The position numbers and the translations under genes were made by a program. A stretch of DNA of 64,000 nt from Iphinoe sp. HA4291-MV1 (GTDB lineage: Bacteria; Cyanobacteriota; Cyanobacteriia; Cyanobacteriales; Nostocaceae), in the NCBI GenBank assembly GCA_019359415.1, contig JAHHHH010000007.1, forward strand, positions 62,001 to 126,000, given 5' to 3'. The notes under the pieces are model-generated. The model ran no database searches. It saw only the letters and a program-made list of their open reading frames with translations, and was not told the origin of the DNA. Positions 1 to 64,000 of this stretch are shown in pieces. Each line of letters starts with the position of its first letter. The stretch's first letter is position 1.

Positions 1-125
1 CGCAAATCTGGGCAGCTAGGAATGCCAAATCGTCAAATGCTTGTTCTGGTGAGGTGTCGAGAATCTGATATTGATGGAAAGCCACAAGCCTTGCTGCTTC
101 ATTGTTAGCCAATAGAGGGTTCATT
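1..125 (-). CDS. GAF-type sensor protein, N-terminal fragment
   Basis: The minus strand opens with an ATG at 125 and stays open to the window edge, giving 41 residues. They include [10 protein letters not shown] followed by [11 protein letters not shown], the characteristic start of cyanobacterial GAF-domain sensor kinases and diguanylate cyclases (a QILDT.PE.AFD.L..LAA pattern). The GAF domain proper and any output domain lie outside the window, so kinase versus cyclase cannot be decided. Confidence in the family is good because of the motif. Confidence in the output function is nil. Confidence 0.7.
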
Positions 126-791
126 ATATCTTTTCCTGTAAAAATTGAATGATCGCTTGCCCTGATGTAATACACAGTTCTCCAGATTCTTCAATAAGGA
201 AAGTTTTAACAGTGAACAGTGAGCCAGCACTGCAGGCGGGTTTCCCGCCGTAGGTGACGGGCGTTCCCGAAGGGTGAACAGTACTGATGACTGATGACTG
301 ATTTAAGGTGGCGGCTTGAGAACACTGTCTACTGTAAGTCGATTTGCAACTGCCATGTACATTTGCTTTTTAATTTCCAAAAACCAGAGGTAGCTACTAA
401 GGCAACCTCCAACTGGTAGTTCAGACTAGGAACTTACCTCTAGCCAAATCGGTGCCTTGCTGCACTTAGCTCAACTCAATCACGATTTAGATTCTCCAAA
501 CGAGTTATCAGACAACTTAGAATCACTTCACTATAGTAATATGTCTAAAGGAGGATGACAATTTATTTAAAAAACACGTGAAATTACGTATAATCCATAA
601 AATTTACATGGCTGTTGGTATTCTTTTTTTAGAATTGAACTTGGAATACTTCACTAGAAAGCTGAAGAGTGCGTTTGCAAAATGTAATAATACCTGCATC
701 AAGCAAGTATAGAAAGTAAAGATTATCAATAGACTTGTTTGTAAATTGATGTAAAATATAGACGCGGTAAGTGTATAAATCCCTTACAGGG
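126..791. other. Intergenic region with repeat and possible structured RNA
   Basis: About 660 bases without a convincing gene. Bases 226-275 carry a copy of the dispersed GC-rich repeat (core GGGTTTCCCGCCGTAGG). Heptamer-like ACTGATG repeats follow at about 284-300. Bases 386-441 can pair end to end (386-392 with 435-441) and contain a second 5-bp stem (418-422 with 430-434). The region must also hold the promoters of the divergent GAF gene and moaE, but no clear -35/-10 pair stands out. Confidence 0.4.
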
Positions 792-1298
792 ATGGAAATG
801 ACTAAGATGAACTTGGGTCCCATGGCTTCAGTTACCTCTCCCATTAAGCCGAAAGCTGAAGATAGCTTTGCAATTAGCTTTGCGCCATTATCTGTTGAGG
901 AGATTTATGCCAAAGCGGATGACTCAGCAAACGGCGCAGTTGTGGTTATGAGTGGGATGGTTCGCAATCAAACAGATGGTAAACCTGTGATTGCCCTAGA
1001 ATATCAAGCTTACGAGCCTATGGCAATGCGGGTATTTTATCAAATTGCTGCTGATATTCGTCAAAAATGGTCTATTGTGAACCGCGTAGTCATTTATCAT
1101 CGTATTGGGCGGTTGCAAGTTGGTGAAATCAGCGTTTTAGTTGCTGTGGGTTGTCCCCATCGTTCGGAAGCGTTTGAAGCTTGTCGGTATGCGATAGATA
1201 CTCTCAAACACAATGCCCCTATTTGGAAAAAAGAACATTGGACAGATGGTTCAAGTAGCTGGGTAAGTATTGGTGCTTGTGAAGTTCAAGGTTGTTGA
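792..1298 (+). CDS. moaE: Molybdopterin synthase catalytic subunit MoaE
   Basis: MoaE forms a heterotetramer with the sulfur carrier MoaD and inserts two sulfurs into precursor Z (cPMP) to make molybdopterin in the cytosol. The protein shows the family layout: SGMVRNQTDG near the N-terminus, LEYQAYEPMA, then HRIGRLQVGE, and the catalytic-lysine segment IWKKEHW with the two lysines at about residues 146-147. Length is about 168 residues, normal plus a short N-terminal extension. The start is uncertain: a GTG at 771 and ATGs at 792, 798, 807 and 822 are all in frame. No moaD or other moa gene is adjacent. Confidence 0.92.
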   Translation: MEMTKMNLGPMASVTSPIKPKAEDSFAISFAPLSVEEIYAKADDSANGAVVVMSGMVRNQTDGKPVIALEYQAYEPMAMRVFYQIAADIRQKWSIVNRVVIYHRIGRLQVGEISVLVAVGCPHRSEAFEACRYAIDTLKHNAPIWKKEHWTDGSSSWVSIGACEVQGC

Positions 1299-1466
1299 TT
1301 ATTCACAATTAGCAATTAATCACTAACAATTAACTTATAACTTCTTTGCACTTATTTACAAATTTGGGAGTGATGTATTTCGGTTTGTAACTATTTGCTG
1401 ATTCCAAAAGATTATTCCTTTAGACTGGTCTCCAATAGAAATAGAAAACTTTTGGGATATAAACAT

Positions 1467-1796
1467 ATGGATTCAGTAAATTTAGTTTGTCATGACTTTT
1501 TTGTGCTTCTTTCCTTCATAGCTTGCATTACTGGTCTATTGTTACTATGGGAGCGTAAGCAGGAAAGGAATAAAGCAGAAGAAGCAGAAGAAACAGAGAA
1601 AATTCTGTTTAGGATGAGCTTTTCTTACTGGCTAGTTTACTGTGTTGCTTTTGCTATCCAAAAAATTGTTTTACCCGACTGGGAAACTATAATGATGACT
1701 TTAAAAATAACGGCGGCACTGTCATATTTTTTAACATTTTCTTGCATCATCAGTTTGCCACTACACAAATTGGCAGTACGTCAAGTTGAAGATTAG
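1467..1796 (+). CDS. Small hypothetical membrane protein
   Basis: A 109-residue protein I do not recognise. It has three likely membrane helices: one near residues 10-27 (FFVLLSFIACITGLLLLW), one near 50-68 and one near 76-98. Between the first two lies a charged loop, ERKQERNKAEEAEE. The ATG at 1467 was preferred over the upstream in-frame TTG at 1395 because GGGAT precedes it at a plausible distance and the extra 24 residues look random. It follows moaE on the same strand by about 170 bases with no sign of a shared function. Confidence 0.55.
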   Translation: MDSVNLVCHDFFVLLSFIACITGLLLLWERKQERNKAEEAEETEKILFRMSFSYWLVYCVAFAIQKIVLPDWETIMMTLKITAALSYFLTFSCIISLPLHKLAVRQVED

Positions 1797-1800
1797 TTAT

Positions 1801-1860
1801 GGAATTGGGAATGGGGAATTGGGCATTGGGCAACGGGAATTGGGCAATGGGCAATAGGGT
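1801..1860. repeat. Short tandem repeat (ATTGGG/CAATGGG units)
   Basis: Imperfect heptamer units of the GGGAATT, GGGCATT and GGGCAAT type are repeated about eight times. They resemble the short tandemly repeated repetitive (STRR) sequences known from heterocystous cyanobacteria. The same unit recurs at 37050-37078 and 39540-39616. Confidence 0.8.
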
Positions 1861-1966
1861 GAAATTTTTTCATTGGAACTGCCTGAACCTGAGCCATCAA
1901 GTCTTTCCGCTCATCTTGCTCAATGCTTAAATTTTAGACTAGTTAGGAGTGCGAAACCCAAAAGCC

Positions 1967-2395
1967 TTAACCTGTCACCAATGAAATCCGTTCAATAATC
2001 GGGCAAATTATATTCTCAAAATTTTCAGGTATCGTTTGCCCACCTGAAAGCATTCCTTCTAATTCTAGTTTGAGGATGAGGAGTTGTTGAATTTGTTCAT
2101 CAATGGCTGTCAGCTTATCTTGCAACTTGATTTTTACATGTTCACATGGTAAGTTACCCCCATCGTGAACATCTAAAAATTCCTTAATTTCTGATAGGGT
2201 CAACTCAAGATTTTGGGCGCGTTTGATAAAGTTCAAGCGAGCCAAAACATCAGAGTTAAACAATCTAAATCCACCTTCGGTTCTACCTGATGCTTTGAGT
2301 AGACCTAGCTCTTCATAATAGCGAATAGTTTTAATCGGTACACCACTTTCCTTAGCAACTGAACCAATAAGTTTTAACTCTTCTTGCACTAACAT
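1967..2395 (-). CDS. MerR-family metal-responsive regulator
   Basis: MerR-family activators twist promoters with overlong -35/-10 spacers when metal binds. The N-terminus has the winged-helix signature (GSVAKESGVPIKTIRYYEEL, residues 11-30), and a long dimerisation helix follows at about 93-120. Candidate metal ligands are Cys84 and His86 (PCEHV) and Cys131 (ICPIIE). This layout is seen in heavy-metal MerR proteins, but the CueR-type C-terminal pair is not obvious. I chose the ATG at 2395 because AAAGGGG sits 5-8 bases upstream; an in-frame ATG at 2425 is possible. It is the last gene of the copper operon and probably acts on the promoter at 5741-5772. Confidence 0.88.
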   Translation of the reverse strand: MLVQEELKLIGSVAKESGVPIKTIRYYEELGLLKASGRTEGGFRLFNSDVLARLNFIKRAQNLELTLSEIKEFLDVHDGGNLPCEHVKIKLQDKLTAIDEQIQQLLILKLELEGMLSGGQTIPENFENIICPIIERISLVTG

Positions 2396-2427
2396 ATTGA
2401 CCCCTTTTATCAGATTTATTATCATAT

Positions 2428-3069
2428 TTATTTATACTGAAACTTGAGATGAGCGCTTTGAGCTACTGTTGCTGAAGGTGCGATGGCACGGAGTGCCCGC
2501 CAGAGGCGATCGCCAGAGGTGATAGCTGTCGAATCCGCAGATTGAACTTCGACGACTCCTCGGAACATATTCATACCACAGGTAAACTCGTATTTGCCGG
2601 GTTTGTCAGGCGTAAACTCAATCGGCGTAACTTGATTAAGCGGTAGTTCTTGAGCAATATGAAAATCGCTTAATCGAACTTCTTCAAGACAGGTGCTCGC
2701 ATCCTTGCGATAGAAGTTCAGCCGTACAGGTTGACCCGCCTGAACCACAATCTGACTCGGTTCATAACCCCCATCCACTATGATTGTAACCTCTTGAATT
2801 CCTGCTTGCGTGGTTGCTTTGCGAGACTTGGGTTTCGCAGCACCGAACCACCACAGTTCTAAACCAATCAATCCCAGTCCACCGAGTGTGACTGCAACCT
2901 TATTCACTAGCGGTTGTTCAATGCGACGAAACTGTCCCGTTTGCTCTGTTTCAGACGGCTGCATTTGGTTCATCTCGTGGGATATTTGTGCAACAACTTT
3001 GCTAGAAGCAATCCCTAACACAAGTCCTAAACTTGCGATACTGCTGATGATTGCTGTTTTGTTCACCAT
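2428..3069 (-). CDS. Membrane-anchored cupredoxin-domain protein
   Basis: A 213-residue protein with an N-terminal hydrophobic segment (about 6-27, signal or anchor), a His/Met-containing stretch (HEMNQMQ, 31-36), a second membrane helix (about 57-77) and a C-terminal cupredoxin-like domain (about 92-176). Possible copper ligands are Cys127, His137, Cys164, Met166 and Met168 (segment TCGMNMFRG). The last 35 residues fall outside the domain and are encoded by repeat-like DNA containing a HIP1 site, suggesting a tail acquired from a repeat. It lies between copA and merR, so a role in extracytoplasmic copper capture or delivery is inferred. AGGAGG precedes the ATG. Confidence 0.85.
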   Translation of the reverse strand: MVNKTAIISSIASLGLVLGIASSKVVAQISHEMNQMQPSETEQTGQFRRIEQPLVNKVAVTLGGLGLIGLELWWFGAAKPKSRKATTQAGIQEVTIIVDGGYEPSQIVVQAGQPVRLNFYRKDASTCLEEVRLSDFHIAQELPLNQVTPIEFTPDKPGKYEFTCGMNMFRGVVEVQSADSTAITSGDRLWRALRAIAPSATVAQSAHLKFQYK

Positions 3070-3097
3070 TTGAAAACCTCCTATGCGAATGCGACAG

Positions 3098-3184
3098 CTA
3101 TGCTAACGCTCCTGAGATTGCGCCTAATAGAAATCCACATCCTGCCAATGTCCCGAAAAATGTTAGCTTCTTGAGCATCATCAT
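3098..3184 (-). CDS. 28-residue hydrophobic peptide with lipobox, in copper operon
   Basis: A tiny open frame (MMMLKKLTFFGTLAGCGFLL, then eight more residues ending GALA) sits between copA and the cupredoxin gene, 24 bases after copA and 28 before the next start. AGGGGA lies directly before the first ATG, and there are three consecutive ATGs. It has a positively charged N-terminus, a hydrophobic core and LAGC, a perfect lipobox, at residues 13-16. It could be a mini-lipoprotein, a single-helix copper-operon peptide, or the remains of a larger gene. I know of no named family. Confidence 0.5.
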   Translation of the reverse strand: MMMLKKLTFFGTLAGCGFLLGAISGALA

Positions 3185-3208
3185 TCCCCTGTGTGACTAC
3201 CAATTCAC

Positions 3209-5467
3209 TTAACCAAGTGTTTTGGGTTGAAAATTCACGAGACGCAACGCATTAGTAACAACTGAAACAGAACTAAACGCCATTGCTGCACCTGCAATGA
3301 TGGGGTTGAGCAGCCAACCGAAGAAAGGGAAGAGAATTCCTGCGGCAATTGGAATCCCTGCCACGTTGTAGATAAAGGCGAAGAAGAGATTCTGGCGAAT
3401 ATTGCGAATTGTGGCACGCGAAAGTTGAATGGCGGTGACAATCAAGAGCAAATCACCAGAGATGAGCGTGATGTCACTAGCAGCGATCGCTATATCAGTT
3501 CCAGTTCCGATCGCCATTCCCACATCGGCTTGAGCTAAAGCAGGAGCATCATTGATACCATCTCCTACCATTGCCACAATTTTGCCCTCAGACTGAAGTT
3601 CCTCGACAATCTCAGCTTTGTGATCTGGGCGAACTTCAGCAAAGACTCGCTTGATGCCAACTTCACGTGCAATGACTTCAGCTGTGCGCTGATTGTCTCC
3701 AGTCAACATTACCACTTCTAATCCCATTTTCTGCAATGTGCGAATTGCGTTTGCAGAAGATGGTTTCACTGCATCGGAAATGCCCATAATTCCTTGAGCT
3801 TTGCTATTTACTGCAATCCAAATCACCGTCTTACCGAGATACTCCAGACGATCCCAATGTTGCTGCAAAGCACCTGTATCAATTCCTAACTCGTTCATCC
3901 AACGATGGGTTCCAATTTGCACCCATTGATTTGACACATATCCTTGCACACCGCTACCAGCGACTGCTTCAAACTCCTGTGAATCAGTGAGTTCTACTCC
4001 CTGAGATTGAGCATATTGCACAACTGCTTCCGCCAGAGGATGTTCTGAATTGCGTTCGACGGATGCTGCAAGGCGCAGGAGATTTAGCTCGTTGCTATGA
4101 GCTGTACCGTTGACAGTTACATAGTCGGTAACGGTGGGCTTACCGTGCGTAATCGTACCTGTTTTATCGAGAATAATTATCTTTAGCTTGTGTGCAAGTT
4201 CCAGGCTTTCAGCGTCTTTGATAAGGATGCCATTTTCTGCTCCCTTTCCAGTTCCCACCATGATAGAAGTTGGCGTCGCTAAGCCAAGAGCACATGGGCA
4301 AGCAATGATCAGCACACCTACAGTGGTCATGAGTGCCATTGTGACATTGCCCATAATGTTGTACCAAATAATGAAGGTGGCGATCGCAATGGTAATGACG
4401 GCAGGCACAAACCATCTAGTCACTTGGTCAGCTAATCGCTGAATCGGTGCTTTGGAACCTTGTGCTTGTTGCACTAACTTGACAATCTGTGCCAAGAACG
4501 TATCTTTTCCTACTCGTGTTGCTCGGAATTTGAAGCTGCCAGTTTTGTTGATGGTGGCTCCAATCACTTCATCACCTGGCTGCTTCTTTACAGGCACACT
4601 TTCACCTGTGACCATTGTCTCATCAACAGTCGAGGAGCCATCAATAATCTGGCCATCCACTGGAATCTTTTCACCCGGACGCACCAGAATAACATCGCCT
4701 TGAATCACTTCGGCAAGTAGGATATCCACCTCTGTGCCGTTGCGAATCACGCGAGCAGTTTTGGCTTGCAAGCCTATGAGTTTACGGATAGCTTCCGAGG
4801 TCTTCCCTTTGGCACGATTTTCCAACAGTCGTCCTAGCAAAATCAGCGTGACAATCAACGCAGCTGCTTCGTAGTACACATCAGCCGGTAGTTCTCTAGT
4901 AGAGAAAAATCCAGGTAAGAAAGTGGGGAAGAGAGAATAGAGATAGGCAGCACCTGTACCAATCGCCACTAACGTATCCATCGTTGCTGTGTGACGTTTC
5001 AGAGCTTTCCAAGCATTGATGAAGAAGGACGCACCAGACCAAAACAGGACTGGCGTCGTCAGCAACAATTGCAGCCAGGGATTATGCAACCACATGGGAA
5101 TAAAGGGAAGCCTCAATCCCGTCATCATCGGTAGCGAACCAATGACCAGAATAGTGCTGATAATACCGCCAACCCAAACTTTCCTGACTAGCGATCGATT
5201 TTCTGCTTGACGTGCCTTTTGTTCTGCATCATCTGTAACAAATAAATCATCGTCTTGCACAGGCACAGCAGAGTATCCTACCGCATCTACCGCATCGCAA
5301 ATCGCTTTTGGGTCAGTTTTTCTAGGATCATAGGTGACGGTGGCTTGCTCTACCCCAAAGTTGACGCTACATTCATTCACACCTGGAACAGAGCGAATTG
5401 CATCTTCAACTGTGTTAGCGCAAGAGGCACAACTCATACCCCGCAGTTTCAGATTCGTGTTTTTCAT
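3209..5467 (-). CDS. copA: Copper-translocating P1B-type ATPase
   Basis: A 752-residue P1B ATPase that pumps Cu(I) across a membrane. In order it has one N-terminal HMA domain with GMSCASC (Cys13 and Cys16), membrane helices from about residue 97, the actuator motif TGESVPV, the channel motif [10 protein letters not shown] (about 388-397), the phosphorylation site DKTGT (Asp at about 433), SEHPLAEA, and the hinge GDGINDAP (about 632). CPC indicates Cu(I)/Ag(I) specificity. It is transcribed after the small metallochaperone gene with a 41-base gap. Cyanobacteria also use PacS and CtaA for thylakoid copper import. The neighbouring cupredoxin and MerR genes favour detoxification, but this cannot be proven here. 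Confidence 0.96.
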
Positions 5468-5508
5468 TCAACACCTCCAAACGATGTCCTCAACTGCTTC
5501 TGTTGAAT

Positions 5509-5709
5509 TTAGTGATAAGCAATGGTATAACCTGCCACCGTAATTGCTTCTGTGATGGCAGCTTCTGATGCTTGAGTTTCAATATGAACAAGCTTAGTGT
5601 TGGTATCAGCTTGAACGGTTGCGGCAGGATCAATAGTCTCGACCGCTTTTGTAATCGTTTTTACACAAGCTGAACACGCCATGTTGGAAACTTTGAGTTG
5701 TAATGTCAT
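5509..5709 (-). CDS. Small HMA-domain copper chaperone (CopZ/Atx1-like)
   Basis: A 66-residue stand-alone heavy-metal-associated domain with the metal site MACSACVKT (Cys12 and Cys15) and the expected beta-alpha-beta-beta-alpha-beta length. Such proteins carry Cu(I) in the cytosol to the HMA domain of a P1B ATPase, here the downstream copA product. The start at 5709 is supported by AGGAG 11 bases upstream. A longer in-frame reading to 5904 crosses the promoter and is not credible. It is the first gene of the operon and begins about 32 bases from the promoter's -10 element. Confidence 0.92.
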   Translation of the reverse strand: MTLQLKVSNMACSACVKTITKAVETIDPAATVQADTNTKLVHIETQASEAAITEAITVAGYTIAYH

Positions 5710-5740
5710 AATTTTAATTCTCCTGTGATGAACTACTTTC

Positions 5741-5772
5741 ATCGTAAAGTCTCCAGTAGACTGGAGAGTCAA
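5741..5772 (-). promoter_or_regulatory. MerR-type promoter/operator of the copper operon
   Basis: On the minus strand, TTGACT (5772-5767) and TACGAT (5746-5741) are separated by 20 bases, longer than the usual 17. The spacer holds the dyad CTCCAGT-CT-ACTGGAG (5751-5766). This is the classical architecture of MerR-activated promoters, in which the bound regulator compensates for the long spacer. The regulator is probably the MerR product encoded at 1967-2395 in the same operon, giving autoregulation. Confidence 0.82.
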
Positions 5773-5789
5773 GTAGAGAGAAAGCAAAT

Positions 5790-6000
5790 TTTGAAATAAT
5801 AGCGAATTCTCCAATTCCCAAGCGCAGATATTCAACTTTAATACAGGCATCCATGACCACGTTAAGTCTCGCATCCAAGGCTTTTTGTGCTGATAATTTA
5901 TCAAAGATACCTAATTGTGCCCATAGGTTTTGGTGTTGACGGCAATAAATTCCTCAACAATTTCTGGCAAAAAGTTAGAACGGCGAAAAATGTGGTGAAC
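5790..6000 (-). pseudogene. Frameshifted coding remnant, unknown family
   Basis: On the minus strand, a protein-like stretch reads VHHIFRRSNFLPEIVEEF and onward from about 6000 to a stop at 5911. It continues in another frame from 5920 (AQLGIFDKLSAQKALDARLN, then VVMDACIKVEYLRLG). The two halves meet over a few bases, as expected for a gene broken by a single-base slip. I do not recognise the family. The lower end is overwritten by the copper-operon promoter. Confidence 0.35.
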
Positions 6001-6251
6001 TGCGCAGACGATCTTCATTAACGGCAGCTACTTGGTGCGGTAAAGTACAGAATGTCCCGACTTACTATGAAATAAGCTGATCGCCTCTGCTCCATTAACT
6101 TTGTTGTCAGCATTTGCCGCATTACCCCGTGAGGGGTGATCACACTGAGGGGGATTAACCCACAGCACAAAAAACGTTAATTCGTGTAAGGTATAAAAAT
6201 CATATATCTGGGATGTATGAGTTTAGCTAGGGTGCATGGATCTAATCGATT

Positions 6252-6299
6252 GGTGACCTTCACTTAAGTTTTTGGTTTTCTAGGTTTGTGAAGGTCACC
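6252..6299 (-). terminator. Hairpin after the 64-residue ORF
   Basis: A perfect 12-bp inverted repeat (GGTGACCTTCAC at 6252-6263, complement at 6288-6299) with a 24-base loop lies immediately after the stop of the minus-strand ORF at 6300. No strong T-run follows, so it may be a bidirectional or stabilising hairpin. Confidence 0.55.
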
Positions 6300-6494
6300 T
6301 TATTTAATCGCATCAACAGACAAACATTCACCACGTTCCGATGCAAAAACGTAGATCCATCCAGGATAGAGTTCTTGCAACTGGACTAGCGCTTCCTTCT
6401 CATCTGGTAGCACCGGATGAAAACCGCTTTCACTGCCCTTTTTCACCAAATGCGACATAATTTCGTATTTGGCAGCGTGCGACTTCTTTTTCAA
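6300..6494 (-). CDS. Hypothetical 64-residue protein
   Basis: A small charged protein (KKKSHAAKYEIMSHLVKKGS near the start, then GWIYVFASERGECLSVDAIK at the end) that I do not recognise. The apparent start is a TTG at 6494; an ATG lies at 6458 (residue 13). The frame stays open further upstream without a better start, so it could be the 3' part of a decayed gene. A hairpin directly after the stop supports it being, or having been, expressed. Confidence 0.4.
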   Translation of the reverse strand: MKKKSHAAKYEIMSHLVKKGSESGFHPVLPDEKEALVQLQELYPGWIYVFASERGECLSVDAIK

Positions 6495-6523
6495 CTTGCC
6501 GTAAATGACAAGTTGTAACAGGA

Positions 6524-6730
6524 TTAATCGTTATCGTTATCTTCCGCGTTTGAAACAGATTTTTTTCTCAATCTCAAAATTAATGGAGTTACAGCAGTAA
6601 TCAACGCGGAGATCGCTGTTAGGTAGTCGCATATTGATGGGGTTTGATCTACTTGGGAAATTGAGGTCGAATTTGGCTGGACTCCGATATAAGTTCCAAT
6701 TGATGATTCTTTGGCGTTGTTCAGTAACAT
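6524..6730 (-). CDS. Small single-helix membrane protein, hypothetical
   Basis: A 68-residue frame starting at ATG 6730, with a polar N-terminus, one membrane helix (about residues 35-52, YLTAISALITAVTPLIL), a basic stop-transfer RLRKK and an acidic tail EDNDND. The topology is that of a real small membrane protein, but no family is recognised and no good ribosome site is seen. It is 29 bases upstream of the neighbouring 64-residue ORF on the same strand. Confidence 0.42.
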   Translation of the reverse strand: MLLNNAKESSIGTYIGVQPNSTSISQVDQTPSICDYLTAISALITAVTPLILRLRKKSVSNAEDNDND

Positions 6731-6807
6731 AGAGATAGATGTTTGATAGTTTTGACAAAAGACTCTGCCAGTACTAGTTGCAATCTGGTACTAGCGAGCG
6801 AGATTCG

Positions 6808-6833
6808 GCAGATATAGGAACTCCTATATCTGC
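6808..6833. terminator. Perfect 11-bp hairpin
   Basis: GCAGATATAGG (6808-6818) pairs perfectly with 6823-6833 around a 4-base loop AACT. It lies between the end of the gene at 7273 and the start of the gene at 6730, both on the minus strand. It may be the terminator of the upstream gene. Confidence 0.55.
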
Positions 6834-7045
6834 TTAATTCCTTCTCCCTCAAGAGAAGGCGTTCGTTTTTCATTTCAATAACGAATGCTAACTTAAGCGC
6901 GTACTACAGTTAAGACAATAAGTCAACCGGGTTTTTCACTATATTTTGACATTCCAGTGATTAGTGTTAAAAATTAAACATTATTTCTCTTTCAAGGAAC
7001 TTAACTGTATTTCTTCCTTCTACTTGCCCAATAAGGTTGACGCAT

Positions 7046-7260
7046 TGTCGAGCCAGTACTGCGAACGGGTTTCCCGTCGCAGGTATCTGGCGTCCCCTGG
7101 AAATTGAGCCGTCTAGCCCCTAAGGGGGCGCTCCGCAACGTAGCGGCTCCCCTTGGGAGAAACTATGACAAAACCTGACTTCCTTCTCTCACGAGTACAA
7201 TTACGGCACCCACAGATATCTGTGGTGGACAAAGGGCTACCCGTTAACCAAATCGTATTG
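7046..7260. repeat. Dispersed repeat block
   Basis: This contains a copy of the GC-rich dispersed repeat (7046-7160, including GGGTTTCCCGTCGCAGG and GTAGCGGCTCCCCTTGGGAG). It is followed by a second element, 7165-7230, with the palindrome CCACAGATATCTGTGG. The second element is about 80 percent similar, inverted, to sequence near 32052-32090 and 32208-32232. Confidence 0.7.
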
Positions 7261-7272
7261 AGTGTTGAGTTA

Positions 7273-8934
7273 TTATTTTCCTCGCAACAGCCCCTGCAAA
7301 AATAGACCAATTTTCACAAACATATCTTCTAACCAAAGCATGACACGGTCTAGCCATTCAAGAACTTGCTCCACAGGATGCTTCTCATACCCAATAGTTT
7401 GAGCTTGTGTTTCAATCCAATCTGGCTTTGCCTCAACTTGAGTGGTTTTCCGCTGCTGGTGAAAAATTTTTCCCTGATCGTCCTTTCTTTCAGAATGAGA
7501 AAGTGGAGAGTGGTGAGTGATGAGTTGGGAGTCAGATGAAAAAAGAGAACTCTTCGTTGTCTTCCCTATTCTTCTCGTCCGCTTTTTCTCCTTGTCTGGT
7601 TGTCTGGTTGTCTGGTTGTCCTCTTGTCCGGTGAGGAGAGAAGATTTTGTAGACTGGGATGATGTAACCAATAATTGTTGCTCGTTAACAACTTCTGTAA
7701 CCTCCTGCAAATTCCCAAACAAATCGTTCATTGTCAACCAAGGATCTGCTATGTTCTCGCTTGGCAAATGAGGGCTTTTGGGCAAAGCTGAGGAAGGAGG
7801 ACGCTGTGGTAATTTTGTAGTTTTTGGTCTCCTGTTTGAACCTATTGATAAGGATTGGTCAATACTATTGGTTGGAGTTTTTTGCTCTAATTTATTAGTA
7901 TTGCGCCCTCCAAAAAAGTAATGAATTGCCCCCCAAATTAAAGTTTTAATTTTCGATGTTTGATGTTCCGAATTACCATCTAATGCTTCTTGTTCAGTGG
8001 TAAGTTGCTGCTGTTTACCGTAGATAAATATGTTTAGCTGAGTTTGAACAGCTTGGAGCAATTGTCCACTAGCACGAGATATCGATACTACAGCATGAGA
8101 TTCCATCTGGGCGACAGCTGCGTCTAGTAATGGTAGTCTTTGGGAAATAAAAGGTAAAATTTTATACTCTAATTTATCTTCTGTTTCCGTTGCTTGCGGT
8201 AGGGCAGGTATGCTTTCTTTACTACTCGAAGTCAATTTCTTCAACAGACGGTCAATTTCAGGTAATAGTTTTGTCGTCTGCTCTTCTACTTGAGTCAACC
8301 GCCAAGAACGCCAATATATAGCAACTTCGTCAATAATTCGGTTTTGCAATTTTTCCTGCTGCTGGGGCGTCAAAATGTCCAGAATTTCATTTTCAGCGGT
8401 GACGAGTACCAAATTGCGATTCGCCAAAAGTGAAGCAATTCCCTGCACTATAGGAGGGAGAGATGAGGGAGATGAGGAACATGTTAGCGTCCCTTGCGCG
8501 TGTCCCCCTTGGGACTCAGCGAGCCGTAGGCTGGGGGATGAGGGAGATAAAGGGGATGAGGGAGGGGCGATGGGGAGAGATTCGAGAATTTTGAATTGAC
8601 TTGTCTGCTTATTCTCAACTTGCAGAATTACCGCTGCTTCTAGGACTCGCTGAATAGGAGTATCTACAGATAAAGGAGTTTCGGGATTATTAGTCTCATT
8701 TCCTTGTAACTGGAGCGTGGGTTGTTGCTCGTCTGTATGCAGTTGTTTGCCAGCTGACTCAGTTGCTTTGTGAATCAGCATATACACTGGGTAAAGTAGA
8801 GCTTCTAATGACCAATTAGCTGCAACTTGTAGATGCCGTATGGTGCGCTCAAACTGCTCGCCCCAGCGCCGAGATTTCTGGTGAAAAAAGTTAAAAAGTT
8901 TGCTTTGATAACGACCAGGGGTAACAGGAGGCAT
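7273..8934 (-). CDS. Conserved cyanobacterial hypothetical protein with low-complexity inserts
   Basis: A 553-residue soluble protein of unknown function. The N-terminus (RYQSKLFNFFHQKSRRWGEQ) and the C-terminus (EWLDRVMLWLEDMFVKIGLF) look conserved. The middle is a disordered linker rich in Ser, Pro, Gln and Lys. Two stretches are translated from repeat DNA. Bases 8455-8575 combine GATGAGGGAG repeats with a GC-rich repeat fragment (giving SSPLSPSSPSLR and ESQGGHAQ). Bases 7590-7630 contain GTCTGGTT repeats. The repeats keep the frame, showing that the linker tolerates length change. No catalytic motif was recognised. Confidence 0.82.
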   Translation of the reverse strand: MPPVTPGRYQSKLFNFFHQKSRRWGEQFERTIRHLQVAANWSLEALLYPVYMLIHKATESAGKQLHTDEQQPTLQLQGNETNNPETPLSVDTPIQRVLEAAVILQVENKQTSQFKILESLPIAPPSSPLSPSSPSLRLAESQGGHAQGTLTCSSSPSSLPPIVQGIASLLANRNLVLVTAENEILDILTPQQQEKLQNRIIDEVAIYWRSWRLTQVEEQTTKLLPEIDRLLKKLTSSSKESIPALPQATETEDKLEYKILPFISQRLPLLDAAVAQMESHAVVSISRASGQLLQAVQTQLNIFIYGKQQQLTTEQEALDGNSEHQTSKIKTLIWGAIHYFFGGRNTNKLEQKTPTNSIDQSLSIGSNRRPKTTKLPQRPPSSALPKSPHLPSENIADPWLTMNDLFGNLQEVTEVVNEQQLLVTSSQSTKSSLLTGQEDNQTTRQPDKEKKRTRRIGKTTKSSLFSSDSQLITHHSPLSHSERKDDQGKIFHQQRKTTQVEAKPDWIETQAQTIGYEKHPVEQVLEWLDRVMLWLEDMFVKIGLFLQGLLRGK

Positions 8935-9585
8935 AGGTAATTCAAAATTTACTCATTCAAAGTTCAAATCTGTTGGCATCGCGTTTTTTGGCTTTGTCCT
9001 CAACTGCCCAAAAAAGGCAATAGTATGGCTTATTATGATAATACAAAATCAGGTTTGCAAAAACAAGAACATTTTGAGCCAAAAAGATTGACTTGAAAAA
9101 ATGAATTTCTGCGGTTAACTGTTGACGAGCAAACTGATAACTTGTCGAGTATTTTTGACAAAGTTAATGATAGAGAAGTTCTCAATGGCGCTGAGGATCA
9201 ACTGCAAGTTTTTAAAGACAGTAGTCAATACTGAGATGCATAAAATACAAAAAGACATGGGTATGAATTGAATTTACCAGTCAAAGTAAGACTACTTACT
9301 TTCCAACAAAATGAGGACAACAAGTCTTTACCGCCTGTTGATAGTTTACTAGATTTGTGTTTCAGACCCCCAACTTATGCCATGGGGTTGCTCCCCTGCC
9401 CCTCTGCCTCTTGCCTCTTCTTGACTCTAGCAGAGTCAGTGGATTTATTAGATCGCTCTTTCCCCACTCCCGAATTCTCATCTAATCAATAAATCTTTAC
9501 AATCTAGCCTTGGAAAGTTAGAAGTTTTAAGGTTCACTAATGGGCTGATAGCTGCGCTTAAGCGCAACTACCAACCCTATTTACT
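8935..9585. other. Intergenic region with an acidic open stretch
   Basis: No convincing gene. Bases 9094-9231 (+) are open for 46 codons with protein-like acidic composition (LTVDEQTDNLSSIFDKVN and onward, ending in TGA), but a stop lies directly before and there is no ATG or ribosome site. It may be the tail of a lost gene. Bases 9365-9420 hold a C-rich low-complexity tract. The downstream end contains the psbN 3' region. Confidence 0.3.
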
Positions 9586-9717
9586 TTAATCTTCGTGGTC
9601 TTCAAAGGGGTCGCTCAATTCCTTACCAGGAGGACCAAACGAAGTGTAGATGGACAACGCCGTGATGAGAATCACAATAGCGCACAGAGAAATGATAAGA
9701 ACTATTGCGGGTTCCAT
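9586..9717 (-). CDS. psbN: Photosystem II protein PsbN
   Basis: A 43-residue single-span thylakoid protein needed for photosystem II assembly and repair. The sequence starts MEPAIVLIISLCAIVIL and has the family tail SFGPPGKELSDPFEDHED. It is divergent from psbH, starting 83 bases from it, which is the universal cyanobacterial and plastid arrangement. Confidence 0.97.
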   Translation of the reverse strand: MEPAIVLIISLCAIVILITALSIYTSFGPPGKELSDPFEDHED

Positions 9718-9800
9718 GACAAGTATAGATTATGTGTTCTATTCCTATAGAATATTACAGAAGATTAAAAAATGCTTTGGCAACTCATCTTAGGTGAACT

Positions 9801-10007
9801 ATGGCACAAAGAACACGGTTGGGAGATATCCTTAAACCTTTAAACTCTGAGTATGGTAAAGTGGCTCCAGGTTGGGGTACGACTCCTCTAATGGCTGTTT
9901 TTATTCTGCTATTTTTCGTGTTTCTGTTGATTATTCTGCAACTCTATAACAAGTCCTTCTTGATCCAAGATGTTTCTGTTGATTGGCGGGCTTTGGGCGG
10001 TAAATGA
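9801..10007 (+). CDS. psbH: Photosystem II phosphoprotein-type subunit PsbH
   Basis: A 68-residue photosystem II core subunit. It has the N-terminal [19 protein letters not shown], the conserved [11 protein letters not shown], one membrane helix (about 31-47) and the tail VDWRALGGK. It supports quinone-site stability and repair in photosystem II. It is followed by a strong terminator, so it appears monocistronic. Confidence 0.98.
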
Positions 10008-10047
10008 TGTTTCCAGTTGAAAAGCCTGCATAATCAGCTATCCCACA

Positions 10048-10070
10048 CCCGGCTCCCGACCGGGTTTTTT
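10048..10070 (+). terminator. Rho-independent terminator of psbH
   Basis: CCCGG (10048-10052) pairs with CCGGG (10060-10064), followed directly by six T residues, about 40 bases after the psbH stop. Confidence 0.9.
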
Positions 10071-10109
10071 GTCATAATATGCAAGGTAGGGTCGTTTACC
10101 TCATGATCG

Positions 10110-10460
10110 ACAAAGATTTAGCGGGAAGTCCACAGCTTTAGACGTTAGTCAGAACTGTAGGAGTGAGTCCTTAGTAGGAGTAACTCTACACAAGTGTGTA
10201 CAATAGTAGTCAACGTACAACAGTAGTCAACTATCAAGATAATCAAGATAACTGCTATGTACAAGCCCCAACTATAATTCGTAATTTGTAATTAAGATTC
10301 AATTACAAATTACGAATTGCAGCTGAGCTGCTTAGAGATTTTAATGCTGCTTTGAACCTAGAAAACTATGCGCGGAAGGCTAAGCCGTGCCTGGACACTG
10401 ACGGATAACCGCTCCCATGCTCCGGTTGAAGTGTCAATTAAACCCGATTGACATATGTTG
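10110..10460 (+). mobile_element. IS200/IS605-type relic with TnpB C-terminal fragment
   Basis: Bases 10322-10408 encode RDFNAALNLENYARKAKPCL followed by DTDG and a stop. This is the last RuvC motif (D.NAA.NL) and the tail of TnpB from IS200/IS605 elements. Upstream, 10118-10140 contains TTTAGCGGGAAGTCCA, which resembles the right-end sequence of such elements. A 17-base direct repeat (10198-10214 and 10215-10231) and a 17-bp hairpin lie between. The rest of the transposon is gone. Confidence 0.65.
10277..10317. repeat. Perfect 17-bp inverted repeat
   Basis: ATTCGTAATTTGTAATT (10277-10293) is fully complementary to 10301-10317 around a 7-base loop. It could be a bidirectional terminator or a subterminal hairpin of the IS605-like relic. 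Confidence 0.75.
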
Positions 10461-10540
10461 TCTAAGGTTTGAATAGCAGTATCAATAGACTATATATATG
10501 TGGGTTTTTAAGGCGGTTTTTGAGTTTACAGGAGAAAAAT

Positions 10541-10837
10541 ATGAATGTATTTGGTATCGGTTTGCCGGAGATGGCTTTAATCTTTGTGGTAGCGCTGTTA
10601 ATCTTTGGTCCCAAAAAGCTCCCAGAAGTTGGTCGTAGTCTGGGAAAAGCAATTCGCGGTTTTCAAGATGCTTCTAAGGAGTTTCAAAATGAGTTTCAAA
10701 AAGAAGCAGTTCAGTTGCAAGAAGCAGTGAGAACGACAGCTGAACTCGAAACCAAGCAAACTGCTGAACCAGAAACCAAGCAAATAGAAGCAGCTCAATT
10801 GGAGCAAGACACTGCTAGTTCTGCTCAAAAAAGCTAG
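10541..10837 (+). CDS. tatA: Twin-arginine translocase subunit TatA/TatB-type
   Basis: A 98-residue protein with the TatA/Hcf106 layout: an N-terminal membrane helix (about 4-21), the hinge FGPKKLPEVGRSLGKAIRGF (22-41) forming an amphipathic helix, and a charged, Glu/Gln-rich tail. It oligomerises to form the pore for folded proteins at the thylakoid or plasma membrane. The ATG at 10541 was chosen over the upstream TTG because AGGAG precedes it. pth follows after 12 bases, so the two are probably cotranscribed. Confidence 0.93.
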   Translation: MNVFGIGLPEMALIFVVALLIFGPKKLPEVGRSLGKAIRGFQDASKEFQNEFQKEAVQLQEAVRTTAELETKQTAEPETKQIEAAQLEQDTASSAQKS

Positions 10838-10849
10838 ATAGAAGGCAAA

Positions 10850-11491
10850 ATGACGGAAGCTGTTGCGAAAAAAACTTTGGTGATTCCCCAGCTAATTGTC
10901 GGGTTGGGGAACCCAGAACCAAAGTATGATCAAACACGCCACAACATCGGTTTTGCTGTTGTAGAAGCACTATCCCGTTCTTGGAAGATTCCTCTAGCTG
11001 AAAATCGCAAGTTTCAAGGAGAGTATGGTGAAGGAATTGCACCAAATGGAGACAAAATCCATTTGTTGAAGCCACTGACTTATATGAATCGCTCAGGACA
11101 AGCAATGCAAGCCGTGACAAATTGGTATAAGCTGCAACCTGAGTTGGTCTTAGTTATTTATGATGATATGGATTTGCCCTTGGGAAAGACTCGCTTGCGC
11201 TTATCTGGTTCCGCTGGGGGACACAACGGTATGAAAAGCGCGATCGCACACCTTGGGACACAAAACTTTCCTCGTTTGCGTATTGGTATTGGTAAACCAA
11301 AAAGTGTAGCTAGTAGCGATGAATCAGGTGCTGTCTCTCATGTGTTAGGACGATTTTCAGCAGCCGAAAATCAGATGATGTCTCTTGTACTTCAGTTTGT
11401 GGTGGAATGCGTAGAACTGAGCCTCGAACAGGGGGTAGAAAAAGCGATGAATGTTTGTAATAGCCGCTCTTTTGAAGTCTGTGAGTCTTAG
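10850..11491 (+). CDS. pth: Peptidyl-tRNA hydrolase
   Basis: This enzyme cleaves peptidyl-tRNAs released from stalled ribosomes. The 213-residue protein has LIVGLGNPEPKYDQTRHNIG (with the catalytic His), LLKPLTYMNRSG, VIYDDMDLP (catalytic Asp) and SGSAGGHNGMKS, all Pth hallmarks. An N-terminal extension of about 14 residues precedes the core. It is downstream of tatA in the same direction. Confidence 0.97.
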   Translation: MTEAVAKKTLVIPQLIVGLGNPEPKYDQTRHNIGFAVVEALSRSWKIPLAENRKFQGEYGEGIAPNGDKIHLLKPLTYMNRSGQAMQAVTNWYKLQPELVLVIYDDMDLPLGKTRLRLSGSAGGHNGMKSAIAHLGTQNFPRLRIGIGKPKSVASSDESGAVSHVLGRFSAAENQMMSLVLQFVVECVELSLEQGVEKAMNVCNSRSFEVCES

Positions 11492-11521
11492 CTCGACTTT
11501 ATCATGGTATAATAACCTGCT

Positions 11522-11541
11522 CGTACCCCTACCGGGGTACG
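11522..11541. terminator. GC-rich hairpin between pth and rpsU
   Basis: CGTACCCC (11522-11529) pairs with GGGGTACG (11534-11541) around TACC. It lies between the convergent pth and rpsU genes. There is no T-run, so termination is likely but not certain. Confidence 0.6.
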
Positions 11542-11638
11542 ATTCATCTTGCTTAAGTTATGTATCAAGGCTGCCGAATGTGTTAAGGACTTATCTCACA
11601 TAATTAATGTTGTCAAGCAACGTCAGCACTAACTCAAT

Positions 11639-11818
11639 TTATTTCATACGTCGCTTGCGTCTGGCTGCTACTGCCTTGCGTTTGCGTTTTTCTAATGGTG
11701 TTTCAAAATGCCTGTGATACTTAACATCAGCTAAGATTCCAGCCTTGGAAACTTGGCGTTTAAATCGACGCAAAGCTGAATCTATTCCTTCATTTTCTCC
11801 TAAAACCACCTGGGTCAT
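11639..11818 (-). CDS. rpsU: 30S ribosomal protein bS21
   Basis: A 59-residue, highly basic protein with the S21 sequence: [20 protein letters not shown], a central [17 protein letters not shown] and the basic tail [17 protein letters not shown]. It binds the 30S platform near the anti-Shine-Dalgarno helix. It stands alone on the minus strand, convergent with pth. Confidence 0.97.
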
Positions 11819-12257
11819 TCTTGTCCCTCATGTTCCTCATAATCAATATCTCCCATTGTAGTCTTGCCTTAACTTTGGTGAAACTCCCTTTGAGAAAAGT
11901 GGAGGAGGTGGGGGAGATGAGGGGACACAAGGACAAGAAAGACTTTTTGTGCCAACCAACTATTGGTTTTAACAAAGGTTTTTGAATGCTCTCGAACTGC
12001 GATCGCAGCAATCGCCGCAAGTAACCAAAAGTTGGTTGAGTTGGTATTGGTGGATGAGTTTTGATGAGGGGAGAATCTTCAATAAAAAGGAAAACTTGGT
12101 CGAACTGAGCTTCTTGTGTGAACCACGCAGCCATTTGTAAGGGCACAGCATGATGTGCCCCTACCTTGTGGTGCATACAGCTGTGAACCGCTATATTATT
12201 CAGTAGTAACACGTAAAATTTCAATAAGCAAAGAAAAATCAGCCTATTGAGAGTTGA
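11819..12257. other. Intergenic region between rpsU and rsmI
   Basis: About 440 bases without a credible gene. A minus-strand frame from 12224 overlaps rpsU and runs through repeat-like sequence (12136-12165, a GGGCACATCATGCTGTGCCC type palindrome). I see no conserved protein in it. Confidence 0.4.
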
Positions 12258-13118
12258 CTATTCACTATCTTGATCGGTCATTTTGATAGAAAGAGCTAAT
12301 TGATAGAGTTGACGACGGGGAAAAGAAATTTCTTTTGCTAACTGACGACTGGCTTGCGATCGCGATATTCCCTGACTCATTATTTTTAGCAATTCTGCTT
12401 TGAGTTCTTCTTCTGTTAGCTGGGGTTGAGTGGGTGGGGTTCCCGCCACGACTAAAGTATATTCACCTTGGGGTTCGCGTTGACTGTAGTGGCTCATTGC
12501 TTCCTCAATATTTCCCCGCCAAAATTCTTCATACAATTTAGTTAACTCCCGCGCTATGACAATTTGGCGAGTGTTTCCAAAAATGTCTGCTAAATCTTGT
12601 AAAGTTTCGCGTAGGCGGTGGGGAGACTCATAGAAAATGAGTGTACGGGGTTCTGTTTCCAGGGATTCTAAGTGCGATCGCCTCTGTTGACTTTTCGCTG
12701 GCAAAAATCCTTCAAAAACGAATCTATCTGTTGGTAATCCGGCTGCACTTAATGCAGTCATTGCTGCATTTGCACCAGGAATTGGTACAACACTTATCCC
12801 AGCCTCAACACAAACTTTCACTAGTTCATATCCCGGATCAGATATTCCTGGTATACCTGCATCAGTCACTAGAGCGATCGCACTACCGTTACCCAATTGC
12901 TCTAATAACTCTGGGATACGGCTGCTACGGTTGTGTTCATGGTAACTCACCTGCGGCGTTTTAATTTCAAAATGTTGTAGCAGTCTACCTGTGTGGCGCG
13001 TATCTTCTGCAGCAATGAGATCCACTGTTTGCAAAATTTTCACTGCCCGGAATGTCATATCTTCCAGGTTACCAATAGGCGTGCCGACAATATATAGTGT
13101 TCCTGGTTTTATATCCAT
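12258..13118 (-). CDS. rsmI: 16S rRNA (cytidine-1402 2'-O)-methyltransferase RsmI
   Basis: A 286-residue SAM-dependent enzyme of the tetrapyrrole-methylase fold that methylates the ribose of C1402 in the ribosomal P site. It shows GTLYIVGTPIGNLEDMTFRA at the N-terminus, AEDTRHTGRLL, ALVTDAGIPGISDPGYELV, PGANAAMTAL, FEGFLPAKSQQR and ARELTKLYEEFWRG. Length and motifs are typical. It is divergent from the PfkB-type kinase gene. Confidence 0.97.
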   Translation of the reverse strand: MDIKPGTLYIVGTPIGNLEDMTFRAVKILQTVDLIAAEDTRHTGRLLQHFEIKTPQVSYHEHNRSSRIPELLEQLGNGSAIALVTDAGIPGISDPGYELVKVCVEAGISVVPIPGANAAMTALSAAGLPTDRFVFEGFLPAKSQQRRSHLESLETEPRTLIFYESPHRLRETLQDLADIFGNTRQIVIARELTKLYEEFWRGNIEEAMSHYSQREPQGEYTLVVAGTPPTQPQLTEEELKAELLKIMSQGISRSQASRQLAKEISFPRRQLYQLALSIKMTDQDSE

Positions 13119-13204
13119 GAATACATATTATCTTGTCAGGTGAGCATCCTGTCCGTCATACTTTGTTCAGTCTTCACAGGAGGCGAGACACTTATCCCAC
13201 AATC

Positions 13205-14068
13205 ATGAAAAAACACGGACTATTTGTTGGTTTAGTAACCTTGGATTTGATTTACCTTGCCCAGTCTCCACCTCAGAATAACCAGAAAATAGTCGCTGCT
13301 GACTATACTACTACCGCAGGTGGTCCAGCTACAAATGCGGCTGTCACTTTCAGTTATTTGGGTAATCAAGCTACAGTGTTGGGTGTAGTGGGTTCTCATC
13401 CAATGACGCAGCTGATAAAAGGAGATTTAGCAAACTACAAAGTCGGAATCATTGATCTTGCTCCTACTACCCAAAACGCGCCACCTGTTTCTTCTATCAT
13501 TGTCACCCAAGCAACTGGTGAACGCGCAGTTATTTCCATCAACGCTGTCAAAACTCAAGTAACCAGCGAATCTATTCCACCTAAAATCCTGCAAAATGTT
13601 GATATTGTCTTGATAGATGGACATCAAATGACTGTTGGGAATGAAATTGCCCAAATGGCTAAAGCTAAGAATATCCCAATCGTCATCGATGGTGGTAGTT
13701 GGAAAAACGGGTTTGACAAAGTTTTACCTTTTGTAGATTACGCTATTTGTTCTGCTAATTTTGATCCCCCTAACTGCCATACTGAAGATGAAGTTTTTGC
13801 TTATCTCAGTGGATTTGGCATTTCCCATATTGCTATCACTCATGGAGAAAAACCCATGCGATACCTTGAGCATGGTAAAGCTGGGGTTATAGATGTGCCG
13901 ATTGTTCCAGTAGTTGATACACTAGGGGCTGGAGATATTTTCCACGGTGCTTTTTGCCATAACATCTTACAGAAAAGTTTTACCACTGCATTGGAGCAAG
14001 CAGCCCATGTTGCTTCTTTTTCCTGTCAATTTTTTGGTACGCGCCACTGGATGCATCCCCAGCAGTAG
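13205..14068 (+). CDS. PfkB-family carbohydrate kinase
   Basis: A 287-residue ribokinase-like protein with the N-terminal substrate region GLVTLDLIYLA, AGGPATNAAVTFSYLG, and the C-terminal signature VVDTLGAGDIFHGAF holding the catalytic Asp (about residue 243). The sugar specificity cannot be read from the sequence. Start at ATG 13205; an AGGAGG lies unusually far upstream, about 21 bases, and no closer alternative start exists. Confidence 0.88.
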   Translation: MKKHGLFVGLVTLDLIYLAQSPPQNNQKIVAADYTTTAGGPATNAAVTFSYLGNQATVLGVVGSHPMTQLIKGDLANYKVGIIDLAPTTQNAPPVSSIIVTQATGERAVISINAVKTQVTSESIPPKILQNVDIVLIDGHQMTVGNEIAQMAKAKNIPIVIDGGSWKNGFDKVLPFVDYAICSANFDPPNCHTEDEVFAYLSGFGISHIAITHGEKPMRYLEHGKAGVIDVPIVPVVDTLGAGDIFHGAFCHNILQKSFTTALEQAAHVASFSCQFFGTRHWMHPQQ

Positions 14069-14139
14069 ATTATCGATTTTAAAATAGGCGTGAGCTAATA
14101 ATACAGTAGAGCATTGCCTTCAAACAAAGTGTTAGGTTT

Positions 14140-14550
14140 CTAGTCTATCGGCAGTCCAACTTGCTTAAACCAGGTAAGCTTGTCCCAATACCCACGCTGA
14201 AAGCGAATTTTCCCATCTATGACGTGAAAAAAGCCACAGCCTCTCAAAGTGTATTTTTTACCTACTGTGTCTAATTCCACCCCATCCCCAACGAATGTAC
14301 CACCACCGGACCATTCAAGAATAGCCCACTCTCCATCCTCAAATAAGTTTTCGATGTGGGTGTAAGTATCTGGCGTTGAACGGAAGAATTTGACAAAATC
14401 CGCATGAATGGCGCTTTTTCCCTCAAGAGGAGTCCCGATCGCAACCTGAATGTTCACGGCATCTTCATGGTAAAGTGCAGTTGCAGCCTCTGCATCGTGG
14501 GCGTTCAGAGCTTCTACCCACGCAATAATGACTTGCTTTGGTGTTCTCAT
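14140..14550 (-). CDS. SnoaL/NTF2-like fold protein
   Basis: A 136-residue NTF2-like protein beginning MRTPKQVIIAWVEALNAHDA, with LYHEDAVNIQ and the C-terminal FFHVIDGKIRFQRGYWDKLT. The family covers small isomerases, cyclases and ligand-binding proteins, so no reaction can be assigned. It is a single gene, convergent with the PfkB-type kinase. Confidence 0.8.
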   Translation of the reverse strand: MRTPKQVIIAWVEALNAHDAEAATALYHEDAVNIQVAIGTPLEGKSAIHADFVKFFRSTPDTYTHIENLFEDGEWAILEWSGGGTFVGDGVELDTVGKKYTLRGCGFFHVIDGKIRFQRGYWDKLTWFKQVGLPID

Positions 14551-14743
14551 AGTTACTTTTTACCTACGTACAACTGTTGAGCCTAACTATTTATCCAACA
14601 AAGTGCAGTGGGTAATGCCCTTCGGAATGTTATTTTAGTAGATAATTGTCTAATATAATACACTAGCCTATGATGCTATTGAATAGCTTTGATAAGCATT
14701 GACTAAATTTGAGCAGGATTTATGTAACGGAACAAGACGATAA

Positions 14744-15583
14744 ATGAAAGACCTAGAAAAAATTTTAGAACTAGTTCGTTCCGTCGGTTGGGGAGCAACA
14801 GATAGACTGAGGTCTTACTACCATCAGACTGACAACGACAACTTACAAGTGCAGTATAGGCAGAATGAGCCAGTTACCATTGCAGATGTCAATGTCAATT
14901 ATTACATCCTAGAGAACCTACAAGCGGCTTTAGGCAAGGAGGATTTTGCTTACATTAGCGAAGAAACTTACGAAGCGGAACAAGCTAAGCAGGAATGGGC
15001 ATGGATCATTGACCCTTTAGATGGTACGCGAGATTTTATCGAAAAAACTGGGGAATATGCAATTCACATCGCATTAGTGCAGGAAACACGCCCAGTGCTT
15101 GCGGTGGTAGCAGTACCTGAAGCAGAAAAGTTGTACTATGCCATAAAGGGAGGCGGTACGTTTGTGGAAACCCGTGATGGGAAAAATTTACCATTACAAG
15201 TGTCATCACGGGAACGCATTGAGGATTTAACTATAGTCGTTAGTCGTAGCCACCGTAATGAAAGATTAAATTACCTGTTGCAACACTTACCATGTCAAAA
15301 TCAGAAAGCAGTTGGCAGTGTGGGCGGCAAAATTGCTGCAATTATTGAACAACAAGCAGATATCTATATTTCTCTTTCTGGTAAGTCTGCGCCTAAAGAT
15401 TGGGATATAGCCGCCCCAGAACTCATTCTCACAGAAGCGGGTGGTCAGTTCACTCATTTTGATGGCACGCCCTTGCAATATAACACTGGTGATGTGAATC
15501 AGTGGGGTGGTTTGCTTGCGAGCAACGGTCAGTATCACGAGGTGCTATGTCAGGAAGCCGAAACTATTCTAGCGCAGTTTTAG
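14744..15583 (+). CDS. cysQ: Inositol-monophosphatase-family phosphatase, CysQ-like
   Basis: A 279-residue Mg-dependent phosphatase. Metal-binding motifs are EETYE, WIIDPLDGTRDFIEKTGEY (about 88-106) and PKDWDIAAPELILTEAGG near the C-terminus. CysQ-type enzymes remove the 3' phosphate from PAP produced in sulfate assimilation. Inositol-1-phosphatase or fructose-1,6-bisphosphatase activity is possible within the same family, so the symbol is tentative. Confidence 0.82.
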   Translation: MKDLEKILELVRSVGWGATDRLRSYYHQTDNDNLQVQYRQNEPVTIADVNVNYYILENLQAALGKEDFAYISEETYEAEQAKQEWAWIIDPLDGTRDFIEKTGEYAIHIALVQETRPVLAVVAVPEAEKLYYAIKGGGTFVETRDGKNLPLQVSSRERIEDLTIVVSRSHRNERLNYLLQHLPCQNQKAVGSVGGKIAAIIEQQADIYISLSGKSAPKDWDIAAPELILTEAGGQFTHFDGTPLQYNTGDVNQWGGLLASNGQYHEVLCQEAETILAQF

Positions 15584-15629
15584 GATTATACTTAACTCCT
15601 CTGTAGGCGACTTGCCGTGCAGATAAATT

Positions 15630-15969
15630 ATATGATGTCCGGTTAATAAACCATAGTTAAGCGGCAAATTCAGACCACCAGTAAAAATTAGTCAAGCCGG
15701 GAATGAAATCAGGAAGGTCGAGGATTTGGCGACAGCGTTGAAATAAAGCCTCCTCAACCGCATCCAAATTTTCAAAGCTGTGATTGGCAATTGGCTCATT
15801 TGTAAGCGTCCACAAACGTTCTGCTGGTTGTCATTCAGGTGAGTGAGACGGTAAAAATGACAGATGGATACCGTCTGGTACTTCAACTTGGTCGCTTGTA
15901 TGCCCTTGGGCAATCGCCTTTTGACTGCACTCTTCTTCTATATTATGGTTGATTGTCCGGACATCATAT
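15630..15969 (-). mobile_element. Internally deleted IS630-type element with terminal inverted repeats
   Basis: The ends are 13-bp inverted repeats ATATGATGTCCGG (15630-15642, complement 15957-15969). Inside, the minus strand encodes the C-terminus of an IS630-family DDE transposase: HLSFLPSHSPE, an in-frame TGA, then QPAERLWTLTNEPIANHSFE and onward to FYWWSEFAA and a stop. Only about 340 bases remain, so it is a non-autonomous derivative. A further shared word, GCAGATAAAT, sits outside both ends in inverted orientation. Confidence 0.85.
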
Positions 15970-16061
15970 GATTTGTATTTATCTGCGTCCATCTGCTATA
16001 GGCTGCGGTTTTATATTCAAATAAAGAAGTTAAAAATAAGTTCATGATTTAGTTAACTTGA

Positions 16062-16148
16062 ATGGCAGATGTTATTACAGCGTTACAAAATACACCTGAC
16101 AGCATTGGTGCTTTTTCATCCAATGCCTTGATTTCACAACTCAAATAG
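16062..16148 (+). CDS. Possible 28-residue small protein
   Basis: ATG at 16062 opens a 28-codon frame (MADVITALQNTPDSIGAFSS, then NALISQLK and stop). The stop falls inside the left arm of a strong hairpin, the arrangement of a short transcript with its own terminator. No obvious ribosome-binding site is present and I recognise no family, so this could be chance. Confidence 0.3.
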   Translation: MADVITALQNTPDSIGAFSSNALISQLK

Positions 16149-16180
16149 GACTGTTATATCAGCCTTAAGCAGTCCTATTT
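16143..16180. terminator. Perfect 11-bp hairpin
   Basis: AAATAGGACTG (16143-16153) pairs with CAGTCCTATTT (16170-16180) around a 16-base loop. It follows the small frame at 16062 and also lies just downstream of the convergent STAS gene, so it may terminate both. Confidence 0.75.
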
Positions 16181-16205
16181 GTATCAGGACTTTCGTGAAA
16201 TGGTA

Positions 16206-16541
16206 TCAGATTCTGGGCATCGCAACTTTGTTAAATTCTTCTCTACTGGAATATATTTCAAATACTTTATCCATACCCGTCAGTTCAAATAATATTCTGA
16301 CTTGCTCATTAATAGAGCAAATAACCAAATTCCTATCCACAGCTTGTAAAGCTTTGAAAGCTAATACCAAAGCACCTAAACCAGAACTATCCATAAAAGT
16401 TACTTCTTGAAAATCAATTAACACTATTTTTGTGCTACTTTCTTTTTTTAAAAATTCATCAATTTTATCTCTAAACTCTTGCGATTGAGCAACGCCTAAA
16501 ATTCCACTTAGTTGAACAACTTTTACTTGTTCTGTCGTCAT
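16206..16541 (-). CDS. STAS-domain anti-sigma factor antagonist
   Basis: A 111-residue SpoIIAA-like STAS protein with VVQLSGILGVAQSQEFRDKI and the phosphorylation loop FMDSSGLGAL (Ser52/Ser53). Such proteins bind an anti-sigma factor or kinase when unphosphorylated and are switched by serine phosphorylation. No partner kinase or phosphatase is adjacent, so the partner is unknown. Confidence 0.9.
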   Translation of the reverse strand: MTTEQVKVVQLSGILGVAQSQEFRDKIDEFLKKESSTKIVLIDFQEVTFMDSSGLGALVLAFKALQAVDRNLVICSINEQVRILFELTGMDKVFEIYSSREEFNKVAMPRI

Positions 16542-16584
16542 ATTTGTACACTATTTAGTATAAATGATTTCTGACTTTGTTAGT

Positions 16585-17286
16585 CTATACCAATAGTAAT
16601 TTATTGCCCTCTACACTTGTTGGTGGAACAGGACTCACCTTAGCTCGATAGAGCAGTTTATCACCTTGACGATAACCAGTATAACGTACCTTGACAATTT
16701 GACCTAATTGTGAATTTCCTTCTATAAGCTGGTGTAGTTGAGGATCATAAGGTAGTTCTGCTCCCACAGATGCTATAGCTTCCACTCCCCACTGCTGCAA
16801 AAGTTTTTCTAAGGGTTTCTGTACCAACGGAACGATGTTTACTGCTGGTAATTGGGGATTTTCTCGTGCTTTCTGTGCCGCAGTGGGAAATTGGAGCAAC
16901 AGAGATTCTAGCAGTTGCAAACTAGACTGCTGGAACTCTTGCAGCAATGCTTGTCGTTGTTGTTGTATTTGCTGTTGCGATCGCTCGTATTCTTTTTTCA
17001 ATTCTGCTACGTACTGTAACAATTGTTGAGATTCTTTGGTTGGTGTATCTTTAAGTTTTCCTAAATCTTGTTGAGAGAAAATTGTAATTAGCTCATTTAA
17101 GGTAATTTGTAGTGCTTGCGCCAACTTGAGCAGGACATCCACCCGCATCTGCCCAACTCCAAGCCGTCGCAATCGCAAAAGCTGACGTTCTGAGACACCA
17201 GCAGTGCGACTCAGCGCTCTAAAACTAGAAATACCCGCTCGTTGCATCAAATCATGCAACTGTGAAGTAAAATCGGTGTGGGACAT
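16585..17286 (-). CDS. HTH protein fused to a GrpE-like C-terminal head
   Basis: A 233-residue protein in three parts. The first is an XRE-like helix-turn-helix at about 5-60 (SFRALSRTAGVSERQLLRLR). The second is a Gln-rich coiled coil at about 85-145. The third is a C-terminal region that resembles the GrpE beta-domain: GVEAIASVGAELPYDPQLHQ, then GQIVKVRYTGYRQGDKLLYR. GrpE releases ADP from DnaK, so a sensor or regulator coupling DNA binding to DnaK is conceivable, but that is inference. The ATG at 17286 is preferred to a TTG at 17301. Confidence 0.72.
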   Translation of the reverse strand: MSHTDFTSQLHDLMQRAGISSFRALSRTAGVSERQLLRLRRLGVGQMRVDVLLKLAQALQITLNELITIFSQQDLGKLKDTPTKESQQLLQYVAELKKEYERSQQQIQQQRQALLQEFQQSSLQLLESLLLQFPTAAQKARENPQLPAVNIVPLVQKPLEKLLQQWGVEAIASVGAELPYDPQLHQLIEGNSQLGQIVKVRYTGYRQGDKLLYRAKVSPVPPTSVEGNKLLLV

Positions 17287-17440
17287 CGTTGAGCAATTCA
17301 AAATTCAAAGTTTAATCTGGAAGACAATCAGTACTAGCAAGCCATCTAGCCTCTAGTAGCCCGCCACATCAATTTTGACGGGTCGTGAGGGCTAGAAACC
17401 GGGTAACTTTGGCGAAACCCGGTTTGGTGATAACCCACCT

Positions 17441-17926
17441 CTATTCTTCCAGTAAACTTCTCAGCATCCAAGCATTCTTTTCATGTACTTGCATTCGCTG
17501 AGTCAATAAATCAGCAGTAGGTTCGTCATTGGCTTCGTCTACTATGGGAAAGATAGACCGCGCAGTTCTGACAACGGCTTCTTGCCCTTCTACAAGCAGA
17601 CGGATCATTTCTGTGGCTTTGGGAACGCCAGAAGTTTCTGAAATAGAACTTAGTTTGGCAAATTCGCTATAAGTACCGGGTGCAGGATAGCCCAATGCTC
17701 TGATTCGTTCAGCAATCAAATCAACTGCTGTTGCCAATTCTGTATATTGCGTCTCAAACAACAAGTGCAAGGTTTGGAACATCGGTCCTGTGACATTCCA
17801 ATGGAAGTTATGAGTTTTCAGGTACAGCGTGTAAGTATCAGCCAACAGGTGAGACAAACCCTCAGCAATTTTAGCTCTGCTTGCTTCGTCAATGCCGATA
17901 TTTACTGGGAAAGCTTGATTTTGCAT
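17441..17926 (-). CDS. dps: Dps-family ferritin-like DNA-protection protein
   Basis: A 161-residue four-helix protein with the Dps ferroxidase signature [20 protein letters not shown] and [16 protein letters not shown]. Dps dodecamers oxidise Fe(II) with hydrogen peroxide and store iron, and some bind DNA. The sulfiredoxin gene lies 28 bases upstream on the same strand, consistent with an oxidative-stress operon. Confidence 0.95.
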
Positions 17927-17954
17927 GATTTTCTTTTGTTTAATTACTGGTTAA

Positions 17955-18218
17955 TTACGCTAAATGCATCTTCAGAACGCTCTTGGGAGCTTTGCGGACT
18001 CGGGCTTTGATGGTTTCTTTACCCAAACGCTGGCAAGCCTCATAGCGATGGCATCCAGAAAATCCATAATACTGTCCATCGACTTCTAGAATATCAATTG
18101 GTTCTTGCTGTCCAATGGCAGCAATTGACTCCATTAAAGCTTTTACTTTCTGTGGATCGTTTTTGCGTGGCAAAGGTCGCCGTATCTGATTTAAAGGAAT
18201 TTCTTGAACTCTAACCAT
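17955..18218 (-). CDS. srx: Sulfiredoxin
   Basis: An 87-residue ParB-like-fold protein with the sulfiredoxin motif GFSGCHRYEA (catalytic Cys56) and the N-terminal VRVQEIPLNQIRRPLPR. It reduces the hyperoxidised sulfinic-acid cysteine of 2-Cys peroxiredoxins using ATP. The ATG at 18218 matches the family start; the longer frame to 18278 adds unrelated residues. It is probably cotranscribed with dps. Confidence 0.93.
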   Translation of the reverse strand: MVRVQEIPLNQIRRPLPRKNDPQKVKALMESIAAIGQQEPIDILEVDGQYYGFSGCHRYEACQRLGKETIKARVRKAPKSVLKMHLA

Positions 18219-18644
18219 AAATTGAGTTTTGTTGATGAGTCGTGTTTTCAAAAAACTGCTAAGTGTCGGGGAATTCAAAATTTAAAATTTAAAATTTTTT
18301 TGAATTTCTCACGCTCGCGAATTTGAGCGCAGCGAGTGGCTCCTCATTGCTCTGCACTACTTAGTCGTTCTCTATATATCATAGTCGTTATGACTTTGGC
18401 TTGCAACTTAATTGTGAAAGAAAACTGAATGTTTGAGTAGCAAAGATCAGCAAGCTAAAAAGGAACCCTAACAGGGAAATGAGGGTCTTGATGTCAGGAT
18501 ACTCCGCTTGATGAAATTTTTCTCCACGGATTTTTTCCGGTTTGGGGTTTGCAAGCAAGTATGATTGACATCATCCTTCTGACTTCATACTGGTTTTGGC
18601 AATCATTTCCCCTAAACAGCTATGGTGGCAAAACTAAAGATTCC
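18219..18644. other. Intergenic promoter region
   Basis: About 425 bases between divergent srx and the SpoIID gene. It holds an A/T-rich direct repeat (AAAATTTAAAATTTAAAATTT, 18278-18298) and an inverted word CTCACGCTCGCG...GAGCGCAGCGAG (about 18309-18338). No gene is supported. Confidence 0.4.
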
Positions 18645-20240
18645 ATGAAAATTATCTGGCGTATTTCTTACACCGTACTGACCACATTTTGTTTATTAGG
18701 TCTGACTGGGGCGTCAGATCCTGTAAGCAAAACAAAGGATGTGGAAATCAGGATTGGCATAGTGCAGCGATTTGGAGATCATCCCACAGAACAGCTGCAA
18801 TTAGAAGCGACCATTGGCGATCGCTTAAGACTAAAATTTCAAGATGGTCATCATCAGCAAACCCTAGTAACTACTAACCCTGTTAAGCTAGAAATCTTGA
18901 CGCAAGCTTTGCCGGTAGCAGTCATCGAAGAAAAGGTCGTGTTGGGAACCTACCGTACCTATGAAACTGCCGAAGACAGTGCGAGAAACTGGCGTAAGAA
19001 GGGAATAGAGGTGGAAATAGCTCAACCAGAACGCTGGCAAATTTGGGCAAAACGCGAAGTTTATAACACTCCCTTACTGAGACGTTTGCTGTTACAGGAT
19101 GTACAAGCTGCCGGTTATAAAACTGCTTTTATAGATAGCCAAGTTCTACAAAAGGTACCGCGAGTCACGAGTCTAGTGAATGGCAAACGCTTCAGCCCAG
19201 ATAATTTAGAAATTAGTAGCGACAAAAATTTGATTCGGGTCAATAAAAGTCAAAAACCAGAGAAAGCACGTCTCTACGCTGGACGAATGGAGTTGCACCC
19301 CAATGCCTACGGTAGCTATACTCTGGTTAATAATGTACCTTTAGAAACATACTTACGTGGAGTCGTTCCTTATGAAATTGGAGCCTCAGCACCAAAGGCA
19401 GCACTAGAATCACAAGCGATTATTGCCCGAACTTATGCTTTACGGAATTTACATAGATTTGCCATAGATGGGTATCAATTGTGTGCTGATACTCACTGCC
19501 AAGTGTATTATGGGTTGAGTGGAGTGACACCGAACACAGATCAGGCGATCGCAGCAACACGGGGTATGGTTCTCACGTACAGAAATGAACTCGTCGATGC
19601 CCTATATTCTTCCACGACTGGGGGCGTCACAGCTTCCTTTAGCGATGTCTGGAATGGTGATGATCGTCCCTATTTGCAACCCATAGTAGATGCTCCGAGC
19701 CACAATGTATGGAACTTGTCTGGGCAGAATTTAGCAGATGAAAACCAATTTCAACGATTTATCAGTCTCAAACAAGGATTTAATGAAAGTCAGAGGGACT
19801 TATTCCGTTGGCGTAGGGAATCTAGCTTGAAAGACATTACCAAGGATTTACAGAAATTTCTGAAAGTGAAAAACAGTCCCTATGCAAAGTTTAAAACTAT
19901 CCGAAACATGAGGGTTGTAGAGCGAAGCAAGAGCGGACGCATTCTTAAACTTAAAGTTAACACAGATATTGGCACTTTTTCTTTACATAAAGATGAGGTT
20001 CGTAGTGCCTTTGCTGCTCCTGTCAGCACACTATTTTACTTACAACCGTTAAATAAAGGTGAACCAGAACTTTGGGGATATGCCTTTGTTGGCGGTGGTT
20101 TAGGACATGGAGTTGGATTGAGTCAAATGGGGTCTCAAAATCTAGCTCAACTAGGCTGGTCGAGTCCAAAAATTCTTCAGTTCTACTATCCTGGAACGAA
20201 AATTCAAATTCTTGGCAACGGGATTTCGGAAACGAACTGA
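18645..20240 (+). CDS. SpoIID/LytB-domain cell-wall protein
   Basis: A 531-residue secreted or membrane-anchored protein. Residues about 1-23 form a signal sequence (MKIIWRISYTVLTTFCLLGL), a central region follows, and the SpoIID domain is carried from about 225. The domain shows YGSYTLVNNVPLETYLRGVV, PYEIGASAP, ALESQAIIARTYAL, the Cys pair LCADTHCQVY, YSSTTGGVTA and, near the end, GHGVGLSQMGSQNLAQLGWS. SpoIID-type proteins are lytic transglycosylases or amidase enhancers acting on denuded glycan strands. The ATG at 18645 begins the signal peptide; an ATG at 18549 (in frame) would add 32 residues. Confidence 0.9.
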   Translation: MKIIWRISYTVLTTFCLLGLTGASDPVSKTKDVEIRIGIVQRFGDHPTEQLQLEATIGDRLRLKFQDGHHQQTLVTTNPVKLEILTQALPVAVIEEKVVLGTYRTYETAEDSARNWRKKGIEVEIAQPERWQIWAKREVYNTPLLRRLLLQDVQAAGYKTAFIDSQVLQKVPRVTSLVNGKRFSPDNLEISSDKNLIRVNKSQKPEKARLYAGRMELHPNAYGSYTLVNNVPLETYLRGVVPYEIGASAPKAALESQAIIARTYALRNLHRFAIDGYQLCADTHCQVYYGLSGVTPNTDQAIAATRGMVLTYRNELVDALYSSTTGGVTASFSDVWNGDDRPYLQPIVDAPSHNVWNLSGQNLADENQFQRFISLKQGFNESQRDLFRWRRESSLKDITKDLQKFLKVKNSPYAKFKTIRNMRVVERSKSGRILKLKVNTDIGTFSLHKDEVRSAFAAPVSTLFYLQPLNKGEPELWGYAFVGGGLGHGVGLSQMGSQNLAQLGWSSPKILQFYYPGTKIQILGNGISETN

Positions 20241-20510
20241 GTAAGTATGTCATACTCAAAATCTCTTTTTTCCTTTGCAGGGTAACTGAAGGGCTTCTTG
20301 TGGAGATTGCTAGAATTAAGTTGATAAAGCAGGAACGCGGGATTCCCTGTGCTCCTGCTTGTATCACGTGAATCTAGACTTAATGTCAAAATAGGTGTTG
20401 GAGCAGCACGCAACAGAGCAATGCTCTCTGTTAGTACTGCTTCTTTTCCTTTTGTGTTTTTACAACGTCGGAGACTCTTACAAGAGGTTGATTTTTCAAA
20501 TCCCTAACTT

Positions 20511-20813
20511 TTAATAAAGTGCCTCTTCCTGGTGGGTTTCGATGGTACAGTCTCCGGTTGGGTAAGCCACACAAGTCAGAACATATCCACCTTCTATCTG
20601 GTCATCATCTAAGAAAGACTGGTCAGACTGGTCTGGAGCAGCACCTTTTGTGAGCTTACCAGCGCAGGTAGAGCAAGCACCAGCGCGGCAAGAGTAGGGT
20701 AAATCAAGACCAGCTTCTTCAGCAGCGTCTAGAATATAGATATCATCTTCTACATCAATTGTTTGGTTTAACTCTTCAGCTTCGTTGACTAGTGTCACTT
20801 TGTAAGTAGGCAT
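20511..20813 (-). CDS. petF: Plant-type [2Fe-2S] ferredoxin (copy 1)
   Basis: A 100-residue ferredoxin with cluster ligands Cys42, Cys47, Cys50 and Cys81 ([12 protein letters not shown] and VLTCVAYP). It carries electrons from photosystem I to FNR, nitrite reductase, thioredoxin reductase and others. A second ferredoxin gene lies 815 bases upstream on the same strand, and the upstream leaders of the two are similar, so the pair arose by tandem duplication. Which copy is the main photosynthetic ferredoxin is not clear. Confidence 0.95.
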
Positions 20814-20960
20814 TTTGTAATCCTCTCTTTTGCAAACGGACCGTATAAGTTATCCTGAAGCAAATACCACGGCTCATCTTATCGGATCAGCCGTCAATTA
20901 AAATTTGCTTCACTTCTGATACTACGAGAAAAATAAAAGGATGTAACCGGAAATTGAACT
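20814..20960 (-). promoter_or_regulatory. Leader of ferredoxin copy 1, similar to copy 2
   Basis: The bases upstream of the start match those upstream of the second ferredoxin (21929-22075) at roughly 80 percent by eye. Shared words include TCCTCTCTTT, GCAAACGGA, GTTATCCT, GGCTCATCTTA, GATCAGCCGT, TTGCTTCAC and GATACTACGAGAAA. Conservation outside the coding region suggests a shared promoter and 5' untranslated region. Confidence 0.65.
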
Positions 20961-21628
20961 CGATTAGTAATGAAATTTAGTTAAGTAATCAAGATAAGTT
21001 TTTTTTATATGAATGAGCTTCTACTTGCTGGACTATTAAATAAAGTTACAAGTGTCAAAAAAATCTCGAAAGTATAAAAGTGCAGTCACTGTTACACAAC
21101 AGTGAATGATTGAAGAAAAGATTTTGGAGTCATCCGCATACTATAAAATACATGGGAACGAACCATGTTTCGGGGTGTGGTGAGTTTCGAATACTGTTGG
21201 CTAATTCCCAAAATCCTTATTATTCCGTAGGTTGGGGAGAACACTTGTGTGGGCGGGTTGCCTGACTTGTAGACGCGCAGCAGCTTCCCGTAAGGATACG
21301 AACTCCCTTCCCTCAATAGTATTACTAGCCGAAAGCTCTTTCACCAGACACTGATCGCAATCATGCGCACGCGATCGCGTGTGGGCGACGTGTGCTTTTG
21401 ACACTCAGCAAAATTCACGCAGTTGTGCGAGTGTTAACTAAAGGATGAAGTATACCCCACGGAAGTTGCTCCGAGATTGAAAAATGACCCTACGCGCCGG
21501 CGTTGTCTCCACGGAAGTTGCTTTGGGCTTGTATCCTTTACTGGATGAAGGACGAAGTATAAATTTTTCATCCTTCATCCTTCTTTTGGTCAATCTTGCA
21601 AGAAGTTGATTTTTGAGGTACTTAACCT
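20961..21628. other. Spacer between the two ferredoxin genes
   Basis: Contains a 14-base direct repeat CCACGGAAGTTGCT (21457-21470 and 21509-21522) and a GC-rich tract with a HIP1-like site near 21370. Short frames here (for example 21201-21404, minus) show no conserved protein pattern. The segment 21225-21345 looks like repeat or old coding sequence that I cannot identify. Confidence 0.35.
21543..21580 (-). terminator. Terminator of ferredoxin copy 2
   Basis: GGATGAAGGA (21543-21552) pairs perfectly with 21571-21580 around an 18-base loop, about 50 bases after the stop of the minus-strand ferredoxin at 21629. Confidence 0.65.
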
Positions 21629-21928
21629 TTATTCGATATCATCTTTCTTGTGTGTTTCGATGGTGCAGTTAGAGGTAGGTTTGGCGATACAAGTCAGCAC
21701 ATATCCAGCTTCAATCTGGTCCTCGTCCAAGTAATTCCCATCAGATTGATCAACAGTACCTGACTTAATGAAACCAGCACAGTCAGAGCAAGAACCAGAG
21801 CGGCAAGAGTAAGGTAAGTCAAGATCAGCTGCTTCCGCAATGTCTAGAATGTATTCATCATCTTCTACCTCAATTGTTTTGTTTATCCCTTCAGCTTGGC
21901 TAACCAGTGTCACTTTATAAGTAGGCAT
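21629..21928 (-). CDS. Plant-type [2Fe-2S] ferredoxin (copy 2)
   Basis: A 99-residue ferredoxin with ligands Cys42, Cys47, Cys50 and Cys80 ([12 protein letters not shown] and VLTCIAKP). It is a close paralogue of the protein at 20511-20813, differing at the cluster loop (Ser for Ala at 44 and 46) and lacking one residue in the middle. Its surface is more acidic at the C-terminus (KKDDIE). These changes may alter redox potential or partner choice. It lacks the features I associate with heterocyst FdxH, so I leave the symbol blank. Confidence 0.93.
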
Positions 21929-22075
21929 TTTGTCATCCTCTCTTTCGCAAACGGATCGTATGAGTTATCCTAAAGCAGATACCAGGCTCATCTTACTAGA
22001 TCAGCCGTTCGTTGAAATTGCTTCACCTGTGATACTACGAGAAATAGAAAAAGGGATGTAACTGGAAATAGAAGT
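21929..22075 (-). promoter_or_regulatory. Leader of ferredoxin copy 2
   Basis: This is the partner of the conserved leader at 20814-20960. Both include an inverted word near GGCTCATCTTA...TAGATCAGCC that may form a short stem. A purine-rich GAGAGGATG lies just before the start codon in both copies and is the likely ribosome site. Confidence 0.6.
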
Positions 22076-22220
22076 ATAAAAAATCGCTAAATATATCAAT
22101 CTTAAGTAAGTTGATTTATTAGAGCTATTTGAGTCAGGAATAGCGAAATAGGATTATTTTCACCCTTACACTCCTTCGTGCTCATGCACAAAAGCAATAA
22201 ACTCAGCAGTGACGAGAATA

Positions 22221-23243
22221 ATGTACGATAACTTTGCTTTTTCACAAAAACGCCTTGTACGGGTGGGTTTGGTTGGTACTGGGTATACAGCTGTTGCTAG
22301 ATCTGAAGCATTGCTGCATGATGAGCGCTCCCATCTAGTCGCTGTTGTCGGTCACACACCAGAAAAGACAGAAGCTTTTGCGAGAAACTGCCAAGCTGAG
22401 GTCGTAGATTCTTGGCAACAACTGGTGGAGCAAGACAATGTAGACTTGGTCATGATTTGTACTGTGAATCGGGATCATGGTGCAATTGCCCGAAGAGCAC
22501 TTGCAAGCGGCAAACACGTTGTTGTAGAATACCCTCTTTCTTTAGACGTGGCAGAAGCTGAAGAACTCATTGCCCTTGCAAAAGCACAAAAAAAATTACT
22601 CCATGTTGAACATATTGAACTGTTGGGTGGATTACATCAAGCCTTGAAGCAACATCTACCAAAAGTTGGTCAAGTCTTTTTTGTGCGCTACAATACCATC
22701 AAGCCCGAACATCCAGCACCCCGCAAATGGACTTACAATCACGAGCTTTTCGGCTTTCCTTTGATTGGTGGACTTTCTCGATTGCACCGTCTTGTGGATT
22801 TGTTTGGTAAAGTCATGTCCGTTAACTGTCATAACCGATTTTGGCAGACAGAGACAGAGTATTACCAAAGCTGTTTCTGCGATACTCATTTGTCCTTCGA
22901 GAGCGGACTGTTAGCTCATGTTGTCTATGGTAAAGGCGAAACTTTATGGCAGGCAGAACGTAGGTTTGAAGTTCATGGTGAAGATGGCGGATTAATTTTT
23001 GATAGCAACACGGGAGTTTTGGTGCAACTCGGCGAAATAAAGCCGATAGAAGTTGGTGCTCGTCAGGGTTTGTTTGCCAAAGATACGACAATGGTGTTAG
23101 ACCATCTCATTAATGGCACTCCCCTATACGTTTCCCCAGAAGAAAGCTTGTACACCCTCAAGGTTGCAGATGCAGCAAGGCGTTCTGCCCAAACAGGGTT
23201 AACTGTAGTCGTTGAGGATGAATTATCAGCCACCCCAGCATGA
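22221..23243 (+). CDS. bvdR: Biliverdin reductase (Gfo/Idh/MocA family)
   Basis: A 340-residue NAD(P)-binding oxidoreductase with the Rossmann motif VGLVGTGYTAVARSEAL at the N-terminus, GKHVVVEYPLSLDVAEAEEL, then KLLHVEHIELLGGLHQALKQ, APRKWTYNHELFGFPLIGGL and VYGKGETLWQAERRFEVHGE. From memory these match the cyanobacterial BvdR of Synechocystis closely. BvdR reduces biliverdin to bilirubin and affects phycobilisome pigmentation. Another sugar-dehydrogenase-like role cannot be excluded. ATG 22221 is preferred to the GTG at 22209. Confidence 0.88.
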   Translation: MYDNFAFSQKRLVRVGLVGTGYTAVARSEALLHDERSHLVAVVGHTPEKTEAFARNCQAEVVDSWQQLVEQDNVDLVMICTVNRDHGAIARRALASGKHVVVEYPLSLDVAEAEELIALAKAQKKLLHVEHIELLGGLHQALKQHLPKVGQVFFVRYNTIKPEHPAPRKWTYNHELFGFPLIGGLSRLHRLVDLFGKVMSVNCHNRFWQTETEYYQSCFCDTHLSFESGLLAHVVYGKGETLWQAERRFEVHGEDGGLIFDSNTGVLVQLGEIKPIEVGARQGLFAKDTTMVLDHLINGTPLYVSPEESLYTLKVADAARRSAQTGLTVVVEDELSATPA

Positions 23244-23363
23244 AATCTGGAATAAGGTATCAAATCATAAAAAGGATTTGTTGAGTTTTCTGTTGCTCAA
23301 CCCAAAGTTATCTACGGAAACACGGCAAACTATATTTATGGCAGATTCTTTAGACAAAATTTC

Positions 23364-24137
23364 ATGAAAAGTGAAACGATTGTTATTTTATCTAACAGAG
23401 AACTAGATAAAATGCGTAAGGCTGGACATTTGGCAGCCGAGCTATTACACCATCTTGAACCAATGGTCAAGCCAGGGGTGAGTACTCTCGCACTGAATGA
23501 CGAAGCAGAACGATGGACACAGGCACATGGTGCAAAAAGCGCACCTCTGGGCTACAAGGGTTATCCTAAGTCAATTTGCACGAGTGTTAATGAAGTCATC
23601 TGTCACGGTATTCCCAATGCCAAGCAAATCCTCAAGGAAGGTGACATCATCAATATTGATGTGACACCTATAGTTGATGGCTACCATGGTGATACATCCA
23701 AGACATTCTTTGTTGGCACGCCTTCCCCAAAAGCCAAAAAGTTGGTAGAAGTGACAGAGGAGTGCTTGAGAAGGGGCATTGCTGAGGTTAAGCCAGGAGC
23801 ACGTATTGGGGATATCGGTGCAGCCATTCAAGAGTACGCTGAACCACAAGGCTTTTCGGTGGTGCGAGACTTCGTAGGACACGGTGTTAGCAACGTTTTC
23901 CACACTGCACCAGAAATACCCCATTATGGTACACGTGGCAAGGGGAAACGTCTTAGACCTGGTATGGTTTTTACCATTGAGCCGATGATTAACGAAGGTA
24001 CTTGGGAAGTTGAGGTTCTCGGTGATGGTTGGACGGCTGTGACACGCGATCGCAAACTTTCCGCTCAATTTGAGCATACTCTCGCCGTGACTGAAAACGG
24101 CGTTGAAATCCTCACGTTACCCGAAGGCGAGACTTAA
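23364..24137 (+). CDS. map: Methionine aminopeptidase, type I
   Basis: A 257-residue cytosolic metalloprotease that removes the initiator methionine. All active-site residues are present at the expected spacing: His81 (VICHGIP), Asp99 (INIDVTP), Asp110 (GDTSKTF), His173 (GHGVSNVFH), Glu206 (TIEPMIN) and Glu237 (QFEHTLAV). Cyanobacteria usually carry several map paralogues. The start at ATG 23364 fits the family. Confidence 0.97.
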   Translation: MKSETIVILSNRELDKMRKAGHLAAELLHHLEPMVKPGVSTLALNDEAERWTQAHGAKSAPLGYKGYPKSICTSVNEVICHGIPNAKQILKEGDIINIDVTPIVDGYHGDTSKTFFVGTPSPKAKKLVEVTEECLRRGIAEVKPGARIGDIGAAIQEYAEPQGFSVVRDFVGHGVSNVFHTAPEIPHYGTRGKGKRLRPGMVFTIEPMINEGTWEVEVLGDGWTAVTRDRKLSAQFEHTLAVTENGVEILTLPEGET

Positions 24138-24179
24138 CTATCAAAAGCCTTCATCTTGATGGCGTTAAAACTATAGGAG

Positions 24180-24206
24180 GGATCTGTGGCAAAGCGACAC
24201 AGATCC
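24180..24206. terminator. Hairpin downstream of map
   Basis: GGATCTGT (24180-24187) pairs with ACAGATCC (24199-24206) around an 11-base loop, 43 bases after the map stop. No T-run is present. Confidence 0.5.
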
Positions 24207-24468
24207 GCCTGGAAAATTAAATAACCGACAGCTTAACTGAACCATGTTCAATTAGCTTTTCTGCTTTGAAGCAGTTCTTCAATCTAGTGCAAAAGTGTTT
24301 GGATGACGATTGATCGCTCAAGTTTTCAGGTCGTTTGTATAATTCCATAAGCTGATCCGTCTATCAATGCAGTCAATTAAATACGACAAATTATTACGAT
24401 ATCAAGCGTTATTATTGAGATGCTGTAGACACAGTCAGCGATGCTGCATTAGCAGTAGAGAGCGAGTC

Positions 24469-24909
24469 ATGAACGAAGTGTATTTGACAGATTTCAATTC
24501 ATGGATTGACCAGACAGCCCAATTCTTGCGGGAGCGTCGCTGGCATGAAATTGACGTAGAGCATCTGATTGAAGAGGTCGAAGACTTGGGTAAGAGTGAG
24601 CGGCGCGGGATTGCTAGCCAACTAACTCGCCTTCTACTACATTTGCTCAAGTGGCAATATCAACCTCAGCGTCGCTCGGATAGCTGGCTAGATTCCATCA
24701 CTGATGCACGCACTCAAATTGAATTAGCCATTGAAGATAGTCCTAGTCTTAAAAACTATCCCGCAGAGCAACTTGAAGAGAGTTACCAACGCGCACGCCG
24801 CCAAGCAGCTAAGCAAACTAATATACAGATTTCAGTGTTTCCAAAAGAGTGCCCATATTCTCTGGAGTTAGTATTAGATGAAAATTGGCTGCCAGAAGAG
24901 AGTAAGTGA
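24469..24909 (+). CDS. DUF29-family protein
   Basis: A 146-residue protein with the DUF29 pattern: a short N-terminal LTDFNSWIDQTAQFLRERRW, the acidic HLIEEVEDLGKSERRGIASQ, LTRLLLHLLKWQYQPQRRS, SWLDSITDAR and the tail FPKECPYSLELVLDENWLPE. DUF29 genes are abundant in cyanobacteria and of unknown function. The ATG at 24469 was chosen because the family begins there; the upstream extension to 24367 is Cys/Arg rich and unlike the family. Confidence 0.9.
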   Translation: MNEVYLTDFNSWIDQTAQFLRERRWHEIDVEHLIEEVEDLGKSERRGIASQLTRLLLHLLKWQYQPQRRSDSWLDSITDARTQIELAIEDSPSLKNYPAEQLEESYQRARRQAAKQTNIQISVFPKECPYSLELVLDENWLPEESK

Positions 24910-24920
24910 TGTATTCATTG

Positions 24921-26135
24921 CTATTGAGGCTTATGATCGAGGCGAATCGCTTGCTCTAGAGCTAATTTTTCTCTGGCTCTACGAGCATATGGCTGTAATT
25001 TTGTGAGATTCCAGCCTGTAATTATACTCATATCTTCCAAATTCATTCCCTTCATTAACATTTCTACACACCATGTCTGTTGAGCTTGCTTAATGACTGG
25101 CTGTTGCCCTTCTGGTGTTAATAATTCCTCAGTTAATATTTGCCAGCGCTGTTGTATTTCTACCTCTGAAATTGGCATTCCATCATCGTTGAGAAATAAT
25201 GCAGAGTGGTTATCTTTTCGACCTTTTAACCATTGAGTTAAGGGATTGCGAGTATAAGAGCCATAGCGCTTACCCATGATCCACTGATTAACTGGAACTT
25301 GTCGAATAGCACCCTGAGTGATTTGCAATAAGTGCTGGTTGGCATTACTAATTCGGTGAGTTCGCTCCAAATTCACAATTTCTTCTGGATATAAACCTGC
25401 TCCAAACAAAACATACATAAGAGCATAATCTCGTAGTCCTGATTTTTTGGCTCTTTGCAAAATCAAGTGGACTAAATTTGCTGGTAAATCTACCACTTTT
25501 TCTGTCGTAATAGACTCATTGTTGACTTGAGGTGAGGATTGTGTAGCTACCTTTAAAAACAGTGCCATCAAATTTTCCAAAAACTCATCTCTATCATGCC
25601 AAAGTTCATGAAATTCACTGGTAAACTCAATCACGGCATACCCCAACAACATACTATTGAGTAAACTTGCCAGCTTTTGAGCCGACAATTGCGTGTGTAA
25701 TTGCTCACGTTCCATTACTATTGCTAAATATTCAGCAACATAGTAATTAGCTTGAGTTATGGTTCTTCCTAGTGCCTGACGATTTTCTACTGGATATTTT
25801 CCTGCCTCACCGACCATAGAACGTACTAGTTCAGGAACCTGTTCTAGAGCCTCTAATCGGTCTTCGCAGTAATCTTTGAGAGCTTGGTAAACACTGGTCG
25901 TTTGATTTGCTTGCATTTTTAAAGATTCACCCAGTTCTTTAAACACTGGCGATTCGGAAATGACCGCCAGAACCAATCCGTGCTTATTACCAAATTGCCG
26001 AAATAGCGTCACTTCATTAACTTTTGCTAATTCTGCGACTGCCTTTGTCGTCGTCTCGGTAATTCCTTGAGCCGCGAATAACTCCATTGCTGCATGAATC
26101 AGTCGCTGTCGCGTTGTCATTGTTTCACCAGACAT
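24921..26135 (-). CDS. TetR regulator fused to a degenerate tyrosine-recombinase domain
   Basis: A 404-residue protein, about twice the normal TetR length. Residues 5-55 are a TetR DNA-binding domain (TRQRLIHAAMELFAAQGITE, then VNEVTLFRQFGNKHGLV), and residues to about 190 form the ligand-binding region. From about 230 it resembles a phage-integrase catalytic fold: SGLRDYALMYVLFGAGLYPE, EEIVNLERT, then WCVEMLMKGMNLEDMSIITG and LQPYARRARE. The catalytic Arg and the H..R box appear lost (Glu in LYPEEI; QAQQT where HxxR belongs), so this is probably an extra binding or dimerisation module. It is divergent from the desaturase gene, with two palindromes between them. Confidence 0.85.
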   Translation of the reverse strand: MSGETMTTRQRLIHAAMELFAAQGITETTTKAVAELAKVNEVTLFRQFGNKHGLVLAVISESPVFKELGESLKMQANQTTSVYQALKDYCEDRLEALEQVPELVRSMVGEAGKYPVENRQALGRTITQANYYVAEYLAIVMEREQLHTQLSAQKLASLLNSMLLGYAVIEFTSEFHELWHDRDEFLENLMALFLKVATQSSPQVNNESITTEKVVDLPANLVHLILQRAKKSGLRDYALMYVLFGAGLYPEEIVNLERTHRISNANQHLLQITQGAIRQVPVNQWIMGKRYGSYTRNPLTQWLKGRKDNHSALFLNDDGMPISEVEIQQRWQILTEELLTPEGQQPVIKQAQQTWCVEMLMKGMNLEDMSIITGWNLTKLQPYARRAREKLALEQAIRLDHKPQ

Positions 26136-26143
26136 AAGTTAAA

Positions 26144-26164
26144 AGTGCAAGTATCACTTGCACT
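26144..26164. promoter_or_regulatory. Operator palindrome 1 (TetR/desaturase intergenic)
   Basis: AGTGCAAGT-ATC-ACTTGCACT is a perfect 9-bp dyad, nine bases from the start codon of the TetR gene. The position and symmetry fit autorepression by the TetR protein. Confidence 0.85.
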
Positions 26165-26191
26165 TCAATTTTACCTTTGCTAAACTGAAAA

Positions 26192-26210
26192 ATGTAAGTA
26201 ACACTTGCAT
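26192..26210. promoter_or_regulatory. Operator palindrome 2 (TetR/desaturase intergenic)
   Basis: ATGTAAGT-AAC-ACTTGCAT is an 8-bp dyad with one mismatch. It shares the core AAGT-N3-ACTTGCA with palindrome 1, with centres 47 bases apart. It lies upstream of the desaturase start and would control that promoter. Confidence 0.8.
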
Positions 26211-26286
26211 CCTCTATTTCTAATTTATAGTGCTAGTCATTAGGTACTCAGCACTGATACAGGCATTCACGTTAAAGGAAAGATTC

Positions 26287-27135
26287 ATGACAATAAACTC
26301 AGATGCGACTGTTGCTAAGCAGTCACTGGCTCTGAGCTGGAGCAATGTGGCATTTTTCGGTACAGTTCATGCTTTGGCAATGCTTGCTCCTTGGTACTTT
26401 TCTTGGTCTGCGTTGGGAGTAATGATATTCCTGCACTGGTTGTTTGGCAGTATTGGCATCTGTTTGGGATATCACCGACTTTTAACTCACCGAAGTTTAT
26501 CTGTGCCAAAGTGGTTGGAATATGCGATCGCTACCTTGGGAGCACTTGCTATGCAAGGAGGACCAATCTGTTGGGTAGCTGGACATCGGCTGCATCATGC
26601 ACATACAGAGGACGCAGATAAAGATCCCTACTCTTCCCAGCGTGGTTTTTGGTGGAGTCATATGCTTTGGATTTTTTACCTACGTCCAGATTTTCTTAAC
26701 TACGAAACATACAAACGATTTGCTCCTGAATTAGAGCGCGATCCATACTATCGTTGGCTAGAGCGCTACTTCTTACTGCTTCAAATTCCTGTTGCTGTTT
26801 TATTGTATGCTGTGGGTGGATGGTCTTTTATCGTCTATGGAGTTTTTCTCAAGTCAGTATTACTCTGGCATAGCACTTGGTTTATCAACTCTGCGGCTCA
26901 CTTACGCGGTTACCGTCGTTTCCAGTTGAAGGACAACTCTCGTAATCTTTGGTGGGCAGCTATCCTAACTTATGGAGAAGGTTGGCATAATAATCACCAT
27001 GCTCACCCAAATGTAGCAAAAGCCGGATACCATTGGTGGGAAGTAGATATGACTTGGTGGGCAATTAAAATATTGCAAACTCTGGGTTTAGCGAAGAAAG
27101 TTGTGATGCTTCCAACGCCAAAAGCAGAAGTTTAA
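26287..27135 (+). CDS. desC: Acyl-lipid/acyl-CoA delta-9-type fatty acid desaturase
   Basis: A 282-residue membrane diiron desaturase with the three histidine boxes HRLLTHRS, HRLHHAHTED and WHNNHHAHP, and several membrane helices. In cyanobacteria DesC-type enzymes place the first double bond in acyl lipids at delta-9. The closest type here, with GGPICWVAGHRLHHAHTED and the C-terminal GYHWWEVDMTWWAIKIL, fits DesC. AAAGGAAAG precedes ATG 26287. Expression is probably controlled by the divergent TetR protein. Confidence 0.93.
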   Translation: MTINSDATVAKQSLALSWSNVAFFGTVHALAMLAPWYFSWSALGVMIFLHWLFGSIGICLGYHRLLTHRSLSVPKWLEYAIATLGALAMQGGPICWVAGHRLHHAHTEDADKDPYSSQRGFWWSHMLWIFYLRPDFLNYETYKRFAPELERDPYYRWLERYFLLLQIPVAVLLYAVGGWSFIVYGVFLKSVLLWHSTWFINSAAHLRGYRRFQLKDNSRNLWWAAILTYGEGWHNNHHAHPNVAKAGYHWWEVDMTWWAIKILQTLGLAKKVVMLPTPKAEV

Positions 27136-27299
27136 CCTCTTGCAATCAATCTCAGGGTATTGAGAACCACAGATGAGCACAGAGATGTACACCGATAAAT
27201 TATCTGCATGTATCTCTGTGTGCATCTGCGGTTCCAAATATTCCTAAACCAGATTTTTGCAAGAAATCTAATGTACCGTTTTAGCCGAAAACAGTACCT

Positions 27300-27989
27300 A
27301 TGGACACCATAACACTCACTGATCACCATCTTTTGTGTCTTTTACAACTGGCTAGCCCAGCTTTACCAGTGGGAGCTTATAGCTATTCTGAAGGATTAGA
27401 AACGCTGGTGGAGAATAGCACAATTGATAACCAAGCAGCTTTACAGCACTGGTTAAAAGCAGAACTGCGTTACGGCGCAATTCGTTTAGAGGCGGCGGTG
27501 ATGGTACGAGCTTTTCAATCTGTGAAGGTGGGTGATTTCAAGGCGCTATCATATTGGAATATGTGGTTATCTGCTGTGCGGGAAACGGAAGAATTACGCG
27601 CTTCTAGCTGGCAAATGGGGCGATCGCTAATCCGCTTACTTGCAGAATTACAACCACAACTTGTAGCTATTGTCAATACTGTTGGTCATCCTTGCAATTA
27701 TGCAATTGCTTTTGGCATTGCGGCTGCTCATTGGGATATCAATATAAAAGCAGCATTACTAGGATATCTGCATAGTTGGGCAAGTCACATGGTCACTGTT
27801 GGGGTAAAGCTAATTCCTTTGGGACAAACAGCGGGACAGCAGTTATTGCTGGAGTTACAAGAATTGCTGAGTGATGCAGTTGAAGAGATTATAGAGTTGG
27901 AGGATGAGGATTTAAGTTGTTGTAGTTGGGGTTTGTCGTTGGCGAGTATGAGACATGAGACACTTTATACAAGGCTATTTCGGAGTTGA
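27300..27989 (+). CDS. ureF: Urease accessory protein UreF
   Basis: A 229-residue urease maturation factor with [20 protein letters not shown] near the N-terminus, then [20 protein letters not shown] and [20 protein letters not shown]. UreF acts with UreD/UreH and UreG as a GTPase-regulating complex for nickel insertion into apo-urease. ureG follows after 32 bases. ureE and the structural genes are not in the window. Confidence 0.96.
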
Positions 27990-28021
27990 TGAAGAAGGTG
28001 AGGACACAAAAGGATTAACTA

Positions 28022-28630
28022 ATGACTATGACTGCGAGTGCTTTTCGAGTTGGTGTTGCTGGTCCGGTGGGGTCGGGTAAAACGGCTTTGGTTGATGCTT
28101 TGTGTAAGGCGATGCGTGATGAGTATCAAATTGCCGTCGTGACGAATGATATTTATACGCAAGAGGATGCTCAATTTTTGGTGCGTTCTCAAGCTTTGGT
28201 AGGCGATCGCATTCTGGGTGTGGAAACTGGAGGTTGTCCTCATACGGCTATTCGGGAAGATGCTTCAATGAATTTGGCAGCAATTGAACAGTTGGAGGTG
28301 CGTTTTCCAGATTTGGATTTGGTATTTTTAGAAAGTGGTGGTGATAACTTGGCGGCTACTTTTAGTCCTGAGTTAGTAGATTTAACAATTTATGTTATCG
28401 ATGTTGCTGCTGGTGATAAGATTCCCCGTAAAGGTGGTCCTGGAATTACTAAGTCTGATTTGTTGGTGATTAATAAAACTGATTTGGCTCCCTATGTCGG
28501 CGCTGATTTAAGTGTGATGGAACGAGATGCTAAAAAAATGCGTGGGGAAAAACCTTTTATTTTCACGAATTTGAAAACGAAGGAAGGATTGGCAGAGATT
28601 ATTCAGTTTGTGGCTACAAATATTTGCTGA
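28022..28630 (+). CDS. ureG: Urease accessory GTPase UreG
   Basis: A 202-residue SIMIBI-class GTPase with P-loop [10 protein letters not shown] (residues 14-23), the Ni-binding CPH motif in [13 protein letters not shown] (Cys72, His74), [15 protein letters not shown], and the G4 motif [10 protein letters not shown]. It supplies nickel and GTP energy for urease activation. It is cotranscribed with ureF. Confidence 0.98.
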
Positions 28631-28914
28631 TAAACATACTCAAAAGAAGAATTATCGATAAACATAGGCAGATTTGAATAAGCTAATACGCATTTAACTT
28701 GGCCTTTGTTGATTTTGGAGAAAAAGCGCGGAGCCGGAGACGCTCCGCCTCCGGTCAATCCTTCTCCCCTGCTCCTGGAGCCCCTCTGCCCCCCTGCTGT
28801 CTAAATGTGCAAATTAGGTGTTTAACAGCTTAGCCGTTATTTTCTTTGTACTATGCCAAACAAAAAATTGGATACCCAGTGCTAACATGATTGTTAGTTT
28901 AGGGAACAAGCAAG

Positions 28915-29151
28915 ATGAATTGGGGAATTGGGGAAGCACAGCAAAAGTTTTCTGAACTCATTAATGCTGCAATTGATGAACCTCAGCTGGTTTATAACCA
29001 GGAGCAGTTAGTGGTAGCGGTAATAAAAGCTGAGATGTTTCAAGAGTTTTTGGCTTGGCGTAAGCAGCAAGAAAAGTTGTCTGTTGCAGACGCTTTCGCA
29101 GAATTACGACAGCTTTGCGCTGAGGAGGACTATATATTTGAGATTCCTTAA
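28915..29151 (+). CDS. Phd/YefM-type antitoxin, apparently orphan
   Basis: A 78-residue protein with the Phd N-terminal fold: WGIGEAQQKFSELINAAIDE followed by PQLVYNQEQLVVAVIKAEMF. These proteins dimerise, bind their own promoter and neutralise Doc or RelE-type toxins. The next gene is a formamidase-type enzyme 24 bases downstream, and no toxin-like frame occurs on either side, so this copy has no visible partner. Confidence 0.8.
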   Translation: MNWGIGEAQQKFSELINAAIDEPQLVYNQEQLVVAVIKAEMFQEFLAWRKQQEKLSVADAFAELRQLCAEEDYIFEIP

Positions 29152-29175
29152 TTCTAACAAAATACTACAGCAGCT

Positions 29176-30141
29176 ATGACTCACCACATCCTCAAAGCCA
29201 CCAAGAAAACCGTGCATCTTGGTGGATTCTCTCATCTTTTAGAACCAGCACTCACTGTTGACTCTGGCGACACAGTTGATGTAGAAACATACAGTGGTTA
29301 CTACGTTTACGACAAAGCACCACCTGAGTTTCTCACACCTACATTTCTTGATATTTGCCAAAATCTTACCCCAGAACGCAAAGTTGCAGCAGGACCACAT
29401 TTGCTGACTGGACCAATTTATGTACGGGGTGCGGAACCTGGAGATGTTTTGGAAGTAAAACTAGAAGCAATAACACCCAGTTTACCCGTTGGTTTTAACG
29501 CGATTCGTACAGGTTGGGGAGCATTACCACATCAGTTTTATCAACCAGCTTTGAGATTTATTCCTCTTGATTTAGAAAATAAAATTACAGAATTTCCAAT
29601 TGGTAGTGGTATAAAAATTCCCCTCAAACCCTTTTTTGGTATCTTGGGTGTCGCTACTACAGAAGCATCCCGAAACTCAATCCCTCCTGGTCATTATGGT
29701 GGTAATATTGATAACCAGGACCTGCAAGCCGGTTCTAGAATTTTTTTGCCGATTTTTGTTCCTGGCGCTTTATTTTCTATCGGTGATGGACATTCAGCAC
29801 AAGGAGATGGTGAAGTTAATGTTACCGCAATCGAGACTTCAATGAACGGCACGATTCAGTTAAAACTTCGCAAGAATTTACAATTGACAATGCCAATTGC
29901 CGAAACTCCTACAGATATTATCACGATGGGATTCGGTCAAACATTAGATGAGGCTTTAGAACTGGCTTTAAAAAATATGATTGATTTCTTAGAACGCTTC
30001 ATCAATTTGTCACCTGAAGATGCTTATGTATTGTGTAGTTTAGCTGTAAACTTTCGTATCACCCAAGTTGTCAACAGTCCGCAAAAAGGTGTTCATGGAA
30101 TGCTACCAAAGTCAATTTTGCCTAAAGCAATGGAACTATAG
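29176..30141 (+). CDS. Acetamidase/formamidase family protein
   Basis: A 321-residue protein of the FmdA_AmdA family: VDSGDTVDVETYSGYYVYDK near the N-terminus, GPIYVRGAEPGDVLEVKL, PPGHYGGNIDNQDLQAGSRI, the metal-site region SIGDGHSAQGDGEVNVTAIE, and the C-terminal VVNSPQKGVHGMLPKSI. It hydrolyses short amides to ammonia and the acid. Proximity to urease accessory genes suggests a role in nitrogen scavenging, but the intervening antitoxin makes a common operon doubtful. Confidence 0.9.
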   Translation: MTHHILKATKKTVHLGGFSHLLEPALTVDSGDTVDVETYSGYYVYDKAPPEFLTPTFLDICQNLTPERKVAAGPHLLTGPIYVRGAEPGDVLEVKLEAITPSLPVGFNAIRTGWGALPHQFYQPALRFIPLDLENKITEFPIGSGIKIPLKPFFGILGVATTEASRNSIPPGHYGGNIDNQDLQAGSRIFLPIFVPGALFSIGDGHSAQGDGEVNVTAIETSMNGTIQLKLRKNLQLTMPIAETPTDIITMGFGQTLDEALELALKNMIDFLERFINLSPEDAYVLCSLAVNFRITQVVNSPQKGVHGMLPKSILPKAMEL

Positions 30142-30482
30142 GACTCATATTTTATTTTTGAAAAAAGTCCGTACACCTCTACCTCCCTTATTTCCTGTTC
30201 CCTAAGAGTTCCCTAGAACACCGATTCAGTAATCGGGAAAAAGGTAAAAATTCACTTAACCACTTAGTAAACAGTGAAGGATAAAATAGCTGAAAAGCTG
30301 TTCAGGCACTAATTGTAGCGAAAAGTAAGGTGTTGGCGATATTTAATAAACTCTCAAGGTCAAATGCACTGTTGGTTCAGGTATATTCGGTTTAACACAG
30401 GTGCATTAAAGACCGAGAGTTTACGTATGCGACCAGGAAATTGGCATCCACCGATAGAACTGAATGCCCAAGAAGAAAAATC
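30142..30482. other. Intergenic region
   Basis: No intact gene. The stretch 30369-30426 (GTTCAGGTATATTCGGTTTA and onward) leads into a short frame at 30427 that looks like a transposase N-terminus. The region lies between the convergent formamidase and panE genes. Confidence 0.35.
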
Positions 30483-30537
30483 TCATATTTTTCTAGTTCC
30501 CCATGTGGTTTTCTCCAGCAACTTAACACTGGCATAG
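30427..30537 (+). pseudogene. Possible transposase N-terminal relic
   Basis: A 36-codon frame begins MRPGNWHPPIELNAQEEK, a start I associate from memory with a common cyanobacterial transposase. After codon 18 it runs into the 3' end of panE on the other strand, so at most 18 codons remain. The family assignment is weak. Confidence 0.35.
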
Positions 30538-31472
30538 ATAGCATCAATATGAGGAGTGGGAGTTTGCGTCAGTCTTCCCAATTCTGCGACAGCGCCGACG
30601 ATCGCATCCACCTCTGTCGGACGACATGCTTCAACATCCTGCAGCATTGAAGTTTTGTGAGCACCAACTTTTTGCGCACCTTCAATCCGCTGCTCCAAGG
30701 TGATGCCAAAATCAATTCCCAGTTTCTCGGCGATTGCCTGTGCTTCGCTCATCATTTGTCTTGCGAGTTCGCGAGTCAAAGGGTATTGGCAAATATGATC
30801 GAGTGTTGCACGAGTTAAGGCGCTGATGGGATTAAACGCGACGTTTCCCCACAACTTCACCCACATGTCAGTGCGGATTTGAGTGCGTATGGGTGCTTTC
30901 AATCCTGCCAACTTTAAAGCTTGCGCTAACAACTGAATCCGTTCGGTTTTAGAAGCATCGATTTCACCCAGACTGAAGCGATCGCCTTCAATATGTTTAA
31001 TCACACCTGGTTCAACTATCTCAGTTGCTGGGTAAACAACACAACCAATCACGCGCTCAGCACCAATATTAGCTTCAATGATACCATCCGGATCGACAGA
31101 CTGAATCCGAATTCCTTCATACACGCCGCTGTGCTTGCGAAAGTACCACCAGGGAATGCCATTCTGAGACGTCACCACCATTGTTTCTGGTTTATAGAGA
31201 TAGGGGAGATGGGGAGCGATCGCTGCTACACTTGTAGCCTTGACAGCCAAAATCACCACATCTTGGGGTTGAGCTTGACTCATATCACTGGTTGCTAAAC
31301 TTGGAGTCGCTATGTGGATTGAGCCATCCGCCATTATCAGTTTCAGCCCATTTTTTTGAATTGCTTCTAGATGAGCACCACGAGCAATCAGCGTAACTTC
31401 TTTCCCAGAAAGCGCTAACTTTGCTCCTAAATAACCACCAATAGCACCCGCGCCAACAATACAGATTTTCAT
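30483..31472 (-). CDS. panE: 2-dehydropantoate 2-reductase (ketopantoate reductase)
   Basis: A 329-residue NADPH-dependent enzyme of the ApbA/PanE family. It has the N-terminal dinucleotide motif MKICIVGAGAIGGYLGAKLA, LAVKATSVAAIAPHLP, TSQNGIPWWYF, KLWGNVAFNPISALTRATLD (a substrate-binding region) and a C-terminal helical domain. It would make pantoate for coenzyme A. PanE paralogues can act on other 2-oxo acids, so specificity is probable rather than proven. The window also carries coaX. Confidence 0.9.
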   Translation of the reverse strand: MKICIVGAGAIGGYLGAKLALSGKEVTLIARGAHLEAIQKNGLKLIMADGSIHIATPSLATSDMSQAQPQDVVILAVKATSVAAIAPHLPYLYKPETMVVTSQNGIPWWYFRKHSGVYEGIRIQSVDPDGIIEANIGAERVIGCVVYPATEIVEPGVIKHIEGDRFSLGEIDASKTERIQLLAQALKLAGLKAPIRTQIRTDMWVKLWGNVAFNPISALTRATLDHICQYPLTRELARQMMSEAQAIAEKLGIDFGITLEQRIEGAQKVGAHKTSMLQDVEACRPTEVDAIVGAVAELGRLTQTPTPHIDAIYASVKLLEKTTWGTRKI

Positions 31473-31526
31473 GGAATTTTATGTAGCTTTAAGCTTATTA
31501 ACTCGCTGCTAATTGCCATCTGCTAA

Positions 31527-32373
31527 CTATATCGCTAAACGAGCATAAATTTCTGGTGCGTTGTTTTTCAAGTCATTTATTAAAAGAGCGATCGCACTCG
31601 TCCCTGCATTACGTAAATAACGTTGTTTGCTCCCCGGTTCTAGCAACATCCCACCGCTATGATGAATACCAACTACCTGAAAATTATCATCGAAAACAGG
31701 CGAGCCTGATGAACCTGGTTCTGTACTTGTAGTATATTGCAATACTTGATTGTCGGCGTAGGCGACAAAGTTATTCTGTATGGAGATTTTCTTCAAATGT
31801 CCGCCGGGATGCTGAATGATTGCTACACGTTCATCTCGTCGCATCAACTTATTTTTGAAGATTAAGGGTTTGCCGAAGTCGGGGACATCTTTCAGGGTTA
31901 CTACTGTAAAATCCAGTTCTTTGTTAGTGTAAAAAGCACCATCCGGTAAAGCGCTACATTTTTCCTAGACAAAACCGGACAACCTTGGCAAAAAAGGCGG
32001 GTTTTTCGGTCAATAAGCACGATTAATTGAGAATCGCCGCCTTTTTTGCCCCCACCACAGATATCTGTGAGTGCTTCAAGAGTACTCGTGGGGGTTTGGG
32101 TCTAACACGTAAGAAATGGAGCCAGCCTTTGTTGAATTGATCTGTGTTCCAAGACGAGTACGCGTAGTAGTAAGGCTGGCTCCATTTCTAGGGGACAATG
32201 AAAGGGAAGGAAGTCCTGTTTTGTCATGGTTTCACCCAACCCCCAATAATCTGTGTTGGGCATTCTTTACCCAACGCAGCAATTAAGAAAGATTGACGTT
32301 CTCTCTGTGATTCTACAAATGGTCTGAGGATTTCTGCCAACTCATTGATAGTGTTGGGGTCTAATTTCACCAT
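31527..32373 (-). pseudogene. Broken effector-associated-domain / trypsin-like protease gene
   Basis: Two pieces of one minus-strand gene are separated by about 260 bases of repeat DNA. The 5' piece (32373-32224) encodes MVKLDPNTINELAEILRPFV, then ERQSFLIAALG, which resembles an EAD-type adaptor of predicted conflict systems. The 3' piece (31964-31527) encodes a trypsin-like domain: ELDFTVVTLKDVP (Asp region), IQHPGGH, and the nucleophile motif EPGSSGSPVFDD, ending ARLAI. The His-bearing segment between them is lost. A stop at 31967-31965 precedes the 3' piece. An ATG at 31847 could still yield a 106-residue fragment that lacks both His and Asp. Confidence 0.68.
32112..32189. mobile_element. 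MITE-like hairpin with 18-bp perfect inverted repeats
   Basis: AGAAATGGAGCCAGCCTT (32112-32129) is perfectly complementary to 32172-32189, with a 42-base loop and no coding capacity. It is part of the roughly 110-base block that splits a repeat found intact, in inverse orientation, near 7165-7230. Confidence 0.6.
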
Positions 32374-32504
32374 CGACTCAACCTTTCACCTGCGCCAATG
32401 TTGTGACTAACACGCTTAATTACAAATATAATGTAGAAAATACTGCTTCAAGTTGTGAGAGGTAATGATGCTGTTTTCCTGAGAATGAGTGAGTGTATGT
32501 TTCT

Positions 32505-33083
32505 TTATTCCTCGGTTTCAAATACAACACCTTCATACAGCAGTTCAATCGGACACTCAAATTCAATGCTTGATAAAGTGATGATATCTCCAGCAGTGTA
32601 AGGATAGTAAAGCCACATTCTTCCCTCTCCCCGAGAGTAACGCTCAACGGAGATTTTTTCAGAGTCAATCAAGATATACTCTTGCAAAGTAGGGATTGTC
32701 AAATAGTAAGTGAATTTTTCACCTCTATCTTTAGCGCTTGTACCAGGGGATAGGACTTCTGCAATTAGTTTGGGATTTTGAATAAATTTGCGGGCATTGA
32801 GGTCTTGAGGGTTGCAACTAACGATAACATCAGGATAGTAGTAAGGGCTTCTAGAATTGACTTGCACTTTCACATCTGATACATTCACCCGACAATTTCT
32901 GGAACGCAGATGGGGACGTAAGGCTGTGTAAAAGTTAAGTGCAATGTCGTTATGGGGAATTGTACCACCCGTCATGGCAAATACTTCGCCGTTGACATAT
33001 TCGTAGCGAACATCTTGCTGAGGTTCCCATTCGAGATATTCCTCGACTGTCATTTTTTGAGGTTGTTGGGGGGTAACTATCAT
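32505..33083 (-). CDS. Uma2-family (DUF820) putative endonuclease
   Basis: A 192-residue PD-(D/E)XK-fold protein of the Uma2 family: QKMTVEEYLEWEPQQDVRYE, YVNGEVFAMTGGT, the acidic YYPDVIVSC and LIAEVLSPGTSAKDRGEKF with the expected E.L...T...D..K pattern. These genes are very numerous in cyanobacteria, and their role is unknown (a nuclease by fold only). A second member lies at 56582-57316. Confidence 0.92.
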   Translation of the reverse strand: MIVTPQQPQKMTVEEYLEWEPQQDVRYEYVNGEVFAMTGGTIPHNDIALNFYTALRPHLRSRNCRVNVSDVKVQVNSRSPYYYPDVIVSCNPQDLNARKFIQNPKLIAEVLSPGTSAKDRGEKFTYYLTIPTLQEYILIDSEKISVERYSRGEGRMWLYYPYTAGDIITLSSIEFECPIELLYEGVVFETEE

Positions 33084-33198
33084 ACCAAAATTTCTTCAAG
33101 CTTGCTTTGATTGTAGCCAATGGTTAACATTTGAGATGTTGCAAGTCGAGTTGCGATTGGCTTTGCCACTGCCCCTTGGGCAATCGCCATGATTCCTA

Positions 33199-34713
33199 TT
33201 ACTGTTCACTCTCTAGCTTGAGCAACTTCGCCATATTCAGCCGTTGCAGCTTCCCTGTAGCTCCACGGGGTAGTTCATCCAAAATGTGAATTTGCTTAGG
33301 AACTTTGAAGTCTGCTAGCATAGTTGCACAGTAAGCTAAAAGTTCCTTTTCACTGGTTTCACCCTTAAGGACGACAGCGGCGTGAATATCCTCTCCCAAG
33401 GATTTATGGGGTACCGCAAAAGCAAGGGCTTCAGCAACCCCAGGATGGCGCAGCAGTACACTCTCCACTTCTAGTGGAGAAATTTTTTCACCGCCTCGGT
33501 TAATCAATTCCTTAATCCGTCCAGTCAGACGGAGATAGCCGTCAGCATCTTGTGTCCCCTGATCGCCAGTACGGAACCAACCGTTTATAAAAGTAGTGGC
33601 ATTAGCTTGTGGGTTATTCTCGTAGCCATCAATCACATTTAGTCCTCTTACTACAACCTCACCCAAACTTCCTTGAGGGAGCAAATTGCCATCTTCGTCC
33701 ATAATACCAACTTCCACACCAAAGCCGTAGCCAACCGTGCCCGGTTTACGTACTTTCGGCGGTAGCGGATTAGTCGCCATCAAGTGAGCAGCTTCGGTCA
33801 TGCTGTAAGATTCCAAGACAGGAGCATTGAGTGTTGCTTCCATTTGTTCGCTAATGACAAGGGGAAGGGGAGCGCTGCTAGAGCGAATGAAGCGCAACGG
33901 GTTCGCTTTGACAATTTCTTCATTGCGGCTAGCTCGTGCTAGAATTGCTTGGTGCATGGTGGGTGCAGCCGAGTACCAAGTGGGTTGGAAGGTTTCCACC
34001 AGTTTCCAAAAACTTAGGGCATTAAAACTATCAGGTATGACGAGTGTTCCGCCAGATGCCAGAGTTGCCAGCATACACCCCACTAGCCCGTGAATGTGGA
34101 ACAGAGGCATTAAACAAAGTGTAGTGTCAACTGCCGAGAGCGAGTATGCACTGATAATATTGTTAACAGAAGCAATCAGGTTACGATGCCGAATCGGGAC
34201 TCGCTTGGGACGACTGGTGGTACCGCTGGTGTGAAGAATCATCGCCACATCGTCAGAGTCGGGAAAATCTTGATTGCCCAAAAATTCCCCTTGCCTAGTG
34301 GAGGCTGTTTTCACTAATTCAAAGCTTAATGTGCTCTCAGCATTAACTCTAGTATAAATCCGCATCATATCTGGCGAAGCTGCAGCAATTGCTGCTTCTG
34401 GTACGTCAGCGAGCGTAATCAGCGCTTTCGCCTGAGTATCTTCGTAGTAGAAGGCAAATTCTTCTTGCTTGTATTTTGGATTCAATGGTGCTGCGGTACC
34501 GCATAAAGCAGCAGCAAGAAAGCTGAGTACCATTGGTACTCCATTTGACATGACAATAGCGATGCGATCGCCCCGTTGCAAACCAAAACTGTTAAGTTGG
34601 GATACCAGTTCGACGACGTTCTCACACAGTTGCTTATAAGTTAGTGTTGCTCCCTCGGGTGCAGCTAGCGCTGAATGATTGTCTTCCCCTGCTAAAAGCT
34701 CAAATATGTTCAT
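33199..34713 (-). CDS. AMP-dependent acyl-CoA synthetase/ligase
   Basis: A 504-residue adenylate-forming enzyme. Motifs in order are the AMP-binding P-loop MILHTSGTTSRPKRVPIRHR, then SAAPTMHQA, SYSMTEAAHLMATNPLPP, GWFRTGDQGTQDADGYLRLT, GRIKELINRGGEKISPLEVE and the C-terminal catalytic-lysine region RGATGKLQRLNM. The overall pattern is close to plant AAE3/oxalyl-CoA-type synthetases and long-chain acyl-CoA ligases, but the substrate cannot be fixed. ATG 34713 is preferred because the family starts there; the upstream 49 residues are unlikely. Confidence 0.9.
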   Translation of the reverse strand: MNIFELLAGEDNHSALAAPEGATLTYKQLCENVVELVSQLNSFGLQRGDRIAIVMSNGVPMVLSFLAAALCGTAAPLNPKYKQEEFAFYYEDTQAKALITLADVPEAAIAAASPDMMRIYTRVNAESTLSFELVKTASTRQGEFLGNQDFPDSDDVAMILHTSGTTSRPKRVPIRHRNLIASVNNIISAYSLSAVDTTLCLMPLFHIHGLVGCMLATLASGGTLVIPDSFNALSFWKLVETFQPTWYSAAPTMHQAILARASRNEEIVKANPLRFIRSSSAPLPLVISEQMEATLNAPVLESYSMTEAAHLMATNPLPPKVRKPGTVGYGFGVEVGIMDEDGNLLPQGSLGEVVVRGLNVIDGYENNPQANATTFINGWFRTGDQGTQDADGYLRLTGRIKELINRGGEKISPLEVESVLLRHPGVAEALAFAVPHKSLGEDIHAAVVLKGETSEKELLAYCATMLADFKVPKQIHILDELPRGATGKLQRLNMAKLLKLESEQ

Positions 34714-35081
34714 AGTTTGCGAAAAGCACATGAACTTCAAATAATTATCATTTTTATTGAAAGAGTGTCTCTTGAGTTTTTTGTATGATTTATTTTTTTG
34801 CAGTCCCTTAAGAGCACGACAGTTGGTATCATGGGAGCAAATATACACCATTTTCGCCACTCAAACTTCTTTCGGCGTTTTGTTTTTCCCGATCATAACG
34901 AATCCTGTTCGTTGGAAGCTCACGTTGATTTATCAAAGCGTGATTCCTACATAGTATCACTGCAAGTTTTGCTACTTAGAGAACCAATGAAATTGACAAT
35001 TTAGACGAGTTTAGGCGTAATGTTATTACGGCAATTTTTGCTACTATAGGACACGCTTGAAGCGGCAATATCTTATATCTT
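34714..35081. other. Divergent promoter region
   Basis: About 370 A/T-rich bases between the ligase and the BMP-type lipoprotein genes. No gene, repeat or clear operator was seen. TTGACA (34993-34998) with a weak downstream -10 might be a promoter for the BMP gene. Confidence 0.35.
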
Positions 35082-36224
35082 ATGGAGCGTCGAAAATTTC
35101 TAAAGTATGCCACTTTAGCAGGAACTAGCTTTACGTTTGCTAGCTGTACCCAAGGCGGCAAATCTCAATCCCAAAGTGAAGTGCCTGTCCTAGCTTCGCC
35201 TATAGCGGCGGATGAACCTCTTAAGGTAGGATTTGTCTATGTTGGATCTGTAGGTGACTTTGGTTGGACTTATGCTCACGATTTAGGTCGCAGAGAGATG
35301 GAGGCAAATCTCCAGGAGAAGGTGAAAACGACTTTTGTAGAAAATGTCAGCGAAGGTGCAGACGCTGAGAGAGTCATTCGTCAACTGGCGTTAGAAGGTA
35401 ATAAGTTAATCTTCACGACTTTTTTTGGCTACATGAACTCAACCCTTAAAGTAGCAAAAGACTTTAAGGGTGTTCATTTTGAACATTGTACTGGATACAA
35501 ACGCGCTACAAATGTCGGTACCTATCTGGGACGCTTTGAAGAACCGCGATACTTAACTGGCATGATTGCTGGCAAAATGACAAAATCGAATGTGATTGGT
35601 TTTGTTGGTTCATACCCAATCCCTGAAGTCATTCGAGGAATTGGTGCGTTTACGCAAGGACTGCGGGAAACAAATCCTAAAGCAAAAGTGAAAGTAGTTT
35701 GGGTGCTAAGTTGGTATGATCCAGCTAAAGAACGAGAAGCAGCCCAAGCTTTGGTGAGTTTGGGTGCGGATATCCTCGCACAGCATACCGATTCTGCTGC
35801 TCCTATTCAACTAGCAGAAGAAAAGGGTATTTATGCTTTTGGTCATAACAGTGATATGAGTAGGTTTGGTGCAAGAGCTTGTTTAACATCAGCTTTGAAT
35901 AAATGGGGTAAATTTTATACAGAAAAAGCCTTGGCTGTCATCAACGGTACTTGGCAGTCTGATGAAGTTTGGTATGGAATTGCTCAAGAAATGGTGGATA
36001 TTGCACCCTTGAATCCTGTGATTCCTCAAGATGTTCAACAATTAGTGATGGCGAAGCGTGATGAGTTCGTTAAGGGTGCTGCACATCCTTTTGATGGTCC
36101 GGTGAAAGACCAAAAGGGTGTGGTACGAGTCCTTAAGGGTCAAGCGTTGAGTGATAAGGAACAACTACTGATGGATTGGTATGTTGAAGGAATTGAAGGG
36201 TCAATTCCGAAGAAGGAATCCTAG
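35082..36224 (+). CDS. BMP-family ABC transporter substrate-binding lipoprotein
   Basis: A 380-residue protein starting MERRKFLKYATLAGTSFTFA followed by SCTQ: an RR signal sequence with a lipobox-like FASC, so it is probably exported and lipid-anchored. The mature part is a BMP/PnrA-type periplasmic binding fold (LKVGFVYVGSVGDFGWTYAH, FFGYMNSTLKVAKDF, KSNVIGFVGSYPIPEVIRGI). Such proteins bind nucleosides, or possibly other amide-type compounds. No permease or ATPase genes are adjacent. Confidence 0.9.
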   Translation: MERRKFLKYATLAGTSFTFASCTQGGKSQSQSEVPVLASPIAADEPLKVGFVYVGSVGDFGWTYAHDLGRREMEANLQEKVKTTFVENVSEGADAERVIRQLALEGNKLIFTTFFGYMNSTLKVAKDFKGVHFEHCTGYKRATNVGTYLGRFEEPRYLTGMIAGKMTKSNVIGFVGSYPIPEVIRGIGAFTQGLRETNPKAKVKVVWVLSWYDPAKEREAAQALVSLGADILAQHTDSAAPIQLAEEKGIYAFGHNSDMSRFGARACLTSALNKWGKFYTEKALAVINGTWQSDEVWYGIAQEMVDIAPLNPVIPQDVQQLVMAKRDEFVKGAAHPFDGPVKDQKGVVRVLKGQALSDKEQLLMDWYVEGIEGSIPKKES

Positions 36225-36285
36225 CCCTTGTAGTTTCAAATATCCTATTTTACCCTGCGCAGCGATAGACTTCTACTAGGTTAAG

Positions 36286-36939
36286 CTAAACAGCTGCTGG
36301 TTCTAGTAGCTTAATGTTGAAATAATTAAACTCAGTTGATGTGCGAGTGCTATCTTTATACTCTTGCACAACTTGTTTAGTCATTATATAATAGCCCTCT
36401 ATCTTCTCATAAGAATCTTCAAATTTGAGAACAGTGGTCACTTCATTAGTTTTCAAGTTACGGAAAATCGCATCATAGCGAGTTGCAATGTAACCAGAAC
36501 CTGTATCTGAATTTTCGTAGGTATCAATAATAAAAGCCATGCGACCCATAACTCGACTGACCTGACAAACTTCATTGCCCCGGAGTTTATAATTTGAATC
36601 CATGGAATCGCCGCCCTTCACTAAGATTTCTATTGCACCATTCGGGTCTTCTTGACCAAAACTAAACTCGTGCTTTCCATGAGACTGCTCAAAGTTCGTA
36701 CGTTGACGATGGGTGACTATATCTCGCAATTGGGTATAAATCCCTTCTTCTATTTGCTCATCTACAACACCCGTAACTTCTACGCTTAAATCGCGGTTAA
36801 TTCGAATCTTACCTGTGTGGACTTCATCTCCCTGAACCAGGTGTACATCTGCGCTGTAGCCTGGAAAGTAATCATTCCAAGTGTAACGACTTTCGTAAGC
36901 GGTTTGGAATATCTGACGGGCTGTTGTTGGATGTGTCAT
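36286..36939 (-). CDS. DUF3386 family protein
   Basis: A 217-residue cyanobacterial and plastid-lineage protein. It shows TARQIFQTAYESRYTWNDYF, PGYSADVHLVQGDEVHTGKI, and a beta-rich C-terminus (EYKDSTRTSTEFNYFNIKLL). I recognise it as DUF3386. Function is not established. It has no signal peptide or membrane helix. Confidence 0.85.
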   Translation of the reverse strand: MTHPTTARQIFQTAYESRYTWNDYFPGYSADVHLVQGDEVHTGKIRINRDLSVEVTGVVDEQIEEGIYTQLRDIVTHRQRTNFEQSHGKHEFSFGQEDPNGAIEILVKGGDSMDSNYKLRGNEVCQVSRVMGRMAFIIDTYENSDTGSGYIATRYDAIFRNLKTNEVTTVLKFEDSYEKIEGYYIMTKQVVQEYKDSTRTSTEFNYFNIKLLEPAAV

Positions 36940-37080
36940 ATAACCACTTTGACTTCACCTTTTTTCAGTTTAGTCTACTGAGTAGGTAAATCTGTTGAGA
37001 GGTCCGTGACTCACGATCCATAGCATTTTTCAGTTACGTGAAGTACAAAACCCCATTGCCCAATGCCCAATGCCCATTAA

Positions 37081-38832
37081 CTACTCTTGTGAGTCGCTAT
37101 CTGAGGATAAAACCATAACTGGTTGTTGATAGAGCGGTACAGTAAATGTCACTGTTGATCCTAGCCCTTCGCCTAAACTGTAAAAATTAACCTCACCTCC
37201 CATCGCCTCTACCAGTTTTTGGGATATTGCTAGTCCCAAACCTGTACCACCGTACTGGCGAGTGCGGGAGCTATCTACCTGACTAAATAATTGAAACAGT
37301 TTCTCCTGTTTGTCGAGAGAGACACCAATCCCAGTGTCTGCTACGCGCACTCTTACCATACCAGGAAATTGTTGGTCTTGAAATGTCACTTTTTTGCGAA
37401 CGACATCAGCACTGATAGTTATACCACCTTCATGAGTGAATTTAATCGCATTACTAACTAGATTTAGCATGACTTGCTTTAGGCGCTGGTAATCGCCACA
37501 GACGATAATTTCATCAGAAGTTGCAGGCATTTGCATACGGAAGCTAAGGTTTTTCCCATCTGCTTGAGGGCGGAGAAAACTTTCTAAATCACTGAATAGC
37601 TCATCTAACCTAACTGATCGCAATTCCAGTTCCATTTTGCCTGCTTCAATTCTGGCAATGTCTAAGATGTCGTTGATAATATCAAGCAAATACAGTGATG
37701 ATTTATGAGCTTCTTCAAGAAACTGCCTTTGTTCTTCTGGATCGTCTGCCATGCCCTCCAAAACTAACTTTAAAAATCCGATAATGCCATTGAGTGGTGT
37801 TCTCAACTCATGGGTGACATTGGCGAGAAACTCTCTGATGCGACGGGTGGCTTGTTCGGCTTGTTGACGTGCTTGTTCCAGTTCTTTGTATAAAGTTGCG
37901 TGGGCGATCGCTGTTCCTAGCTGATCTGCCACATCTTTTGCTATTTCAAGTTCCTCTGCAGTTATCGCATAGCATCTGGTGCCTAAAGTCACAGCAATCA
38001 ATCCATTTGGTTGGTCTTGATGGCAAGTCGCAACCACTAACATTTTCTGCTGGTCAAACTGAAGATGTTGTGGATTTTCTGCCAAAATAGGTTGTAGGGT
38101 TGCCAGTGCTTGGGCAAAGCCCGGCTCAGAAGCTATGTCTATTTCCAAGCCAAGCATAGAGTTTAGAGACGGTTGGCAGTACTCTGCGATCACCTGCACT
38201 TTCGTGCTAGATGATTGATAAGGACAAATGATACAGCGTTCTAATCGCAGCGCTTTACCCAAACTATCCACCGTTTGTTGCCAAATGATATCCAGATCCA
38301 ATGTCCGCCGGATATTTCTGGTAATTTGGTTTATCAGTTTATGGTGGCGCTGTGAACGTATCGCTGAATCTAGCTGTACAGGTGTTTGAGATGTCAAGTT
38401 TTCTTCTTTGCAAAGAGCTGCTTGCAGCAGTCGTCCCATGACGAAAACTGTTGTTGGAGTACTTGCTAAGGAAGACATTATTGGACTCATTACCAACTCA
38501 AACTCAAACAGCTGCTGACCGTACCTAAACCAGCACTGATTCCTTTCGGGTATTAAAGTTATTAAAATATGCTGCAACTTTTCGGTGTATGCAGCCTTAT
38601 CCACTGGAATAAAGGCATATTCTTTACCGCTTTGGTTTTCAACAATTTGCTTAGGGTTTAACCCCAAGCGTTCGCAGTGTTGCCACCAGAAGGTCAGGTA
38701 GCATCCTGTACTATCTTGTGTGTACACCAACTCGGCTCCTAAATTTGCCCATGAGCCATTAGTGTTACTGGTAATATCTTCTAGATTTTCTGACAATATG
38801 TTCGACCTTTGGGAGTTAGCAGTAATACTCAT
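37081..38832 (-). CDS. Sensor histidine kinase with GAF domain
   Basis: A 583-residue soluble kinase. The N-terminal part (about 30-150) looks PAS-like, and a GAF region spans about 185-320 (LDLDIIWQQTVDSLGKALRL to KDVADQLGTAIAHATLYKEL). It is followed by a coiled coil, then HisKA with NVTHELRTPLNGIIGFLKLV (the phospho-accepting His) and HATPase_c with LNLVSNAIKFTHEGG, VRVADTGIGVSL and QYGGTGLGLAISQKLVEAMG. There is no receiver domain and no adjacent response regulator. The ATG at 38832 is preferred over the frame start at 38865. Confidence 0.93.
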   Translation of the reverse strand: MSITANSQRSNILSENLEDITSNTNGSWANLGAELVYTQDSTGCYLTFWWQHCERLGLNPKQIVENQSGKEYAFIPVDKAAYTEKLQHILITLIPERNQCWFRYGQQLFEFELVMSPIMSSLASTPTTVFVMGRLLQAALCKEENLTSQTPVQLDSAIRSQRHHKLINQITRNIRRTLDLDIIWQQTVDSLGKALRLERCIICPYQSSSTKVQVIAEYCQPSLNSMLGLEIDIASEPGFAQALATLQPILAENPQHLQFDQQKMLVVATCHQDQPNGLIAVTLGTRCYAITAEELEIAKDVADQLGTAIAHATLYKELEQARQQAEQATRRIREFLANVTHELRTPLNGIIGFLKLVLEGMADDPEEQRQFLEEAHKSSLYLLDIINDILDIARIEAGKMELELRSVRLDELFSDLESFLRPQADGKNLSFRMQMPATSDEIIVCGDYQRLKQVMLNLVSNAIKFTHEGGITISADVVRKKVTFQDQQFPGMVRVRVADTGIGVSLDKQEKLFQLFSQVDSSRTRQYGGTGLGLAISQKLVEAMGGEVNFYSLGEGLGSTVTFTVPLYQQPVMVLSSDSDSQE

Positions 38833-39028
38833 GACTCGAGTTGGATAACATAGATGCCAACTCAAAGAAGCTTTGCTATTCGCTGCCTAAAGTTGGGAAT
38901 AAATTTTTACAGCTGTAGCATACATAGCGGCGATTTTTGATTGTTCTAAAATCTCGCATCGGAAATTCTACATTTTTTAATCCTCCATATATATCTTATC
39001 TTTTTACTTTTTTTAGCTTTTTGTGAGT

Positions 39029-39295
39029 TTAATCATTCCACTCCCCTCGAGATGGTAAAGGTCTACGTACAGGTGTACGCGTCAGTTCATCATCTCTTGG
39101 GGTTTCACCCCTCAACCACTGACGGATCGCCACCTCAATAACTTTACTTGGGTCATTGGTAAGATGCTGAATTTGTTCTAGTAACTCGGAATCTAGGCGA
39201 ATGGCAATTTCTACCTTGTCGGCAAGTCTTTGTTCCGCATCAATAGCATTCTCGTTCATATTCATAGGGTAATACTGTTGAATTTGTTTTTCCAA
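39029..39295 (-). CDS. Ribbon-helix-helix-like small protein
   Basis: An 88-residue protein with AIRLDSELLEQIQHLTNDPS followed by KVIEVAIRQWLRG, a pattern of CopG/RHH DNA-binding proteins. The C-terminal tail is basic and proline rich. ATGs at 39295 and 39265 are both possible. No toxin gene is adjacent, so it is either a stand-alone regulator or an orphan antitoxin. Confidence 0.6.
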   Translation of the reverse strand: MEKQIQQYYPMNMNENAIDAEQRLADKVEIAIRLDSELLEQIQHLTNDPSKVIEVAIRQWLRGETPRDDELTRTPVRRPLPSRGEWND

Positions 39296-39476
39296 GGCTT
39301 TGTAAAGTCGCTCTATTCAAACCAATGTGGCTCTTGCAGGTAGCAGTCGCTCATGAAGTCCGTATTTTTGTACTTCTTGTTGTTTATTGTACGCCTCTAA
39401 CTGATAAATACGAGAAGCTATGCATAGACCTTCATATCTTCATTTGAAAGTCCACAAACTAATATTCATTTGTCAG

Positions 39477-39616
39477 TAGTCATTAGTCAATAGTCATTAG
39501 TCATTAGTCATTAGTCATTAGTTATTCCTCTTGTCCCCCTGTCGCCCATTGCCCATTGCCCATTGCCCCTTGCCCATTGCCCCTTGCCCATTGCCCATTG
39601 CCCCTTGCCCCTTGCA
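39477..39616. repeat. Two adjacent heptanucleotide tandem arrays
   Basis: Bases 39477-39522 consist of GTCATTA units (about six). Bases 39541-39616 consist of CCCATTG and CCCCTTG units (about ten). Both have a 7-base period, as in STRR sequences of Nostoc and relatives. They lie just upstream of lepA and create a spurious in-frame extension beginning at 39556. Confidence 0.92.
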
Positions 39617-39696
39617 ACGTCTTAGCTAAGAAAGTATTAAAATACGTTAAGTATATTGCTGTTTTATTCCTTGTTGCTGATAAAGCAAAGAAGTCT

Positions 39697-41508
39697 ATGA
39701 CTGACGTTCCCGCAAATCGTATTCGGAATTTTTGTATTATTGCTCATATTGACCACGGAAAATCTACCCTAGCAGACCGATTGCTGCAAGTGACAGGCAC
39801 TGTAGATCAGCGGGAAATGAAGGAACAATTTCTCGATAACATGGATTTGGAACGGGAGCGCGGCATTACTATTAAGCTGCAAGCAGCCCGAATGAACTAC
39901 AAGGCAAAAGATGGTCAAACATATGTACTGAATTTAATTGATACGCCAGGGCATGTGGATTTTTCGTATGAAGTGTCTCGCAGTCTTGCTGCTTGCGAAG
40001 GGGCGCTGTTGGTAGTAGATGCTTCTCAGGGAGTGGAAGCTCAGACTTTGGCAAATGTCTACTTAGCTTTAGAGCATAACCTGGAAATTATCCCGGTTCT
40101 GAATAAAATTGACTTACCTGGAGCAGAACCAGAGCGGGTCATCAAGGAAATTGAAGAAATCATTGGTTTAGATTGCAGTGGTGCAATTCTCGCCTCTGCT
40201 AAAGAGGGAATTGGCATTGATGATATTTTAGAGGCAATTGTCGATCGCATACCACCGGCACAAAACACAGTCAGCGATCGCTTACGAGCATTGATTTTTG
40301 ATAGCTACTACGATAGCTACCGAGGAGTCATTGTTTATTTTCGGGTGATGGATGGCACACTCAAGAAGGGTGATCGCATCTACCTCATGGCTTCTGGCAA
40401 GGAATACGAAATTGATGAGTTAGGAGTGCTTTCTCCCACCCAAAAGCAGGTTGAAGAACTGCACGCTGGAGAAGTCGGTTATTTAGCTGCAGCAATTAAA
40501 GCTGTGGCTGATGCACGGGTGGGAGACACAATGACTTTATCCAACGCCAAAGCCGCTGAACCTTTGTCTGGTTACAAAGAAGCTAACCCAATGGTCTTCT
40601 GTGGAATGTTCCCCATTGATGCTGACCAATTTGAAGACTTGCGCGAAGCCTTGGATAAGCTGAAACTTAACGATGCAGCACTGCACTTTGAACCAGAAAC
40701 CTCTAGCGCAATGGGTTTTGGTTTCCGCTGTGGCTTCTTAGGCTTGCTGCACATGGAAATTGTGCAAGAACGCTTAGAGCGAGAGTATGACCTAGACTTA
40801 ATCATTACAGCTCCTTCTGTTGTTTACAAGGTACATACCCTCAAGGGCGAGGAAGTGTACATCGACAACCCCAGTCACCTACCCTCTCCCAACGAACGGG
40901 AAAAAATTGAAGAACCCTACGTTCAAGTGGATATGATTACGCCAGAAACTTACGTCGGTACTTTGATGGAGTTGTCGCAAAATCGGCGTGGTGTCTTTAA
41001 AGATATGAAATATCTCACCCAAGGACGCACCACACTCACTTATGAGTTGCCCTTGGCAGAAGTTGTCACAGACTTTTTTGACCAAATGAAATCTCGCTCA
41101 CGTGGATATGCCAGTATGGAATATCAACTAATTGGCTACCGAGAAAATCCCCTAGTTAAGCTCGATATTTTAATTAATAGCGAGCCAGTGGATTCTTTGG
41201 CAATGATTGTCCATAGAGATAAAGCATACAACGTCGGGCGGTCAATGGCAGAAAAACTTAAAGAATTGATTCCCCGGCATCAATTCAAAGTACCAATTCA
41301 AGCAGCTATTGGTAGTAAAATTATTGCCAGTGAACACATCCCGGCATTGCGGAAAGATGTACTTGCCAAATGCTACGGCGGTGACATTAGCCGGAAGAAG
41401 AAACTCTTGCAGAAGCAGGCAAAAGGTAAAAAGCGGATGAAAGCTGTGGGTACAGTGGATGTACCGCAAGAAGCTTTTATGGCAGTACTGCGTTTAGATC
41501 AGCAGTAA
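39697..41508 (+). CDS. lepA: Elongation factor 4 (LepA)
   Basis: A 603-residue translational GTPase that can back-translocate stalled ribosomes. It has G1 [26 protein letters not shown]3 [13 protein letters not shown]4 [11 protein letters not shown], and the LepA-specific C-terminal region ([20 protein letters not shown], then [20 protein letters not shown] and [15 protein letters not shown]). ATG 39697 is the family start. Confidence 0.97.
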
Positions 41509-41562
41509 TTCTACCGTTTCCTTACATCTTGCACCAGTTAATTTATTGCAATTTTTGTAGGG

Positions 41563-41735
41563 GAGCCAGTACTTGATGAGGGTTTCCCGACAGAGGTATC
41601 TGGTGAGACCAGCGCTGCACCGACGTCTCCCTTAGGAGAAGGGCGTTGGGCACTGCTTACCGTTCGCTCAAACTGCTATTTTTACGTTGACAGCAGTGCC
41701 CACCTGTTCGCGCAGCGTCTCCCTTAGGAGAAGAG
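41563..41735. repeat. Dispersed GC-rich repeat fragments
   Basis: Contains GAGCCAGTACTTGATGAGGG, GTCTCCCTTAGGAGAAG (twice, about 41625-41640 and 41718-41734) and related words also seen near 7050, 54600 and 50800. It lies between lepA and the 2OG oxygenase gene and has no coding role. Confidence 0.7.
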
Positions 41736-41771
41736 TTTTGAGAATGGTGCAAGATTTCAGTTTTGCTCAGA

Positions 41772-42743
41772 ATGACAGTTAACCGAGAAGTATTGAATCG
41801 CATGGTCAAGATTCCAATTATTGATTTTTCTCTCTTTACCAGTGGTCATGCAACAGCTAGGCAAACTGTAGTTCAGCAAATTTATCAAGCTTGCCATCAA
41901 ATTGGATTTATGTACTTAAAAAAAACAAAAATATCAAATGACTTAATTAACCAAGTATTTCAACAAAGCAAAAACTTCTTTGAATTACCTTTCACACTGA
42001 AGCAGCAGTTAGCTTGGAGTGATGAATTTAGTAATCAAGGTTACGTTGGTCTTGAGAGAGAACGTCTTAACCCTAACAACCCAGGAGACTTGAAAGAGGC
42101 ATTTAATATTGGTAAACAAAAGGCAACGAATCATACAGATGTCACAGATAAATTATCCATTATATTCACTGCCTCAGCTTCTCCGGCAAAAAACCCTCAC
42201 ATTCTCACCTTCTACGGAGCTTGTACAGAACTTGCTAACAAGGTGCTGCAAGCATTTGCTTTGGCTTTAGAATTGCCAGAAGATTTTTTTACGACAAACC
42301 ATAGCCAGCAAAATCATACCTTGCGACTACTGCACTATCCATCTTTGTCGCAGTCACCTAAACGAGGACAAGTTCGCGCTGGTGAACATTCCGACTATGG
42401 CAGCATGACCTTGCTGTTTCAAGATGAAGTTGGAGGATTGGAAGTACGAACAGCATCAGGTGAGTGGATTGCAGCTTCACCCATTCCTGATTCTGTTATA
42501 GTCAACACTGGCGATTTAATGGAACGCTGGACAAACCATATATTTTGCTCAACTAAGCATCGGGTGATGATTCCAAATGATGATAGGGTAAAGCAGTCAA
42601 GATATTCTGTGGCGTTTTTCTGTCATCCTAATGACGATACAGAAATTGTTTGTCTAGAAAGCTGTCAGAGGCATAAATCACCTATTTATCCTCCTATTCT
42701 TGCAGGAGAGTATCTTTTGAGCCGTTTACAGGCAACTTATTAA
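41772..42743 (+). CDS. 2-oxoglutarate/Fe(II) oxygenase, isopenicillin-N-synthase-like
   Basis: A 323-residue non-heme iron oxygenase: KIPIIDFSLF at the N-terminus, FFELPFTLKQQLAW, GYVGLERERLNPNNPGDLKE, the metal site AGEHSDYGSMTLLFQD (HxD) with STKHRVM (second His), and the 2OG-binding SRYSVAFF. Substrate is unknown; relatives act on amino acids, gibberellin-type or alkaloid substrates. ATG 41772 was chosen; 41802 is an alternative that matches a common family start. Confidence 0.9.
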   Translation: MTVNREVLNRMVKIPIIDFSLFTSGHATARQTVVQQIYQACHQIGFMYLKKTKISNDLINQVFQQSKNFFELPFTLKQQLAWSDEFSNQGYVGLERERLNPNNPGDLKEAFNIGKQKATNHTDVTDKLSIIFTASASPAKNPHILTFYGACTELANKVLQAFALALELPEDFFTTNHSQQNHTLRLLHYPSLSQSPKRGQVRAGEHSDYGSMTLLFQDEVGGLEVRTASGEWIAASPIPDSVIVNTGDLMERWTNHIFCSTKHRVMIPNDDRVKQSRYSVAFFCHPNDDTEIVCLESCQRHKSPIYPPILAGEYLLSRLQATY

Positions 42744-42762
42744 CAGTTATCAGTTATCAGTT

Positions 42763-42906
42763 ATTGATCGCCTGGGTAGATTAATTCGGATTTGGGTCGA
42801 TGGAGGGCATCGTGGCAAGGATTTTAGCCACTGGGTAATTGATGTTTATCGCTGGTTTTGGAGCGTTGTCACACGTCATGAACAGCAGAAAGGCTTACCG
42901 AGGTTC
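42763..42906 (+). mobile_element. IS5-type transposase fragment
   Basis: An open stretch encodes RIWVDGGHRGKDFSHWVIDV and then YRWFWSVVTRHEQQKG. This is the second-Asp region of an IS5-family DDE transposase (pattern WVD.G..G.DF..WV). There is no start codon, and it ends at the flv1 stop on the other strand. Only about 48 codons survive. Confidence 0.75.
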
Positions 42907-44619
42907 TTAGTAATGATTTCCCGACTTACGATGATGCACAGCGGTAATCCCCTCACCATCCAGCACTTTACCATTATCCACAGTCGCATAAACAAGCCAA
43001 TGATCGCCTACTTCCATCCGACTTTTTACGGAGCATTCCAGGTAAGCTAAAGCATCATTGAGAATGGGAGAGCCGTTTCCAGCTTCTTGTGTTGCGACAT
43101 CATCGAATCGGTTTTGTCCTGGACCAAAAGGTTTGAGGAAGTGCTTCATTAAGCCGATGTGGTTTCCCTCTTTCAAGACATTAAGGACAAAATTGTTACC
43201 AGAATGTGTCAGTGTTTCTACAGCACGCTCTTTCGCGACAGCAATGGTTAAACCAGGTGGATTAAAGCTTGCTTGAGAGACCCAAGAGGCTAACATCGCA
43301 CTGGATATTTCGCCTTGCTTTGCTGTGAGGATACACAGTGAACCCACAACGCGTCCGACTGCTTGTTCAGTAGTTGTGGCGCTTTGGCTTGGAGTACGCA
43401 CTTTTTTAGCTTTCTTCAGTGCTTGGGCGAAATCAGTTCCTGCTTCTTCACACATTTGCAGGGTGGCATCATTAGGTTTAAACTTCACCCTGATGGTTTC
43501 AAAACCAAATCGATAGCCAGCATCTCTCAATTTACCCTCGATAATATCGACAGCTTCTCCACTCCAGCCAAAGGAACCAAAGACACCAGCAAGTTTGTTG
43601 TTAGTCGCACCTGAAAGTACAATACCCAAAGCGACTTGCACAGGAGTGGGTGCATGACCACCAAGGGTAGGAGAACCAATGATAAAGCCAGATGCTTTTT
43701 CCACTGCAGAGCGGATTTCTTCTGGATCAGCAAATTCGCAGTTAATTGATTCTACAGCAACGCCCGCTTTTGTCATACCACGAGCGATCGCTTGGGAGAG
43801 AGTCGCTGTGTTTCCATACGCAGAAGCATAAATCAATGCGACAGATGTATCTTGCGATGCTTGCTCCTGACACCATTGGCGATAAAATTCTGTTAGTTCA
43901 ATTAAGCTGTAGCGTACTAATGGTCCATGCCCAGTCGCATACATTCTCACGGGTAAATCGCCAAGTTTATCGAGTGCAGTTTCGACTTGACGAGCGTGGG
44001 GAGCCATCAGACAATCAAAATAATAGCGTTTATCTTCGTTAAAGGTTTCCCAGCCTTCATCAAAAACTTGGTCGCCACAGATATGCGCTCCAAAAAGCTT
44101 ATCTGTGTAGAGAATTTCTGTTTGCGGATCGTAGGTGCAAAGTAAGTCTGAATAACGGGGATTGGGAGTGGGGATAAATTGCAAATAATGACCTTTGCCC
44201 AAGTCTAAAGTTTCTTCCCCCCGCATGACAATGACTGGTAAATCTGGGTTTTCCAGTGCGCCACGCAAATTTATTGCTCCTGGGTTAGAACAAACAAAGG
44301 TGATTTGCGGTGCAAGTTCTAACAAAGCTTTGAGAGTTGTGACGCGGTTGAGATTGATATGACCGAGAATGACGTAATCAATGTCTTTGAAATCAAACCG
44401 TTGCTGCAAAGCTTCCAGGTAAATTTCTGTAAATGTTTCTCCTGGAGGATCAATGAGGGCTGTTTTATCTCCTTTGATGAGATAAGAATTTGCAGTTGTC
44501 CCCTTTGCTAGAGCATATTCTATTTCAAATCTCAGGCGTGTCCAACTGCGGGAACGAAGCACAGTTGTGTCTGTAGCAATGGGGTAAACCTGAACGTCAC
44601 GGGGCTTAGTTTCTGGCAT
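42907..44619 (-). CDS. flv1: Flavodiiron protein Flv1
   Basis: A 570-residue three-domain protein: metallo-beta-lactamase-like (about 30-260), flavodoxin-like (about 263-400) and flavin-reductase-like (about 425-570). It matches Synechocystis Flv1 from memory (RDVQVYPIATDT, SWTRLRFEIEYALAKGTTAN, YVILGHINLNR, VHHRKSGNHY). The usual diiron ligand motif HxExDH is replaced by GHINLNRV, as in Flv1/Flv2-type subunits. These work with Flv3 or Flv4 in a hetero-oligomer that reduces oxygen downstream of photosystem I. It is the last gene of the flv3-hydrolase-flv1 cluster; whether this is the vegetative (A) or heterocyst (B) form is not decided. Confidence 0.94.
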   Translation of the reverse strand: MPETKPRDVQVYPIATDTTVLRSRSWTRLRFEIEYALAKGTTANSYLIKGDKTALIDPPGETFTEIYLEALQQRFDFKDIDYVILGHINLNRVTTLKALLELAPQITFVCSNPGAINLRGALENPDLPVIVMRGEETLDLGKGHYLQFIPTPNPRYSDLLCTYDPQTEILYTDKLFGAHICGDQVFDEGWETFNEDKRYYFDCLMAPHARQVETALDKLGDLPVRMYATGHGPLVRYSLIELTEFYRQWCQEQASQDTSVALIYASAYGNTATLSQAIARGMTKAGVAVESINCEFADPEEIRSAVEKASGFIIGSPTLGGHAPTPVQVALGIVLSGATNNKLAGVFGSFGWSGEAVDIIEGKLRDAGYRFGFETIRVKFKPNDATLQMCEEAGTDFAQALKKAKKVRTPSQSATTTEQAVGRVVGSLCILTAKQGEISSAMLASWVSQASFNPPGLTIAVAKERAVETLTHSGNNFVLNVLKEGNHIGLMKHFLKPFGPGQNRFDDVATQEAGNGSPILNDALAYLECSVKSRMEVGDHWLVYATVDNGKVLDGEGITAVHHRKSGNHY

Positions 44620-44658
44620 AAGTCATCTTTAATAAAATTTAATATTGAACTGTATGCT

Positions 44659-45411
44659 TTATGTAGAGGCGACTTTAGCTAGTACATCGGCGAGCTGAGC
44701 AGGGTGAGAGAACATTGGGTAATGACCCGCAGGTAACTCAATTGCATCAACTCCAAGACGTTTGCGTGCAGCATATCGACACCATGCAGGTGAAAGTATT
44801 CGGTCTTCACCACAGACGATATATGTACACTCCACATCTTGCCAAGCTTGTAGGGGACTGACCTCGCTTATGTATAAAAACTGCTGATTGCGTAACTTCG
44901 GAAATGCCCAACGTACCATATCTGGTGAGGAACCATGAAAGATAAACTCCATCGCGACAGCCTCGTCTTGTAAAGGGTTTATCCCCAACGCCGCCGGATT
45001 GAATATATTTGGCTCATCGCGGAACTGGTCTAACTTATCAGCTTCTGGCAGTTCGTAGCCTATTGCCTTGAGAAAGTTGGGATCTGCCTCATCATAAGAC
45101 TGGTCGAGGAGACTTACACCGATGTGCGGGATCAGCCCATCAACGAAAACAAGCTGACGCACTGGACGCTGACTGGCAACGAGGGGGATAATTAAGCCTG
45201 CCATCGAGTGACCAACTAGCACCACATCGTCTTCAAATCCTTGCAGTGCCTTGCTCACAACCTCGGCATATTGAGCGACACCAGCAGTGGGGTCTTCAAT
45301 TGGGAGATCCACTGCTACCGTCTGATGACCACGCGCTTCTATATCTTGGGTGAGTAGATCCCAACACCACGCGCCCAGGTAAGCACCGTGAACTAAACAC
45401 AAAAGACTCAT
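44659..45411 (-). CDS. Alpha/beta hydrolase, esterase-like, in the flv cluster
   Basis: A 250-residue alpha/beta hydrolase of the plant-esterase/hydroxynitrile-lyase type: LCLVHGAYLGAWCWDLLTQD (oxyanion region), the nucleophile elbow VLVGHSMAGLIIPL (Ser), CGEDRILSPAWCR and LPAGHYPMFSHPAQLADVL (His). It is placed between flv3 and flv1, 38 and 39 bases from each neighbour, so it is almost certainly cotranscribed. Its link to oxygen photoreduction is unknown. Confidence 0.9.
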   Translation of the reverse strand: MSLLCLVHGAYLGAWCWDLLTQDIEARGHQTVAVDLPIEDPTAGVAQYAEVVSKALQGFEDDVVLVGHSMAGLIIPLVASQRPVRQLVFVDGLIPHIGVSLLDQSYDEADPNFLKAIGYELPEADKLDQFRDEPNIFNPAALGINPLQDEAVAMEFIFHGSSPDMVRWAFPKLRNQQFLYISEVSPLQAWQDVECTYIVCGEDRILSPAWCRYAARKRLGVDAIELPAGHYPMFSHPAQLADVLAKVAST

Positions 45412-45449
45412 AAGCAGTTATCAGTTATCAGTAGAGTGGACTGCTGTTG

Positions 45450-47174
45450 TTAATAATGGTTTCCAACTTTACGGTGGTGAACAGCAGTGAGGGCTTCTGG
45501 CTTACTCACTCGTCCTGCGTATACGGTACTATATACAATCCAGTGGTCACCACCATCCATCCGACTGATGACTTCGCACTCCATATATGCTAGAGCGTCT
45601 GCAAGGATGGGTGTACCGTTTTCGGCTGGTTGGGTTCTGACTCCTTCAAAGCGATCAGCACCCGGGGCAAAGCGTTTGAGGAAGTGCTTCATCAATTTTT
45701 GATAGTTACCTTCTTCTAGGACGTTTAGCACGAATTTATCGCCCACTTGCATGAGTGATTCAATTGCCCTATCTTTGGCAACAGCGATGGATATTCCTAT
45801 AGGTTGGAAGCTGGCTTGAGATACCCAAGAAGCTAGCATGGCGCTGGATACATCGCCTCTTTTAGCGGTGATGATATACAGTCCACCACTGATTCTACCC
45901 AATGCTTTGTCGAGTTCAGCACCTAGGGATTTCATGTGCTTGATGCTGCGATCGCGTGTCACCCACTGTCCTATGTCTGTCCCTGCTTCTTCACACTGCT
46001 TGTAGGTGTTTTCTGTGGGTGTTTGTTTAATCCGAATTGCTGGAAACGCTGGTATCAAACCCAAATTCCGGAATTGACTCAGCAACAGGTCAATTGGTTC
46101 GTCATCGCCACCGCCTGATTCAAAAATGCCCACTGCTTGCTTTTCATTAACTGAGCCTAAAATGGTGCTGAGGGCGGCTTGGGTATCAGCTGCACCAGAA
46201 GCTGGAGGTATTCCGACGATAATACCAGCACAACGGCTGACAAGTTCCCGCAATTCTTGTAAGTCAACGCCTGCACGCAAGTCTACCATTTCTGTAGCGA
46301 CGCCAGTTTTGGTAATACCGCTGGCAATTGCTTGAGCTAGGCGATCGCTATAACCGTAATCTGAAACGTAAAAGACTCCTACACTCGTTTCTGCCTTGGC
46401 TTGAGTTTTACTCCAATTGCGATAACGCCCAGTGAGTTCGTCAACGTTATGTTGTAGCAACGGTCCGTGTCCCGTAGCAATTATGCTAATTTTTTTCAGT
46501 TCAGCCATCCGCTTGAGGGCAGACAAAACTGAACGGGCATTGGGAGCCATGAGACATTCGTAGTAGTATTGAAAATCTGCTTCTATAGTTTTTAAGTCTT
46601 CGTCAAAGGTGTTATCTGAGCAATAATGCATCCCAAACGCATCGCAGGTAAACAGAGTTTGGGTTTTATGGTCGAAGGTGAAGATGGTGTCAGGCCAGTG
46701 TAAATTTGGTGCAATGACAAATTCTAGTTCGTGTCCGTTGCCTAAATCCAGGCGATCGCCATTTTTCACAATTTGCCGCTTAAACGGACGATGCACCATA
46801 TTCTCTAGAAACTGGATGGCGACTTTAGAACCGACAACCGTTACATCTGGCGCAAGTTGCAGAATATCTTTCACTAAACCGCTATGGTCTGGTTCAGTGT
46901 GGCTGATAATTAAATGATGAATATCTGCTGGATTAACTAAACCTTTAAGGGTATCTAAGTACAGTTGGCGAAACTTTTCGTGTGAGGTATCAACCAGAGC
47001 TATTTGCTCACCGCGTATGAGGAATGAGTTGTAGGTAGTACCATTCTGCAGACCGAACTCAATATCAAAGCGATCGCGATCCCAATCCAAAGAGCGAATT
47101 GCTGTTGTCTGGGGAGCAATCTCAGCAGTTTGCATGGTTAGCCTTTTCTTGGTTTTTTCGGTGAGCGCTACCAT
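45450..47174 (-). CDS. flv3: Flavodiiron protein Flv3
   Basis: A 574-residue flavodiiron protein with an intact diiron site (SHTEPDHSGLVKD, then APNLHWPDT, FTCDAFGMHY and GHGPLLQHN). It has flavodoxin-like and C-terminal flavin-reductase domains, ending LTAVHHRKVGNHY. It closely recalls Synechocystis Flv3 (SLDWDRDRFDIEFGLQNGTT). It reduces oxygen to water using photosystem I electrons, protecting against fluctuating light. The start at ATG 47174 has AAGGAGA upstream. It is the first gene of the cluster. Confidence 0.95.
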   Translation of the reverse strand: MVALTEKTKKRLTMQTAEIAPQTTAIRSLDWDRDRFDIEFGLQNGTTYNSFLIRGEQIALVDTSHEKFRQLYLDTLKGLVNPADIHHLIISHTEPDHSGLVKDILQLAPDVTVVGSKVAIQFLENMVHRPFKRQIVKNGDRLDLGNGHELEFVIAPNLHWPDTIFTFDHKTQTLFTCDAFGMHYCSDNTFDEDLKTIEADFQYYYECLMAPNARSVLSALKRMAELKKISIIATGHGPLLQHNVDELTGRYRNWSKTQAKAETSVGVFYVSDYGYSDRLAQAIASGITKTGVATEMVDLRAGVDLQELRELVSRCAGIIVGIPPASGAADTQAALSTILGSVNEKQAVGIFESGGGDDEPIDLLLSQFRNLGLIPAFPAIRIKQTPTENTYKQCEEAGTDIGQWVTRDRSIKHMKSLGAELDKALGRISGGLYIITAKRGDVSSAMLASWVSQASFQPIGISIAVAKDRAIESLMQVGDKFVLNVLEEGNYQKLMKHFLKRFAPGADRFEGVRTQPAENGTPILADALAYMECEVISRMDGGDHWIVYSTVYAGRVSKPEALTAVHHRKVGNHY

Positions 47175-47319
47175 AACGAGTCTCCTTAGCAACTGAGTAT
47201 TTATTACTCTGCTCCTATTGTGACACGTTTTTTTTGTAACTTTTTTTTAAAAAATCTATAGTTAAGTTAAAAAAACTAAAAGTATCAGTGAGGGTGAGGG
47301 ATGTAAAGGTGAGTAGCAG

Positions 47320-48177
47320 ATGAGAAACACTCAGCAGACAATTTGGTTGGGGTTGATGATTGGAAATTCCCGTCTGCATTGGGCACACTTTACAGGCGAA
47401 ACACTTATTCATACTTGGGACACAGATTATCTACCAGCAGATGTTGTCCATCAACTGTCTCAATCTCAAACACTGAAGGACTTACCACCAGAGATTTTCC
47501 CAACCGCAGAAGAGGACAAGGGGACAAGGGGACAAGGGGACAAGGGGACAAGGAGACAAGGAGACAAGGAGACAAGGAGGATAAATTTCCCCTCCCCCCA
47601 TCTCCCCCTCCCCCTCCTCCTAGCCTCTGTTGTTCCCAGTCAAACAGCACTGTGGCAAACTTATCCTAATGTTCGCATTATTACCTTAGATCAAGTCCCT
47701 GTAAAAGGGATGTATCCGACACTGGGAATTGATCGCGCCTTGGCTTTGTGGGGTGCTGGGCAGAATTGGGGTTTTCCAATACTGGTGATTGACACCGGAA
47801 CAGCACTGACATTTACAGGTGCTGATGCTAACCATTGTTTGGTTGGAGGCGCAATTCTTCCAGGATTGGGCTTGCAGCTTGCGACTCTTGCTGAACAAAC
47901 AGGACAATTACCAACAGTCGAGTTACCTGAGCAATTACCCCAACGGTATGCTTTGAATACTCAAGAGGCGATGCAAAGTGGGGTAATTTATACTTTAGTT
48001 GCAGGAATCAAAGATTTTATTGAAGTGTGGTGGCGCGATTTTCCTGAAGGTAATGTTGCGGTAACTGGAGGCGATCGCGAGTTACTGGTAAATTATATGC
48101 GATCACTTTTTCCTGAAATTGCAGCACGTTTAATTGTGGAACAGAATTTAATATTTTGGGGGATGTCGAGCAATTAA
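47320..48177 (+). CDS. coaX: Type III pantothenate kinase
   Basis: A 285-residue ASKHA-fold kinase for the first step of coenzyme A synthesis. It has the N-terminal [30 protein letters not shown], the conserved [40 protein letters not shown], and the C-terminal [13 protein letters not shown]. Residues about 66-90 ([20 protein letters not shown]) are translated from a microsatellite at 47512-47582, which keeps the frame. The core motifs flank it intact, so it is likely functional. Confidence 0.93.
47512..47582. repeat. Nine-base tandem repeat inside coaX
   Basis: GGGGACAAG and GGAGACAAG units are repeated about seven times. Because the unit is nine bases long, copy-number change adds or removes three residues without shifting the frame. 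Confidence 0.93.
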
Positions 48178-48291
48178 GGCAAGAAGCAAACAAGCAAGGT
48201 ATTCCAATGTCTGACTTAGTTACACTTTCCACTAGGAAAAGCCTATAAATGAAAATAGTTCGTATAGATTTTGAGTGAAGTATCCATCTTT

Positions 48292-49659
48292 TCAGACTCC
48301 TACCTTGTAAGCTTCTTGCACTTTTATAGTGGTCGAAGGAACATCGTTGGTAACAGTTTTCGCTTCTTCAAAAGCTTCTCGACCTGTAATCAATCTAGAG
48401 CGACGATTACGAGTGATATAATTCCATGCCCACTGAAATACTACTAATAATTTAGTGTCGAACTCGATTAAGAAGTAGATATGAACGACTAACCAAAATA
48501 TCCAAGCAAGGAAACCTTGGAGTTTGATGAAGCTTAAATCTACAACAGCTAAATTTTTGCCAATCATCGCCAAACTACCTACGTCATTGTAACGAAATTG
48601 TGGTAGTGTTTGACCTTGAAGGCGTTTTTGAATAAGTTTAGCTACATACTCTCCTTCTTGTTTGGCTACGGGTGCAACACCAGGTAAGGGTTTTCCATCT
48701 TGATGAGAGAAGTTGCCTAAATCTCCGATGACAAAGATGTTTTTAGAACCCTTAATCGTCAAGTCTGGTTCTACAATCACACGTCCGGAGCGATCGCACT
48801 CTACACCTGTGCGGTTTGCTAAAACTTGCCCTATGGAGGAACCTTTCACACCTGCTGCCCATAATATAGTTTTTGAGGCAATTTCTTGAACTTTATCACC
48901 TTGCTTGAAAGTAACGATATCATTTTCAATATTCGTCACCCTGGTATTAGTTTGGGTAACCACACCTAACTTTTGCAAAGATACTTTTGCTACTTTTGAT
49001 AACTGTGGTACCATATGAGGGAGGATGCGATCGCCCCCTTGCAATAATAAAATCTTAGTTTCTGAGGTGTCGATGTTGCGGAAATCTTCTTTGAGAGTTT
49101 TGTACGCCAATTCTGAGATCGCACCTGCTAACTCTACACCTGTGGGACCAGCTCCGACAATCACAAAAGTCAACCAAGCACGGCGTAGTTCGGGGTCAGT
49201 TTCTTTTTCTGCTGCTTCAAATGCCGAAAATATCCGGCGACGTATTTCTATGGCGTCTTCAACAGTTTTCAAACCAGGAGCCAATGGTCTCCAGTTATCG
49301 TGACCATAATAGGAATGGTTAGCACCTGTGGCAACAACTAATGTATCGTAGGGTATTGTTCTATCACCCAGAGTAACTTCTTGGGCTTCTGGATCAATAT
49401 CATTTACTTCTCCCAACAACACTTTTGTATTCTTGCTTTTCCTGAATACAGCTCGTAATGGTGAGGAGATATCAGCAGGTGATAGCGTGCCTGTCGCAAC
49501 TTGATATAAAAGCGGCTGAAATAAATGAAAGTTACGTTTATCGATGAGAGTAACATTGACATTCGCTTTGGCAAGAGTCTTTGCTGTATACAGTCCACCA
49601 AAGCCTCCACCAATGATTACAACGTGATGTAGTGCATTATTCTCATGTACAACTACCAT
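48292..49659 (-). CDS. ndh: Type II NAD(P)H dehydrogenase (NDH-2)
   Basis: A 455-residue flavoprotein that feeds electrons from NAD(P)H to quinone without proton pumping. It has the FAD motif HVVIIGGGFGGLYTAKTLAK, PLLYQVATGTLSPADISSPL, the second dinucleotide motif FVIVGAGPTGVELAGAISEL, NIFVIGDLGNFSHQDGKPLP and the C-terminal AWIFWLVVHIYFLIEFDTKL membrane-associating helix. ATG 49659 has GGAAA upstream. Cyanobacteria have several NDH-2 paralogues with redox-sensing roles. Confidence 0.93.
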   Translation of the reverse strand: MVVVHENNALHHVVIIGGGFGGLYTAKTLAKANVNVTLIDKRNFHLFQPLLYQVATGTLSPADISSPLRAVFRKSKNTKVLLGEVNDIDPEAQEVTLGDRTIPYDTLVVATGANHSYYGHDNWRPLAPGLKTVEDAIEIRRRIFSAFEAAEKETDPELRRAWLTFVIVGAGPTGVELAGAISELAYKTLKEDFRNIDTSETKILLLQGGDRILPHMVPQLSKVAKVSLQKLGVVTQTNTRVTNIENDIVTFKQGDKVQEIASKTILWAAGVKGSSIGQVLANRTGVECDRSGRVIVEPDLTIKGSKNIFVIGDLGNFSHQDGKPLPGVAPVAKQEGEYVAKLIQKRLQGQTLPQFRYNDVGSLAMIGKNLAVVDLSFIKLQGFLAWIFWLVVHIYFLIEFDTKLLVVFQWAWNYITRNRRSRLITGREAFEEAKTVTNDVPSTTIKVQEAYKVGV

Positions 49660-49823
49660 AAGAACTATTTCCTTTGTTAAGAGGTTTGTAAACTTTCTTA
49701 ACAAAGATCTAGCAAAATTAGAATAAAGGCTGCCGTTTATTTATAGCATTTGAAAAAATACTAAAAGTAGTCTAAATTACAGCAATTCACGCTTAAGAAA
49801 TTACCCTATGTCCGCCAAAGACC

Positions 49824-50645
49824 TCAATTATTTTTACCTTTGAGAAAGTCGCGAATATCCCCAGCCACAACTCCAGCACAGGACTCTGGTAAATTATTCC
49901 CTCCGTGGGTAATCATTTTCAACTGTGCGTGAGGAATGTACTGAGCGTAAGCCCGACTTATAGCAAGAGTTTCTTGGTTCTCTTTTCCACCTTGTAGAAT
50001 CAAAACTGGGGTTGTCATCATCAAGTACAATCGCTCATGTAGCAATTCTGCCTGAATTTCTGGATGCTGGCGTTGGAAGAGGAGCTGACAAGCGGTAGGG
50101 TATTGCAGCATCACCTGATGAAACTGCCAATCTTGTTCAATTTTTTCATTCAAACCAAAGATTTTGGTAATGGGACGAAGTAGTCGCAACAATTGAAAAA
50201 CCAGCGGTGGACGCTTCTGTATACGTTGCATTCTTTGCCAACGTTTTTTTTGCCCTTCTATCTCTACACCTTCTGGCGCTAATAGCACCAAACCACTAAC
50301 TTGTTCTGGATATTTCAAAGCATAGCTAGCAGCAATCCAACCTCCAAGGGAATCTCCAACTAAATACACCTTTTCTTGCTTCAAAGCGTGTAGAAATTCT
50401 GCTAAACACTCTACTTGCAAATCAATTGAATAATGAACATTAGGAAACTCTGACTCGCCAAATCCTAGTAAATCTGGCGAAAAGCAATGGAAATCTCGTG
50501 ACAGCATCTCCATAACACAGACCCATTGGCTACTATCATTCCAAGCACCATGTAAGAAAACTATGGAAGTTCCCTCTCCAATTTCACGCCAGAAAAGTGT
50601 CCCTTGAGAAAGCTTTATCCGGGAATTACGGAATATAGAGTCCAT
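49824..50645 (-). CDS. Alpha/beta hydrolase
   Basis: A 273-residue hydrolase with IVFLHGAWNDSSQW, SPDLLGFGESEFP, the nucleophile elbow YLVGDSLGGWIAASYAL and VLILQGGKENQETLAI. The segment around the usual catalytic His reads KMITHGGNNLPESC, where most members have GH followed by E.P, so the position of the His is unusual. Substrate unknown. Confidence 0.85.
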   Translation of the reverse strand: MDSIFRNSRIKLSQGTLFWREIGEGTSIVFLHGAWNDSSQWVCVMEMLSRDFHCFSPDLLGFGESEFPNVHYSIDLQVECLAEFLHALKQEKVYLVGDSLGGWIAASYALKYPEQVSGLVLLAPEGVEIEGQKKRWQRMQRIQKRPPLVFQLLRLLRPITKIFGLNEKIEQDWQFHQVMLQYPTACQLLFQRQHPEIQAELLHERLYLMMTTPVLILQGGKENQETLAISRAYAQYIPHAQLKMITHGGNNLPESCAGVVAGDIRDFLKGKNN

Positions 50646-50756
50646 ATCTAATTATTTAATAAAAGCCTTATCTTTAGTAGATTTTAGATTGGAAATTGTG
50701 AGTAATGAGTTGGTAGTTGCTAGTAGTTAAGCTGTTGCGTATCTAATTTGTATATC

Positions 50757-50960
50757 GGACGCGGGCTGTCCGGCCCCGAAGTCGCTACAACGCGCTTAAC
50801 CCGACGCCAGATGCTTCTCCCAAGGGGAGACGCAATCATGCGAACAAGCGGGGGAACCCCGCCAACGCACTGGCTCCCTTCGGGAACGCCCGTCGCCTAC
50901 GGCGGGAAACCCGCCTGCAGCGCTGGATTCACCGCAACGCGCAACTCTTGGCACTACAAT
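50757..50960 (+). repeat. GC-rich dispersed repeat, long copy A
   Basis: About 200 bases of GC-rich sequence within an A/T-rich spacer. It begins near CGAAGTCGCTACAACGCGC and ends near AACGCGCAACTCTTGGCACT. The same ends occur, inverted, at 57925-58115 with a different middle. Confidence 0.85.
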
Positions 50961-51053
50961 GATTTTACGTTTTAGTCTTATACAATCTAGCTGCACATCA
51001 GCTTAGTACAAAATTCAACTAACTACTAATCACCAACCATTACTGAAATAGCG

Positions 51054-51548
51054 TTACGCCAATGTTGTCAAGCCATCTAGATAGTCTTGCAACTGGCGAC
51101 TATGGTCATGAGACATCTGTCCTGGAGGTAGGGAATTGAGTGGAAAAGCCTGAATTTCCATCACTTCTAAAGTATCTTGAATTTCCATTTTTCCCTGCAC
51201 TTGGGCTTCAACCACAATACAAATTGAGTGGATTCTAGGATCGCGGTCTGGTGCGGAGTATACACCAACTAAACGCCGAATTGATACCAGTTCTAGTCCT
51301 GTTTCTTCCATCAACTCTCGTCGGATAGCATTAGGAACATCTTCTCCCCAGTCCACCATACCTCCAGGTAATGCCCACAGACCGTTGTCGCGCCGACGGA
51401 TCAGCACAATTCGACCATCTGGTAAAATCGGGATGATGCTTGTGCCTGGGATGGGATGACGGAAGATAATGCCCAGTACAGTTTGTCCAATGCGCCATAA
51501 GTTACGTGTCGACTGAACAGCCACAGCAAAAAAAGCAAGAATGTTCAA
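51054..51548 (-). CDS. Nudix hydrolase
   Basis: A 164-residue protein with a full Nudix box, GGMVDWGEDVPNAIRRELME followed by ETGLEL. It also has the N-terminal TSIIPILPDGRIVLIRRRDN and VYSAPDRDPRIHSICIVVEA, similar to ADP-ribose or sugar-nucleotide pyrophosphatases. The substrate cannot be assigned. A short hydrophobic N-terminus (MNILAFFAVAVQST) may be membrane-associated or may indicate a later start. Confidence 0.92.
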   Translation of the reverse strand: MNILAFFAVAVQSTRNLWRIGQTVLGIIFRHPIPGTSIIPILPDGRIVLIRRRDNGLWALPGGMVDWGEDVPNAIRRELMEETGLELVSIRRLVGVYSAPDRDPRIHSICIVVEAQVQGKMEIQDTLEVMEIQAFPLNSLPPGQMSHDHSRQLQDYLDGLTTLA

Positions 51549-51961
51549 TTTTCAAATGTTTGACTTGTTGTGTAGAGTTCCCCCACCACTCACACTTTTT
51601 CAACTGTCTTGTTGAGTTGCCCATTTTACAACAATGCTCGTGGATTGGAGTTTTATCCTAACGATTAACGTAGAATCTAAATTGATTCTATCATTTACTG
51701 AAACGAAAAAAATGTATATATATATACAGACACCTCTCAGTTGATACAGTTTTGAGCTTCTAGCAAAAGCATTATGTTTGCTGCGAGTAGAAGCAAATTC
51801 TTATTTTTCGATACAAATTTATCATACTTGCTACGAGTAGAAGCAGATTCTCGTTTTTCCAGACAAATTTATTAGATAAATGAGAAAAATTAGTATGTTG
51901 CGCGGCGTGTCCTCAAGTTGTAAATAATGGGAGAGAAAAGAATTTGAAAAAGGAGTAAATC
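51549..51961. other. Intergenic promoter region with tandem duplication
   Basis: No gene. It contains a TATATATATA tract (51716-51725) and two 45-base direct repeats. AAAGGAG lies 5-11 bases before the next start and is a clear ribosome site. Confidence 0.5.
51778..51872. repeat. Tandem duplication of a 45-base unit
   Basis: Two near-identical units (51778-51822 and 51828-51872) share GCGAGTAGAAGC / ACGAGTAGAAGC and GACAAATTTAT-type ends. They may represent duplicated regulator sites upstream of the SnoaL-like gene. Confidence 0.85.
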
Positions 51962-52528
51962 ATGAGCGTCCAAGACAACTTCGGTTCACAGGTAAGCCTC
52001 ACTGCTGCACAAGAGTTTCTGCAGAATCTCTGGGAGGAGCATTTGCGATGCGAGTTTGCATCACACGACACCGAGGATACCCTCGCCACCATGGTCGAGG
52101 ACGCCTACGTCAACAATATCCCGGTGTTGACTGGAGGTGTTGGACTGGACAAGCTGCGGGAGTTCTACTCCAAGCACTTCATTTCCCAGATGCCTCCTGA
52201 TACGGAAATAATACCCATCTCACGAACCATTGGCAACGATCAACTGGTTGATGAAATGGTGTTTAAGTTCACTCATACCATAAGAATGGACTGGATGCTG
52301 CCCAACATTGCTCCTACCAGTAAGCGTGTTGAGGTGCCGCTGGTCGCTATTGTTCGATTCAGGGACGGAAAGTTAGCCCACGAGCACATCTACTGGGATC
52401 AAGCTTCCGTGCTGGTTCAACTCGGACTGCTCGATGCTAGCACCCTGCCCGTCGTCGGCATTGAAAGTGCCCACAAAGCCCTCGATCCGAGTTTGCCATC
52501 GAACGCACTGATGCACCGTGCTGGCTAA
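51962..52528 (+). CDS. NTF2/SnoaL-like protein, possible transferred gene
   Basis: A 188-residue NTF2-like protein: TAAQEFLQNLWEEHLRCEFA, MVEDAYVNNIPVLTGGVGLD, RTIGNDQLVDEMVFKFTHTI and VAIVRFRDGKLAHEHIYWDQ. From memory, similar proteins are annotated as ester cyclases or associated with dienelactone-hydrolase-like proteins. Base composition is higher in GC, with more C/G third positions than neighbouring genes, which hints at horizontal transfer. The ribosome site is strong. Confidence 0.82.
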   Translation: MSVQDNFGSQVSLTAAQEFLQNLWEEHLRCEFASHDTEDTLATMVEDAYVNNIPVLTGGVGLDKLREFYSKHFISQMPPDTEIIPISRTIGNDQLVDEMVFKFTHTIRMDWMLPNIAPTSKRVEVPLVAIVRFRDGKLAHEHIYWDQASVLVQLGLLDASTLPVVGIESAHKALDPSLPSNALMHRAG

Positions 52529-52785
52529 AGCCAGTTGTCCCTCAGCCATCCGTAAACTTTCAAGAGCAGCAGGTTTATTCTACAGTATGCTCTACCAATC
52601 GCAAGCACCAGACATGATTCTACAGATTAATTGATATTTTAAATGAGAATGTGCTACGCTAGTCTACCGTTTGAAAATATGTTAGTTGCAAAACTAGGCT
52701 AAAGTCATACAAGTAATACCAATAGCTGTTATTGCCTATATTCAGCCTAGAAGTAGCTTTTTTGTTGTTTATTAATGAGGTGAAC

Positions 52786-52953
52786 ATGGCTAAGCGCCGC
52801 AATCCAAAGAAAGAAAAGGCGCTACGGAACCAGGCATATGCCCGAAAGTTTCGTAAACGGACTACAACGGGACGTTTCCAAAGAAGGTTCCAACAACGAC
52901 CGCCGAAGAGTGAAGAGGATGAGGGCGCAGCATCAATTACAGCTGCTGAATAG
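52786..52953 (+). CDS. Small basic cyanobacterial protein
   Basis: A 55-residue protein with a very basic N-terminus (MAKRRNPKKEKALRNQAYAR, then KFRKRTTTGRFQRRFQQ) and an acidic-polar tail. AGGTGAAC precedes ATG 52786. The shape suggests an RNA- or ribosome-associated protein, but I recognise no named family. It is convergent with argH. Confidence 0.75.
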   Translation: MAKRRNPKKEKALRNQAYARKFRKRTTTGRFQRRFQQRPPKSEEDEGAASITAAE

Positions 52954-53026
52954 TTCTCTATTCAAATATTTTTTGCCCCATAGCTCTTTGAGGTGTCAGG
53001 GCGTACATAAAGTACGCTTTTGTTGA

Positions 53027-54415
53027 TTATTTATCGGTAATTTGGGTGCGGGCGGCAAGGAGTGCTTGCTTGACTTGGGCAAAGCCTGTACCACCGTAGC
53101 TATTACGAGCAGCAACTACTTGCCGAGGTGATATTGCCTGGTAAATGTCTTGTGCAAATGCTGGATGAAGTTGTTGCCACTCCTCCAAGCTTAAATCTTT
53201 GAGGAGTTTACCAGCGGCAATACTGGTTTTTACTACTTTGCCCACAAGATTGTATGCTTCCCGGAAAGGGACACCCCGTGCAGCAAGATAGTCTGCTACA
53301 TCGGTAGCATTAGAAAAGTCTTCTGTGACTGCTTCTGCTAAGCGCCCTTTACGAAATTCTAAACCTTCTTGAAGTAAGATGATCATTGCTTCTAAACAAG
53401 CTTTGATGGTAGTAACGCTGTCAAATAAACCTTCTTTGTCTTCTTGCAGGTCTTTGTTGTATGCCAAGGGTAGCCCCTTCATCATGACCAACATTGCCTG
53501 AAGATGACCAAATACGCGTCCAGTTTTCCCGCGCACCAGTTCCGGTACGTCGGGATTTTTCTTTTGGGGCATAATGCTGGAACCAGTGGCGCAGCTATCC
53601 TTGAGGGTGACAAAGCTAAATTCCTCTGACGCCCAAAGAATGACTTCTTCTGAAAGACGGCTAAGGTGAACCATAATGAGACTGGCAGCACAGAGAAATT
53701 CGATCGCAAAATCGCGATCGCTCACTCCATCAAGGCTGTTTGCATAAACTCCCTCAAAATCCAAGAGTTTTGCTGTATAATGGCGATCTATAGGGAAAGT
53801 CGTTCCTGCTAGAGCACCGCACCCTAATGGTGAGATATTGACTCGGCGAGAAACATCTCCTAAACGTTCCCAGTCGCGTTGCGCCATATGAAAATATGCC
53901 AGCAAGTGGTGAGCCAAACTCAAAGGTTGGGCACGTTGCAGGTGGGTATAACCAGGAATCAGCGTTTCAACGTGTTTTTCAGCGATATCTAGTAAAACTT
54001 GTTGAAATTCTCGCAGTTGATTGCGGATTTGTTGAATTTGGTCGCGGAGATAGAGTCTAGTATCAGTACCTACTTGGTCATTTCGGGAGCGAGCAGTGTG
54101 TAACTTTTTACCCAAATCGCCAACAATTTCCACTAAACGTCGTTCAACGGCAAAATGTACGTCTTCCGCTTCGACACCTGGCAAAAATTTACCTTGGCGA
54201 TATTCCTGGCGAATTTGCTCTAAACCTGTAACGAGTTGCTCTCCTTCTTCCTGAGAAATGATACCAGTATGAGCCAGCATTTTGGCATGAGCTTGAGAGC
54301 CAGTGAGGTCATACTCGATTAATTGAATGTCAAAATGAATACTGGCATTAAACAGAGCGATCGCAGGATGTAGTGCCGATTCAAACCGTTGGCTCCAAGT
54401 TTGTTGTTCTGTCAT
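53027..54415 (-). CDS. argH: Argininosuccinate lyase
   Basis: A 462-residue enzyme that splits argininosuccinate into arginine and fumarate. It has the N-terminal [60 protein letters not shown], and the family signature [20 protein letters not shown] with the catalytic Ser loop. Length is normal. ATG 54415 is preferred to the frame start at 54439. Confidence 0.97.
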
Positions 54416-54574
54416 GGGCGTGGGAAATCTATTAATCACAAATTATGAATTATGAAATAATAAACGTTAATCTTCAATGACATCCACCCAAAACCAATTC
54501 TCATTAATTTTTAGAGAATCTAAGAGCCAAATATATTGAAGAAGGAGTCAGAAGTCAGAAGCAATTAGTGGGGG

Positions 54575-54725
54575 ATTCAAACCCGCCACTGTCTTGTTGA
54601 CCACCACCACCCTTCGGGTTCGCCAGATACCTACGGTAAGTCCTGCGGAGGCTTGAGCCAACGCGTAGCGTCTCCGCTATTGAGAGGGAGACGTCGGTGC
54701 AGTACTGGACTCACCAAATTTCCAA
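54575..54725. repeat. Dispersed GC-rich repeat, copy that cuts a toxin gene
   Basis: Contains the family words TTCGCCAGATACCTACGG, AACGCGTAGCGTCTCCGCTA and GGGAGACGTCGGTGCAGTAC. It lies between argH and the DUF1778 antitoxin, exactly where the partner toxin gene should be. Confidence 0.75.
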
Positions 54726-54750
54726 TCTTGCGTGGGGGTCTTAAACCCAT
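54631..54750 (-). pseudogene. Truncated TacT-type GNAT toxin gene
   Basis: GGGAGGAATAA then ATG (54750) opens MGLRPPRKIG 25 bases after the antitoxin stop, the expected place and start for a GNAT toxin of the TacT type. After about ten codons the frame enters the dispersed repeat (NLVSPVLHRRLPLNSGDATR and onward) and stops at 54631. The acetyltransferase domain is absent. The identification rests on position, ribosome site and the short N-terminus. Confidence 0.55.
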
Positions 54751-54777
54751 TTATTCCTCCCTTGCGTCGTACAGAAT

Positions 54778-55026
54778 TCACGACAGATTCTGTTTGAGTT
54801 CTGGCGGATTTTCTATTACTGACAGAAACAAATCTCTATCTCGATTAGACAGCACTAGCCTTTCATGAGCATCTATATCTTGTTTAGCGGCTGGCAAAAC
54901 ATGAAAGAGTGTATAAGCACTCAAAGAAATTCCTTTGAGACTCGCAGCACGCTCTAACAGTTCTTTTTGTTCTTGGGTAACTCGTAAATCGATGCGACAA
55001 TCTTTTGCAGATGATGCTTCTGACAT
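54778..55026 (-). CDS. DUF1778/TacA-type antitoxin
   Basis: An 82-residue ribbon-helix-helix antitoxin: CRIDLRVTQEQKELLERAAS followed by LKGISLSAYTLFHVLP and the C-terminal DRDLFLSVIENPPE, the typical DUF1778 toxin-binding tail. TacA-type proteins repress their operon and neutralise GNAT toxins that acetylate aminoacyl-tRNA. Here the toxin gene is truncated, so it is now solitary. Confidence 0.88.
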   Translation of the reverse strand: MSEASSAKDCRIDLRVTQEQKELLERAASLKGISLSAYTLFHVLPAAKQDIDAHERLVLSNRDRDLFLSVIENPPELKQNLS

Positions 55027-55137
55027 GACTAATTCCCAGCTTCAGCTTAGTCTTGATTTACAGTATAGAAATAGTGGCGGACAATATACACACAATTCTC
55101 AACTCTATGCTTATGCCTGTGGGAACTTCAGCTTAGA

Positions 55138-55656
55138 TCAGAAGGTTAGACGGTAGATGAGTTCATCGGAAAGTTTTCCTTTGATGAACTCCGCGTTTTT
55201 CTTGATGTTGTGCAGTTCAAACCCAAGCTTCTCAACCACCTTACGGGACGCATAGTTCTGCTCGTTCACCGAAGCGTACAGCGCGGGAAAGTCGAAGCGC
55301 TTTCGAGCAAGAGCGATCGCTCTTGAGCAGTAGACAGGCGCATACCCCAGGTTCTGGAAGTCTACGAAAGTCATGAAGCCGATTTCTGCGTATGCATCAT
55401 CGAAAATACCTATCTCGACAACTCCAACGTACTGCTGTTGTGGAAGTACCGCAACCCACTTCAGCCAGGTCATAGTGTTGTTATCTGGGGATTTTTCCAG
55501 TGCGGCGAACTTGAACTTTTGCTTAAGCTCCAACAGAGTCGGGATGTTATCTTCTAGATATTCGTATAATCTCGGGTTGCTCAGGTGAGAGCACAGCAGT
55601 TGGGCGTGGTGTTCCGTTACTTTTTCTAAATGCAAAAGCACCGGGGCTTTGTCCAT
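55138..55656 (-). CDS. GNAT acetyltransferase, RimJ/RimL-like
   Basis: A 172-residue acetyltransferase: LEKVTEHHAQLLCSHLSNPR, GVVEIGIFDDAYAEIGFMTF, LGYAPVYCSRAIALARKRFD and ASVNEQNYASRKVVEKLGFE (the RimJ/RimL acetyl-CoA and substrate pattern). It precedes the DUF1778 antitoxin by about 110 bases on the same strand but is not TacT-like. Composition is somewhat richer in GC than its neighbours. Target unknown. Confidence 0.85.
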   Translation of the reverse strand: MDKAPVLLHLEKVTEHHAQLLCSHLSNPRLYEYLEDNIPTLLELKQKFKFAALEKSPDNNTMTWLKWVAVLPQQQYVGVVEIGIFDDAYAEIGFMTFVDFQNLGYAPVYCSRAIALARKRFDFPALYASVNEQNYASRKVVEKLGFELHNIKKNAEFIKGKLSDELIYRLTF

Positions 55657-55730
55657 GTCGAGTCTCGTCCTTCTCCAATCATGTGAACACCAGTGCAAAT
55701 TCTTCTACAAATTGCAAGGTGAACAAAATT

Positions 55731-56504
55731 CTAATTCCTTAATTTATAAGCTGTCCGTACAACTTGTCCTGCTAACACTGCTGCACCAAAACCATTATCA
55801 ATATTCACCACACCCACACCAGCAGCACAAGAGTTGAGCATTGTCAACAGTGGCGCTAAACCTCCAAAACTAGCACCGTAACCAACGCTGGTGGGAACAG
55901 CAATCACAGGACAATCTGCTAAACCCGCAACCACGCTGGGTAAAGCGCCTTCCATCCCCGCTACAACAATCAACACGGATGCTGATTCAATAACATGGCG
56001 GTTATTTAACAAGCGGTGAATTCCTGCAACTCCGACATCCCAAAGGCGTTGTACATGGAAACCAGAAAGTTCTGCAGTGACAGCAGCTTCTTCAGCAACA
56101 GGTAAATCAGCAGTGCCAGCAGAAAGAATCCCAATTGTACCAGGATACTCTGGTTCAATGGTAGGAGGTGCAATTGCACAAATTCGCGCCAAGTTATAGT
56201 AGCGCAGACCTTGAACTTTTGTTTCCAGTGCGGCGAAAACATCTGGTTCTATGCGAGTCGCCATCACCACAGGGTTACGCTGGCGCATAGCTTCCATAAT
56301 TTGAGCAATTTGCTCAGGAGTTTTGCCTAATCCCCAAATAACTTCTGGAAATCCAGTTCTCAAGGCGCGATGATGGTCAACTTTGGCAAAATCGCCTACA
56401 GGTTCATAAGCCAAGTGTCTCAGTTTTTCTAATGCTCCATCTGGAGTCATGTTACCATTGGCAACGCTTTCTAAGAGCGATCGCAAAGATGTATCATCGG
56501 TCAT
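55731..56504 (-). CDS. larB: Nickel-pincer cofactor synthesis protein LarB
   Basis: A 257-residue protein with a short helical N-terminus (SLRSLLESVANGNMTPDGAL), GFPEVIWGLGKTPEQIAQIM, and a PurE-like carboxylase domain (GTIGILSAGTADLPVAEEAA, VAGMEGALPSVVAGLADCPV, PTSVGYGASFGGLAPLLTML). LarB carboxylates and hydrolyses nicotinic acid adenine dinucleotide at the start of nickel-pincer nucleotide synthesis. larC and larE are not nearby. ATG 56504 was chosen because upstream bases belong to a TCATTTGTCC-type repeat; 56525 is in frame. Confidence 0.93.
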   Translation of the reverse strand: MTDDTSLRSLLESVANGNMTPDGALEKLRHLAYEPVGDFAKVDHHRALRTGFPEVIWGLGKTPEQIAQIMEAMRQRNPVVMATRIEPDVFAALETKVQGLRYYNLARICAIAPPTIEPEYPGTIGILSAGTADLPVAEEAAVTAELSGFHVQRLWDVGVAGIHRLLNNRHVIESASVLIVVAGMEGALPSVVAGLADCPVIAVPTSVGYGASFGGLAPLLTMLNSCAAGVGVVNIDNGFGAAVLAGQVVRTAYKLRN

Positions 56505-56581
56505 TTGTCCTTTGTCGCTCGTCATTTGTTAGTTGTTAATTCTTTGTTGACTGTTAGTTGTTAATGATTAAGTCTCAACCT

Positions 56582-57316
56582 CTAAATTCTATTTGGATCA
56601 ATTCCTTGTTGCTGTAATTTCACTAAAAGTTCCTGAAGTTGTTGTTGAGTTTGTTCTAGTTGTTGCTGTTGTTTTATTAGTGTTTCTTCTAGTGTTTGGT
56701 ATCTGTTACCATTTTGGTCATACCAATACAGCCATTCTCGTGTTCGTCCCTGATAGGTTCCGCGATGCTCCAGCAGGGAGCCGCCCAAAGGGCTATCGCG
56801 CCCAATACCTAAAGCTATCTCAGGCATCCAAACTATATCCCCAGATTGTAATACATATTTACCTTCAACTAAGCGATAAACTTCTAAACGTTGTCGCTTA
56901 CGACGCAAGCGCGTTGGAGCATAAATAATATAGTATAAAATGCCCAATTGAGCATAGTCTATTTTCTTTTGTTCGTATTCGCCATTGTAGGTTTGAGAAA
57001 CAACTTCTAAAGCCAGAATGGGGACAATCCCATCTTCTTCCCAGAGAACATAACTGGAACGTCCATTTTCTCCGACAAACCTTTCTACTCCTAAACTCAA
57101 AAATCCATCTGGTACAATTGCTCCTTGATTGGGAGCATAATAAATTCCCATATTTATACCAAAAAACCAATCATCACGGTTTTGCCATATGAAAGATAAG
57201 ATAGCTAATAATAAATTGGGAATTAATATTTGCAGTTCGTTATCCACAGGTGTATCATCTGAGTCAGGCAATTCTGCTGATGAAGGTAGACAGTCTAAGG
57301 GATTGTAGCTAAACAT
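56582..57316 (-). CDS. Uma2-family putative endonuclease with coiled-coil tail
   Basis: A 244-residue Uma2/DUF820 protein: MGIYYAPNQGAIVPDGFLSL (the PD motif), SYVLWEEDGIVPILALEVVS (E-x-V), EYEQKKIDYAQLGILYYIIY (the K..Y region), then GLGRDSPLGGSLLEHRGTYQ-like sequence and a Gln-rich coiled coil at the C-terminus. This long variant, with the coiled coil, is common in cyanobacteria. Function unknown. Confidence 0.92.
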   Translation of the reverse strand: MFSYNPLDCLPSSAELPDSDDTPVDNELQILIPNLLLAILSFIWQNRDDWFFGINMGIYYAPNQGAIVPDGFLSLGVERFVGENGRSSYVLWEEDGIVPILALEVVSQTYNGEYEQKKIDYAQLGILYYIIYAPTRLRRKRQRLEVYRLVEGKYVLQSGDIVWMPEIALGIGRDSPLGGSLLEHRGTYQGRTREWLYWYDQNGNRYQTLEETLIKQQQQLEQTQQQLQELLVKLQQQGIDPNRI

Positions 57317-57547
57317 AAGTTGTCATCCCTCCCTAAAATCAAAATCTAAACTCATTTGTCCATAACTCAACGGTAACTCAGTCTAAACATTCTTTAGCGA
57401 TTAATACTAACGATGTCGATTCTCAAGGTCCGTGATAGACACGCAAAACTACAACATCTAACGGTTGCGTTTGCCCTGTGACTGTTCTACTTCGCCTTGT
57501 TTGCATACCCTAAAATTATAGAAAGTACAACCCCAAACCAAGTTCCT

Positions 57548-57784
57548 ATGAGCGTCTTAATACCAGATGACATTCTCCGGGCAACAAAAATGACTGAGGA
57601 TGAATTAAAGTTGGAGATCGCTATCATGCTCTACAAGCAAGAAAAAATTAGTAGTGGCAAAGCTCGTGCTTGGACTGGACTGACAGTGATTAAATTTCAA
57701 CATGAACTTGCCAAGCGCGGATTCTGCATCAACTATGATGTGCAGGATTTCCAGTCGGATGTCAGAACGCTACAATCGAACTGA
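57548..57784 (+). CDS. UPF0175 family antitoxin-like protein, orphan
   Basis: A 78-residue protein with SVLIPDDILRATKMTEDELK, the UPF0175 core EIAIMLYKQEKISSGKARAW and the C-terminal YDVQDFQSDVRTL. It has the helix-turn-helix-like fold of UPF0175 proteins, which often pair with DUF3368 PIN-like toxins immediately downstream. Here downstream sequence is a larB-like fragment and a repeat, with no toxin. Confidence 0.85.
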   Translation: MSVLIPDDILRATKMTEDELKLEIAIMLYKQEKISSGKARAWTGLTVIKFQHELAKRGFCINYDVQDFQSDVRTLQSN

Positions 57785-57851
57785 GTTTTTATACAGTCTG
57801 ACAATCTGTTATGCCGTGATCGCTCTGCACATAAATAAAACGTAAAGTTAT

Positions 57852-57900
57852 CATTGGCAACGCCTTTTAAGAGCGATCGCAAAGATTTGTCAGCGAGCAT
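57852..57900 (-). pseudogene. Fragment resembling the 5' end of larB
   Basis: The minus strand from ATG 57900 reads SLRSLLKGVANDN after four residues, against SLRSLLESVANGN in larB at the equivalent distance from its start. The DNA match spans about 49 bases around a shared HIP1 site. It is a relic of a partial duplication. Confidence 0.65.
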
Positions 57901-57924
57901 CCAAAATGTGTAAATTTATTTTAT

Positions 57925-58115
57925 TTTGTAGTGCCAAGAGTTGCGCGTTGCGGTGAATCCAGCGCGAATGACGGGTTTCCCGCCGTAGGCGACGGGCGTT
58001 CCCGAAGGGAGCCACTCCGCCCTTAAAGGTTCCCTCCGTTGTTGCAAGAGCGTCTGGGCAAGGAGAAGGACGTGGCGTCGGGTTAAGCGCGTTGTAGCGA
58101 CTTCGGGACATCTTG
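57925..58115 (-). repeat. GC-rich dispersed repeat, long copy B
   Basis: An inverted partner of the copy at 50757-50960. Shared ends are AGTGCCAAGAGTTGCGCGTT and GCGCGTTGTAGCGACTTCG, and both share GGTTTCCCGCCGTAGGCGAC. The roughly 60-base middle differs, so the family may be modular. Confidence 0.85.
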
Positions 58116-58272
58116 CCCGCTTTGGTTATAAAGTAGGGAGCAATCCTCGTCTCCCACTACCGTTTTTTTGCATGCATTGGGATGCTCCCGATTTGTCATC
58201 CGTCATGTGTCCCTTGTCCTTTGTTTAGCAGCAGTCCTTTATCCTTGCTAACAAATGACTAATGACTAATAA

Positions 58273-60087
58273 CTATTCTGCGACTTTAATTTCATACTTA
58301 TTCCACAACGCTCCCCTTTGAGAACCAACAGCAGAGAATTTCACATTTTGTAGGCGATCGCGTACTGCTGCTAATGATAAAGGATTCACCAAGTAAATGA
58401 AAGGTAAGTATTCTTGTGAAATACGTTGCGTTTCGGCGTAAATCTCTTTACGCTTGTTTTGGTCAAACTCCTGCGCTGCTTTAATATAAAGACGACCAAT
58501 TTCCGCTTCCCATTCTGGAACTTCCCTTCCAGTGAGGGGTTGTTTTCCTGGTAGTGGTTTTTGGTTGAAGACATGCAATCCACCATCAGGTAACCAGACA
58601 TTTGCTCCATCATGTGGTTCTGGTCCTCCAACAAAGCCTCCTATGTAACATTCCCAATCATAGGTATTGGTAAGCTTGTCTGTGAGAGTATTAAAAGTCA
58701 TTGGGTTAAAATCTACTTGAATACCAATTTTACTTAGGTCTTGCTTTATTTGTGACCCCATTGTCACACGGGTTTTATTTTCAACATTAGTTAATAGGGT
58801 GAAGCGTACGCGATTACCGTCAGCATCTAATAATTCGTTTCTGGCATTATATTTAAAACCTGCATTTAAGAGTAATTGTTTCGCTTTTTCTGGATTATAG
58901 TCATAAACCTTGACATCTTTCCTTAGAGGAGTATAAAAGGGACTTTGGGGCTCAATTGGTGAATCTTGGAGCGTACCAATTCCCCGAAAGACGTTTGTTA
59001 AGATTGCTTTTCGATTGATAGCATGAGCAATTGCTTGTCGAAATGCCAATGTATTAAACCAACGAGATTTTATAGGGTTAATGAGAGGCTGACCGTTTTG
59101 TCGCCGGCCTTTGTTTAAATTAAAGGAAATAAAAGTTGTTGTAAATTCTGGACCACCATTGTAGATGGTAAATTTTCCTCGTTTTTCTTCTCGCTTCAAT
59201 AAGGAGAAATTTTCAGGACTCACAAGAACTGTATCTAATCCACCAGAGCGAAATTGTAGAATCATCGTATCGGTAGATTCAATAATTTGCCAAACAATTC
59301 GCTCAGTATAAGGCAATTGATGACCTTGCTTATCTTTGCGCCAGTAATAAGGATTGCGCCAAAATACCACACGCTGACTAGGAGTATAACTTTCTATTTT
59401 ATAAGGACCATTAACAATAATTTTGGACGGGTCAGTACCTGTTCCCCAAGTCGAGAGAAATTGAGGATTACCATTTGCATCATGAGATTTGAGAGATGCT
59501 TCTAAAGCATGTTTTGGTAAGATACCAACTGAATTTGTTGATGGTCCGCCCGTTGTGTAGAGAAAAGGTGAAAACGGTTCGGTAAAACTAAATTCAACTC
59601 GACGGTTATCTATTTTTCTAATTTGAGGAAAAGCTCCAGTAGAACCTATTTTGAGTGCATCTTTCCAATCAGTAGGAATTTTTGAGTTAAAAATAATATC
59701 TTGATAAGTGAAGATAACATCATCAGCCGTTAGCGGTTCTCCATCAGACCATTTTAAACCCTCTCGCAAGGTAAAAGTAATCAGCTTTTTATCATCAGAA
59801 ATTTGCCATGATTCAGCTAAAGCTGGCTCAATTTTGCCCGTCATACCGTTAAGGGTTGTTAGTCCCTCAGCAGTGAACAAAAAAACATGAGGATACTCTT
59901 GATTGAAGGCGTAGTTAAAGGTTTTCGGGTCACCTATGGTACCTGTAACCCATTGGGAGACTTGCGCCGCCTGAATTTTAAAGTTTGCTGGGTTGCAACT
60001 GGTGAAAATTAGTTGACAACTTAGCCATAGAGCTAATATTAGGACAATCGAAAGCCAGCGGCGGCGAAATGGGAAGAAGGTAGACAT
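58273..60087 (-). CDS. Peptide/oligosaccharide-type ABC transporter substrate-binding lipoprotein
   Basis: A 604-residue extracytoplasmic binding protein of the SBP_bac_5 (DppA/OppA) family. It has a signal sequence with a lipobox-like FTSC at about residues 28-31, GTIGDPKTFNYAFNQEYPHV, AESWQISDDKKLITFTLREG, KWSDGEPLTADDVIFTYQDI, RQAIAHAINRKAIL and the C-terminal YLPFIYLVNPLSLAAVRDRL. The start is ATG 60087; a GTG at 60126 would add 13 residues. Permease genes are not adjacent. Confidence 0.93.
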   Translation of the reverse strand: MSTFFPFRRRWLSIVLILALWLSCQLIFTSCNPANFKIQAAQVSQWVTGTIGDPKTFNYAFNQEYPHVFLFTAEGLTTLNGMTGKIEPALAESWQISDDKKLITFTLREGLKWSDGEPLTADDVIFTYQDIIFNSKIPTDWKDALKIGSTGAFPQIRKIDNRRVEFSFTEPFSPFLYTTGGPSTNSVGILPKHALEASLKSHDANGNPQFLSTWGTGTDPSKIIVNGPYKIESYTPSQRVVFWRNPYYWRKDKQGHQLPYTERIVWQIIESTDTMILQFRSGGLDTVLVSPENFSLLKREEKRGKFTIYNGGPEFTTTFISFNLNKGRRQNGQPLINPIKSRWFNTLAFRQAIAHAINRKAILTNVFRGIGTLQDSPIEPQSPFYTPLRKDVKVYDYNPEKAKQLLLNAGFKYNARNELLDADGNRVRFTLLTNVENKTRVTMGSQIKQDLSKIGIQVDFNPMTFNTLTDKLTNTYDWECYIGGFVGGPEPHDGANVWLPDGGLHVFNQKPLPGKQPLTGREVPEWEAEIGRLYIKAAQEFDQNKRKEIYAETQRISQEYLPFIYLVNPLSLAAVRDRLQNVKFSAVGSQRGALWNKYEIKVAE

Positions 60088-60209
60088 TCTGGAACAGATA
60101 TTCTGAATTTTTTCGTAATCATACACTTTAACAGATTAACAAGGTTTATTTCTTTGCAAAAGGCAGAAAAGAAAATGTTGGAATTTTTAGAGGAAGTGGG
60201 GTATGGATC

Positions 60210-60416
60210 ATGATTGACCATGCTCGCTTGTTTAAAGAACTCCTGTCCACTTTTTTCGTAGAGTTTATCAAGCTATTTCTACCGTATGTCTTGACTTATC
60301 TGAAAACAGATTCGGTGACGTTTTTGGATAAGGAAGTGTTTACAGATGTCACCGCAGGAGAACGTTATGAAGCGGATTTATTTGTGCAGGCGCAGGCTCC
60401 ACCACATACCAAATGA
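60210..60416 (+). pseudogene. Truncated Rpn-family nuclease (DUF4351-type) gene
   Basis: The frame encodes MIDHARLFKELLSTFFVEFI, then FLDKEVFTDVTAGERYEADL, the start of Rpn-type PD-(D/E)XK nucleases, normally about 250-300 residues. After VQAQ at about residue 62 the sequence departs from the family and stops at 60416. The catalytic region is missing. The break coincides with the truncated vapC on the opposite strand. Confidence 0.8.
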
Positions 60417-60447
60417 TAGTATGTGTATCTGCGACAACGGCGGTCAT
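60349..60447 (-). pseudogene. Truncated VapC (PIN-domain) toxin gene
   Basis: The ATG at 60447 overlaps the antitoxin stop as ATGA. It opens MTAVVADTHTIIWY, the start of PIN-domain VapC toxins with the first catalytic Asp (residue 7). Beyond residue 14-16 the frame runs into the Rpn gene fragment and stops at 60349. About 110 residues and three catalytic acids are missing. Confidence 0.75.
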
Positions 60448-60671
60448 GCGAAATCCTCTCTAGGAAAATTTCCCCACATCTCACGTCGCGCTTGTGCAAT
60501 ATCTTCTTCGGTGATACGAACGCTTAAATCCGCACAAAGCCCTTTAATATTGCGACGATTCCCTTTGGAAGGGCTTTTAGTTTTAAGAAATTCAACGAAG
60601 TCTAGGACTTCCTGTTGTTTTTCTGGGGGTAAATCTCGTAAATTATTGAGAATTGTTTGTTCGATGGTCAT
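60444..60671 (-). CDS. DUF2281/VapB-type antitoxin
   Basis: A 75-residue protein: MTIEQTILNNLRDLPPEKQQ, VLDFVEFLKTKSP, then CADLSVRITEEDIAQARREM and WGNFPRED. I recognise this as a cyanobacterial DUF2281 antitoxin that normally precedes vapC. The start at 60671 fits the family; the upstream extension is spurious. Its toxin is truncated. Confidence 0.88.
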   Translation of the reverse strand: MTIEQTILNNLRDLPPEKQQEVLDFVEFLKTKSPSKGNRRNIKGLCADLSVRITEEDIAQARREMWGNFPREDFA

Positions 60672-60745
60672 AAATTTTCCGATAAGCACAATTTCATCTA
60701 ATAGTACCAACGCGATTGTGCAGAGCGCACTGATAAAGCGCGATC

Positions 60746-60870
60746 GCATTTCACAAAAAGCAGAGTTATGATCAGCGCTCTCTATTGCCAACGCGATCGC
60801 CTATGGCGGGCACTTCGTGCCAATGCCCTTTGGGCACGCTACGCGAACGCATTTCAGAAAAACTAGAGTG
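60746..60870. repeat. Two copies of a GCATTTCA...CTAGAG repeat
   Basis: Copy a at 60746-60783 and partial copy b at 60849-60870 share GCATTTCA(C/G)AAAAA and AGAGT. A third copy lies at 62917-62953. The words between, near 60786-60845, include two HIP1-like sites and GC-rich repeat text. Confidence 0.75.
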
Positions 60871-61432
60871 TTGTTTTTTTTATCGTACGGGCTATTAGAG
60901 GAGCCTTTTTTTCTAATCCTTGTAGCGTTAAATCTCCATCCAAATAAAGTTGATACCATTGTTGACGCTGGCGCAACACTCGCTCATCATCACGTAACCG
61001 CAACCGTTCCAACGTAAATTCTGCTTTTTGACGTTGTTGCGCAGGAACTTTATCTGTCAATACTAACTGTAGAGAAGGAAGTAGAATTTCAAACCAATCT
61101 TCTCCCAAATCAAAAGGGTCAAGTACTTGGTCATCAAGAGTCCCTTTACTACTATTAATCCAAGCAGAAGCAAAGCGCAAATTACTCCACTCATAAGCCA
61201 AATGACGATAATTTTCACGACTGAGATAATGCTCTACTGTACCAACTGGTTCGTACATGACTGAGTAAGCACAAAGATTATTAAATCCATCAGCTAAATA
61301 ACTTTTGAAAGACGACCAATAATCTGGAGTTCTTTTTTTTGGATCTGGATTTTTTGCCAACCAAGCATTTCCTGGTTATCGCACTTTTTCATTAAATAAA
61401 AGTGGTTCTGGTGGAGGATGAAATGGTATCAT
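60863..61432 (-). pseudogene. HNH-like nuclease of an ATPase/nuclease pair, with in-frame stop
   Basis: The natural start is ATG 61432, four bases after the ATPase stop. The frame reads MIPFHPPPEPLLFNEKVR, a TAA at 61378-61376, then PGNAWLAKNPDPKKRTPDYW and on to the end at 60863 without another interruption. Two conserved-looking regions follow: YLADGFNNLCAYSVMYEPVG and TVEHYLSRENYRHLAYEWSN, then LRFASAWINSSKG, recalling the HNH nuclease (PtuB-type). The zinc cysteines seen in many HNH proteins are reduced to one. Translation could restart at TTG 61360 (165 residues), so activity may remain. Confidence 0.72.
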
Positions 61433-61436
61433 CTAC

Positions 61437-62681
61437 TTAAACCTCTGATAGTCCAGAACTTCTTCTTTCTGCTGTCACTATCCAACGTGGCCAAAATGGG
61501 TCATGTCCGGGTAAAACTCTTTGCAATTCTTGATGGATTTGTGTCTGGCTTCTCAAGTTTTCTGGAAAAGCATCCATATCATCATCACGCATCCATGCTT
61601 CTGCTGCTTCAATGGCAATTTCTGCTTCCTTGGAACGAGCTTGTTTCAGTCCAAAAATTTCTGATGTTAACCATCCAACTGTATCTCCCTGTTTAGACCA
61701 AGGTATCTCATCAAGCCTCACTTCTTGACCTGCTAATTGAAATAAAAATAATCTATCTTCTGACTCATCAAAACCTGGTTCTAAGGATGCAAGAACAAGT
61801 GGAGAGTGAGTCGTTACTAAGGCTTGTATTTTCATTTCAACCTGTAATTCTGTAACGACTTCTAAAATAGCTGGTAAAATCACTCGTTGCCACCGAGGAT
61901 GTAGGTGTGATTCAATTTCATCAATTAATAAAACTATCTGATGAATTGGCTTTTGTTTTCGCAGTTGGGAAGCTTTTGTATGTTCGTACCAAGTCCACAC
62001 CAGTAAATAAGCAAGTCCCAAAATACGCTTCATTCCGGCTGAAGTGTAAATAACAGGAACATTACCGTAAGGTAGATTAACAGTAGGAATATCGCGTATA
62101 TCTTCCACAGAAACTCGCGTTGGTTCCCCCACATTTATCCATTCATCCGGGTGAGGAGCAAGCTTTTCAATCACATTAGAAAAAAGTTGAAATGGATATT
62201 TATTGGGTTGATTTTGCCATGTCACCCAATCTTGAATTAGACCATTACAAAGAACTTTACCCTCTGATTTTAAGCCATTCCAAAGCGTATCTGGAGTAAA
62301 ATTATAAGCATTATCGCGTTTGCGAGTTGGGTCATAAACAGAAAAACCACCATCAACCCGCACATAAATCGCAACCTCTTCTAATGATTGAGGCGTTTGT
62401 AAATTCTGCCATTGTTGTTCGGAAAAATCAAATGAACTTTGATACTCTCTTGTATTTTCTAACGTGCTAACTATTCCTATAATTTTTGGATTTTCTTCTC
62501 TTACTCTTTGGGGATATGCTGGTTGTTCTGCCCAATTTGCTGTCAACACCCACCAAGCAACATCGAGTAAAAAACTTTTACCATTACCGTTATCGCCCGT
62601 GATTATATTGAGTCTATCTGCAAATTCAATATCAAAATGGGAAGCTGGACCAACTTTTTGCAGATGAAGTTCTTTTAACAT
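61437..62681 (-). CDS. AAA/ABC-type ATPase of a predicted defence pair
   Basis: A 414-residue ABC/SMC-like ATPase: an N-terminal MLKELHLQKVGPASHFDIEF, Walker A ITGDNGNGKSFLLDVA (about 27-42), the signature-like VIYTSAGMKRILGLAYLLVW, Walker B IVLLIDEIESHLHPRW, and the H-loop LVTTHSPLVLAS. PtuA of Septu systems and OLD-like ATPases share this order. It overlaps nothing and is followed after four bases by the HNH-like gene. Together they resemble a Septu/PtuAB-type anti-phage module, although homology must be tested. Confidence 0.88.
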   Translation of the reverse strand: MLKELHLQKVGPASHFDIEFADRLNIITGDNGNGKSFLLDVAWWVLTANWAEQPAYPQRVREENPKIIGIVSTLENTREYQSSFDFSEQQWQNLQTPQSLEEVAIYVRVDGGFSVYDPTRKRDNAYNFTPDTLWNGLKSEGKVLCNGLIQDWVTWQNQPNKYPFQLFSNVIEKLAPHPDEWINVGEPTRVSVEDIRDIPTVNLPYGNVPVIYTSAGMKRILGLAYLLVWTWYEHTKASQLRKQKPIHQIVLLIDEIESHLHPRWQRVILPAILEVVTELQVEMKIQALVTTHSPLVLASLEPGFDESEDRLFLFQLAGQEVRLDEIPWSKQGDTVGWLTSEIFGLKQARSKEAEIAIEAAEAWMRDDDMDAFPENLRSQTQIHQELQRVLPGHDPFWPRWIVTAERRSSGLSEV

Positions 62682-62828
62682 TGGACTGTCTCAAACAAAC
62701 CTACACTCATAGTTCTACATTGTACGGCAGGGGTTTTTCTCCCTTGCTAAGAGTATTCTCAACGCGATCGCCTGACTTGAAAATGAATAAGGGGCAATGG
62801 GTTTGACAGACTGTATTTCTTTTGTGGT

Positions 62829-62912
62829 ATGTGGGAGCAAGGTTTAACTGATGCAGTAACTGCCGATTTGCATTTTGTTCAAGCGGGTTTTCGGGCGTTG
62901 TTGGGGGAGTAA
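62829..62912 (+). pseudogene. PIN-domain toxin C-terminal relic
   Basis: The frame encodes EQGLTDAVTADLHFVQAGFR then ALLGE and a stop. This matches the C-terminus of VapC-type PIN proteins (LTDA.TAD.HF.QAGF..LL), including the last catalytic Asp. Nothing upstream continues the domain, so the other three quarters of the gene are lost. Confidence 0.7.
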
Positions 62913-62916
62913 TTTC

Positions 62917-62953
62917 GCATTTCACAAAAACTAGAGTTATGATGGCGCTCACT
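62917..62953. repeat. GCATTTCACAAAAACTAGAG repeat copy c
   Basis: A near-identical copy of the repeat at 60746-60783, in the same orientation. The two copies bracket the ATPase/HNH operon and the PIN relic, and copy c lies just before higB. Confidence 0.8.
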
Positions 62954-62967
62954 ATATTTCATATATC

Positions 62968-63342
62968 ATGGTCGATAGGGAAAATATTCTAGAAGTGCCT
63001 TTACGCCCTCTTGTCTGGATGGGCGACTCTCGTAAAAATATCCGTGAATTTCCCTCAGAAGTGCGTGCATCGGTAGGGTATGCGCTGCAATTAGTCCAAG
63101 TAGGGGAAACACCAACGGATGCCAAGCTTTTTAAAGGGGTAGGAAGCGGCGTGTACGAAATCGTCAAACGCTACGATACCGACACCTATAGGGCAGTTTA
63201 CGCTGTTAAAATTGGGAAAAAGGTCTATGTCCTACACGCTTTTCAAAAGAAATCAAAGCAAGGTATCAAAACTCCACAGACTGATATTAACTTGATTAAA
63301 CAACGCTATAAGGACGCGCTAGCTAGAGAGGAACAACCATGA
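62968..63342 (+). CDS. higB: RelE/HigB-type toxin (Gp49-like, DUF891)
   Basis: A 124-residue protein with PLRPLVWMGDSRKNIREFPS, VRASVGYALQLVQVGETPTD, KGVGSGVYEIVKRYDTDTYR and KKVYVLHAFQKKSKQGIKTP. This is the HigB-like mRNA-interferase fold. The stop overlaps the antitoxin start as ATGA, with toxin first as in higBA. The target is presumed to be ribosome-bound mRNA. Confidence 0.93.
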   Translation: MVDRENILEVPLRPLVWMGDSRKNIREFPSEVRASVGYALQLVQVGETPTDAKLFKGVGSGVYEIVKRYDTDTYRAVYAVKIGKKVYVLHAFQKKSKQGIKTPQTDINLIKQRYKDALAREEQP

Positions 63343-63665
63343 CACAAGAACCTGTTTTTGAAGAAAGCAGCGGAAACGTATTCGCTGACCTCGGTTTAGA
63401 GGATGCAGACGAACTTTTTACCCGTGGTAAGATAGGGATTGTGGTGCTCCGCCTCCTGAAAGAACGCAACCTAAAACAGCGCGAAATCAGTGATCTTCTC
63501 GGTATTCCACAGCTAGAAGTCTCTTATTTGATGAAAGGAGAGTTTCAACGGTTCAGCGAGGGCAAACTACTTGTTTTCCTCAAGCGACTTGATACGGAAA
63601 TCACCTTGCATCTTCGCCCCCGGAATGCGGGAAAACAAGCTGCTGAAACTGTGGTGTCGCTATAG
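63339..63665 (+). CDS. higA: HigA-type XRE-family antitoxin
   Basis: A 108-residue protein with an acidic N-terminus and an HTH domain: VVLRLLKERNLKQREISDLL followed by GIPQLEVSYLMKGEFQRFSE. It binds and neutralises the upstream toxin and represses the operon. The overlap of four bases with the toxin gene supports translational coupling. Confidence 0.92.
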   Translation: MTQEPVFEESSGNVFADLGLEDADELFTRGKIGIVVLRLLKERNLKQREISDLLGIPQLEVSYLMKGEFQRFSEGKLLVFLKRLDTEITLHLRPRNAGKQAAETVVSL

Positions 63666-63739
63666 TGTGAACAGCTATCTGGCGTTAAATTTGGAAAGTG
63701 ATTCCTATTGATCAAGGCGATCGCATTTGACAACAAGTG

Positions 63740-63985
63740 ATGAACAAAAGAGTAACGGCTGTATTTGATGGCGATGTTTTACATCCGGATGCACCCTTGG
63801 ATTTAAAACCGAACACGCGCTATGTGATTATAATTCAAGAGTTTAGCGAACCACCTGTAGCAGGTGATGCTTGGGATGTGCTGGAGGCGATAACAGGAAC
63901 AATAGAAGCACCGCCGGATTGGTCTAGTGAGCATGACCATTATTTATACGGTACACCCAAACGGGAGACAGAAGGCACGGAATGA
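63740..63985 (+). CDS. DUF104-type antitoxin-like protein
   Basis: An 81-residue protein: KRVTAVFDGDVLHPDAPLDL followed by KPNTRYVIIIQEF, the AF2212/DUF104 antitoxin pattern, with an acidic C-terminus. A HIP1 word lies just upstream (63719-63726). The stop overlaps an ATG (63982), the typical coupling to a downstream PIN toxin gene. ATG 63740 or GTG 63737 may be used. Confidence 0.78.
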   Translation: MNKRVTAVFDGDVLHPDAPLDLKPNTRYVIIIQEFSEPPVAGDAWDVLEAITGTIEAPPDWSSEHDHYLYGTPKRETEGTE

Positions 63986-64000
63986 GTGATGAACGCTTAT
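63982..64000 (+). CDS. Start of a downstream gene, probably a toxin
   Basis: ATG 63982 overlaps the antitoxin stop (ATGA), and six codons (MSDERL) are visible before the window ends. Position alone suggests the partner toxin, likely a PIN-domain VapC. No sequence motif can confirm it. Confidence 0.4.

Follow-up and report, generated by a model that had tools for sequence, protein, structure and literature searches.

Septu is a two-gene defence system in which, to judge from intact systems among the E. coli relatives, PtuA would act as the ATPase partner and PtuB as the nuclease, the pair cutting DNA or tRNA-Tyr and thereby halting phage growth. As described in two reports, defence by an E. 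coli Septu needs both the PtuA ATPase motifs and the PtuB HNH motif (PMC13096335), Septu EcB88 cleaves tRNA-Tyr (PMC13096335), and another Septu cuts DNA (PMC11555353). The PtuAB effectors of type I-A retrons (Ec78/Eco7 and Ec83/Eco4) belong to the same protein superfamilies, and the account of retron-Eco7 states that PtuA and PtuB together are toxic and arrest growth, either one alone having no such effect (PMC11555353). PtuA-like ATPases are also paired with other nucleases, as in ptuXYZ, according to a further report (PMC11980606).

The window analysed here is a 64,000-nucleotide stretch from the cyanobacterium Iphinoe sp. HA4291-MV1, a member of the same family as Nostoc. It contains on its minus strand what is, as far as sequence can tell, very probably a Septu operon with an intact PtuA and a recently disabled nuclease, one case of a repeated loss that takes the nuclease first and leaves PtuA intact. 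The ptuA gene (61437..62681, minus strand) encodes 414 residues without interruption. Its product, proposed in the initial annotation to be an ABC/SMC-type ATPase, is matched near end to end by the PADLOC PtuA profile PDLC00307 (E 6.3e-182), yields the Pfam domains AAA_21 and AAA_15 in profile searches, and carries Walker A, Walker B and signature motifs in its translation (GDNGNGKS from residue 29, SAGMKR from residue 214, and LLIDEIESHLHP). The PtuA stop is followed by four bases (GTAG) and then, on the same strand, by the ATG of ptuB at 61432. This second frame (60863..61432, minus strand) had been taken for an HNH-like nuclease gene, which agrees with the match of the PtuB profile PDLC00348 to codons 25-189 (E 6e-63, profile positions 26-190 of 198) and with the comparison to relatives; a Pfam search of PtuB gave nothing above cut-off. 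The HNH core (VEHYLS...SNLRFA, H68 to N84; 61181..61231, minus strand) retains both HNH-type residues, with the same 16-residue spacing as between H75 and N91, which are reported as required in Septu EcB88 (PMC13096335). Both proteins thus match the PADLOC PtuA1/PtuB1 families end to end or nearly so, confirming the suggested Septu-like identity. As in most intact Septu relatives, ptuB lies directly after ptuA, and the operon retains both the H-N spacing and the Walker motifs. Unlike in those relatives, ptuB is broken at codon 19, and we therefore filed the locus as an inactivated member of Septu type I.

A retron of the Ec78 kind, the alternative that had been raised, can be set aside. The NCBIfam Ec78 PtuA and PtuB models score 64.1 bits (cut-off 500) and 23.8 bits (cut-off 150), falling far short in both cases, and no reverse transcriptase match was found on the contig that carries the operon (C1), the three RVT_1 matches of the genome lying on C30, C31 and C32. 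PtuA matches 14 distinct PDB sequences, several of which are retron effectors, with PtuA 8ee4 another. The locus resembles ptuXYZ in combining a PtuA-like ATPase with a nuclease partner, and differs from it in that the other nuclease partners described there (PMC11980606) are not seen here. We conclude that the operon is a stand-alone (non-retron) Septu, ptuA-ptuB.

The interruption of ptuB is an in-frame TAA (61376..61378, minus strand), past which no further stop interrupts the frame until its end at 60863; translation bears out the original observation of a stop at codon 19 with the rest of the frame intact. When codon 19 was compared in relatives, a conserved sense codon was found in 18/18 aligned intact loci, and 12 of PtuB columns 1-24, column 19 included, were invariant among these 18. 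In a wider set of relatives column 19 varies in some, yet every aligned locus except the window has a sense codon there. Since columns 1-24 are conserved and column 19 is sense in relatives, the frame began at the ATG at 61432, the N-terminus of PtuB is real, and the TAA interrupts a conserved protein. The same invariant columns speak against the idea that nothing upstream of 61360 is conserved. To date the break, we performed a three-way codon comparison of the window with L044 and L100. Window-specific codon changes in ptuB comprise 2 amino-acid-changing and 15 silent ones (5 and 12, respectively, for those specific to L044), so that ptuB was evidently under normal constraint until recently and its break appears to be young. 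This low number of amino-acid changes, together with the conserved N-terminus including column 19, favours the recent inactivation that had been envisaged.

The initial annotation had also considered reinitiation at a TTG, codon 25 of ptuB (61358..61360, minus strand), 15 bases past the stop, which would produce a shortened PtuB of 165 residues and a weaker but working Septu. The sequence AGGA does lie nine bases upstream of this TTG, the remaining frame is strongly conserved by the codon counts given above, and H68 and N84 are kept; that much of the proposal stands. The restart product would nevertheless be without 24 residues, half of whose columns are the invariant ones, and many relatives have the same coding letters at this point, so that the TTG is an ordinary Leu codon and was not selected as a start. 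TTG is moreover a weak start codon. We accordingly regard a restart as quite improbable. We regard it as very improbable that a mistake in sequencing or assembly created the TAA in an ordinary working Septu operon, even though the genome is a single draft assembly of 140 contigs and constraint on ptuB appears normal. The TAA sits in an ungapped alignment to relatives and is therefore a substitution, not a homopolymer indel, and among relatives it is PtuB that is damaged rather than PtuA, although PtuA is 2.2-fold longer and lies on the same contigs; random errors would not produce such a bias. The reading of a Septu operon with a genuinely disabled nuclease is thus retained. Complementation by a second copy was considered and dismissed: at E 0.001 or better, the genome itself has a single PtuA match and a single PtuB match, and the search turned up no further copy of either.

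Defence systems turn over rapidly, and to our knowledge it has rarely been measured which of their components is lost first. Related loci were identified through similarity to the window proteins in 386 genomes of the phylum, 218 of the family and 388 of the order, along with 36 loci from a further search; the family and order sets were searched with both PtuA and PtuB queries. The resulting 155 rows collapsed to 70 distinct loci, and 32 more were examined, 7 of them repeats, adding 25 for a total of 95 distinct loci (L185 is the same locus as L010, and L184 repeats L183). Both genes were intact in 55 loci, including L047, whose PtuA was flagged for a stop at position 412 that proved to be its natural end. 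Only PtuB was damaged or missing in 16 loci from 13 genomes (the window, L029, L038, L039, L040, L042, L045, L046, L049, L054, L057, L165, L185, L186, L196 and L206), only PtuA in none, and both genes in 12 (L017, L056, L114, L118, L119, L123, L157, L158, L160, L161, L164 and L210). The remaining 12 were left unclassed: seven at contig edges (L025, L030, L058, L153, L159, L189 and L209), four fragments (L154, L155, L156 and L212), and L163. Searches of the phylum, family and order sets with the PtuB query found no locus that pairs a complete PtuB with a broken PtuA; the nearest case is L119, where a deletion has taken most of PtuA and, from PtuB, only the first 11 codons.

The ptuB lesions are of many kinds: single stops at codons 19, 46, 91, 138 and 167 (the last a late stop, in L186), an insertion of ~110 bp, a deletion of ~480 bp, truncations and absence of the whole gene. 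No remnant of PtuB was detected by tblastn in L165 and L206, which might be older losses. Stop-codon reassignment is disfavoured as an explanation, since the five single-stop lesions fall on five different codons and use all three stop types, which speaks against recoding. Long-type Septu (PtuA ~650 aa) was tried as a comparison and given up for having too few loci, which lie outside the 95; in the listed loci its PtuA is open in 16/16 and a PtuB match extends over most of the length in 15, while the PtuB match detected in G245 spans just 79 residues, a possible PtuB-only loss. In five genomes that have two or more PtuA-intact copies of this Septu type, PtuB is either broken in all of them (G538, G541 and G546) or intact in all of them (G542 and G510). 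Six loci (L024, L028, L031, L036, L070 and L092) carry insertions of ~430-610 bp with similar ends between ptuA and ptuB, both genes being open. In L163, PtuA is fused in frame at residue 402 to what by eye resembles a transposase (854 aa; positions 1556-4120), and PtuB is gone.

We then asked how far the order of loss departs from chance. Because the same lesion is present in L038 and L057, these two were counted as one event, and the 16 loci correspond to about 15 events, with each species taken as independent. Copies within G541 have a lesion in common and may have recombined, and one patch of replaced nucleotides is common to L038 and L040, from different genomes, so that the number of independent events may drop by one more. 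PtuB makes up 189 of the 603 codons, and 31% of first hits would be expected to fall on it. With 15/15 events PtuB-first, the binomial probability is 2.8e-8 by gene length and 6.1e-5 at 50:50; if L119 is leniently taken as PtuA-first (15/16), the one-sided values are 3.1e-7 and 2.6e-4. In 37 intact loci, ptuB has 5.6 homopolymer runs per kb and ptuA 3.1, a 1.8-fold difference in density, and gene length therefore understates slippage hits on ptuB, making the 50:50 test the safer one. In this Septu type the nuclease gene seems to be lost first. Literature searches found no earlier report of PtuB-first loss of Septu, and the pattern across relatives is new as far as we know.

The same density of runs could be read as a sign that ptuB is a mutational hot spot and that its earlier damage owes nothing to selection, a reading we consider rather unlikely. 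In its favour, several of the small frameshifts take the form of short patches that recur at the same codons across genera. Against it, the other lesions are diverse, as listed above, only one small lesion (in L038) lies by eye within a homopolymer run, and ptuA of L160 has a patch too. We continue to favour repeated loss of the nuclease first. As to the patches themselves, most of the small frameshifts in L038, L040, L042, L045, L057 and L160 differ from plain indels; 3-6 nucleotides are replaced by a stretch one nucleotide longer (+1 in each one seen), within ptuB in all but L160, where the patch is in ptuA. At ptuB codons 106-107 nearly the same patch occurs in two genera whose ptuB genes are otherwise well diverged. 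The ptuB of L038 has five lesions in all, among them a one-base loss in an A run and a stop at codon 5, and a patch site of L038 coincides with the break point of L030. Hairpin templating of the patches was examined by eye; it fits two sites and fails at the others.

The state of PtuA after the loss of its partner was assessed by dN/dS against the nearest intact relative. Fourteen loci with damaged or missing PtuB were measured, namely 12 of the 16 PtuB-only loci (L185, L186, L196 and L206 being left out) and the unclassed L030 and L163; their PtuA values range from 0.08 to 0.29, as against 0.09-0.49 in 36 intact loci. Relaxation of PtuA after PtuB loss was not significant in pooled three-way counts (125:189 vs 107:198 in intact partners, Fisher p=0.25). 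For ptuB, dN/dS in intact loci ranges from 0.03 to 0.58, and its early loss is therefore not clearly a result of weaker constraint. The ten broken ptuB genes that were measured have no excess of amino-acid change (42:90 vs 41:85, p=1), which indicates that the breaks are generally recent.

These measurements bear on the possibility that PtuA is kept for a job that does not involve PtuB, such as partnering another nuclease or acting as a repressor. It would accord with a PtuA that is open in 16 loci without a complete PtuB and under constraint in the 12 of those 16 that were measured, including L038 with its five ptuB lesions, and with the pairing of PtuA-like ATPases with other nucleases, as described for ptuXYZ (PMC11980606). 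In general, however, ptuB was broken too recently for PtuA to have decayed, so that a normal-looking PtuA is by itself no proof of a separate job, and both genes are damaged in 12 loci. We consider such a job unlikely, and prefer to see PtuA as simply left intact when ptuB is lost first through stops, frameshifts, insertions or deletions. In the window, no full PtuB would be made from the operon, PtuA would be without its nuclease partner, and no Septu defence would result.

The likely driver of these losses would be the burden that an active PtuAB nuclease imposes under low phage pressure. This idea is weakened by the published description of retron-Eco7 (PMC11555353), since losing either gene should relieve a cost that only PtuA and PtuB together impose. 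A cost of the active pair thus predicts loss of either gene, and the PtuB-first order needs a further cause. As conjectures only, this could be an additional role of PtuA, a lone PtuA that is harmless and a lone PtuB that is harmful in this clade, or a hot spot in ptuB. It is a tentative proposal, one we hold with less than even confidence, that the inactivation of cyanobacterial Septu follows a fixed order: PtuB would be lost repeatedly and recently, partly via recurrent site-specific patch lesions at the same codons across genera, with PtuA kept through a PtuB-independent role or with PtuB loss being adaptive when phages are scarce. A two-gene system with nuclease-first losses offers a simple setting in which to test how bacteria disarm their immunity, and surveys that count only PtuA would overestimate how common working Septu is in cyanobacteria.

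The genomic setting of the operon was analyzed by genome comparison and repeat searches. The ptuA-ptuB pair lies in a chromosomal island flanked by two paralogous genes for transporter substrate-binding proteins, and the sister genome G386 has 235 bp at the site where about 4.6 kb are found here. Close PtuA proteins are absent from all 7 other genomes of the genus searched (0/7; four have weak ATPase matches), and the Septu cassette was therefore probably acquired. No match was found among 50,697 phage records. Nine plasmid records match PtuA; the cyanobacterial ones are a close relative in Allocoleopsis (66%) and a partial match in Annamia (33%).

A 25-nt direct repeat occurs four times in the 7.36-Mb genome (up to 3 mismatches), in every case on the plus strand and within this island. 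One copy lies on the outer side of ptuB (60748..60772, plus strand), another upstream of ptuA (62919..62943, plus strand) and one just past the window end; further decayed copies are found in the island. By sequence comparison, a decayed copy of the locus-specific repeat (60847..60875, plus strand) abuts ptuB and supplies its last codons, the final residues of PtuB being unlike those of relatives. An indel in the A run at the 3' end of ptuB was considered for this difference and rejected in favour of a junction with the repeat copy. The 25-nt repeats border the ptuBA cassette and toxin-antitoxin modules. Positions 62797-62917 hold, by eye, a 3'-end remnant of a toxin-like gene, which we take to be of PIN type, together with a repeat, duplicating an open copy that starts at 63983. 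Divergent from ptuA, at 62968-63665, are a Gp49-like (RelE/HigB-type) toxin gene and a helix-turn-helix antitoxin gene.
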